NCBI GenBank assembly: GCA_023659985.1
Contig: JAGXOH010000003.1
Span: 1-40,799, forward strand
DNA: 40,799 nt
Direction of reading: 5' to 3'
From: Candidatus Falkowbacteria bacterium LH_S3
Lineage (GTDB): Bacteria > Patescibacteriota > Patescibacteriia > Patescibacteriales > JAGXOH01
Positions 1-40,799 of this stretch are shown here, piece after piece. The notes beneath the pieces were generated by a model. That model did not search any database, had not been told where the DNA came from, and was given only the letters and a program-made list of their open reading frames with translations. Within the stretch, counting starts at the first letter, position 1. Every line of letters begins with the position of its first letter. The position numbers and the translations under genes were made by a program.

Positions 1-2
1 CT

Positions 3-68
3 TTAAACAACATTAATTATCCCCAAAGTGTAACCTTGACCCTGCAACAGTACAAGACTTGCCAGTAG
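3..68 (+). CDS. 3' tail of an upstream ORF entering the window (LNNINYPQSVTLTLQQYKTCQ*)
   Basis: Frame 3 is open from the window edge to TAG at 66-68; too short to identify. Confidence 0.35.
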   Translation, partial: LNNINYPQSVTLTLQQYKTCQ

Positions 69-147
69 CTAAAGTGCTGAGCTTATTGTTAATTATTTTA
101 TTTTTTTGTCATTAAAGCCAAAGTGCCTGCAAGTAATTATTTTTATT

Positions 148-1641
148 ATGCTTCCTGATTTTATTTTAAATATCTTAAACCGGATTGAAGATAAAGGTTT
201 TGAGGCGTATGCAGTAGGGGGATGCGTACGTGATTTGTTAATGGAAAGAAATAATTATTTTGGGGACTGGGATATAACCACCAATGCTTTGCCTGAAAAT
301 ATTTTAGAGATATTCCCAGAGGCTAAATATAATAATGATTTCGGCACTGTTCTCGTTCCTTATGAGGATGAAAGCAATGGCAAATCAGTGGTGGAGATAA
401 CTACCTTTCGTTCTGAGAGTGACTATAGTGATAGGCGGCATCCGGATAAGGTTATCTTTGAAAAATATTTGGATAAAGATTTGAACAGAAGGGATTTCAC
501 TATTAACGCTTTGGCTATGAAACCTAAAGATAGTCAAAAATCCATTCCTTCAGATATCAAGAAATGGACTTTTGAAAAAAACAATTATGTTATAATTGAT
601 CTTTTCGGAGGAGTGAAAGATATGGACAAAAAGATTATCCGGGCAGTAGGAGAGCCAGTTGATAGGTTCAGGGAAGATGCTTTGAGAATGATGCGGGCTA
701 TTAGATTCGCTTGCCAATTGGGTTTTTCCTTAGAATATAAGACAGAGCGGGCTATTAAGAAAATGGCTGGTTCTTTGAAGTTTATTGCCAATGAAAGAAT
801 ACGGGATGAATTAATTAAAGTACTGGAATCAGAGTATGCGTCCGAAGGAGTGATGCTTCTTCATAAAAATAAATTGCTTCAATACATTTTACCTGAATTG
901 GAGTTAGGATTAGGAGTCAAGCAGGATCGTCATCATATCTATACCGTGTTTAAGCACTCGGTTCTTTCCCTTAAGAGTTGTCAGAACAAGGATTGGCGGG
1001 TAAAATTAGCCGCGCTCTTACATGACGTCGGCAAACCTAAGGTTAAAAAAATTATTAACGGTCAAGCCACTTTTTATAACCATGAATATGTTAGCGCCAA
1101 AATGATGTCCAAGATAGCTCAGAGGTTAAATCTTTCTAATAAAGATAGTGTAAAAATTATCACTTTGATTAAAAATCATATGTTTTATTATAATGTTGGA
1201 GAGGTTACCGCCAGCTCTGTCCGTCGTTTAATAAGAAAAGTAGGAGAAGACAACTTAAAAGAACTTATTGATATTAGAATGGCAGACAGATTGGGTTCCG
1301 GAGTTCCAAAAGCCAAGCCTTATAAATTAAGGCATTTGGAGTATATGATGAAAAAAGTAAGTAAGGATCCGATATCAGTAAAAATGTTAAAAATAAACGG
1401 TGATGATTTAATGAAAAAGTTGGAACTAAACCCTGGGCCTAAAATTGGAGCTATACAGGAAGTCCTATTATCCGAAGTCTTAGATGACCCAAGTTTGAAT
1501 AACAAAAGATATTTGCTAAGGAGAAGCAAGGAACTAAAAGAAAAACAGTTAACTAATTTAGCCAAAAAAGCTAAAAGAAAGATAGGCCAAGAACAAGAAG
1601 AGCAGGATAAAAAAATAAAACAAGAATTTAGCGTGAAATAA
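148..1641 (+). CDS. CCA tRNA nucleotidyltransferase / poly(A) polymerase family with HD domain
   Basis: Motifs [43 protein letters not shown] and the HD signature [14 protein letters not shown] at 148 (MLPDFILN...) is more likely than the listed start at 106. Confidence 0.93.
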
Positions 1642-1738
1642 GTATTAAATTATCTTAACCAATTTCCAATTTCTTGCCTTTTTTCTTAAACCTAAGAGAT
1701 TAGGAATTAGTCCATTAGAAATTAGAAATTTTATATCT

Positions 1739-2050
1739 ATGCAGATGAATATTACAGGTACCCAGATCACTTTAACCGATGACATCAAGGATTATATCCA
1801 AAGAAAAATGGATGTGTTAGAAAAATATTTAGGCGATATTCAGGTTATTAATTGCGATGTGGAAGTAGGTAAGGCGGTAAGTAAGCAACATAGCGGTTAT
1901 ATTTATAGAGCGGAAATAAATTTGCAAGTTCCTGGAGAGTTATTAAGGGTGGAAAAGACAGAAAAAGATCTACGAAAAGCCGTTGACAAAGTAAAGGATC
2001 ATATAGCTCGGTCAATCAAGAGATATAAAGGGAAAAAAGATAATAAATAG
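1739..2050 (+). CDS. raiA: Ribosome hibernation promoting factor / RaiA (short form)
   Basis: MNITGTQITLTDDIKDYIQRKMDVLEKYL... with IYRAEINLQVPG and DLRKAVDKVKDHIARSIKRYKGK; about 100 aa. Confidence 0.9.
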   Translation: MQMNITGTQITLTDDIKDYIQRKMDVLEKYLGDIQVINCDVEVGKAVSKQHSGYIYRAEINLQVPGELLRVEKTEKDLRKAVDKVKDHIARSIKRYKGKKDNK

Positions 2051-2108
2051 TTTTTAAATTCCTTATTTGTTCAATAAATTAAATTAAATTCAATTATAAT
2101 AACCGATT

Positions 2109-4913
2109 ATGCGTAAAATTTTAGAAAAATTAGCAGGTGATCCAAATGAAAAAATACTTAAAACATTTCGTCCTTTGGTTAAGAAAATAAATGAATTTGA
2201 AGATAAATTTTCTAACATGAGTAATGATGAATTACAAGGAATGACTCGTCATTTTCAGGAAAGATTGGGGGTGGAGAATAAGACCAGAGAAGAAGTTTGG
2301 GGTAATGAAGAAAAAATAGATGAAAAAATGGAGGAAATATTACCAGAGGTCTTTGCCGTGGTTAGGGAGGCTGCTAAAAGAAAGTTAGGCCAAAGACATT
2401 TTGATGTTCAGCTTTTAGGAGGCATTAGTCTACATAAAGGCCAAATTGCGGAGATGAAAACAGGTGAGGGCAAGACTCTGGTTGCTATTCTGCCTATTTA
2501 TCTTAACGCTTTGACTAAAAGAGGGGCTCACTTAGTAACCGTTAATGACTATTTAGCTAAGATGGGTTCTGGCTGGATGGGGCCAATATATACTTTTTTA
2601 GGTATGAGTGTGGGAGTAATAACTCATTCTGCTTCTTATGTATATGATGAGGAATATTCAGATGATAACGAATATGATGAGAGGTTAAGTCATTTTCGGC
2701 CTGCTCAAAGGCAAGAAGCTTATAGTTGCGATATTGTTTACGGAACCAATAATGAATTTGGGTTTGACTGTCTTCGTGACAATATGGCTCACTCTTTCAA
2801 AGATCAAGTTCAAGGAGAGTTAAATTTCACCATTATTGATGAAGCAGATTCTATTTTAATTGATGAAGCCAGAACTCCTTTGATTATCAGCGCTCCGGCA
2901 GAGGAGTCCACTGATAAATATTTTCAATTCGCTCGGCTTGTAAGCAGATTGCAAGAAGAAGAAGATTATAATGTAGATGAAAAAATGAAAGCAGTTACTT
3001 TAAGCGAGCAGGGGATAAGTAAAATGGAGAAGTGGTTGGGTATGGATAATATTTATGTGGAAAAAGGTATTCAAGAAGTTCATCATATTGAACAGGCTTT
3101 AAAGGCTCAAGTATTATTTAAGAGAGAAAGGGATTATGTAGTAAAAGACGGTGGGGTTGTTATTGTTGATGAATTTACAGGCAGATTAATGCCTGGCAGA
3201 AGATATAGCGAAGGCCTCCATCAAGCTATAGAAGCAAAAGAAAATTTAGAAATACAAAGAGAATCTCAAACTTTAGCCACTATAACATTTCAAAATTTTT
3301 TTAGAATGTATAGAAAAATAAGTGGTATGACTGGCACGGCAGAAACAGAGGCTGAAGAATTCTCTCAGATTTATCATCTGGAAACAGTGGTTATTCCAAC
3401 TCACAAACCTATGATAAGAAAAGATTATAATGATTTGGTTTTCAGAAATGAAAATGGTAAGTTTAAGAGTATTATTAAAGATGTGGAAGAAAGAAATAAA
3501 AAAGGACAGCCTATCCTGATAGGCACAATTTCTATTGAGAAAAATGAAAAATTAGCTGAAATGATGAACAGAGAAGGTTTAAAACCGGAAGTGTTAAATG
3601 CCAAAAACCATGAAAGAGAGGCGCAAATAATTTCTCAAGCCGGTCAGCCTGGAGTTATTACTATTGCCACTAATATGGCAGGCCGAGGTGTGGATATTGT
3701 ATTAGGAGGAAATCCCCCTAACCAGGAAGAGCAGGAAAAAGTAAAACAAGTTGGAGGTTTGCATGTATTGGGCACAGAAAGGCATGAAGCTAGGCGAATA
3801 GACAATCAATTGCGAGGCAGGTCTGGTCGTCAAGGAGATTCCGGGTCTTCACAGTTCTATGTTTCGGCTGAAGATGATTTGATGCGTATATTTGGGGGAG
3901 AGAGAATGCAAAAGATTATGAGGACCCTTCAAGTTTCAGAGGATACTCCGGTAGAAAATAAAGTTGTTTCTCGATCTATAGAGTCTGCCCAGAAAAAAGT
4001 GGAAGGGAATAATTTTGATATCAGAAAACATTTGGTTGAGTTTGATGATGTTATTAACAAGCACAGAGAAGCTATTTATGGCAGACGCAAAGAAATATTA
4101 AGGCTATCTGAAGGTAAGGAAATATCTTCCACTTCTTCAGAGACCACTTATTCTGATTTGTCAGCCATAGTATTGGAAATGGTGGAAAATGAAATTGAGC
4201 AAGTAGTTAGTCTTCATACCGCGGCTGAAGATATTAATAATTGGGATATGGAAAAAGTTTATCAAGCAATATTCACTATTTTTCCAGTAAAAGAAAAGTT
4301 AAAACAAGATTTGTTTAAACAGACAGGAGGTGATAATAAAAAATTAGATAAAGCAAAAATAAGAACCGTTATTATTGAACATTTAATGAAGTTGGCTAAT
4401 GATAATTATAAGGAGATAAAGAATCAATTTCAAGCTGCAGGATTGGGAGTGGATTGGTATTCAATTGAAAAGAGTGTGTTGCTTCGTTCTATAGATACTC
4501 TATGGGTAGAGCATCTGGACGCGATGAGCCGCTTACGCCAAGGAGTTGGTTTACGCGGTTATGGTCAGCGCGATCCGTTAGTTGAATATAAAAAAGAAGC
4601 TTATAGGATGTTTAATGAATTAAATGATATGATACAGAAACAGGTGGTATATAGTATTTATAAGTTAAGTGCTATAGATAGTTCTTTCGGAGATACTTTT
4701 GCCGCTCCTACTTTAGCTGAGAGAGCCAGACAATTTCAAGCTCCATCCAAAACAATGAGCTCTTATAGCGGAGCTGATACTTCTTCAGGGAATTCTACTA
4801 CTACAACAATGAATGTTTCTAAGCCCAAAAATAATCAAGGAGAAAAAGTGGGCAGGAATGACCCATGTCCATGCGGGAGCGGAAAAAAATATAAAAAATG
4901 TTGCGGACGATAA
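2109..4913 (+). CDS. secA: Preprotein translocase subunit SecA
   Basis: GEGKTLVAILPIYLNAL, VNDYLAKMGSGWMGPIY, YGTNNEFGFDCLRDNM, IDEADSILIDEARTPLIIS, TNMAGRGVDIVLGG, GRSGRQGD, C-terminal SEC-C zinc motif GRNDPCPCGSGKKYKKCC. Confidence 0.99.
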   Translation: MRKILEKLAGDPNEKILKTFRPLVKKINEFEDKFSNMSNDELQGMTRHFQERLGVENKTREEVWGNEEKIDEKMEEILPEVFAVVREAAKRKLGQRHFDVQLLGGISLHKGQIAEMKTGEGKTLVAILPIYLNALTKRGAHLVTVNDYLAKMGSGWMGPIYTFLGMSVGVITHSASYVYDEEYSDDNEYDERLSHFRPAQRQEAYSCDIVYGTNNEFGFDCLRDNMAHSFKDQVQGELNFTIIDEADSILIDEARTPLIISAPAEESTDKYFQFARLVSRLQEEEDYNVDEKMKAVTLSEQGISKMEKWLGMDNIYVEKGIQEVHHIEQALKAQVLFKRERDYVVKDGGVVIVDEFTGRLMPGRRYSEGLHQAIEAKENLEIQRESQTLATITFQNFFRMYRKISGMTGTAETEAEEFSQIYHLETVVIPTHKPMIRKDYNDLVFRNENGKFKSIIKDVEERNKKGQPILIGTISIEKNEKLAEMMNREGLKPEVLNAKNHEREAQIISQAGQPGVITIATNMAGRGVDIVLGGNPPNQEEQEKVKQVGGLHVLGTERHEARRIDNQLRGRSGRQGDSGSSQFYVSAEDDLMRIFGGERMQKIMRTLQVSEDTPVENKVVSRSIESAQKKVEGNNFDIRKHLVEFDDVINKHREAIYGRRKEILRLSEGKEISSTSSETTYSDLSAIVLEMVENEIEQVVSLHTAAEDINNWDMEKVYQAIFTIFPVKEKLKQDLFKQTGGDNKKLDKAKIRTVIIEHLMKLANDNYKEIKNQFQAAGLGVDWYSIEKSVLLRSIDTLWVEHLDAMSRLRQGVGLRGYGQRDPLVEYKKEAYRMFNELNDMIQKQVVYSIYKLSAIDSSFGDTFAAPTLAERARQFQAPSKTMSSYSGADTSSGNSTTTTMNVSKPKNNQGEKVGRNDPCPCGSGKKYKKCCGR

Positions 4914-4993
4914 GTTTAAATTGAAAAATGGAAATTCTAAGATTAGGTTTTCTCAGTAACGAATTTTCAATTTCAAATTTTTAATTTCTTTTT

Positions 4994-6133
4994 ATGGAAA
5001 TCTTTATTATTTTACTTTTAATCCTTCTTTTTTTTGGTATTTTAGCAGTTATTCTTATGCTTTATCGCAACAACTCTAGCTCTGATCGCCTTATTTCCAT
5101 GAAGGAGCAGGTTGACCAATTATCTCGACAGAACGAAGAGCTGCGCAAAACATTAGATCAAAAATTAAGTGAAAATTATAAAGCTACTCAACATCAATTA
5201 GATCGGAGTACAAATGTTATGCAAAATGTAACTGATCAGGCTAATAAGCTAATGTCTGATATTCATAAGCAAAGCCAAAATTTAATCACCAATGTTTCGG
5301 AAAAATTAACTAAATTAGATGAAACAAATAAACAGGTGGTTGATTTTTCCAGTCAGCTAAAAAATTTACAAGATATATTACAAAATCCCAAGCAGAGAGG
5401 TGTTTTGGGTGAATATTTTCTGGAAGAGACCTTAAAAAATGTCCTACCCCCGAATTCTTACAGTATGCAGTATAATCTGGGTAAAGATAAAAAGACAGGA
5501 CAAGAGTTATTAGTGGATGCGGTGGTTTTTGTCAAGGATAAGATTATTCCTGTTGATTCCAAATTTTCTTTGGAAAATTATGAAAAAATATTAAAATCTC
5601 AAGATAAAGAAGAAAGAAAGAAGTGGGAAAGCCAGTTCCGCCAAGACTTAAAGACTAGGATTGATGAAACCGCTAAATATATTCGTCCGGATAAAGGAAC
5701 TTTAGAATTTGCTTTTATGTTTATTTCTTCTGAAGCTATTTATTACGATTTATTGATCAATAAAGTGGGCGCGGTTAAAGTTAGTTCCCTGGATTTAATA
5801 GAATATGCTTTTCGGGATAAAAAGGTGATAATAGTTTCTCCTACCTCATTTTTGGCTTATCTACAGACTGTGCTTCAAGGATTAAGGGCAATGCAAATAG
5901 AGGAGTCTGCCAAAGATATTAAATCCAATGTGGAGAAATTAAGCAGTCATATTTTAAGTTACGAGAATTTTATAAAAAAGATGGGCAATAGTTTGGGAAC
6001 TACGGTTAACCATTATAATTATGCTTATAAAGAATTTAAGAAAATAGATAAGGATATAGTCAAAATTACAGGTAAAGAGCATGAGGTAGAACCTGAAAAC
6101 GTGGATAAACCCAAGTTGGAAGAGGAAGACTAA
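4994..6133 (+). CDS. rmuC: RmuC family DNA recombination protein
   Basis: N-terminal TM, coiled coil, then RGVLGEYFLEETLKNVLP, VDAVVFVKDKIIPVDSKFSLENYEK, PTSFLAYLQTVLQGLRAMQIEE. Confidence 0.9.
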   Translation: MEIFIILLLILLFFGILAVILMLYRNNSSSDRLISMKEQVDQLSRQNEELRKTLDQKLSENYKATQHQLDRSTNVMQNVTDQANKLMSDIHKQSQNLITNVSEKLTKLDETNKQVVDFSSQLKNLQDILQNPKQRGVLGEYFLEETLKNVLPPNSYSMQYNLGKDKKTGQELLVDAVVFVKDKIIPVDSKFSLENYEKILKSQDKEERKKWESQFRQDLKTRIDETAKYIRPDKGTLEFAFMFISSEAIYYDLLINKVGAVKVSSLDLIEYAFRDKKVIIVSPTSFLAYLQTVLQGLRAMQIEESAKDIKSNVEKLSSHILSYENFIKKMGNSLGTTVNHYNYAYKEFKKIDKDIVKITGKEHEVEPENVDKPKLEEED

Positions 6134-6267
6134 AATATTATAATTTTCAATACTCAAATTTTAAATTTACATAAATTCTTATACCAAATTTAAGATTGTT
6201 TTGGATTTTGGTTATTGTAATTTATTTGAAATTTGGTGCTTATCATTTAGTTTTTTTGCAAGATCTT

Positions 6268-7158
6268 ATGTTAAAAGAGGCAATTGTTCGCACCATCACT
6301 TTTTTTGATCTTTTTGATTATCCCTTGACATCCACTGAAGTCTGGGAGTATATCGGAGTTAAGTGTGGTCTTAGAGAAGTTATTGTAATTTTGCAACAAA
6401 TGGTTGGCAAGGAAATCGGGCAAAAGGATGGGTTTTATTTTTTAAAAGAAAGAGATGAGATAGTGGAGATTAGAAGACAAAGATATAATTATTTTAAAAA
6501 AAAGTTGGCCAGAACTAAAAATATTTGCCGAATTTTTAGGTATATCCCTGGGATTAAGACAATAGCCATTAGCAATGTGATCGGAGGATATAATTTAAGA
6601 TATGGCGGTGATCTTGATTTTTTTATTATAACAGAAAAAGATAAAATTTGGTTGTCTAGATTTATGGCGGTAGCTATTACCGCATTGCTAGGATTAAGAC
6701 CCACTCCTCAAAAACAAATGAATAAAATCTGTTTGAATTTCTTTTTATCTGAAAATGGTCCGAGTATTAAAAAATTGAAAATAGAAAACGATATTTATTT
6801 TGATTACTGGATAGCAGGTTTAATTCCTGTCTATGACCGAGACGAAACTTTTGACTCTTTTATAAATGTTAATTCTCGAATAAAAAATATTTTCCCTAAT
6901 AGAAATTTTGGTTATAGTAGTTTTAGAGGACAGATTAATAAACAGCCGAGCCGATATACATTGAAAATATTAAATTTTATTTTCGGATGGTTTGAGAATA
7001 TTTTAAAAAAGGTTCAATTAAAATTATTAGCCCCAGAGCTTAAAAAAATAATGAATCAAGATACTCGGGTAGTTATAAATGACAGAGTTTTTAAATTGCA
7101 TACCCATGATAGAAGGGAGGAGTTTAGGGAAAAATATAAAAGAATGATAAATAATTAA
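6268..7158 (+). CDS. Nucleotidyltransferase-like protein with N-terminal winged-helix-like region
   Basis: IGGYNLRYGGDLDFFIITEKDKIWL resembles the G[GS]...DxD core of the pol-beta NTase fold. ATG at 6268 (MLKEAIVRTITFFDLFDYPLT) is favoured over the listed 6196. Confidence 0.55.
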   Translation: MLKEAIVRTITFFDLFDYPLTSTEVWEYIGVKCGLREVIVILQQMVGKEIGQKDGFYFLKERDEIVEIRRQRYNYFKKKLARTKNICRIFRYIPGIKTIAISNVIGGYNLRYGGDLDFFIITEKDKIWLSRFMAVAITALLGLRPTPQKQMNKICLNFFLSENGPSIKKLKIENDIYFDYWIAGLIPVYDRDETFDSFINVNSRIKNIFPNRNFGYSSFRGQINKQPSRYTLKILNFIFGWFENILKKVQLKLLAPELKKIMNQDTRVVINDRVFKLHTHDRREEFREKYKRMINN

Positions 7159-7650
7159 GCAAAGCTTAATTGTTGAAAGTTGAAGGTTAAACGTTGAACG
7201 TTGAAGGTAAATTGAATTAAGCAAAGCATTTTAAATTAAGCAAAGCTTAATTGTTGAAGGTTGAAGGTTGAATGTTGAAAGAATAATTTGCCTTCTGCTA
7301 AATTGTTGAAAGTTGAAAGTTGAATGTTGAAAGTAAATTGAATTAAGCAGAGCTTAATTGTTGAAGGTTGAACGTTGAATGTTGAAAGAATAATTTGCCT
7401 TCGACAAATTGTTAAAAATTAAAAGTTGAACGTTGAAGGTTGAAAGAATAATTTGCCTTCTGCTAAATTGTTGAAGGTTGAAGGTTGAATGTTGAAGGTT
7501 GAAGGTTGAACGTTGAAAGAATAATTTGCCTTTGGCAAATTGTTGAAGGTTGAAGGTCGAACGTTGAAAGAATAATTTGCCTTCTGCTAAATTGTTGAAT
7601 GTTGAACGTTGAATGTTGAAAGAATCAATTGAATTAAGCAAAGTTTAGAA
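7150..7650. repeat. Heptad array: TTGAANG units (N = A, G, C or T) alternating with palindromic AT-rich hairpins
   Basis: Read directly: ttgaaag/ttgaagg/ttgaacg/ttgaatg repeated many times, punctuated by aattaagcaaagcttaatt and aatttgcctttggcaaatt. Confidence 0.93.
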
Positions 7651-7656
7651 AACATT

Positions 7657-8961
7657 ATGTCTAGGTTTCAAAAAATAATAGAATATACTCTGTATCTTTT
7701 TGTTTTTCTTTTACCTTTTGGGACGCGTTATTTTATTGAGAAAGGTTTTGTAAATGGAGGTTATTTAGAATACAAAACCATTAGTTTGTATCTTTCGGAC
7801 ATTGTCTTGGTGTTTCTTTTAACATTTTTTTTGGTTCACCAATTTTTAAAAGTAAAAAAGTTTGGCTCTAAACATAATATTTCCTTGATTTGGTGGCTTA
7901 TTTCAGGGTTGGATTTAGCAGTGTTTATTTCCATTTTTCAGTCCCCTGATCATATTTTAGCTCTTTATAAATATGTAGTCTTTTTATTAGGTGTTGGTTT
8001 ATTTTGGGTAATTATTAGAATCAATTATTCTAAAGCCAAACTATATTTCAGCTTGTTGATAGCTTTGGCTATTCAAGCCAGTATTGGGATTTGGCAGTTT
8101 CTTTCCCAATCTGATTTTGCCTCTAAGTGGTTGGGAATGGCTATTCATCTGCCATCTCAAGCAGGAACTTCGGTAGTGGCGGTGGCTAGTCAAGGAGAAA
8201 GATGGTTGCGTGCTTATGGTGGTATGGATCACCCAAATATATTGGGAGGAGCATTAGTTATAGGAATACTTTTAACAATTTGGATGTTGGTCACTCCAAA
8301 AGGACAGAGGATAAAGGACAAAATTATACATTACGTCCTACTATTTGTTTTCACAACAGCTATTTTTTTTACTTTTTCTCGCTCTTCCTGGTTAAGTCTG
8401 TTTGTCGGATGTTTTATCATCTTAACTTTGAATTACACAAAAGGAGAAAAGAGAATTGCCAGGCAAGTCACTAAAGTTTTGGGGGTAATGGCAGTTTTGG
8501 TGGTTGTTTTAGTGGTGCAATTCCAAAATCTTGTCAATACTCGATTATTCACTACTAGCAGATTAGAAGTTAAGTCCAATGTTAGGCGAGTGGAATTATT
8601 GCAAAGCTCAAGCGATATAATAGGCCAAAATTTTGTTTTCGGGACCGGTGTTGGTAATTATTCTTTGGCTTTAGTTAAAGAAAAGCCGGATCAACCGGCA
8701 TGGACCTATCAGCCGGTGCATAACAGTTTTTTGTTAGTGCTTTCAGAAATAGGCTTTTTCGGTTTTATATTTTTTATTAGTGTGTTGGTATGGATAGGCT
8801 TAATTGTTTATAAGAGAAAAGATTATTTAGGCTTGTCTATTTTGTTTGGTTTGCTAATATTGATGATGTTTGAGCATTGGCTATGGAGCCTTCATTTTGG
8901 AATATTGTTTTTATGGTTAATATTAGGACTAGTGTATAAAAAGCCACAGGTAAGCAGTTAA
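7657..8961 (+). CDS. O-antigen ligase/polymerase-like multi-TM protein
   Basis: Multiple TM segments; GGMDHPNILGGALVIGILL, FTFSRSSWLSLFVG, GTGVGNYSLAL, PVHNSFLLVLSEIGFFGFIFF, typical of the Wzy/O-antigen ligase superfamily. Confidence 0.85.
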   Translation: MSRFQKIIEYTLYLFVFLLPFGTRYFIEKGFVNGGYLEYKTISLYLSDIVLVFLLTFFLVHQFLKVKKFGSKHNISLIWWLISGLDLAVFISIFQSPDHILALYKYVVFLLGVGLFWVIIRINYSKAKLYFSLLIALAIQASIGIWQFLSQSDFASKWLGMAIHLPSQAGTSVVAVASQGERWLRAYGGMDHPNILGGALVIGILLTIWMLVTPKGQRIKDKIIHYVLLFVFTTAIFFTFSRSSWLSLFVGCFIILTLNYTKGEKRIARQVTKVLGVMAVLVVVLVVQFQNLVNTRLFTTSRLEVKSNVRRVELLQSSSDIIGQNFVFGTGVGNYSLALVKEKPDQPAWTYQPVHNSFLLVLSEIGFFGFIFFISVLVWIGLIVYKRKDYLGLSILFGLLILMMFEHWLWSLHFGILFLWLILGLVYKKPQVSS

Positions 8962-9012
8962 TTTTTTAATTTCCCCACTATTGATTGCTTTTTAATTTTT
9001 AATAATTAAACT

Positions 9013-10275
9013 ATGTATAAACAAAAAAAGTTGAATAATGGTCTTAAGATTCTAACCGTTCCCACTCAAGGAACCGAAACAATTACTATTTTTGTTTTAT
9101 TTAAAACCGGGTCTAAATATGAAGATAAATATAATAATGGTATTTCTCATTTTCTGGAGCACATGTTTTTCAAGGGCACGACCAACCGTCCGGTTGCATT
9201 GGATATAGCCAGTGAGTTGGACAGTATAGGAGGAGAGTATAATGCTTTTACAGGTAAAGAATGCACCGGGTATTTAATGAAGGTGGCGACTGGCAAAATA
9301 AAAACCGCGTTGGATGTTATGAATGATATTTTAATGAATTCTAAGTTTGAGGCTGAAGAAATAGAAAGAGAAAAAGGGGTTATTATTGAGGAGATAAATA
9401 TGGATCATGATAACCCTATGATGTATATTGAAGATGTTTTTGAGCAAGGCTTATATGGAGATACTCCTGCAGGTTGGGAAATATCTGGTCCTAAGGAAAA
9501 TGTCCAGAACTTTGATAGATTGAATTTTCTGAAGTATTTTAATAGCCAATATGGAGCCAATAACGCTTTGGTGTGTGCTACTGGCGCTTTGCCTGAAAAT
9601 GTTGATAATCTGTTAGAGGAATATTTTTGTAATTTCCATAAAACTGATTGCCATGACAAATTGAAAGTTATTGAAAACCAAAATTCTCCTCAAGTTAAAT
9701 TACACAAGAAAACTACTGATCAAGTTAATCTATCTTTAGGAGTGAGAACATATCCGGCAGGAGATAAGTATGAGGCAACTTTAAAATTGATTTCAATTAT
9801 TTTGGGCGGATCCATGAGTTCTCGATTGTTTACAAAATTGCGGGAAAGACATGGTTTGGCTTATTATGTTAGAACTCAATCAGAAGCAAACTCCGATTCT
9901 GGGTATTTAACTACTAACGCCGGCATTCCGGTGGATTTGGAAGGTAGGGCTATAGGTATAATTTTAGATGAGTATAAAAGATTAAAAAAAGAAAAAGTGG
10001 ATGAAAAAGAATTACAGAGAAACAAAGATATGATCAGAGGTAGAACCACCATTAAACTAGAGGCCTCGGAAAATGTAGCTAAATGGTTTGCTGATAGTTG
10101 GGTGTTAAGAGATGAGGTGTTAACTCCCAAAGATTTTTTAAATAAAATTGAGGAGGTAACAGCTGAAGATATACACAAAGTAGCTCAAGATATATTTAGG
10201 CCTGATAAGTTAAATTTAGCCATTATCGGTCCATTTGAGCAAGATTGGGGATTTAGCAAATACTTGAACTTATAA
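9013..10275 (+). CDS. M16 family zinc metallopeptidase
   Basis: HxxEH motif in NGISHFLEHMFFKGTTNRP; IEREKGVIIEEINM; LGGSMSSRLFTKLRERHGLAYYV. Confidence 0.95.
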   Translation: MYKQKKLNNGLKILTVPTQGTETITIFVLFKTGSKYEDKYNNGISHFLEHMFFKGTTNRPVALDIASELDSIGGEYNAFTGKECTGYLMKVATGKIKTALDVMNDILMNSKFEAEEIEREKGVIIEEINMDHDNPMMYIEDVFEQGLYGDTPAGWEISGPKENVQNFDRLNFLKYFNSQYGANNALVCATGALPENVDNLLEEYFCNFHKTDCHDKLKVIENQNSPQVKLHKKTTDQVNLSLGVRTYPAGDKYEATLKLISIILGGSMSSRLFTKLRERHGLAYYVRTQSEANSDSGYLTTNAGIPVDLEGRAIGIILDEYKRLKKEKVDEKELQRNKDMIRGRTTIKLEASENVAKWFADSWVLRDEVLTPKDFLNKIEEVTAEDIHKVAQDIFRPDKLNLAIIGPFEQDWGFSKYLNL

Positions 10276-10346
10276 TAGTCAACTAATATTTGATTTACTT
10301 TAGGGTTTTTGTTAAAATTCAATTATTAGTTTTGCTTAAAATAAAT

Positions 10347-10382
10347 AGTACATACTAAAGTACATACTAAAGTAAGTACTAA
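10347..10382. repeat. 12-bp tandem repeat (agtacatactaa x2 plus agtaagtactaa)
   Basis: Three consecutive 12-nt units read directly. Confidence 0.85.
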
Positions 10383-10582
10383 TTTATATATATCCAGAAA
10401 AGTAGGAAAAAGTAGGAATAGTTTTAGTTAACTCTAAGGATTATGTTAATAAATTCTTGGCTGAATCTCGGGATAGCCTGTTGGAGCAGTAGTTTTATTG
10501 ATTTTAATGTCGGTGTAATTGGTTGATAATGTCAGTAGTGAAACTTCTCTTAGAATATATAAGAAATAATTATTTTATAATA

Positions 10583-10659
10583 GGGCGCATAGCTCAGTTG
10601 GTCAGAGCGCATCGCTGATAACGATGAGGTCGATGGTTCGAATCCATCTGCGCCCACCA
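10583..10659 (+). tRNA. tRNA-Ile(GAT), CCA encoded
   Basis: Acceptor GGGCGCA/TGCGCCC, anticodon arm CATCG-CTGATAA-CGATG, T-arm GATGG-TTCGAAT-CCATC, A73 followed by CCA. Confidence 0.96.
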
Positions 10660-10660
10660 A

Positions 10661-10770
10661 GAAAATTTGCCTTCGGCAAATTGTTGAAAGTTGAAAGTTG
10701 AAAGAATAATTTGCCTTCTGCTAAATTGTTGAAAGTTGAAAGCCGAATTCTGAAAGAAGAATTCCTTCGG
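10661..10770. repeat. TTGAANG heptads with palindromes (aatttgccttcggcaaatt; gaattccttcggaattgc)
   Basis: Same word family as 7150-7650. Confidence 0.85.
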
Positions 10771-10789
10771 AATTGCCGAATGCTGAATG

Positions 10790-11190
10790 CATAAAAATTA
10801 AAGATATTAAATATAGTTGAAACTCAAAATTCAAAACTTAAAACGTAAAACCAAAAGTCAAAATTCAAAACCAAAATTTAAATGAAATCCAAAATCCAAA
10901 AAATATGATTGAAACGTAAAACTCAAAGTTCAAAACGCAAAACCAAAAATTAAATAAAATCCAAAATCCAAAGCTCAAATGTCAAATAAATGTCAAATGA
11001 CTAAATGTCAAATGTTGTAATCTTGTAAATTATAAATTATATGCCGTGGGTTTCTGGCTTAATATTTTTATGCGTTCAGCGTTAAGCAGTCAAGCTTTGC
11101 TTGACTAATTTGGCATTAGGATTTTGGATTTCATTTGGCATTAGGATTTTGGCATTAGGATTTTAGTAAGTATTTGAGCTTTGACATTTT
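10790..11190. repeat. NTCAAAA / AAATCCA heptad array, conserved core, palindrome AGTCAAGC-TTT-GCTTGACT, then the reverse-complement word family
   Basis: actcaaa, gttcaaa, aaaatcc, atgtcaa words to about 11030, then tttggcattaggattttggatttc on the other side of agtcaagctttgcttgact. Confidence 0.85.
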
Positions 11191-11201
11191 GGCACAAACC
11201 C

Positions 11202-11230
11202 TTGACAAAATTATAATAGTTTGCTATACT
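11202..11230 (+). promoter_or_regulatory. Strong sigma70-type promoter: TTGACA - 17 nt - TATACT
   Basis: ttgaca 11202-11207 and tatact 11225-11230, 17-nt spacer. Confidence 0.75.
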
Positions 11231-11343
11231 AAAATATCAATTGAAAATGAGGCTAATGAGGCTAAATTCATTTTTAATTGTTCAAAATAGCTCTTTGATA
11301 AAACAAAATTGGTGGAAAATTCAGTTTTGCCGCTTCTTCTATA

Positions 11344-11388
11344 AAGAGCGCAGAGGATATTTCTAGTAAAAGTATCTTGCGTGCTCTT
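11344..11388 (+). other. Imperfect long stem-loop in the 5' leader of the 11.5 kb ORF
   Basis: AAGAGCGCAGAGGATA ... TATCTTGCGTGCTCTT, complementary with a few mismatches or bulges. Confidence 0.5.
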
Positions 11389-11400
11389 CATAGAGGAGAG

Positions 11401-11484
11401 ATGGCGAAACCAGCGGCCAAAGAACTGCTGGTATTCCACGCTCTTGAGACTATCTTTTGGGATAAAACCAAGTCTCTGGGATAA
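11401..11484 (+). CDS. Possible 27-aa upstream ORF MAKPAAKELLVFHALETIFWDKTKSLG
   Basis: ATG after a purine-rich gaggagag; the frame is also open upstream without ATG; stops 20 nt before the next ORF. Confidence 0.35.
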   Translation: MAKPAAKELLVFHALETIFWDKTKSLG

Positions 11485-11504
11485 GAAAAAAAGGAGGAAG
11501 AAAA

Positions 11505-12056
11505 ATGAAGTTTTATGAAATTGATTTCCGGCATGCGGGGGATACTCCAATGATGAAATTGGAGAGTGATGAGGAATTGAAAGGAACTCTCCAGATTCAA
11601 ACTCCTACTAGGAAACAGGAAGGAATCGAAATCCCCATTATAGGGGAAGGTTTTGAAGTTAAAGTCAATAGAACGGACAAGGGGCTTATCCTCGTCTGGG
11701 GTGATTGGGACAAGGGGAAAGATGAGCGTTGCTTAGTTCTCCTAAAAGGAAGGAGTTTCAGCAGCTTCGATTGTGATTATGATAAGGCTGATAACATCCA
11801 ACTTCTGACAAGTGGTTGGGGTAAAAGCAGGAAGAGGAGATTCTATGCTAATTTTCTACTGTTACTGGATGTAGGAGCAAAGTTTTTTCTTAGAAAACAT
11901 CCTCGTCGCGAGTTCTCCTCTTTTTGGTATACATGGGGGGGGAGCATCGTGGACCGTAGAAGAGGAATATACTTGGAAAAAGCGGCAAAACCGCTTAGCA
12001 TTAGAAAATGCAGTAGAAAATGGAGAATGGCTGTGAATTTCCATTATTTTCCTTAG
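11505..12056 (+). CDS. Hypothetical protein with strong Shine-Dalgarno; probable frameshift at a G8 tract (alternative frame ends at 12036)
   Basis: aaggaggaagaaaaATG; no family recognised; the reading past 11942 in the other frame (GASWTVEEEYTWKKRQNRLALENAVENGEWL*) looks more protein-like. Confidence 0.6.
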   Translation: MKFYEIDFRHAGDTPMMKLESDEELKGTLQIQTPTRKQEGIEIPIIGEGFEVKVNRTDKGLILVWGDWDKGKDERCLVLLKGRSFSSFDCDYDKADNIQLLTSGWGKSRKRRFYANFLLLLDVGAKFFLRKHPRREFSSFWYTWGGSIVDRRRGIYLEKAAKPLSIRKCSRKWRMAVNFHYFP

Positions 12057-12185
12057 TGATCTCCACAGAGACCTTGAGCATGTCTTTAAACTGCTCTTTT
12101 TTATTCTCAAAATTTCAAAAATTTACAATCCTTCAATTTTTTGCTACAATATAATTAACTTTTGTTTTGCGGTTTGAGATTTTGC

Positions 12186-12204
12186 GAAACGCCGCAAGCG
12201 TTTC
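12186..12204. other. Perfect 7-bp hairpin GAAACGC-CGCAA-GCGTTTC
   Basis: Inverted repeat read directly; not followed by a clear T-tract. Confidence 0.5.
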
Positions 12205-12314
12205 ACTCAAAAAAGGTTCGCGCATTTTCAATTATAGTCCACAGTTCAATTGTAAATAGTAGCTCATAAATGAGGGCAAGATTAAGTTTTTAATTCGTAG
12301 TCAATTTTTATAAC

Positions 12315-12387
12315 AGCGGGGTGGAGCAGGTGGCAGCTCGCCAGGCCCATAACCTGGAGGTCGTAGGTTCGAATCCTACCCCCGCAA
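12315..12387 (+). tRNA. Initiator tRNA-fMet(CAT), atypical (A1:A72, A29:U41, C33), CCA not encoded
   Basis: AGCGGGG TG GAGC AGGTGGCA GCTC G CCAGG CCCATAA CCTGG AGGTC GTAGG TTCGAAT CCTAC CCCCGCA A; aligns along its length with the bacterial initiator layout, with unpaired 1:72. Confidence 0.93.
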
Positions 12388-12429
12388 CATTCTCATTGAT
12401 AATTTTTATAATTTAAGTTCAATCAGTAA

Positions 12430-12501
12430 GCCGGGGTAGCTCAGTGGTAGAGCAAATGACTGAAAATCATTGTGTCATGAGTTCAATTCTCATCCCTGGC
12501 A
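12430..12501 (+). tRNA. tRNA-Phe(GAA)
   Basis: Acceptor GCCGGGG/CCCTGGC; anticodon arm AATGA-CTGAAAA-TCATT; no encoded CCA. Confidence 0.94.
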
Positions 12502-12550
12502 CATTTTCGTTTATAATTTCAGGATTTAATTTATGAATCTTAAATAAGAA

Positions 12551-12624
12551 CGGAGTGTGGCCTAGATGGCTAAGGCGCGTGCTTTGGGAGCACGAGATCC
12601 CGGGTTCAAGTCCCGGCGCTCCGA
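12551..12624 (+). tRNA. tRNA-Pro(TGG)
   Basis: Acceptor CGGAGTG/CGCTCCG with C1:G72; anticodon arm CGTGC-TTTGGGA-GCACG. Confidence 0.94.
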
Positions 12625-12730
12625 CCCTTAAAATTAGAAGTCAGAAATTAACAGTCGTGAATTAGTTTGGTGAAGATATAAATTTTTATTATGATAATTC
12701 GTAATTAATAATTTGAAATTTTTTATTTCT

Positions 12731-13009
12731 ATGCCTAATACAAAATCAGCTAAAAAAGAATTAAAAAAGAACGCAAAACAAAAGGTTTATAACCAAGACA
12801 TTAAAGGTAATGTCAAAAATTTAATGAAGAAGAGCCAAAAAGCCATACTGGCCAGGGAAGATGGTGCTAAAGATTTGCTGTCCCAAACTTTAAAAGCATT
12901 GGATAAAGCGGCTCAAAAAGGCGTTCTTAAAAAGAACACGACTGATAGAAAAAAATCTAAGATACACAAGTTGTTTAATAAGAAGACAGCGGAAAAGAAA
13001 GATAAATAA
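12731..13009 (+). CDS. rpsT: 30S ribosomal protein S20
   Basis: MPNTKSAKKELKKNAKQKVYNQDIKGNVKNLMKK...LDKAAQKGVLKKNTTDRKKSKIHKLFNK; ATG at 12731 favoured over the listed 12713. Confidence 0.92.
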   Translation: MPNTKSAKKELKKNAKQKVYNQDIKGNVKNLMKKSQKAILAREDGAKDLLSQTLKALDKAAQKGVLKKNTTDRKKSKIHKLFNKKTAEKKDK

Positions 13010-13045
13010 TTTTTATTGTTCCAGCAGTGTTTATTTTATTTTTAC

Positions 13046-13072
13046 AAGAACAGGGCATTACCCTGTTCTTTG
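13046..13072 (+). terminator. Hairpin AAGAACAGGG-CATTA-CCCTGTTCTT downstream of rpsT
   Basis: 10-bp perfect stem; weak U-tract (TTTGGTT), so the terminator call is moderate. Confidence 0.55.
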
Positions 13073-13095
13073 GTTCATATTATCATTTAATTAGG

Positions 13096-13168
13096 GCATC
13101 CTTGGCTCAGGGGTTAGAGCGCTGCCTTCACACGGCAGAGGTCGTAGGTTCAAATCCTACAGGATGCA
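13096..13168 (+). tRNA. tRNA-Val(CAC)
   Basis: Acceptor GCATCCT/AGGATGC; anticodon arm CTGCC-TTCACAC-GGCAG; no encoded CCA. Confidence 0.93.
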
Positions 13169-13171
13169 CTA

Positions 13172-13345
13172 AGAAAATTTGCTTTCAGCAAATTGCCAAA
13201 CGTTGAAAGTTGAAAGTTGAAAGAATAAATTGAATTAAGCAAAGCTTAATTGTTGAAGGTTGAAGGTCGAACGTTGAAGGTTGAAAGAAAAAAATGGTTA
13301 ATTATTGAAAGTTGAAAGAATAATTTGCCGAAGACAAATTTAATG
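13172..13345. repeat. TTGAANG heptads plus palindromes (aatttgctttcagcaaatt, aattaagcaaagcttaatt)
   Basis: Same word family as 7150-7650. Confidence 0.85.
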
Positions 13346-13424
13346 CCAAATATATTCTTACAGCTTAGAGCTTTGAGCAATTTTCCTTAGGAGGAAAATT
13401 TTTTAAGTATACGTTTGTTGTAAC

Positions 13425-13496
13425 GGGCCTGTAGTTCAGGGGTAGAACGCCGCGTTCGCAACGCGGAAGTCATCGGTTCAAATCCGATCAGGTCCA
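13425..13496 (+). tRNA. tRNA-Ala(CGC)
   Basis: Acceptor GGGCCTG/CAGGTCC with the G3:U70 Ala identity pair; anticodon arm CCGCG-TTCGCAA-CGCGG. Confidence 0.94.
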
Positions 13497-13655
13497 CCCC
13501 TAAAAAGAATATAAATCCGGAAGCCGAAAAGTTTTTGTATTTGTTGGTCACTAAGATAAGACTTTTGCTAAGGCAAAGACTTTTTTGAATTCAAAGCATA
13601 AATTGGGGTGTTTTGTTTTTACATTTAAGTTTTTGGACTTTTGGAATTAATAACT

Positions 13656-14534
13656 ATGTCTCGTCGGGTTGTTTTTTATTTTTTATTGATTTTAATTCTC
13701 CTATTTTCACTTTTTTCCCTTTATTATTTAAAAGCAACCAAAAACAAGCTTCAGGTCAATTTTTTTGATGTGGGTCAGGGTGATTCTATTTTAATAGAAG
13801 CTCCTGCTGGCCAAAATATTTTAATAGACGGCGGCCCGGATGACAAAGTTTTGTTTCAGTTAGGAAGAAGTTTGCCTTTTTGGGATAGAACCATTGACTT
13901 AATGATTCTTACTCATCCTCATAGTGATCATATTTCCGGATTGATAGAAGTTTTGGATAGATATAATGTAAAAAAAGTCTTGTATACGGATGTGGGGTGT
14001 CATTCAACCCTTTACCATAAGTGGGAGAGAGCCATAGCTGGAAAGAATATTAAAGTTATGACGACAAAGAGTCAACAAAAAATAAAGTTAAGCCAAAATT
14101 GTTATTTAAAAATATTGTCTCCTTTAACCTTTTTGCCAAACAAAGATATAGATAATTTAAATAATAGCTCAATTGTTTCCAAGTTAGATTGTCAAAATAC
14201 CTCTTTTTTGTTTACCGGAGATATAGAAAGGCGAGCCAAGGAGGAGTTGGTTGCTTCCGAGTTTGATTTACAAGCCGAGATTTTAAAAGCCGCCCATCAC
14301 GGGGACAGAGAAGAAGGAAGTGGTTTTTTGAAAGAAGTTTCTCCTGAGATGGTCGTAGTGTCTGTGGGAGATAATGATTATGGCCTTCCAGATATGCTAT
14401 ATTTGCGAAAATTGAAAGATAAGGGTATACAAGTTTTTAGAACTGACAATCAGGGGACTGTTATTTTTGAAAAAGATAATTCCCAAGCTAATGTGGAGTT
14501 CGGCTCTTTAGGTATAGAAGACATTTTTTATTAA
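13656..14534 (+). CDS. ComEC/Rec2-like metallo-beta-lactamase domain protein (stand-alone)
   Basis: N-terminal TM, then VNFFDVGQGDSILIEAP...ILIDGGP, LTHPHSDHISGL, FLFTGDIE, LKAAHHGD; ATG at 13656. Confidence 0.88.
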   Translation: MSRRVVFYFLLILILLFSLFSLYYLKATKNKLQVNFFDVGQGDSILIEAPAGQNILIDGGPDDKVLFQLGRSLPFWDRTIDLMILTHPHSDHISGLIEVLDRYNVKKVLYTDVGCHSTLYHKWERAIAGKNIKVMTTKSQQKIKLSQNCYLKILSPLTFLPNKDIDNLNNSSIVSKLDCQNTSFLFTGDIERRAKEELVASEFDLQAEILKAAHHGDREEGSGFLKEVSPEMVVVSVGDNDYGLPDMLYLRKLKDKGIQVFRTDNQGTVIFEKDNSQANVEFGSLGIEDIFY

Positions 14535-14726
14535 GGTGAACAAGTTCAGATAGATTGGACTCCAAAACAACTAAAAAGTAAATGCAAATAGGATTTAAGT
14601 TTCATAATTACGGATTTGCTATATTGGGACAATTATTGGTACAATAATAGTAATTTGTGGATTATATTTTCGTCCAACTTATATCCAGTAGTGTTTTTTG
14701 ATTATTTGACCTTCATTTGACATTAA

Positions 14727-14800
14727 ATATGTTTGAAACTCAAAACTCAAAGTTAAAAACGTAAAACCAAAACTCAAAATTCAAAACTGAATTAAAACAT
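14727..14800 (+). repeat. NTCAAAA heptad element upstream of the four-helix-bundle gene
   Basis: aatatgtttgaaactcaaaactcaaagttaaaaacgtaaaaccaaaactcaaaattcaaaactgaattaaaacatcg. Confidence 0.8.
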
Positions 14801-14869
14801 CGTTGTTATTATTTTTCAATTCAAATAATCAAATTTTTAGAAACATTACCAGAAAAGAAAGTTTATTGG

Positions 14870-15136
14870 GTGATTTCAGACCAATTACTAAGATCAGCTA
14901 CTTCTATCGGAGCTAACATTGTTGAAGCTAAAGCATCAAGTTCTAAACGAGAATTTATTAAGTTTTATAAAATTGCTTTGAAGTCTGCCAACGAAACTAA
15001 ATATTGGCTAGGATTATTAAGAGATGCAACTCAGGCTGATAAAAAGAAAATTAACCAGATTTTATTAGAAGTTGAAGAAATATCAAAAATATTAGGTTCC
15101 AGTTTATTAACTTTGAAAAACAAGAAGGAGTTTTAA
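14870..15136 (+). CDS. Four helix bundle protein (23S rRNA intervening-sequence protein / S23 family); N-terminus probably incomplete or further upstream
   Basis: DQLLRSATSIGANIVEAKASSSKREFIKFYKIALKSANETKYWLGLLRD. Upstream in-frame codons IIKFLETLPEKKVYWVI fit family helix 1, but no ATG was seen before the repeat. Confidence 0.85.
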   Translation: MISDQLLRSATSIGANIVEAKASSSKREFIKFYKIALKSANETKYWLGLLRDATQADKKKINQILLEVEEISKILGSSLLTLKNKKEF

Positions 15137-15400
15137 GTTTTAAGTTGTAGTTTTTAGCTTTAAGTTTTTAGCTTTAAGTTTTTAGCTTTAAGTTTTAAGC
15201 TTTAACATTTGACATTTGAGCTTTGACATTTAATTTGTTATTTAGTCATTTGAAATTCATTTGACATTAAGATTTTGTCATTTGGATTTTATTGTATGTC
15301 ATTAGGATTTTATTAAGTATTTGAGCTTTGGATTTTGGATTTCAATGTTACAATTGCAGCAATTAGGGTTACATTTTGGATTTCAAATAACTAAATGATA
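15125..15400 (-). repeat. Reverse-complement heptad array (gttttaa, tttttag, ctttaag, atttgac, attttgg words)
   Basis: 7-nt phased words, opposite polarity to the array at 14727. Confidence 0.85.
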
Positions 15401-15428
15401 TAATAATTAATAGGTCTAATTAATAAGT

Positions 15429-18359
15429 ATGTTATTTATGACTATTTTTAAATTGCCACAGAAGAAGTTTATTTTTTTCAAATTATTGGTTTGCTCAATT
15501 TTTTGTTTTGTTTTTTTGTTTGCGATCGGCTTGAAAATTCCTGAATTTTTTACTGTAAAAAAAGCTTCTGCCACTATTGCCGAGTCCAGTAAATATCTGC
15601 CTTTAGATCCGGCTAACAAGAACATCAATATTAACGGTTACAATATAGAAATGTCAGGCGGTTGGCTTACTTATGATGGAGACAATGAAGGGATATACAT
15701 AGGAACAAACGGCAACGTAGGCATTGGCACCACTAGTCCCGCTTATAAGTTTCAAACCATGGGTTACGGTTATTTTTCCCAACCTGTAACTGTTGGCACC
15801 CCAACAGCAGACACCCATGTCACTACTAAGTCCTATGTAGATTCAGAGCTCCAAAGCGCTACTACCACAGTGGAAGACACCTATGTCAACGAATCTGGCG
15901 ACACCATGACTGGAGCTTTAGACATCCAGCAACCAGATACAGGCGATATATTTAACATTTCAAGTAGCACGGCAGGGGATTTGATGACTATAACCAATGC
16001 CGGCAACGTCGGCATCGGGACGACGGGACCAAGTAGAAAACTGGATGTAAATGGTGACATTAGAATAAGAGGGAATGACATCTTCGAATCCGGTAATAAT
16101 AATTTCTTAACAATGAATTACGATGATACTTCTCGTATGCGGACTCACAGGCTTGATATTGGTAGACACCTTGACGCATACAAAGACTGGGGTGGAGAAG
16201 GCGATACTCTATTCCTTGGTTGGTCCACCGCCAATAGTGTTCTTGGGTACAACGGAGCTAGCTCAGGAGATGTTGCAAATGTTGGTGTCTTGGTCACTCA
16301 GGACACTGCATTTAAAGGCAACGTCGGCATCGGCACCACCAATCCTTCCTATGCTCTGGATGTAGCAGGTTATGGTCAATTCTCCCAACCCGTAACTGTC
16401 GGTACTCCTATAGCAGATACCCATGCCACCACCAAGTCCTATGTGGATTCAGAGCTTTCAGAAGCTACCTCTACAGCAGAAAACACCTATGTTAACGAAT
16501 CAGGCGACACCATGACTGGAGCTTTAAACATGAATAGCAATATTGATCTCAACTCCAATACACTGTTTATAAATAAAGGTGATGGTTTAGAGATGGGTCG
16601 TGATGATAGTATATGTAGTAGTAATGATTGTTACTATTTAGCAAAAACAGATGCAAATGCTGCAGATCCGGACGGCGAATTTTCTATTGGCGAGAGAGGA
16701 AATGATGACATTTTTAACGCCTGGATGCATTTTGACAGCGGCAACGTCGGCATCGGGACGACAAATCCGAGTACAGCGTTGGAAGTAAATGGGATCTACG
16801 AGACTGGCTTGGGTAATAGTTACGATAAGATACGTGTGTATCCTTCCTCAAGTTACACTATTGGAATGAAATCAGCCCAAACATTGGGCTTTCTTAACGA
16901 CTGGGCGACTACTTTTACCATGAATGCTGATAATAACCGAGGTTGGCTCTGGAGAGATACCTCAGATGCTGCTTCTGATGGTGCCATGAGTTTAACGACT
17001 AATGGAAGATTATATGTAAAAAGTACGGCTGCATTTAGCGGCAACGTCGGCATCGGGACGACGGGGCCCGCTTACGCTCTGGATGTAGCAGGTTATGGTC
17101 AATTTGCTCAACCCGTAACTGTTGGCACCCCAACAGCAAATACGCACGCTGCCACCAAGAGTTATGTGGATAGTGAGATTGGATCAGTTAGCGATACCTA
17201 TGTTAACGAATCAGGCGACACCATGACTGGGAATTTGGCCTTTACTCCTACTGGACCTAGTGCTCAGATTGGAGATACTTTTGCTGATAATACCTACAAG
17301 AGTTATATTAATTTTAATGCTGGTTCTGGTTCAAATGATCCGGGGTATATTATGCATGAAACTTCTGGAACTAGTACTAATGAAGGGGTTTTGCATATTA
17401 TTCCTTCGGATGATAATCAGTATGGAGATTATGTCTCTATTCATGGAACCAACGATTCTGATATGATTAAACTTCATACCTCTGGAGATATTGAAGGGAT
17501 AAATACAATACGATTCCAAGATTCAGACAGAAGAATTTATGGAATATCATCGGACGGTAATGACACGGTAGTTATTGATGGAAATTGGAACGAGCTTCTC
17601 GAAATGGGGAGAGTGATTGGTTGGACAGGTTCAAATTTTTACATAGGATCTAACTGGGATACTGTAGATCACACTGATGATATGATAGAAATCGGCCGCG
17701 ATGTGGGACATCTCGAATTTGAAGATACCACTGGAGAAGTAATGAGAGTAACTGGAGGCAATGTCGGCATTGGAGCAACAGCACCTGCTGAAAAACTTGA
17801 AGTTGCAGGTAACATCAGGCTAGATGATGGCGGGGATGCGTATATTGAGAATCAGTCTGGTTATGTAGGTATTAGGCCGCATGATGCTACTCATGGTTTA
17901 ATTATGCGTGACTTTGACGGAAATAGCACCAATTGGAGTGGAATTCGGACTCAGGATGACGGAAGTATGGAACTGAGGGCGGATGGCGGGTCTTACAGTC
18001 AGCTTGTTTTAGCAGATAACGGCAATGTCGGCCTCGGGACGGCGAGTCCGGGGGCGAAGTTGGATGTAGCAGGCGGCGGGTCATTCGGCAACCCTGTGAC
18101 TGTCGGCACCCCAACAGCAGCAAGTCACGCCGCTACCAAAGATTATGTTGATTCTAATTTTGGGGGTGGTTCTTATAAAGCAAATACAGTTGATCAAGAT
18201 TATAGTGGGGGTTGCAATTGTGATAAAGATAATTGCGCTAGTGGATACGATAATGTGGATAATATTGATTGTACGATAACAAATTATTGTGTAAGTGATC
18301 AGTATGAATGTAGAGGATACGAAACATGTAGCTGCACTTGCAATGTTTGTGAAGAATAA
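15429..18359 (+). CDS. Large exported fibre-like protein with NVGIGTT...P modules and a Cys-rich C-terminus
   Basis: N-terminal hydrophobic segment; about seven NVGIG/NVGLG modules; recurrent QPVTVGTPTADTHATTKSYVDSE and DTYVNESGDTMTG blocks as in phage-tail-fibre-like surface proteins. Confidence 0.8.
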   Translation: MLFMTIFKLPQKKFIFFKLLVCSIFCFVFLFAIGLKIPEFFTVKKASATIAESSKYLPLDPANKNININGYNIEMSGGWLTYDGDNEGIYIGTNGNVGIGTTSPAYKFQTMGYGYFSQPVTVGTPTADTHVTTKSYVDSELQSATTTVEDTYVNESGDTMTGALDIQQPDTGDIFNISSSTAGDLMTITNAGNVGIGTTGPSRKLDVNGDIRIRGNDIFESGNNNFLTMNYDDTSRMRTHRLDIGRHLDAYKDWGGEGDTLFLGWSTANSVLGYNGASSGDVANVGVLVTQDTAFKGNVGIGTTNPSYALDVAGYGQFSQPVTVGTPIADTHATTKSYVDSELSEATSTAENTYVNESGDTMTGALNMNSNIDLNSNTLFINKGDGLEMGRDDSICSSNDCYYLAKTDANAADPDGEFSIGERGNDDIFNAWMHFDSGNVGIGTTNPSTALEVNGIYETGLGNSYDKIRVYPSSSYTIGMKSAQTLGFLNDWATTFTMNADNNRGWLWRDTSDAASDGAMSLTTNGRLYVKSTAAFSGNVGIGTTGPAYALDVAGYGQFAQPVTVGTPTANTHAATKSYVDSEIGSVSDTYVNESGDTMTGNLAFTPTGPSAQIGDTFADNTYKSYINFNAGSGSNDPGYIMHETSGTSTNEGVLHIIPSDDNQYGDYVSIHGTNDSDMIKLHTSGDIEGINTIRFQDSDRRIYGISSDGNDTVVIDGNWNELLEMGRVIGWTGSNFYIGSNWDTVDHTDDMIEIGRDVGHLEFEDTTGEVMRVTGGNVGIGATAPAEKLEVAGNIRLDDGGDAYIENQSGYVGIRPHDATHGLIMRDFDGNSTNWSGIRTQDDGSMELRADGGSYSQLVLADNGNVGLGTASPGAKLDVAGGGSFGNPVTVGTPTAASHAATKDYVDSNFGGGSYKANTVDQDYSGGCNCDKDNCASGYDNVDNIDCTITNYCVSDQYECRGYETCSCTCNVCEE

Positions 18360-18394
18360 ATTTAACCGGTGGTTTTTCGGGTTACCCATTTTAA

Positions 18395-18545
18395 ATTAAG
18401 CAAAACTTAGAAAATTTGCTTTCAGCAAATTGTTGAAAGTTGAAAGTTCAAAGCTACAACTTAAAGCTTAAAACTCAAAATTTCTTAACAATGTTTTAAT
18501 TCAGTTTTGAACTTTGAGTTTTGCGTTTCAACTATATTTTATGTT
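18395..18545 (-). repeat. Palindrome aatttgctttcagcaaatt plus reverse-complement heptad element ending in gtttcaactatat
   Basis: Reverse complement reads atatagttgaaacgcaaaactcaaagttcaaaactgaattaaaacattgttaagaaatttt. Confidence 0.8.
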
Positions 18546-18613
18546 ATAATTAATTTAAAGGTCGATTTATGTATTTTATAATTAACATACTTAAAAATTA
18601 ATTAATTGGGTAT

Positions 18614-18640
18614 TTTGTTGGCAGTAGCTAAGCCAACAAA
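18614..18640 (+). promoter_or_regulatory. Perfect 9-bp hairpin TTTGTTGGC-agtagctaa-GCCAACAAA in the 5' leader of the next CDS
   Basis: Inverted repeat ends about 20 nt before the ATG at 18661. Confidence 0.5.
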
Positions 18641-18660
18641 GGCCTTTCCTTTATTAAATT

Positions 18661-19389
18661 ATGGAAGACACAAAAAAGAAGATTTTTATTGTTGTTGCTA
18701 TTTTGGTAGTAGTCGGCATAGTCGGCTATTTACTGCTTAGTAATCAGCAGGTAAAGGAATCTTTACAACCACAAGAGCAACAAGAAGGAGAAAATATGAC
18801 TGAAGCTTCTGAAGAGATGAACGAGGAAGCTGCGAAAGAGACTGAAAATCTTATAGAAGAAGCTCAACAGAAAGCGCAAGAACAAGGAACAAGCACCAGG
18901 AACGAGGTAACTTGGCAGGAAGAAGGCGAGGGAACCTCTACGAAATCTAAAACTGGAGTCAGAATGGCTGAAGGAGGTAGTCCCATAGATACCCAAACTG
19001 GCAAAGTGGTTACAGAAGAAGGAGAAAAAGCAGATAATGCGGCTACTCCTGGATCTCCGGAAGCTCCAACTCAGTCTTTTACTACTAGTGAAGAAGATCT
19101 TCCTGAGAGTACTGTCAAAATGAAAATTACGCAGTCAAGTATTGATCCTGCTGAATTTTCTGTCAGTCCTGGCCAAGCCGTATCTATATCAGTTACTGCG
19201 GCAGGAGATGCTACTGAGATTTTCAGATTTGACGATCCATCTTTAGAAGGTGTAGCTGTAGGCGTAGCTCCGGGAAAGACTCGGGCTATAACCTTTAACG
19301 CCCCGACTGACACAGGTGACTACACTTATTATTCAGACGTTGCCAATCACAGAGCGTTAGGAGCTAAAGGAGTGATGATTGTAGAGTAG
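18661..19389 (+). CDS. Membrane-anchored cupredoxin-like domain protein, copper ligands apparently degenerate
   Basis: N-terminal TM, E/Q-rich linker, C-terminal KMKITQSSIDPAEFSVSPGQAVSISVTAAGD...GKTRAITFNAPTDTGDYTYYSDVANHRALGAKGVMIVE. Confidence 0.75.
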   Translation: MEDTKKKIFIVVAILVVVGIVGYLLLSNQQVKESLQPQEQQEGENMTEASEEMNEEAAKETENLIEEAQQKAQEQGTSTRNEVTWQEEGEGTSTKSKTGVRMAEGGSPIDTQTGKVVTEEGEKADNAATPGSPEAPTQSFTTSEEDLPESTVKMKITQSSIDPAEFSVSPGQAVSISVTAAGDATEIFRFDDPSLEGVAVGVAPGKTRAITFNAPTDTGDYTYYSDVANHRALGAKGVMIVE

Positions 19390-19411
19390 GCTAAATTTGA
19401 TCAATGTTAAA

Positions 19412-19446
19412 AGCTCCCTTTCTTTATAGAGGGGGAGTTTTTTGTA
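19412..19446 (+). terminator. Rho-independent terminator after the cupredoxin-like gene
   Basis: agctccctttctttatagagggggagttttttg hairpin plus T-tract. Confidence 0.75.
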
Positions 19447-19804
19447 GCCAATGATGTGATACAATATAGTTGAATGTCAAAGCTAAAAACTAAAAGCTAA
19501 AGGTTGAATGTCATATGAAATCGGTGCACCTATTTTTCGACCTTTGATTGATTTTGAATGATAGTTTTTTAATCAATTTAGATTTTTGTTCTTTCTCAAA
19601 ATAGAGTTGTTCTTGTTTGAGATTCCATTCAGCTAAGACAAAATAGTTAACGTAGGATTTGGGCAGAAATACTTCTCATTGAAATGATTTTTCTTTGTTC
19701 ATAGAATTTAGTAGATTAGAATTAATTTTCAAAGTCGAGTAATTATAGTCTATTAATACTCTGAACAAAAATCAACTTAAGGTGCTACGATTTTATTTGG
19801 CTAA

Positions 19805-19935
19805 TAGCCGCTAAAAGCTAAAAACTACAACTTAAAACTTAAATCTTAAAATTTCTTAACGATGTTTTAATTCAGTTTTGAATTTTGAGTTTTGGTTTTG
19901 ACTTTTGACTTTTGAGTTTCAACTATATTTCATAT
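19805..19935 (-). repeat. Reverse-complement heptad element ending in gtttcaactatat
   Basis: Reverse complement reads atatagttgaaactcaaaagtcaaaagtcaaaaccaaaactcaaaattcaaaactgaattaaaacatcgttaagaaatttt, nearly the same as 18395-18545. Confidence 0.85.
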
Positions 19936-19958
19936 ATCATTTGTATTTTTTAAAAATA

Positions 19959-22367
19959 ATGTATTTAAACAAAAAACCCATCTTTTTTTTGATATTGGCT
20001 ATTATAGTAACAGTGGCTGGCTTTTATGTTCTTCAAAACAATCAAATATTCACAGGCAGAGCTGAGTCAGATGATAATATCATTGGATATGCTTGGAGCG
20101 AAAATATGGGTTGGATAAGTTTTAATTGCACAAATGAATCTAATTGCGGAAGTAGTAATTATGGAGTGGATATTGATATGGAAACAGGCGATTTCTCCGG
20201 GTATGCTTGGAGTTCCAATATCGGTTGGATTGATTTTTCTCCGAGCGGACCTTACCCCGGAACTCCTTATCACGGAGTCAAATATGAATATGGGGATAGT
20301 GGCTTGGAAAGAAGGGTTACTGGTTGGGCCAAGACTTTAGTCTTAGAAGATGAAGGTTGGATAAAATTAAATAGCGATCCTTGGCTTTCTGGTTGGGACC
20401 AGAGACGGCAAATAACCATAGATAGTAATGATATAAATAATGATCTTGATCAGTTTCCAGTGCCAGTGTCTATAAACAATAATGCAGGCAAAAACAATGC
20501 TGATATCACTTCTATATTTGATGAAGTGGGAACTAGTAGTCAGAAAATAGCCATAACTGAATCTGACGGAGTAACACAGTTGTATGCTGAAATAGAAAAA
20601 TGGGACGCGGCGAGCGAGGAGGCGGTTATTTGGGCAGGAGGATATAATTGTGATATTGATAGTTCTTCTAATACTCATTTTTATATTTATTATGACAATG
20701 ACCAGTCAAGCAATGATTCTTATGTAACTTTAGGCACCAATGCCACCACTTCTGAGCAGATATGGGGCAATGATTACAGCTTGGTTCAACATTTAAATGA
20801 AGAGGAAGCAGGGGCAGGAACGGCGGCTTTATATAAAGATTCTACCAATAATAACAATAATGGAGATGACCAAGTTTCGGCTACTGGTCAAGATGGGCAA
20901 ATCAATGGAGGACAGGAATTTGACGGGTTAGATGATTATATTAGCTTGGGAGATAATGATATAGAAGGTGTTTTTGCTGAAGGAAGTTCGGTTTTTACAG
21001 TAACTGCTTGGGTTAAACCAAGTATTTTAGGAACCGCAAGTAGCAATCACGGCACTAGAAATGTAGTGTTAGCTCGTGCTTCAGATAGTAGTAACGATAA
21101 TTTTGAATTAGGAATTAGTGATGGAGGTGATTTGGACTTATATATTGATGAAAACAATGATGATATAACGAAAACTTATGGAGCGGGCGAGATGACCATA
21201 GATGACTGGCATTTTATTACAGCAAGTTTTAACTCTGGTTTAGTAGATGTATATTTAGATGGGAACCATTATACAGGTTCTTTCGTTGGAATTTCTTTGG
21301 ACGCAGCCAATGGTTCACCTGTAACAATTGGAGTTACAAGGCATTCTGATATATATTTTGAAGGTTTTATTGACGAAACCCACATTTCAAACACAATCAG
21401 AAGCCCAGCTTGGGTGGAAACTGATTACAGAGCAGGAATGGATGATCTACTTACTTGGGGCTCAGAGGAATTTGTTGATTACGGGGTTACCGCTGATATC
21501 AGCTCTGGCGAGTTCTCAGGCTGGGCCTGGAACAAAAGCAGAGTGAACAATGCTTCTGGTATCGGTTGGATTAGTTTTAATTGCGCTGACAGCGGAGCCG
21601 GAGGGTGCGCAAGCACTGATTATATGGTTTCTGGCTATTTAAATACTGTTCCCACCTCCACCAATATGACTTCTCCTAATTGGAGTAGTTCTGACGCCTG
21701 TTCTGATACTGCTTTGAAGTCTATTTTGGAATGGGAGTTTTCAGATCCTGATAAGGGTTCTTCCCAGTCAGCTTATCAATTAGTGGTGGATACTGACGAC
21801 ACCAGAGATGATGATACTCCGCTACTTGATACAGGAAACACATCAGGAAGCGCTCAGCAGTATTTACTAAATTCTTCATCTTTGGACTATGACACCTCCT
21901 ATTATTGGTGGATTAAGGTATGGGACAATCATGATATTGATTCTGATTGGCATCAATACTCCACTGAACCAGATACAGATAATGATGACGGCAATGCCAA
22001 CACTTTTACCACTTACAAGCATGAATTTCCAGAAGTTTATTTCCATTGGGTTCCGGATCCGCCTAGTGTTAACGAGGATGTAACTTTCACTAGTGATTCT
22101 TCAAGATATACGGTTGCTACTCCAACTATCGCTACTTCTTGCAGTACCAGCACCTGCAATTATAATTGGGATTTTTCAGGCTCTGATGCTACAATAACAG
22201 AAGGAAGCACTTCTTCTTCCACTATTACTGTTCAATTTACTTCCACCTCCACTCAAACCGTTGTCTTAGAAGTTACTGATCAAGAGGACTATACTTGCGC
22301 CAGTTCAACTTCCATTGAAATGAATCCGGAATTGCCGATATGGAGGGAAGTGAAGGTAAATGATTAA
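19959..22367 (+). CDS. Exported DUF2341 / LamG (concanavalin-like) / PKD-like multidomain surface protein
   Basis: Signal/TM KKPIFFLILAIIVTVAGFYVL; two GYAWSxNxGWIxF repeats plus GWAWNKSRVNNASGIGWISFNC; WDQRRQITIDSNDINNDLDQFPVPV (DUF2341); GGQEFDGLDDYISLGD (LamG); C-terminal PKD-like region. ATG at 19959. Confidence 0.8.
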   Translation: MYLNKKPIFFLILAIIVTVAGFYVLQNNQIFTGRAESDDNIIGYAWSENMGWISFNCTNESNCGSSNYGVDIDMETGDFSGYAWSSNIGWIDFSPSGPYPGTPYHGVKYEYGDSGLERRVTGWAKTLVLEDEGWIKLNSDPWLSGWDQRRQITIDSNDINNDLDQFPVPVSINNNAGKNNADITSIFDEVGTSSQKIAITESDGVTQLYAEIEKWDAASEEAVIWAGGYNCDIDSSSNTHFYIYYDNDQSSNDSYVTLGTNATTSEQIWGNDYSLVQHLNEEEAGAGTAALYKDSTNNNNNGDDQVSATGQDGQINGGQEFDGLDDYISLGDNDIEGVFAEGSSVFTVTAWVKPSILGTASSNHGTRNVVLARASDSSNDNFELGISDGGDLDLYIDENNDDITKTYGAGEMTIDDWHFITASFNSGLVDVYLDGNHYTGSFVGISLDAANGSPVTIGVTRHSDIYFEGFIDETHISNTIRSPAWVETDYRAGMDDLLTWGSEEFVDYGVTADISSGEFSGWAWNKSRVNNASGIGWISFNCADSGAGGCASTDYMVSGYLNTVPTSTNMTSPNWSSSDACSDTALKSILEWEFSDPDKGSSQSAYQLVVDTDDTRDDDTPLLDTGNTSGSAQQYLLNSSSLDYDTSYYWWIKVWDNHDIDSDWHQYSTEPDTDNDDGNANTFTTYKHEFPEVYFHWVPDPPSVNEDVTFTSDSSRYTVATPTIATSCSTSTCNYNWDFSGSDATITEGSTSSSTITVQFTSTSTQTVVLEVTDQEDYTCASSTSIEMNPELPIWREVKVND

Positions 22368-22386
22368 TTTGTAAATATTTTGGAAT

Positions 22387-22935
22387 TTGATGAGAAAAAC
22401 ATTTAAAAATTTTAAAAATAAGGGAAAAAATATCAACGGTTTTACTTTAATAGAATTAACGGTTGTACTCGCTATTATTGCTATTTTAACTGCAGTTTTT
22501 TTGGCCAGTTTTCGCGTCGGCAGTGAGCCATCCAAGATCAAGTTGGTTTCCCACAACATTGTTAGTAATATTAGATTGGCCCAAAGCAACACCTTAGGAG
22601 CGGTAAAATATGAAGACCAAGTCCCGGAGGGAGGCTGGGGAGTTCACATGGAAGAGGGAAATTCGCGATATGCTATTTTTGCCGATATTAACGCCAACCA
22701 TAGCTATAACGAGATAGATGAAAAGTTTGTTATTAAAGATTTTAGTGAAAATATACAAATCACATCTATTGATCATGGAGATTCTGTAGATATTGTTTTT
22801 GACCCTCCAGATCCGACCACTTATATAAATGGCACCAGCACTGGTTCAGTATTAATAAGCTTAATAGATGATCAGGATAATTCTGAGTCTATAAGAGTTA
22901 ACTTTTTCGGATTAATAGAAGTGGTTAAAGAATAA
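22387..22935 (+). CDS. Type II secretion / type IV pilin-like protein (GspH/FimT-type)
   Basis: Prepilin motif NGFTLIELTVVLAIIAILTAVFL. Confidence 0.9.
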   Translation: MMRKTFKNFKNKGKNINGFTLIELTVVLAIIAILTAVFLASFRVGSEPSKIKLVSHNIVSNIRLAQSNTLGAVKYEDQVPEGGWGVHMEEGNSRYAIFADINANHSYNEIDEKFVIKDFSENIQITSIDHGDSVDIVFDPPDPTTYINGTSTGSVLISLIDDQDNSESIRVNFFGLIEVVKE

Positions 22936-22949
22936 TTACTAATCACTTT

Positions 22950-23543
22950 ATGTTCATATATATGAACAATAAGACTAAAAAAATAACAGCTGAAGCAGTG
23001 AATATCAAAAAAAATAATGGTTTTTCCCTTATTGAAGTCGCTACGGCTTTATTTGTTATATCTGTTGGACTGGTGGGTATTTTAAGTTTGATATCCCAAA
23101 ATATCCAAGCTGAAAATATTAACAAAAATAAGTTAATAGCTTCCCAATTGGCTCAAGAAGGTCTGGAATTGGTTCGGAACCGACGGGGAGATAATTGGCT
23201 TACTGATGATGATTGGAATGACGGCATAACAGAGGATAATTATATAGTAGATTATACTGGAAAAATTCAGGAGGTGTCTGGCATAGAAAATGCTGTTTTG
23301 CAAATGAATGATGAAGGATATTATGTTCATGATGGGGATTATAGTGATACTATTTTTAAAAGGATGATAATTATTAGATCATTTCCTATGGCAACGCCTC
23401 CCCCTATGGCAACGCCTCCCCCTGTGGCAACGCCTCCCCCTATGGCAACGGCCTCCTCTTCTGTTTCTTGCCAGGTGAAGTGGAATGCCAGAGGAAGAGA
23501 TTTTGATTATATAGCGGATACGGTGTTGTATAACTGGAGATGA
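22950..23543 (+). CDS. PilV-like pseudopilin with coded MATPPP tandem repeats
   Basis: Prepilin motif GFSLIEVATALFVISVGLVGILSLI. Confidence 0.88.
   Translation: MFIYMNNKTKKITAEAVNIKKNNGFSLIEVATALFVISVGLVGILSLISQNIQAENINKNKLIASQLAQEGLELVRNRRGDNWLTDDDWNDGITEDNYIVDYTGKIQEVSGIENAVLQMNDEGYYVHDGDYSDTIFKRMIIIRSFPMATPPPMATPPPVATPPPMATASSSVSCQVKWNARGRDFDYIADTVLYNWR
23385..23455 (+). repeat. 18-bp in-frame tandem repeat (cctatggcaacgcctccc), about 4 copies
   Basis: Units at 23385, 23403, 23421 and 23439; the last carries a shifted g. Confidence 0.95.
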
Positions 23544-23682
23544 TTTTATTGTTAATTTAGCTGATATAAGCTTGGGAAGTTATTAATTGTTGTTTATTAT
23601 AGCAAGAACATAATCATTAATAACTATAAATAATCTGGTAACCACTAATAATAACTCATAATTTTCTTGTCAAAACCGCCTT

Positions 23683-24291
23683 ATGAAAAAACAAGAAAAA
23701 CAAATATTAGAACAAAACAGAACTGCAACACAGGAAAAGGGCTTTACTTTTATAGAGATGGTGGTGTCTATTGCCTTGTTTGCAGTGGTTGCTCTATCAT
23801 CTACGCAGATTTTAAAGATGGTATTAGAGGGTCAGCAAAGCGCTATTACTTCCCAAAATATTCAAGAAAATATGAGATATGTTTTTGAAGTTATGAGCAA
23901 GGAAGCGCGGGTGGCAACAATAAGCAATGATGAGTGTGAAGATATTTTTTCTCCAAGCGCAAGCGCCGAGAATAAGGTTTTTAATGAAACAGAGATTAAT
24001 GACAATGATGCTCTTTATTTTAAAAATCAATATGGTGAATGCACAGTTTATTATTTGTCAGACAGCGGGGTTATGATGATTACTCGGGGAGAAGATACCG
24101 CTTCCACTACTCCGAATAATTTAGCTATTAACAGTTTGGAATTTAGCATAGAAGATGACGGTATTGGAGAGGTTCATTCAATGCAGCCTAAGGTAACTGT
24201 AAATATGAATGTAACAACTGATACTAACGATGAGATGCATAAGAAAGAAATGAAATTGCAAACAACAATATCGTCTAGATATTATGAGTAA
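23683..24291 (+). CDS. PilW-like pseudopilin
   Basis: Prepilin motif KGFTFIEMVVSIALFAVVALSSTQIL. Confidence 0.88.
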   Translation: MKKQEKQILEQNRTATQEKGFTFIEMVVSIALFAVVALSSTQILKMVLEGQQSAITSQNIQENMRYVFEVMSKEARVATISNDECEDIFSPSASAENKVFNETEINDNDALYFKNQYGECTVYYLSDSGVMMITRGEDTASTTPNNLAINSLEFSIEDDGIGEVHSMQPKVTVNMNVTTDTNDEMHKKEMKLQTTISSRYYE

Positions 24292-24371
24292 ATTTTAATC
24301 TGGATGTTATTCCTGTATCAAAGATTAGTATTTATGGCTTAAAGTTATGGTGTTAATTTAAAGATACTTTT

Positions 24372-24773
24372 ATGAATATGAAAAAGGCTAAATTCAAGAA
24401 CATAAGGCTAAATTGCGTTAAAAATGAGCAGTTTGGTTCAGCTTTATTAATGACCATTATGATTTTGGGCGGCTTTTTATTGTCTTCTCTCGTAGCTGCC
24501 AACATAATTTTTCACGGTATTAAAATGGTTAAAGTGCAAACTTCTTCTACCAAGGCTTTTTTTGCTGGTGAAGCTGGAGCGGAAAAAGCTTTATGGAAAG
24601 TTAGGAAAGACGGATACAGCTTGCCTGCTTCAGATGAAGAGAATATTTTTTCTGGAACATTGGGTAATGGAAGTAGTTATTCTGTTAATTATACAGCAGC
24701 ATCCTATACTGATATAATGACCTCTGTGGGAGAATATGAAACAACCAAAAGAAGCACGGAAGTGGAATGGTGA
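24372..24773 (+). CDS. PilX-like pilus assembly protein
   Basis: GSALLMTIMILGGFLLSSLVAANIIFHGIKMVK...AFFAGEAGAEKALWKVRKDG. Confidence 0.75.
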   Translation: MNMKKAKFKNIRLNCVKNEQFGSALLMTIMILGGFLLSSLVAANIIFHGIKMVKVQTSSTKAFFAGEAGAEKALWKVRKDGYSLPASDEENIFSGTLGNGSSYSVNYTAASYTDIMTSVGEYETTKRSTEVEW

Positions 24774-24779
24774 ATACTC

Positions 24780-25350
24780 AATAAAATCCAAAATCCAAAA
24801 TCCTAATGTCAAATGAAATCCAAAATCCAAATGACAAATTAAATATAGTTGAAACTCAAAACTCAAAAGTCAAAAGTCAAAACCAAAACTCAAAATTCAA
24901 AACCAAAATTTAAATGAAATCCAAAATCCAAAATCCTAATGCCAAATGAAATCCAAAATCCAAATGCCAAATTAGTCAAGCAAAGCTTGACTGCTCAACG
25001 CTGAACGCATAAAGATTAAAGATATTAAAAATAGGAACCTATGTTTATTCATTTGACATTTGAGCTTTGACATTTGACCTTCATTTGACATTTGAGCTTT
25101 GTCATTTGGATTTTATTGTATGACATTAGGATTTTGACATTAGGATTTTATTAAGTAGAAGTTTTAAGTTTTAAGTTGTAGCTTTTAGCTTTGAGTTTTT
25201 AGCTTTAAGTTCTGACATTTGACATTTATTCATTTGGATTTCATTTGTCATTTGGATTTTGTCATTTGGATTTTATTAAGTAGAAGTTTTAAGTTTTAAG
25301 TTGTAGCTTTTAGCTTTTAGCTTTAAGTTCTGACATTTGACATTGTGTGC
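24780..25350. repeat. Large heptad block: + polarity (aaatccaaaatcc, actcaaaagtcaaaa) to about 24975, palindrome AGTCAAGC-AAA-GCTTGACT, conserved core, then - polarity words to about 25345
   Basis: 7-nt phased words read directly; polarity flips around tagtcaagcaaagcttgactgctcaacgctgaacgcataaagattaaagatattaaa. Confidence 0.9.
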
Positions 25351-25477
25351 CTAAAACAACAAATAATTGAAAAAACAGAGAATATGGGTTACTATAAAAA
25401 TAAACAATATAAACTTAACTTACAAACACTTGTATTGATGTTTTTAAAAATTAAACAACAAGCAAACCAAAAATATT

Positions 25478-26740
25478 ATGTCTAAATTTATTATCCAAGG
25501 CCAAGCTAAATTATCCGGAGAAATAGAAGTGAAAGGAGCTAAAAATTTAGCATTAAAAATAATCCCAGCCTCCATTTTGATAAAAGATGAAATTTTTGTT
25601 ACCTCTCTACCTGATATAAAAGATATAAATAAATCCTTATCTCTACTGGAAAAACTCGGCGCCAGTATTAAAAAAAACGAAAATTCAGCTCAAATAAACT
25701 CCCGCGAGATTAAAGAAACAACTCTATTTGAAGGCCATGCCAAAACATTCAGGGCTTCAATAATGTTTGTGGGACCTCTACTAGCTCGTTTCGGAGAAGT
25801 AAGTTTTCCGCACCCCGGTGGATGCGTTATCGGAGCCGGGAGGAGGCCTATTGATTTGTTTGTGGAAGGATTTAAAGCATTAGGAGCCGAATTAAAGCAA
25901 CAAGGAAATTATTACCATTTAAAAGCTTCTAAACTTAGTGGAACTGAATATTTTTTTCCTAGTATAAGCGTCACTGCCACTGAAAGCTTAATGATGACCG
26001 CCACCTTAGCCCAAGGAACCACAGTTCTTAAAAATTGTGCTATGGAACCAGAAGTTAAAGTGTTAGCAGATTTTTTAAACAACAGGGGCGCAAAAATAAA
26101 AGGAGCAGGCACACCGACTATAAAGATTCAAGGAGTTAATAAATTAAAAGGAGGACGAGCCAGAATTATTCCAGATCGAATTGAAACCGGCTCTTTCGCT
26201 ATTATGGCGGCAGCTACTGGCTCAGAGCTAACCATTACCGAATGCGAACCTAACCATATTCAAATCTTATTAACCATTTTTGATAAGATCGGAGTCTATT
26301 ATAAAAAGGAGAAAAATAAACTACACATAAAGCAGACTAAATCATTAAAACCGTATAACATCAAAACTCATGAATACCCCGGTTTTCCCACAGATCTTCA
26401 ACCGCCATACACGGTCTTAATGACCCAGGCCAAAGGAACCAGTCTAATCCATGAGGCTATTTATGACAGAAGATTGCTTTATATAGATCTCCTCTCTCAA
26501 ATGGGAGCTGACATACTAATGTGTGATCCTCATAGAGCCATTGTTAACGGTCCCACCAAGCTTTATAATCGAAAATTAACAAGCCCTGATCTTCGAGCGG
26601 GAATTGCTTTATTGATAGCATCTTTAGTAGCCAAAGGCACATCTGAAATAGACAACATCTATCAAATAGAAAGAGGTTATAAAAATATTGATAAAAGATT
26701 AAAAGCTATAGGCGTTGATATTCAAAGAAAAAACGAATGA
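25478..26740 (+). CDS. murA: UDP-N-acetylglucosamine 1-carboxyvinyltransferase
   Basis: KGAKNLALKIIPASIL, RASIMFVGPLLARFGEVSFPHPGGCVIGAGRRPIDLF, TATESLMMTATLAQGTT, GFPTDLQPPYTVLM. Confidence 0.96.
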   Translation: MSKFIIQGQAKLSGEIEVKGAKNLALKIIPASILIKDEIFVTSLPDIKDINKSLSLLEKLGASIKKNENSAQINSREIKETTLFEGHAKTFRASIMFVGPLLARFGEVSFPHPGGCVIGAGRRPIDLFVEGFKALGAELKQQGNYYHLKASKLSGTEYFFPSISVTATESLMMTATLAQGTTVLKNCAMEPEVKVLADFLNNRGAKIKGAGTPTIKIQGVNKLKGGRARIIPDRIETGSFAIMAAATGSELTITECEPNHIQILLTIFDKIGVYYKKEKNKLHIKQTKSLKPYNIKTHEYPGFPTDLQPPYTVLMTQAKGTSLIHEAIYDRRLLYIDLLSQMGADILMCDPHRAIVNGPTKLYNRKLTSPDLRAGIALLIASLVAKGTSEIDNIYQIERGYKNIDKRLKAIGVDIQRKNE

Positions 26741-26801
26741 CAAGATAAAAAATAAATACAGACTACTAATTTTTATTGTTTGTTAGCTATAATTATTTTT
26801 T

Positions 26802-28187
26802 ATGGTATCAAAAAGAAGAAGAATATTATTCCTTTTATTTATATTAATATTTGCTATTATATCTTCTCTTACTATTTTGTATACTTCCGGATATAGTATA
26901 AATTGGACTTGGCCACCCAATTTTAATCAAGTGTTGCAAAAAACAGGTATGTTAGTGCTGGAAACTGAACCTGAAGGAGCTGATATTTATATAAACGGAA
27001 AAACACAAAAAAAATTATTAGATAATATTGGATTATCACAAAACCAGGAAAACATCGTGAAAACTCCGGCTAAGATAAAATACATAGCTCCTGGCAAATA
27101 CCATATACGTTTGGAAAAGGAAAATTATTGGCCATGGGAAAAGGAGCTGCGCATTCTACCCGGAAAGCAAACCAAGACCCAAGATATAATTTTATTCAAA
27201 AAAAGCCTTCCTTCAAAAATCGTTTCCTCTTCGGCTCAAAAAATAAAAATATCATCTGATAAAAATTATATACTACTACCTAAAGATGACTTATTGGTTA
27301 ATTTAAACAAAGAACAGGCCATAAGCATAAAAAGCCAAGAAACTGCAAACTTAAAGGCTACTTCTACTGCCAAAACCATTTCTTGGTCTCCAGACAGCCA
27401 AAAATTTTTAATAGGAACAAAAATATATAATATTGATGATATTAAAAACCCCATAAACTTAGATGATAAACTGTTAAATTCCAATGTCAAAAATATAAAA
27501 TGGCTTAATAATTCAGTTATTTACTACCAATTTAAAAATTCAATCGCTTACTATGATATCAATCAGGATAAAAGCGAAACCATCCTTTCTTTAGAAAAAA
27601 ATATAATTGACTATCTCCCAGGAGATGATAGGATTTATATTATAAACAGCCAAGGAATGCAGGTATCAATGGGAATATATTCCATTGATTCAAAAACCGT
27701 TTTTAGAAAAATCAATCTTCCTTATTCTACTAGCTACACTTTCATTAACCCTTCACACAAATTAATAAATCTATATGACAAAAATTATAATATATTGTAT
27801 CTTATAAATGAGGATTCTTTTTTCAACCCTATAAAAACTATTCTAGAAAATATTAAATATACTGACTGGGCAGGAGAAAATAAACTGGTTTACGCAAACA
27901 AATTTGAAATTTGGACTTATAACATAGAAAATAACAAAAAAACCTTGTTAACGCGCATCAGTGAACCGATTATCGGAGTAAGTTGGCATCACAGCATGAA
28001 ATACGCTCTTTATTACACAAAAACCGCCATAAATGTAATTGAAAACAAACAACAGACAAAAAAGAGTATAACTAATCTAACAAACGTTACAAGAATTTAT
28101 TCATCTGCGAAGGGGATGAGTGGTAACTTTATATATTTTAATGCTAAAATCGGCAGAAACACAGGGCTATATAAATTAAGCCTTTAA
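26802..28187 (+). CDS. PEGA domain-containing membrane-anchored protein
   Basis: N-terminal TM; GMLVLETEPEGADIYINGKTQKK ... TPAKIKYIAPGKYHIRLEKENYWPWEKEL. Confidence 0.82.
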   Translation: MVSKRRRILFLLFILIFAIISSLTILYTSGYSINWTWPPNFNQVLQKTGMLVLETEPEGADIYINGKTQKKLLDNIGLSQNQENIVKTPAKIKYIAPGKYHIRLEKENYWPWEKELRILPGKQTKTQDIILFKKSLPSKIVSSSAQKIKISSDKNYILLPKDDLLVNLNKEQAISIKSQETANLKATSTAKTISWSPDSQKFLIGTKIYNIDDIKNPINLDDKLLNSNVKNIKWLNNSVIYYQFKNSIAYYDINQDKSETILSLEKNIIDYLPGDDRIYIINSQGMQVSMGIYSIDSKTVFRKINLPYSTSYTFINPSHKLINLYDKNYNILYLINEDSFFNPIKTILENIKYTDWAGENKLVYANKFEIWTYNIENNKKTLLTRISEPIIGVSWHHSMKYALYYTKTAINVIENKQQTKKSITNLTNVTRIYSSAKGMSGNFIYFNAKIGRNTGLYKLSL

Positions 28188-28215
28188 TAGAAAACTTATA
28201 ATTAACATATATATT

Positions 28216-29040
28216 ATGATAGGAGTATTAGATTCAGGCTTAGGAGGACTTACTTTCTTAAAAGAGTTTTCAGATGCATTGCCTGGCTATAGTTTTGTTT
28301 ATCTAGGAGATAATGCCAGAGCACCCTATGGCAACAAATCACAAGAAATTATTTATAAATACACTCGCCAAGGAGTGGAATTTCTTTTTGACAAAGGGTG
28401 TGAGCTTATAATAATCGCGTGTAATACCGCATCAAGTGAACCCCTGAAAAAAATCCAACAAGAATTTCTCCTTGAAAAATACCCTGATAAAAACGTTTTG
28501 GGAGTAATTGTTCCCACTGTTGAAGGTGCTATGCAGAGTATAAATTATAATTCTAAAAAAAATAAAATAGGAATCATCGGAACCAAAGCGACTATGGAAT
28601 CCAAAAGTTATGACCAAGAATTTAAAAAACTATCTCCAAAAGTAGAAATATACAAAAAAGCCACCCCTTTGCTAGTGCCTTTAATTGAAGAGGGATGGCT
28701 GGATAGACGGGAAACTAAAATGATATTAAGGTATTATCTGCGAGACTTGAAAAATAATAAAGTAAATACATTAATCTTGGGATGCACTCATTATCCAGTG
28801 CTACATAAAACAATACAAGGAATAGTCGGATCTCAAATCAATGTAGCGGATGCTCCTAAAGCCGTGGCTCTACGCTTAAAAGACTATCTAACCAGGCATC
28901 CGGAAAGAGATGAAAAAATTGAAAAGAAGAGAAAGAGAATCTTTTATACCACAGATGATAAAAAAAGATTTGCCAGTATCGGACAAAGATTTTATAAAGC
29001 ACCTATTAAAAAGGTAGAAAAAATAAACTTGGAACAATAA
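28216..29040 (+). CDS. murI: Glutamate racemase
   Basis: IGVLDSGLGGLTFLKEF, YLGDNARAPYGNKS, IIIACNTASS, LILGCTHYPVL. Confidence 0.95.
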   Translation: MIGVLDSGLGGLTFLKEFSDALPGYSFVYLGDNARAPYGNKSQEIIYKYTRQGVEFLFDKGCELIIIACNTASSEPLKKIQQEFLLEKYPDKNVLGVIVPTVEGAMQSINYNSKKNKIGIIGTKATMESKSYDQEFKKLSPKVEIYKKATPLLVPLIEEGWLDRRETKMILRYYLRDLKNNKVNTLILGCTHYPVLHKTIQGIVGSQINVADAPKAVALRLKDYLTRHPERDEKIEKKRKRIFYTTDDKKRFASIGQRFYKAPIKKVEKINLEQ

Positions 29041-29048
29041 TCAATTGT

Positions 29049-29756
29049 TTAGTTACCTCCAAATCTTCTTTTTCTTCGAGAAAATTCTTTTATAATATAC
29101 TCCACATCATTTTCAGCAAAATCAGGCCAATATTTATCTAAGAAAATTAACTCACTATAAGCTGATTCCCACAACTGAAAGCCTGACAACCTTTTCTCCC
29201 CTGAGGTTCTGACTATAACATCAGGATCACCCACTTCCGGGTGATATAAATTTTCAGAAATAGTGTCTTCATTAATATCATCATTTTTAATTCCGGCCTG
29301 AACCATCTTGCGAATAGCATCAACAATCTCGGCTCTTCCTCCGTAATTAAGGCATACATTAAAGATGCCATTTTTGTTTTCCTTAGTCTTTTCTTCAACC
29401 TCCCTACATCTGTCAGGAATACCCCCAGGAAGCTCATCCACTCCTCCACTAATTACCACTTTATGTCCTTTTTTCATTGCGTTCTCCACCTCTTCCCTTA
29501 ACACTTTTTCCAGAAGATCCATTAAATATTCAACCTCTTCTTTTTTTCTATTCCAATTTTCAGTAGAAAAAGCATACGCTGTTACTATTTCCACACCTTG
29601 ATCCAAAAACCACTTAGGAGCTTCCCTAACTCTTTTTTCACCTTCCATATGTCCTTTAAAAACAGATAATCCTCTTTCTTTGGCCCACCTTCGATTGCCA
29701 TCCAAGATAAGCCCCACATGCTTGGGAATTTTATTGTTTTTCACTGAATTTTCCAT
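29049..29756 (-). CDS. uppS: Isoprenyl transferase (undecaprenyl diphosphate synthase family)
   Basis: PKHVGLILDGNRRWAKERGLSVFKGHMEGEKRV, AYAFSTENWNRKKEEV, LNYGGRAEIVDAIRK, VIVRTSGEKRLSGFQLWESAYSELIF. Confidence 0.96.
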   Translation of the reverse strand: MENSVKNNKIPKHVGLILDGNRRWAKERGLSVFKGHMEGEKRVREAPKWFLDQGVEIVTAYAFSTENWNRKKEEVEYLMDLLEKVLREEVENAMKKGHKVVISGGVDELPGGIPDRCREVEEKTKENKNGIFNVCLNYGGRAEIVDAIRKMVQAGIKNDDINEDTISENLYHPEVGDPDVIVRTSGEKRLSGFQLWESAYSELIFLDKYWPDFAENDVEYIIKEFSRRKRRFGGN

Positions 29757-29836
29757 AATAAAATAATGGTTAATACTCTTAAGTATAAATAAACACTGGC
29801 AAAAATAATTTGTTTTTTATAGCCAGATATAAAAAG

Positions 29837-30100
29837 CTAATTTTTGATTTTAATCATTTTAAACCTTGCGGTCAATCCTGTTAATATTTTAACATTATTT
29901 TCATCGATCTCCAATTTCTTAGCTAAAAATCCGATCAATTCCTTGTTAGCCTTGCCTTTTTCCGCCCGAGCTTTTATATCTATTTTCAATACACCCTTCA
30001 CGACAGATTTTATCTTATTAGCTGGAGCACCTGCTCTAACTTTCACTTTTATCACTATTTCTCTTTCAAATTTTAATCTTTCTTTTAGCTTATTTAACAT
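29837..30100 (-). CDS. DUF167 / YggU family protein
   Basis: VKVRAGAPANKIKSVVKGVLKIDIKARAEKGKANKELIGFLAKKLEI. Confidence 0.88.
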   Translation of the reverse strand: MLNKLKERLKFEREIVIKVKVRAGAPANKIKSVVKGVLKIDIKARAEKGKANKELIGFLAKKLEIDENNVKILTGLTARFKMIKIKN

Positions 30101-30105
30101 AAACT

Positions 30106-31113
30106 TTATTTAATCGTTTTTTTACCTACCAATTGTCCGCAAGCCGCCTTAATATCCTGTCCAAATTTATATCTTTGGATAACTTTTACACCTTTTCTCT
30201 CAAGGATGGCGCGAAATTTATTTATTTGCTGTGGAGTGGAGCCCTTATACCCTTTGGTTGAATTGAATTCTATTAAATTAACCTTTAAATGCTTGCCCAA
30301 TTTTTCTTTTAGCAGATCTGCTAATTTATAAGCTTGAGAAACTGAATCATTAATACCTCTAAGCATTATGTATTCCACCATCACCTCTCTACCTGTATAA
30401 AAAATGTAGTCAGCCACGACATTTAATAACTTATCTATTCCAAACCTTTTATTTACAGGCATTAAAGAGCTCCTTAATTTGTCGCTAGCGGCATTCAAGG
30501 ATATCGCCAAATTAACTTGCATATATTCCTTAGACAATTTTTTAATACCGTCAATAATACCAACGGTAGAAATGGACATCTTTCTAGCTCCTATATTGAA
30601 AAAATCTTTATCATTTAAAAAATGAACAGCCTTAACTACTTCATTGTAATTCAACATTGGCTCCCCCATTCCCATGAATACCACATTGGTTACCTTTTGA
30701 TTTTTATCTTTTAGGTATCTTTCAAATAATAATACTTGTTGTACAATTTCTGTGTACAATAGATTTCTTTTACATCCCAACTTGCCGGTAGCACAAAAAT
30801 TACAACCCATGTTGCATCCCGCTTGGGTTGATACACATACGCTGTTCTGATTTCCATACCTCATTAGAACGGATTCCACAAAATTATCATCAAAACAAAC
30901 AACCGCTTTAACTGTCTTTTTGTCCTTGGATTTAAAAATATCTGCCTCAATTTTCAATGGACAATTCTCCCATAATATCCCTCTTAGTTCTTTGGGTATA
31001 TTGCCAGCCTCCTGCCAAGAACTGATGAATTGTCTGTAGACAGCATCATACACCTGCTTATGCCTGAATTTAGGTTGGTCTTTAAGTATATCTTTTAATT
31101 TTGATAAGTTCAT
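30106..31113 (-). CDS. rlmN: 23S rRNA (adenine2503-C2)-methyltransferase, radical SAM
   Basis: VCVSTQAGCNMGCNFCATGKLG, FMGMGEPMLNYNEV, ISTVGIIDGIKKLS, LAISLNAASDKLRSSLMPVNK, C-terminal DIKAACGQL. Confidence 0.97.
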   Translation of the reverse strand: MNLSKLKDILKDQPKFRHKQVYDAVYRQFISSWQEAGNIPKELRGILWENCPLKIEADIFKSKDKKTVKAVVCFDDNFVESVLMRYGNQNSVCVSTQAGCNMGCNFCATGKLGCKRNLLYTEIVQQVLLFERYLKDKNQKVTNVVFMGMGEPMLNYNEVVKAVHFLNDKDFFNIGARKMSISTVGIIDGIKKLSKEYMQVNLAISLNAASDKLRSSLMPVNKRFGIDKLLNVVADYIFYTGREVMVEYIMLRGINDSVSQAYKLADLLKEKLGKHLKVNLIEFNSTKGYKGSTPQQINKFRAILERKGVKVIQRYKFGQDIKAACGQLVGKKTIK

Positions 31114-31196
31114 ATTATCTAAATTTTTTTATTCTTTTAACTTATGAAAAATTTGCCTCCTAAGGAAAACAAGGAGACAAAAAACGTTCATTGTAT

Positions 31197-31409
31197 TTAT
31201 GCCAACTCTTTGGTCCAATAATGGGTTATCGCCAAAATAAACAAACCAATAAACAATGCTACCCAGGAATTTATTTCCTGGCTTCCCATATGCAAATAAA
31301 CCTCCAATAATCCCCATACCCCCTTCCAAAAAGTAACAACGGCACACCCGATCAACAAACTAAAGATCGCTTGTTTAAAAGGTTTTAATTTTTGAATTCT
31401 GTGAAACAT
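31197..31409 (-). CDS. Small two-TM hypothetical protein
   Basis: 70 aa with two hydrophobic segments; no family recognised. Confidence 0.5.
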   Translation of the reverse strand: MFHRIQKLKPFKQAIFSLLIGCAVVTFWKGVWGLLEVYLHMGSQEINSWVALFIGLFILAITHYWTKELA

Positions 31410-31794
31410 AGATTATAAATTATAAATTAAAAAAACATAAACAAAATTGTCACAATTACTAAACCCAATGCAAACCTTTTTTGAATGAAAAATACTTGAT
31501 TAACTCCATTCCACATCTTCACCCGCCTGTTAGACTGAAAGATTTTTTGTGATGGTGCGGTTTACATTCATTTCAAATAATATATTGTACAATATTATTA
31601 TTAAAAAACGTTTCTTAATTTAAAAGCCCTGAAATTTACACCTTCGGTCTTTTTTATTGGAGCATAGTCAAAGTCAAACCTACCTTGATGAGATTTGACC
31701 TTGAGAAACCAAAACTGCTTGATAATGAGCGAGTATTATTCAGGCATAGCCCCTCCTTCTTCAATATCTATTATCTGAACTCTTAGACTGAACT

Positions 31795-33306
31795 TTAGGA
31801 GCCGAAAAGCTCTTCAACTTTTCTAAATTCATCTCCAATGTCATCCCTTTTATCCAAACGATTTCCCTTGGAATTTTCTCTAGGAATAACTCTTACTTTA
31901 GCATTGATGAAAGCATTCTTGATCTTCTGCTGAAGTTCTTTAACAACTTCACCTTCACTCCGCTCCTCTTTAATTGTTACATTAGATACCAGGTAAACAA
32001 CCCTGGTTCCATCTGAAAAAAATCCTTTTTCTTTAGAGTATCCAACACCTGATGGAACAACTTGAATCCCTTTTTTTTGAAAGTAATCAAAATCAATTTC
32101 AAGTGGCTCTCCTTTTGTATAGGATCCAGGATAACCTCTTTGTCCATCAGGTCCACCGGGTCCAACCACTAACGCAACACAAATTGAAATCTGGCTATTC
32201 CTGATCTCAGGACGAACTATATCAAAGTTTCCTTCAATCGCTGCCTGAAAAAGTGAACCAAGATTTCTAATTCGTTTTATCATCGGCTGCCATTCCGGTT
32301 CTCCAGGACGGACATTAACTTCCGATACTTGAATTGAGATTGGTCTTCCCTTATTGTCTATTTTCACAAAACATCCAGGATAGAGGACACAAGGCCTCAA
32401 GTGGTCCTTCTCTTTAAGAAATTGTATAAGAGGCATTGCAATTTGTTCTTTAACCATCTTCCTGAGGCGAAGAGATTCAAAGGGATGTGGAGAAATACTC
32501 CCCATACCTCCAGTAATAGGGTTTTGCGTTCCTCTTTCAGCAGCATATCTTTCTGGATAATCCATAGCAGTTGGCAACATACGAAATCTGCCATATCTGT
32601 CAACAAGAATAGTAAAGCTTATTTCCACTCCACTCATCAAAGACTCAATAAGCAATGGCCATTCTTTGTTGCTGTGAATTCTCTTGTAGTTGCTTTGATA
32701 ATCACGGATCAATTGATCGTAAACTGGTTTTATATCAAAAATTTTTTGGATCAATCTGGCTCCTTTGCCTCCTGCGCTATAGGGGTATTTCAATACAGCA
32801 CCACCGTAATCCTGGACTAGAGAAATGCATATCTTACGAATTTTTTCAAAATTCTTAGCATCTACTTTAAACCATTTGTCAGCTACTGGTATTTTAAATT
32901 CATCGCAGTAATATTTTGTCCAGATCTTGTCACCTTCTAGTCTGGCAGCCTTCGAGGTCAAGCCAATCACCTTGTCGCCATAGCCTACTTCAATAAGCCT
33001 ATCCACAAAACCCTCAAAAAGCAAGTCTTCCGGCATTGGAACAACGCAATCAAGTTCGCCATTTTTCAAAGCTTTCAGTGTTGCCTGAAAATAGGCTTCA
33101 ACAGAATTGTCTTCAGTTGGAATGAAGTCAATTGGGTGACCAAGTTTTTTCTGAAATTCAGGCTGTCCAGAAGTTCCACGAACAATAATTCCCTTATAAC
33201 GACCACTTTCCACTTCGCTTTTGGCAGTAGAAACCACTTGAGCGCTTAAATAAGTCCTGCCGTCGGTTCCTGCAAATCCGATTTTGTAATCACTTGTTAT
33301 TTTCAT
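31795..33306 (-). CDS. PurD-like ATP-grasp protein (phosphoribosylamine-glycine ligase family)
   Basis: ATP-grasp core AVLKYPYSAGGKGARLIQK, LIESLMSGVEISFTILVDRYG, NPITGGMGSISPHP, CVLYPGCFVKIDNKGRPISIQVSEVNVRPGEPEWQ; C-terminal GYPGSYTKGEPLEI...DGTRVVYLV...RDDIG. Confidence 0.82.
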   Translation of the reverse strand: MKITSDYKIGFAGTDGRTYLSAQVVSTAKSEVESGRYKGIIVRGTSGQPEFQKKLGHPIDFIPTEDNSVEAYFQATLKALKNGELDCVVPMPEDLLFEGFVDRLIEVGYGDKVIGLTSKAARLEGDKIWTKYYCDEFKIPVADKWFKVDAKNFEKIRKICISLVQDYGGAVLKYPYSAGGKGARLIQKIFDIKPVYDQLIRDYQSNYKRIHSNKEWPLLIESLMSGVEISFTILVDRYGRFRMLPTAMDYPERYAAERGTQNPITGGMGSISPHPFESLRLRKMVKEQIAMPLIQFLKEKDHLRPCVLYPGCFVKIDNKGRPISIQVSEVNVRPGEPEWQPMIKRIRNLGSLFQAAIEGNFDIVRPEIRNSQISICVALVVGPGGPDGQRGYPGSYTKGEPLEIDFDYFQKKGIQVVPSGVGYSKEKGFFSDGTRVVYLVSNVTIKEERSEGEVVKELQQKIKNAFINAKVRVIPRENSKGNRLDKRDDIGDEFRKVEELFGS

Positions 33307-33311
33307 TCCTC

Positions 33312-33480
33312 TTTTTGTTTTGTTTATTTTTCTGTTAAATATATCTATTTCTCTATTTCCAAAAACTAAATTTTCATTCTTTTTTTCGACTTTTTAGTTA
33401 TCCACATTTTTATTTCTTGACAAGTAATATTGGCTTGATATACTGATAATGTCTTTCGGTTCTAGATAGAACCGTTAGGG
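33312..33480. repeat. 169-bp duplicated module, copy 1 (upstream of the purD-like gene)
   Basis: Gapless match to 34085-34253 (constant offset 773) with 8 differences counted by eye, all transitions. Confidence 0.95.
33417..33444 (+). promoter_or_regulatory. Promoter TTGACA - 16 nt - TATACT, copy 1
   Basis: ttgaca 33417-33422, tatact 33439-33444. Confidence 0.75.
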
Positions 33481-33522
33481 TTATACATCCTAGGGCCACC
33501 CTCTTAGTTGAGGGTGGTTTTT
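33450..33522 (+). ncRNA. Putative small RNA, copy 1, with 5' hairpin and terminator
   Basis: CGGTTCT-AGAT-AGAACCG (33457-33474), then CCACCCTC-TTAGTT-GAGGGTGG-TTTTT (33496-33522), downstream of the promoter; no ORF. Confidence 0.65.
33496..33522 (+). terminator. Rho-independent terminator
   Basis: 8-bp perfect stem followed by TTTTT. Confidence 0.85.
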
Positions 33523-33530
33523 GTTTATAC

Positions 33531-34115
33531 TCATTCATTTTCGCGATATTTTAAATCCTTTCCCCATAATTCATTTATATCTTTCAAATCAAAGTAATCA
33601 TCCCCGCTGGTTTTTAGTTCGTGAGAGATATTATCTTTTGACGAAAAGATATAGACCTTTTTGCCACTGTTTTTCAAATAATTCACTAATGCTAAAAAAT
33701 CGGCGTCACCACTGAAAAAGATCGCTATGTTATATTTCTGGATGTTATGCATTGCGTCAATCGTTATTTCCACATCCATATTTCCTTTTTCTATGATAGA
33801 TTCTCCACTTTCGCTAATAACAGAGATTCTTTTTAACTCTTTTTTTCTTACGATAAAACCAAGCCCTTTCTTGAGATAAGTAAAAAATTTATGCTTTCCA
33901 TCCAAGTCATAATCTCTTGTCCCTGCTTTTGGATAAGCGTCATAATAAAAAATTTCAACTTGGTCTGCATTAAAATTTCTCCTAAAATAATCTTTAAGAG
34001 TTTTGTATTCAATAAACTTTTTTACCGATTTGACCGCATTCCAAATATTTGAAGCGTCAATAAAAACATACACTGTGTTTTCTGTTTTTGTTTTGTTTAT
34101 TTTTCTGTTAAACAT
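33531..34115 (-). CDS. NYN domain (LabA/DUF88-like, PIN-like) protein, putative RNase
   Basis: VYVFIDASNIWNAVK, EKGNMDVEITIDAMHN, AIFFSGDADFLALVNYLKNSGKKVYIFS; conserved acidic positions retained. Confidence 0.88.
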   Translation of the reverse strand: MFNRKINKTKTENTVYVFIDASNIWNAVKSVKKFIEYKTLKDYFRRNFNADQVEIFYYDAYPKAGTRDYDLDGKHKFFTYLKKGLGFIVRKKELKRISVISESGESIIEKGNMDVEITIDAMHNIQKYNIAIFFSGDADFLALVNYLKNSGKKVYIFSSKDNISHELKTSGDDYFDLKDINELWGKDLKYRENE

Positions 34116-34253
34116 ATCTATTTCTCTATTTCCAAAAATTAAATTTTTGTTCTTTTTTTCGACTTTTTAGTTACCCACATTTTTACTTCTTGACAAGTAA
34201 TATTGGCTTAATATACTGATAATGTCTTTCGGTTCTGGATAGAACCGTTAGGG
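34085..34253. repeat. 169-bp duplicated module, copy 2 (includes the first 10 codons of the NYN gene)
   Basis: Partner of 33312-33480. Confidence 0.95.
34190..34217 (+). promoter_or_regulatory. Promoter TTGACA - 16 nt - TATACT, copy 2
   Basis: ttgaca 34190-34195, tatact 34212-34217. Confidence 0.75.
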
Positions 34254-34295
34254 TACTACATCCAAGAGCAGTCCTCCTCGCGGAGGGCTGTTTTT
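34224..34295 (+). ncRNA. Putative small RNA, copy 2
   Basis: CGGTTCT-GGAT-AGAACCG (34230-34247), terminator CAGTCCTCC-TCGC-GGAGGGCTG-TTTTT (34269-34295). Confidence 0.65.
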
Positions 34296-34324
34296 ATTTC
34301 TTTCCCTCTTTATACTTTAATTCT

Positions 34325-34552
34325 TTACCCCAAATATCTTCTTCTATTCTTAATAAACATCTTACCATAACCATAGTAAGTTTTTAAATATTTTTCTCGA
34401 TGAGTGGCATCTTGCTGGTTTAAACAAGATTCATAATATATTAGTTTTAATGGCCTCCTATCTTTTGTTGACTCAATTAATCCTTTTTTATGTTGCTCAA
34501 ATCTTAATTTTAAATTTTCGGTATATCCAATATAAAACTTTTTGTCTTTCAT
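34325..34552 (-). CDS. GIY-YIG nuclease-like ORF, N-terminally truncated
   Basis: KKFYIGYTENLKLRFEQHKKG...RRPLKLIYYESCLNQQDATHREKYLKT; the first (GIY) strand is absent and an in-frame TAG lies 2 codons upstream. Confidence 0.75.
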   Translation of the reverse strand: MKDKKFYIGYTENLKLRFEQHKKGLIESTKDRRPLKLIYYESCLNQQDATHREKYLKTYYGYGKMFIKNRRRYLG

Positions 34553-34608
34553 TGACTACAAAACAACTAAATAAGTTGCTGATCCGTAGTGATTAACTCA
34601 ACTTGTTT

Positions 34609-35481
34609 TTATTCACCTTTTGATACTTCTCGCACGAATACACTGTAAGTTTCGCCACTATCTAAAATAATCTTGATAACCTTGCCATTTACTTCAACAG
34701 AGGTGACTTTTTGACCCTCAATTCCTTCTTTAATTCCAGATAATCCGTCCGTGATTTGTTTCTCATGTTGTTCTTTAGCAGTGCCAATTTCAGACGGTTC
34801 GCCAAAATTTAATCCCAACGGTAATTCTTCCTCATGAGAAATGCCAATTTCGGTTTTAGCCGGCCCGAACTTGCTGGCTGGTTGGTAAAAACCAACACCT
34901 GGAATATTCTTGTAGTGTCTGTATCCTGCGGCAATCGTATGGGTCAAATAGAGAGGTCCACGACCGGAAATTAACACGGGTTTTGAAGGATCAACGTCAG
35001 GAGGAATGACTTTGTCCAAATCCTCAACCTTAAAATCGCCCGCGAGATTAAACTCAACAAGAGTATAATCTTCAGTTTCTTTTTTGACCCATGTAAATCC
35101 TTCTGGCCCGCGCCCTTCGCCTTCAGGTAATGGCTCTAAAACTTTAGTCTCACCCTTGGTCATTTCCCCTTCTGCGTCTTTTGACATGTAGGTGAAATAT
35201 CCCTCTGCCGGGTGCACGCCGTGCAACAAACTGGCAATTACCCCGGGCGAAGCAACACCGTCAATAACAATGCCTTCGGCTTTTTCATCGCGAGCAAATT
35301 TTTCAGCGTATTCGTACGCCAATCGGTCATGCTCCGGACCAAAAGTAATGCGGCCCTGTTGATCGGGTTGTAACCCAATCTCGCGGGCAAAATCGTTAAT
35401 CGACAACTTTTCAATTTTTGACTCGCCTTCTTTGATTTCTTGAGGCATCTGTGCCTCAGGTGTGAAATTTTTTTCGTTCAT
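34609..35481 (-). CDS. Csx3-like domain protein (CRISPR-associated ring nuclease superfamily resemblance) with possible internal duplication
   Basis: YTLVEFNLAGDFKVEDLDKVIPPDVDPSKPVLISGRGPLYLTHTIAAGYRHYKNIPGVGFYQPAS...TEIGISH fits a remembered Csx3 pattern (..L.P.vdp..GvvisGRGPiWLy..L......vavydP...vvvSH). SD aaagga before the ATG. Confidence 0.65.
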   Translation of the reverse strand: MNEKNFTPEAQMPQEIKEGESKIEKLSINDFAREIGLQPDQQGRITFGPEHDRLAYEYAEKFARDEKAEGIVIDGVASPGVIASLLHGVHPAEGYFTYMSKDAEGEMTKGETKVLEPLPEGEGRGPEGFTWVKKETEDYTLVEFNLAGDFKVEDLDKVIPPDVDPSKPVLISGRGPLYLTHTIAAGYRHYKNIPGVGFYQPASKFGPAKTEIGISHEEELPLGLNFGEPSEIGTAKEQHEKQITDGLSGIKEGIEGQKVTSVEVNGKVIKIILDSGETYSVFVREVSKGE

Positions 35482-35622
35482 AGTATTTGTCCTTTCTAAA
35501 AATTAAATTCCGGTCAGATCTTCAAAACTAACTTAAACCCTATTTCAGTTAGATAGTTAAATTGCTTGACACGACCGGCGATTATTCCATTGATCAATAA
35601 TTGCAAAAAAACATCTGTCATT

Positions 35623-35838
35623 TTATTGTATTAAATTATCTAAATTGACGCTAAGCGCTTTGGCTATTTTTGCACGGTGTTCATTGTTGGACTTTGAATT
35701 GCACCTGACTCTATTTTAATAATCGTATTATGAGAAATATCAGCGAGTTTGGACAATTTGTCCTACGCCAAATTCCGTTGTTTCCGCAACTTTTTTATAT
35801 TCTTCGCTATTGTTGTTTTTTGTTTTAGATACAGACAT
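35623..35838 (-). pseudogene. XRE-family HTH regulator pseudogene
   Basis: Minus-strand reading IKKLRKQRNLA*DKLSKLADISHNTIIKIESGAIQSPTMNTVQK, then a frameshift to IAKALSVNLDNLIQ*: one in-frame TAG and one frameshift. Confidence 0.75.
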
Positions 35839-35990
35839 TTGGCGGTTTTAATTAACTGATAATAGCACCTGATTGGGCGATTTTCCACTCAAACCGCAAT
35901 GAGCCAAATTATTGTAATAGATTCCACAATCTAAGCTTATAATTAAGCTTACAGACATTCTTAACCCCGATTTTGTCATAAAAAGATTCT

Positions 35991-36067
35991 TGGTCGGGGA
36001 TGTGGGACTTGAACCCACGACCTCCACAACCCGAATGTGGCGCCCTAGCCATCTGGGCCAATCCCCG
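35991..36067 (-). tRNA. tRNA-Pro(CGG), CCA encoded
   Basis: Reverse complement CGGGGAT...CCACA-TTCGGGT-TGTGG...ATCCCCG-A-CCA; C1:G72. Confidence 0.95.
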
Positions 36068-36123
36068 CTGAATAATTTTCAATTCACAATTTCTAATTAT
36101 CTCAACTATTCTTGATCCAATTT

Positions 36124-36534
36124 CTATTTTATCACTTCTCCTTCAATGCTATTTCTACCGCCACCATGCCTACCAGATCCATAACTATCGTCCTTTGTCT
36201 TTCTTATGAATTGATTTAACATATAACCGAACACAGATAATACTATACTAAAAAGAATAGCGGGAAACAAACCATTTACGTAAAAACCCTGAATAATAGA
36301 GGATGTAAGAAGGACCAATAAGGCATTTATTACAAAAGTAAACAACCCCAAGGTCAAAACATTAACCGGCAAAGTTAAAATAAACAAAATCGGCTTTAAA
36401 ATCATATTAAAAACACCTAAAAATACAGCCACCCACAAAGCTGCCCACAAACCCCCGATTTCCACTCCGGGTATGATGTAGCCGGCGATAAGTACAGCCA
36501 AAGCTGTCATAAACCATTTTACAAATAAATTCAT
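36124..36534 (-). CDS. Phage holin family (superfamily IV / YvlD-like) membrane protein
   Basis: Four TM segments; YIIPGVEIGGLWAALWVAVFLGVFNMILKPILFILTLPVNVLTLGLFTFVINALLV. Confidence 0.88.
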   Translation of the reverse strand: MNLFVKWFMTALAVLIAGYIIPGVEIGGLWAALWVAVFLGVFNMILKPILFILTLPVNVLTLGLFTFVINALLVLLTSSIIQGFYVNGLFPAILFSIVLSVFGYMLNQFIRKTKDDSYGSGRHGGGRNSIEGEVIK

Positions 36535-36550
36535 AAAGGTGATCTAATTA

Positions 36551-37684
36551 CTAAAAAAAGCGACTTATATCATGGAAGGTTACCACTAATATCAATAAAA
36601 GTAAGAAAATAAAACCAAAATTATGAAATAAAGCTTCAGTTTCTTTTTTTACCGGACAACCCTTGATCTTTTCAATAATCAAAAATAATATTCTGCCTCC
36701 ATCCAAAGCAGGAAAAGGGATAAAATTAATAATAGCCAGATTAACCGAAAGCAAAGCCACAAATTGCATTAAATAAGCAATTCCCATCTCAGCCACTTGA
36801 CCAGTTAAGGAAGCTATGCCAACCGGACCGGCTACTTGTTGGGCAACTCCGCTATCTCCAACTATTAATCCCTTTATTAACCCCACCAGAGCCAAGATTA
36901 TAGTTACTATTAATAAACCAGTAGTTTTAATACCTTCCCAGATACCTGTAAAAAAAGAATATTTTACCAAACCAGTAGTAACCAATGCTACTCCCACTCC
37001 TTCCCGATCAGTGCCAGATAAAGACTGCGGTTCAATATTAAAAGTTACATCCTTATCTCCTCTGCTTATTTTATAAATCAATTCTTCATCGCAATGGCTA
37101 TCTACAAAATCCTGTATCTTAGATACATCTTCAAATTTTTGTCCATTAATACTAACTATAATATCAGCCATTTTCATCCCTGCCTCCTTAGCCGGAGATT
37201 GAGGCAGAACCTTTACTACCTGTATCTTTTTATCAGAAACAATAGCATTGCTTCCTATGTCATTATTTATGGCCTTAGGAATTCCAGTTATAGATCCGAT
37301 GGAAAACAAAACAGCCGCCAATACTATATTCATAGCCACTCCGGCTGAAAGAATAATAGCTCTTTTCCAAATTTTTTTGGAAGCGAAACTGTCTGATGAT
37401 TGCTTATCTTCCCCGTCTTCGCCTTTTATTTTAACAAATCCTCCTAATGGAATCCAATTAACCGAATAAACAGTATCATCCGTATCTTGCACTTCTTTTT
37501 TCCCCAAAACCTTTTTCCACTTACCTTCTTTATTTTTATAAAAACCAAAAATCCGCGGAGGAAAACCAAAACCAAACTCCTCAGCTTTTACCCCGAATCG
37601 CTTAGCTACCCAAAAATGGCCGAATTCATGGACAAAAACCAAAACAGACAAAACCAAAATAAAAATTATAGCAGTAAAAAACAT
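36551..37684 (-). CDS. rseP: Site-2 protease RseP-like (M50) with PDZ domain
   Basis: VFVHEFGHFWVAKRFGV (HExxH), PDZ VLPQSPAKEAGMKMADIIVSINGQ, FIPFPALDGGRI. Confidence 0.95.
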   Translation of the reverse strand: MFFTAIIFILVLSVLVFVHEFGHFWVAKRFGVKAEEFGFGFPPRIFGFYKNKEGKWKKVLGKKEVQDTDDTVYSVNWIPLGGFVKIKGEDGEDKQSSDSFASKKIWKRAIILSAGVAMNIVLAAVLFSIGSITGIPKAINNDIGSNAIVSDKKIQVVKVLPQSPAKEAGMKMADIIVSINGQKFEDVSKIQDFVDSHCDEELIYKISRGDKDVTFNIEPQSLSGTDREGVGVALVTTGLVKYSFFTGIWEGIKTTGLLIVTIILALVGLIKGLIVGDSGVAQQVAGPVGIASLTGQVAEMGIAYLMQFVALLSVNLAIINFIPFPALDGGRILFLIIEKIKGCPVKKETEALFHNFGFIFLLLLILVVTFHDISRFF

Positions 37685-37764
37685 ATTCTTTGAAGTTAAA
37701 ACTTATATCCCCATATTCTAAGATAAACCACATTTTCAGTAAATTCCTAAAAAAAAATAATTTG

Positions 37765-38319
37765 CTAAATATGCATTATATCTTCTTCTTTTTTATCCCT
37801 TATTTGCTTTAATGAATTATTCTTGTTATCTATTTCTTCGTCTAATTCTTTTATGCATCTGAATTTATCATCCTCGGTTATTTCTTTGTTCTTTTCCGCA
37901 TCTTCTATATCACTCTTAATCTCATCTCTTATATGCCTTATGGAAATGCGCGCATTTTCTAATTTTTCATTCAACTTCTTAACCATATCTTTTCTTTTTT
38001 CCTCAGTCATCTCCGGAATACTCACTCTGATTTTTTCGCCCTCATTGCCAACATTAACTCCCAAATCAGCTGTCTCAATAGCTTTTTCCACGTTTCTTAT
38101 TGTATTTTTATCCCAAGGCACTACCACCAAAGTTCTAGGGTCTTCCATATTGATGTTTGCCAAAGCTTTCAGAGGGCTATTTATGCCGTAAACCTCCACT
38201 TGCACCCCTTCTAAAAGCGAAGGACTGGCTCGCCCTGTTCTCAAAGTTTTGATATTGGTTTTGAAATGCTCTATGGCATTATCAAAATCGTTTTCCCGTT
38301 CACTAATATATTCATTCAT
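37765..38319 (-). CDS. frr: Ribosome recycling factor
   Basis: TLRTGRASPSLLEGVQVEVYG...PLKALANINMEDPRTLVVVPWD...IRVSIPEMTEEKRKDMVKKLNEKLENARISIRHIRDE. Confidence 0.97.
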   Translation of the reverse strand: MNEYISERENDFDNAIEHFKTNIKTLRTGRASPSLLEGVQVEVYGINSPLKALANINMEDPRTLVVVPWDKNTIRNVEKAIETADLGVNVGNEGEKIRVSIPEMTEEKRKDMVKKLNEKLENARISIRHIRDEIKSDIEDAEKNKEITEDDKFRCIKELDEEIDNKNNSLKQIRDKKEEDIMHI

Positions 38320-38407
38320 AAAATATTTAGCTCCAACATTTAATACACAATAAGGAAATTAAATGTTGTTAATTATTATATTATGATTTAGCAATTGCAA
38401 TGGAAAA

Positions 38408-39472
38408 TTATTTGTTAACTCCCAAATAGATAATATTGGGATTTTCAAAATCTATCAATAGGGCTGAACCACTCCTGGAAGAGGGTAGTTCCTGAACTGA
38501 CCAATTATCTCCTCCATCAACCGAACCATAAAAAGTAGTATTTGTTACATAATAAATTTCATCAGAATTAAGAGGATTTACAGCAATAGAATTGATTGTT
38601 GTTTCCTTTTCCGGGGTTATCAATTCTATTCTCTCCCAATTATCACCGTTGTCAACAGATTTTAATAAACCGTAATCACTAGCCCAAAAAAGCAAACCCT
38701 TTTGAGCCTGAGAAACTAACAAATCTCTATATTCAACTCTATCATTAAATTCTTCCATATTGGCTTTTAAACTTGTCCAAGATTCTCCCTTGTCTGAAGA
38801 TCTAAAAAGGCCGCTATCTTCTGTGGCTAAAAATAATTCACGACTGTCAAAAGGATTAATATTTATCTCTTCCACACTACTATCAAACCTTCTTAGGGTC
38901 CTCCAACTTCTCCCCCTGTCTTCACTGACCAAAATCTCTCCCCTGCTTGTCCCAGCATACACCCGGGAATTATCATAATAATCAATAGCTAAAGTATTTA
39001 TTCTGGTTTTTACTTGATCATCAAAATAAACCCCGGCCCATGTTCGATTACAATCCGTGGTTTTATGAATCTTATTTTCTATGGAAGCATAAATTATACA
39101 TTTAGCCCCAGGATCAACAGCTATGGCGTCAACTTTTTTTTGAGGTAATTTATCTACTGAATTCCAGCCATCACTCACATTGTAACTATAAAATAAACCA
39201 TTGTCTTGAGTTCCGTAATATACAGCGTTATGATCGCTAGGATCCATAACCAAAACACTGGCGTTGGTATATTCAATGCTTTTCGATTTATCTCCCAAAG
39301 TCGGAACTTCAACCATCTGCTTCCAATTGTCTCCTTTGTTAGTGCTGACGAATACTCCTCCGTCATGTTCACTACCACCTCCTGTTTTAAATTTAATAAA
39401 ACCGCAACCAGTCAAAGTAAAAACTAAAAAAAATAACACCGAGCACAATATTAAAGATTTGATTTTTGACAT
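38408..39472 (-). CDS. Lipoprotein with BNR/Asp-box beta-propeller repeats (Ycf48/sortilin-like)
   Basis: Lipobox FTLTGCGF; at least five S-x-D-x-G-x-x-W boxes (STNKGDNW, SEDRGRSW, SSDKGESW, SVDNGDNW, SVDGGDNW). Confidence 0.87.
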   Translation of the reverse strand: MSKIKSLILCSVLFFLVFTLTGCGFIKFKTGGGSEHDGGVFVSTNKGDNWKQMVEVPTLGDKSKSIEYTNASVLVMDPSDHNAVYYGTQDNGLFYSYNVSDGWNSVDKLPQKKVDAIAVDPGAKCIIYASIENKIHKTTDCNRTWAGVYFDDQVKTRINTLAIDYYDNSRVYAGTSRGEILVSEDRGRSWRTLRRFDSSVEEININPFDSRELFLATEDSGLFRSSDKGESWTSLKANMEEFNDRVEYRDLLVSQAQKGLLFWASDYGLLKSVDNGDNWERIELITPEKETTINSIAVNPLNSDEIYYVTNTTFYGSVDGGDNWSVQELPSSRSGSALLIDFENPNIIYLGVNK

Positions 39473-39487
39473 AAAAAATTTAATTAA

Positions 39488-40573
39488 TTAATTTATACTG
39501 CAAGCAACCCCTTCCAAAACAAGGCCAGGGTTAACATTGGATTGTATCTGTTTTTCTCCTTTATCTAATTTATTATTAATTCTCAAGAGGTAATCTAAAT
39601 CAATTCTTCTTGAAACTTCCTCTAATTCACTAAATAATACTTTGTATTGAACAAGATCTTTATTATTAGTTATCAAAAGCAATAAATCCCTAACCACTCC
39701 ATGCCAAACTTCTAATATACTGTCTGCCTCTTTTGCCGATTCTCCTGCAAATGATGAATTCCCAAATATTTTATTAATTTCAGCAAATCTGGAATTTAAA
39801 TCTTGATCAAAAAAACTGATAAAGACTTTGGCTTTAGCCAAATATTTCTCATAAAAATCCTTATCTTCCAACAATTTAACCGCTAAAGCCGGCCTACCCA
39901 ATGATAACCGAGATATATTGATGGCATCTGTCCTGGAGGTGTTGAAATAATTGACTAAATAATCATAAATAGAATCAGTTTTCACAGGATAAAAATTCAA
40001 AACTTGACTTCTAGAAACAATAGTTTCTGGAATAAATTCCAAATTGGAAGCAATCATTATAATAATAACTTTACGATTAGGCTCTTCTAAAATTTTAAGC
40101 AAAGCATTGGATGCTTCCAAGCTTAAAGTCTCAGCTTCTTTAATAATGCCTATTTTATAGGAATTAAGAAAAGAGCTTTTACTAAGGGCGCTTGTTAATT
40201 CTCTTATTTGCTCAATAGAAATATTCTTTTGACCTGAATCTTTTTTAATAATATGAAAATCTCCATGAACCACCTCAAACCCATCTTCTTCTCCTTCTTC
40301 TTGTTTATACTTAGAGCTAGTCTTCAATCTCTTCATTTGCCTGCAAGAACGGCATTCCTCACAAGGAACTTTATCACTGGCTTGATTATTTTTTTCACAC
40401 AAAATATTTTTAATAAAATAGTTTGCCAAAGTGTTTTTTCCCAGATTATTAGGCCCTAAGAAAACATAACTACCCCTTGGCTTATCTTTTTTTAAAACAC
40501 TGGAAAGATAATTAACTATGTGCTCATTTCCGATCAAAGGCCATCCTTGTTTTTTTGTGCTTGTTTGTTCCAT
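39488..40573 (-). CDS. holB: DNA polymerase III delta' subunit-like AAA ATPase
   Basis: Walker-A-like GPNNLGKNTLANYF, zinc motif CEKNNQ...CEECRSCRQM, EAETLSLEASNALLKILEEPN. Confidence 0.88.
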   Translation of the reverse strand: MEQTSTKKQGWPLIGNEHIVNYLSSVLKKDKPRGSYVFLGPNNLGKNTLANYFIKNILCEKNNQASDKVPCEECRSCRQMKRLKTSSKYKQEEGEEDGFEVVHGDFHIIKKDSGQKNISIEQIRELTSALSKSSFLNSYKIGIIKEAETLSLEASNALLKILEEPNRKVIIIMIASNLEFIPETIVSRSQVLNFYPVKTDSIYDYLVNYFNTSRTDAINISRLSLGRPALAVKLLEDKDFYEKYLAKAKVFISFFDQDLNSRFAEINKIFGNSSFAGESAKEADSILEVWHGVVRDLLLLITNNKDLVQYKVLFSELEEVSRRIDLDYLLRINNKLDKGEKQIQSNVNPGLVLEGVACSIN

Positions 40574-40705
40574 ATATTGATATTACCACCTTTGGCCAAT
40601 AATATCAAACCAAAATAAGCCTAAAAAATTGATTTTTACCCATACTCTTGATATAATTACCAAGAATTTATAATGATTATCTTCTTGTTTTAAATTCTAT
40701 TTAGC

Positions 40706-40799
40706 ATGTCAAATAGACTGAAAAAAATTGTTCTTTTAGCCGGAGATATTATTTTTTTATATGCATCTCTTTATATCGCTTTATTTCTTCGGTATCTGC
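40706..40799 (+). CDS. Start of a polyprenyl glycosylphosphotransferase-like membrane protein (partial)
   Basis: ATG at 40706: MSNRLKKIVLLAGDIIFLYASLYIALFLRYL, typical N-terminal TM of sugar transferases; runs off the window. Confidence 0.5.
   Translation, partial: MSNRLKKIVLLAGDIIFLYASLYIALFLRYL

What the first reader, a model, noticed from the sequence alone, without database searches (positions are those of the whole stretch)
34609..35481. Csx3-like (CRISPR ring-nuclease-like) domain with no CRISPR-cas genes in the window
The stretch FKVEDLDKVIPPDVDPSKPVLISGRGPLYLTHTIAAGYRHYKNIPGVGFYQPASKFGPAKTEIGISH resembles Csx3, a family reported to act on cyclic tetra-adenylate in type III CRISPR signalling. 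No cas genes or CRISPR array are visible here. The protein has about 120 extra N-terminal residues and a C-terminal small domain. If the call holds, it could be a repurposed or viral-type anti-signalling protein, or part of a non-CRISPR nucleotide-signalling system.
Basis: partly seen in the sequence, partly recalled or inferred. Interest (0 to 1): 0.74.

Follow-up and report, generated by a model that had tools for sequence, protein, structure and literature searches.

The report
Split-site tandem Csx3 protein, no CRISPR
A small-genome (Patescibacteria-type) bacterium carries a real relative of the CRISPR signal-destroying protein Csx3, but it is a lopsided double copy that lacks the complete cutting site in either half and sits in a genome with no detectable CRISPR genes; in related genomes it belongs to a helicase- and ATPase-containing gene cluster that may be an undescribed defence or RNA-response system.

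Summary
The 290-aa ORF (34609-35481, minus strand) is a genuine Csx3 homologue: Pfam Cas_csx3 above its cut-off, AfCsx3 in the PDB at E~2e-6, and a confident model (pLDDT 83) whose 13 best PDB matches are all AfCsx3. It is not an ordinary Csx3. The 'extra' N-terminus looks like a second, diverged Csx3 copy (profile evidence; Foldseek on it alone did not confirm). Conserved residues are shared out: the C copy keeps the ligand-binding SGR and H80 but has lost H57, D69 and R71; the N copy keeps H57 and H60 but not SGR. No Cas10 palm or Cas1 was found in its genome (77.5% complete). Among 382 genomes of the phylum, Csx3/P-loop genes and Cas10 never coincide. Relatives sit beside a HrpA-like DEAH helicase and a P-loop NTPase, some also beside an HD-hydrolase protein or RavA/VWA genes. 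The window copy is an orphan, probably acquired horizontally (76.6% identity to another family, GC 44% against 35%). Best reading: an asymmetric oligonucleotide-binding pseudo-dimer from a CRISPR-independent module, not a proven ring nuclease. No phage or plasmid relative was found, so an anti-CRISPR role is unsupported.

The parts
34609..35481 (-). tandem Csx3-like protein, 290 aa, ATG start
34786..35097 (-). C-terminal Csx3 copy (residues 129-232): keeps SGRGP and H80 equivalent H216; D69->Q200, R71->A202, H57->A185, H60->R188 (H189 next to it)
   Evidence: profile of this copy hits AfCsx3 at E 4e-16; Foldseek; alignment A3
35122..35403 (-). N-terminal diverged Csx3-like copy (residues 27-120): DG at the SGR position, H87 and H90 at the H57 and H60 positions
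   Evidence: hhalign E about 1e-5, score 29.0 against at most 11.2 in 199 column shuffles; Pfam Cas_csx3 best E 0.0012, in two of six N copies; four of five PDB hits at E<=1 are AfCsx3 in register, E 0.6-0.9; isolated-domain Foldseek gave no hit at 1e-3
34960..34968 (-). SGR motif (residues 172-174), equivalent to cA4-binding S44-G45-R46 of AfCsx3
   Evidence: alignment; PMC7371418
35212..35223 (-). H87-x-x-H90 motif, equivalent to H57 and H60 of AfCsx3
   Evidence: invariant in alignments A4 and A5
34612..34797 (-). C-terminal helix plus three-strand domain, unassigned, only in the short form (G000, G008, G057)
   Evidence: DSSP of model; alignment A3
35623..35838 (-). remnant of an Xre-type HTH gene, broken by frameshifts, between tRNA-Pro and the Csx3 gene
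   Evidence: read directly from the sequence; not scored by a tool
35991..36067 (-). tRNA-Pro(cgg) 510 bp upstream; sister cassettes also start after a tRNA-Pro
   Evidence: no att-like direct repeat found

Best explanation
The gene encodes a fused, asymmetric Csx3 pseudo-dimer. A duplication gave two copies that then divided the ancestral site: the C copy retains the SGR/H80 ligand-contact residues and the N copy retains the H57/H60 histidine pair. The protein most likely binds an oligonucleotide (cyclic or linear oligo-A, or an RNA 3' end) in a composite, one-per-dimer pocket and acts mainly as a sensor or slow processing subunit, not as a classical symmetric cA4 ring nuclease. In related Patescibacteria it is one component of a CRISPR-independent locus with a P-loop NTPase and a HrpA-like DEAH helicase, plus in some genomes an HD-hydrolase protein or RavA/VWA genes. 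In this genome the cassette has been reduced to, or arrived as, the Csx3 gene alone, by horizontal transfer into a variable region. Shown: homology, distribution of residues, neighbourhoods, no detected Cas10. Inferred: tandem-copy origin (moderate support), ligand, activity, defence role.
For: Csx3 homology. N copy as Csx3-like by profile with shuffle control. Invariant columns: N copy D-G, H57, H60; C copy G45, R46, Y59, Q-P, H80. Purifying selection between the window gene and G008: dN 0.165, dS 2.6 (dS near saturation). Helicase within a few kb of the Csx3-like or P-loop gene in six genomes (G008, G057, G018, G089, G048, G183), while this type of helicase is found in only 17 of 382 genomes. 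Cas10 palm in 10 of 382 genomes, Csx3/P-loop family in 9, overlap 0. RavA/MoxR plus VWA beside the P-loop-Csx3-Csx3 gene in G147, RavA in G020.
Against: Foldseek on the isolated N copy gave no Csx3 hit; its front half differs from Csx3. The composite pocket is not modelled as a complex. The window genome itself lacks the helicase and the 661-aa P-loop partner, so the module does not operate here as a unit unless the genes lie in the missing 22%. Helicase linkage is not universal: G336, G147, G403, G453 and G020 lack it nearby, and G226 and G171 have the helicase without a Csx3 or P-loop neighbour. No ligand data.
Confidence: 0.45

Rival explanations
1. It is a working ring nuclease: the N-copy histidines and C-copy SGR/H80 form one complete site in head-to-tail oligomers and degrade cA4 or another cyclic oligonucleotide, made by a Cas10 in the unsequenced 22% or by a non-Cas10 synthase.
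For: AfCsx3 activity needs residues from two faces of different dimers and is restored by mixing H60A and D69A mutants (PMC7371418), so split sites can work; D102 of the N copy may stand for D69.
Against: R71 is lost in both copies of the short form, D69 is Q in the C copy and only 4 of 6 N copies have D; no Cas10 palm in any carrier genome tested, including near-complete ones.
Confidence: 0.2
2. It is an RNA-binding or RNA 3'-end-processing accessory of the HrpA-like helicase, concerned with RNA surveillance rather than second messengers.
For: Helicase adjacency, helicase about 35% identical to enterobacterial HrpA; AfCsx3 binds RNA, though more weakly than cA4 (PMC7371418).
Against: The window genome has no detectable copy of this helicase; no data on RNA binding.
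Confidence: 0.2
3. It is a mobile-element-borne anti-defence protein (sponge or destroyer of a signalling nucleotide).
For: Patchy distribution, foreign GC, variable region next to a tRNA.
Against: No phage, plasmid or viral-structure relative; sister copies lie in multi-gene chromosomal clusters, with no integrase noticed.
Confidence: 0.07
4. It is a functionless relic left after the rest of the cassette was lost.
For: Orphan; partner genes absent; broken HTH gene alongside.
Against: Intact 290-codon frame with pairwise dN/dS about 0.06 against G008, although that ratio averages over both lineages.
Confidence: 0.08

Closest known systems
Csx3/Crn3 (AF1864; PF09620, TIGR02579)
   Same: Fold, SGRGP motif, H80 and Y59 in the C copy; HxxH in the N copy
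   Different: Two copies per chain, catalytic residues split or lost, extra C-terminal domain, no type III locus; below the NCBIfam equivalog cut-off (29.3 against 55.4 bits)
C3a67 AAA-Csx3 and cyanobacterial Csx3-AAA of type III loci (PADLOC PDLC01059, PDLC01045)
   Same: Csx3 copies linked to the same P-loop NTPase family in sister genomes (G048, G089, G020: E 1e-36 to 1e-53)
   Different: The window protein has no P-loop domain (only the Csx3 part matches, 27.7 bits); the cyanobacterial cases examined lie in or beside CRISPR loci
Csx3 in MoxR-vWA conflict systems (Leptolyngbya; PMC7159879)
   Same: A published Csx3 outside ordinary cas operons; RavA/MoxR and VWA lie beside the P-loop-Csx3-Csx3 gene in G147, RavA also in G020
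   Different: No RavA/VWA beside the window gene; domain order differs; relation not tested
SAVED domains (CBASS receptors Cap4, Cap5)
   Same: Two fused CARF-like units forming one oligonucleotide site; weak fold match over both halves (7yia, prob 0.97, E 9e-3)
   Different: E-value not significant, rmsd about 6 angstrom; Csx3 is STAS-like; only an analogy

Membership tests
Csx3/Crn3 superfamily (domain level) | sequence and fold similarity to AfCsx3 | tested here: met
Csx3/Crn3 ring nuclease (equivalog) | score above the NCBIfam TIGR02579 cut-off | tested here: not met
   29.3 against 55.4 bits
Csx3/Crn3 ring nuclease (equivalog) | H60, D69, R71 and H80 present in one subunit | tested here: not met
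   C copy: H80 only (H189 one residue off H60); N copy: H57, H60, possible D69
Csx3/Crn3 ring nuclease (equivalog) | cA4-contacting S44-G45-R46 | tested here: met
   S172-G173-R174 in the C copy
Csx3/Crn3 ring nuclease (equivalog) | encoded with a type III CRISPR-Cas system | tested here: not met
   no Cas10 palm or Cas1 in G000; bin 77.5% complete, so absence is not final
Csx3/Crn3 ring nuclease (equivalog) | Mn-dependent cleavage of cA4 by head-to-tail oligomers | not testable with these tools
   needs biochemistry
C3a67 / AAA-Csx3 | P-loop NTPase domain in the same chain | tested here: not met
   only residues 125-191 match, in the Csx3 part of the profile; in G008 a P-loop-like sequence (GDPNSGKSV) sits in a separate 661-aa protein (weak match to the AAA domain, E 3e-5)
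viral anti-CRISPR ring nuclease (AcrIII-1 type) | encoded by viruses | tested here: not met
   no phage or plasmid relative; no viral fold match at 1e-3; IMG/VR scan failed
SAVED/CARF sensor | significant fold match | tested here: inconclusive
   E about 1e-2

The most novel reading that the evidence does not exclude
Patescibacteria carry an undescribed CRISPR-independent conflict or RNA-response module in which a fused Csx3 pair with a divided active site works with a P-loop NTPase, a HrpA-like DEAH helicase and, in some genomes, an HD-hydrolase protein or RavA/VWA partners; the ligand is made without Cas10.
Probability: 0.4. Interest if true: 0.75.

Novelty: new variant of a known kind. Interest (0 to 1): 0.52.

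Why it matters
Csx3 is known as an off-switch for type III CRISPR signalling. A lineage that keeps the fold, splits the essential residues between two fused copies and occurs without Cas10 would show the domain working outside CRISPR, and gives a concrete protein (and a three-gene operon in G008) for asking what it binds and whether Csx3 began as, or became, a part of other systems.

Tried and rejected
Anti-CRISPR of viral origin: no phage or plasmid relatives, no viral fold; the IMG/VR scan failed three times. Foldseek of the N copy alone to prove the duplication: failed, so the duplication rests on sequence profiles. First shuffle control gave an artefact (one of 200 shuffles, a one-column alignment with score 127.5); inspected and set aside. 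Direct N-copy versus C-copy profile comparison: not significant (E 0.06). tRNA att-site repeats: none. Confirming a DHH phosphoesterase in the 661-aa G008 protein by Pfam and PDB: no match; only motifs by eye. Paper searches for Csx3 with Patescibacteria and for cyclic oligoadenylate with Candidate Phyla Radiation: none in the held library.

Full report
Observation. The ORF at 34609-35481 (minus strand, 290 aa) is real, with a ribosome-binding site and ATG. It scores above the Pfam cut-off for Cas_csx3, matches AfCsx3 in the PDB at E ~2e-6 and PADLOC Csx3 at 1.6e-10. An AlphaFold model from nine aligned relatives has mean pLDDT 82.7, and its thirteen best PDB matches are all AfCsx3, TM(target) 0.74-0.80.

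Genome context. The window is contig C50 of a 0.80-Mb, 77.5% complete bin. No Cas10 palm and no Cas1 were found in it. Neighbours are GIY-YIG, NYN, ATP-grasp and housekeeping genes. The gene is probably acquired: GC 0.441 against 0.350 for the window; 76.6% identity to a protein from a different family of the order, whereas SecA is 63% and RseP 50-60% identical to other genomes of the order, including one of the same family; nearest kin G001 lacks it and carries other genes between uppS and the holin-like gene. A tRNA-Pro lies 510 bp upstream, and in G008 and G057 the sister cassette also follows a tRNA-Pro, but no att repeats were seen. Between tRNA and gene lies a frameshifted Xre-type HTH remnant (direct reading).

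Anatomy. AfCsx3 needs H60 and D69, with R71 and H80 important; S44-G45-R46 contact cA4 (PMC7371418). In the C copy of the window protein SGR and H80 are kept, D69 is Q, R71 is A, H57 is A, H60 is R with a neighbouring H. The residues 27-120 align with canonical Csx3 so that H57 and H60 are kept but SGR is DGV. Support for this second copy: hhalign E ~1e-5, score 29.0 against a maximum of 11.2 in 199 column shuffles, one further shuffle being a one-column artefact; Pfam Cas_csx3 matches two of six N copies, best E 0.0012; AfCsx3 chains make up four of the five PDB hits at E<=1, though none is significant alone. Against: N versus C copy directly is not significant, and Foldseek of the isolated N copy finds no Csx3. 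I take the duplication as likely, not proved. Across six divergent members the invariant positions are D-G, H57, H60 in the N copy and G45, R46, Y59, Q-P, H80 in the C copy: the ancestral site appears divided between the copies. Two further members (G089, G147) have lost the N-copy histidines.

Relatives. Short-form relatives occur in G008, G057 and, as a contig-end fragment, G018; named records are Candidatus Falkowbacteria UBA1359, Patescibacteria UR.bin45 and Falkowbacteria CG23. Longer relatives carry an N-terminal P-loop NTPase and match PADLOC C3a67. In G008 the order is a 661-aa protein with a P-loop, a HrpA-like DEAH helicase, then the Csx3-like gene; G018 adds a 688-aa protein with a RelA/SpoT-like HD domain. 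The helicase lies beside the Csx3-like or P-loop gene in six genomes but is present in only 17 of 382 genomes of the phylum. It is absent from G000, as is the 661-aa protein. G147 has RavA/MoxR and VWA genes beside its P-loop-Csx3-Csx3 gene, and G020 has a 63% identical RavA. In 382 genomes, nine have Csx3/P-loop family members (two of them P-loop only) and ten have Cas10, with no overlap.

Mechanism. Most likely an asymmetric oligonucleotide-binding pseudo-dimer acting as sensor or slow processor in a CRISPR-independent module, here orphaned. Homology, residue distribution and linkage are shown; ligand, activity and role are inferred. A working ring nuclease with a composite site remains possible, because AfCsx3 mutants of different faces complement each other. 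The weak fold resemblance to SAVED domains, which are also fused two-unit sensors, is an analogy only.

Comparison and novelty. It belongs to the Csx3 superfamily by fold but fails the equivalog cut-off and the catalytic-residue test, so it should not be filed as a Crn3 ring nuclease. A survey of ring nucleases treats Crn3 in type III loci (PMC12409355); a Csx3 domain in MoxR-vWA conflict systems has been noted (PMC7159879). I found no description of the tandem split-site form or the helicase association in the held papers, a limited library. I rate it a new variant of a known kind.

Noticed in passing
L038:6660-8645 (G008), L036:8406-9629 (G048): Proteins in the Csx3 neighbourhoods show DHH-phosphoesterase-like motifs by eye (DHH, DPDADG; order reversed in G048), but Pfam (both) and PDB (G008 only) searches did not confirm this.
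   Followed up: partly
L044 about 7500-7800 (G453): A single-copy Csx3 with all catalytic residues apparently intact lies next to a separate P-loop NTPase gene; no Cas10 palm hit in that genome.
   Followed up: partly
L064, L062, L065 (cyanobacterial plasmids): CRISPR-linked loci with two adjacent csx3 genes, one fused to AAA; in Allocoleopsis the fused copy has lost the catalytic residues, and in Pseudanabaena two copies and AAA are one protein. Paired or degenerate Csx3 may be general.
   Followed up: partly
L035:9865-10359, L037:15498-15995, C-terminus of L041:9757-11589: A conserved ~165-aa family ending in CPW follows, or is fused to, the P-loop-Csx3-Csx3 protein (40-49% identity); no family match in Pfam.
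   Followed up: partly
L041:12505-15424 (G147), L037:18145-19437 (G020): RavA/MoxR ATPase and (G147) ViaA-like VWA genes beside the P-loop-Csx3-Csx3 gene.
   Followed up: partly
L035:3059-6492, L042:5081-8316, L043:5345-8599, L044:13173-17259: A recurrent pair, a TrmB-like regulator and a large protein (some with a GNAT domain), lies within several kb of P-loop/Csx3 genes in four genomes.
   Followed up: no
L045 (G199): A short Csx3-like match on a contig with RAMP-like proteins by eye; no Cas10 palm hit in that genome.
   Followed up: no
window 29757-36123: Variable region between uppS and a holin-like gene; in G001 it holds different genes.
   Followed up: partly
window 7354-7641: Short repeated stretch (QRSTFNLQ-type units) in an intergenic or spurious ORF.
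   Followed up: no
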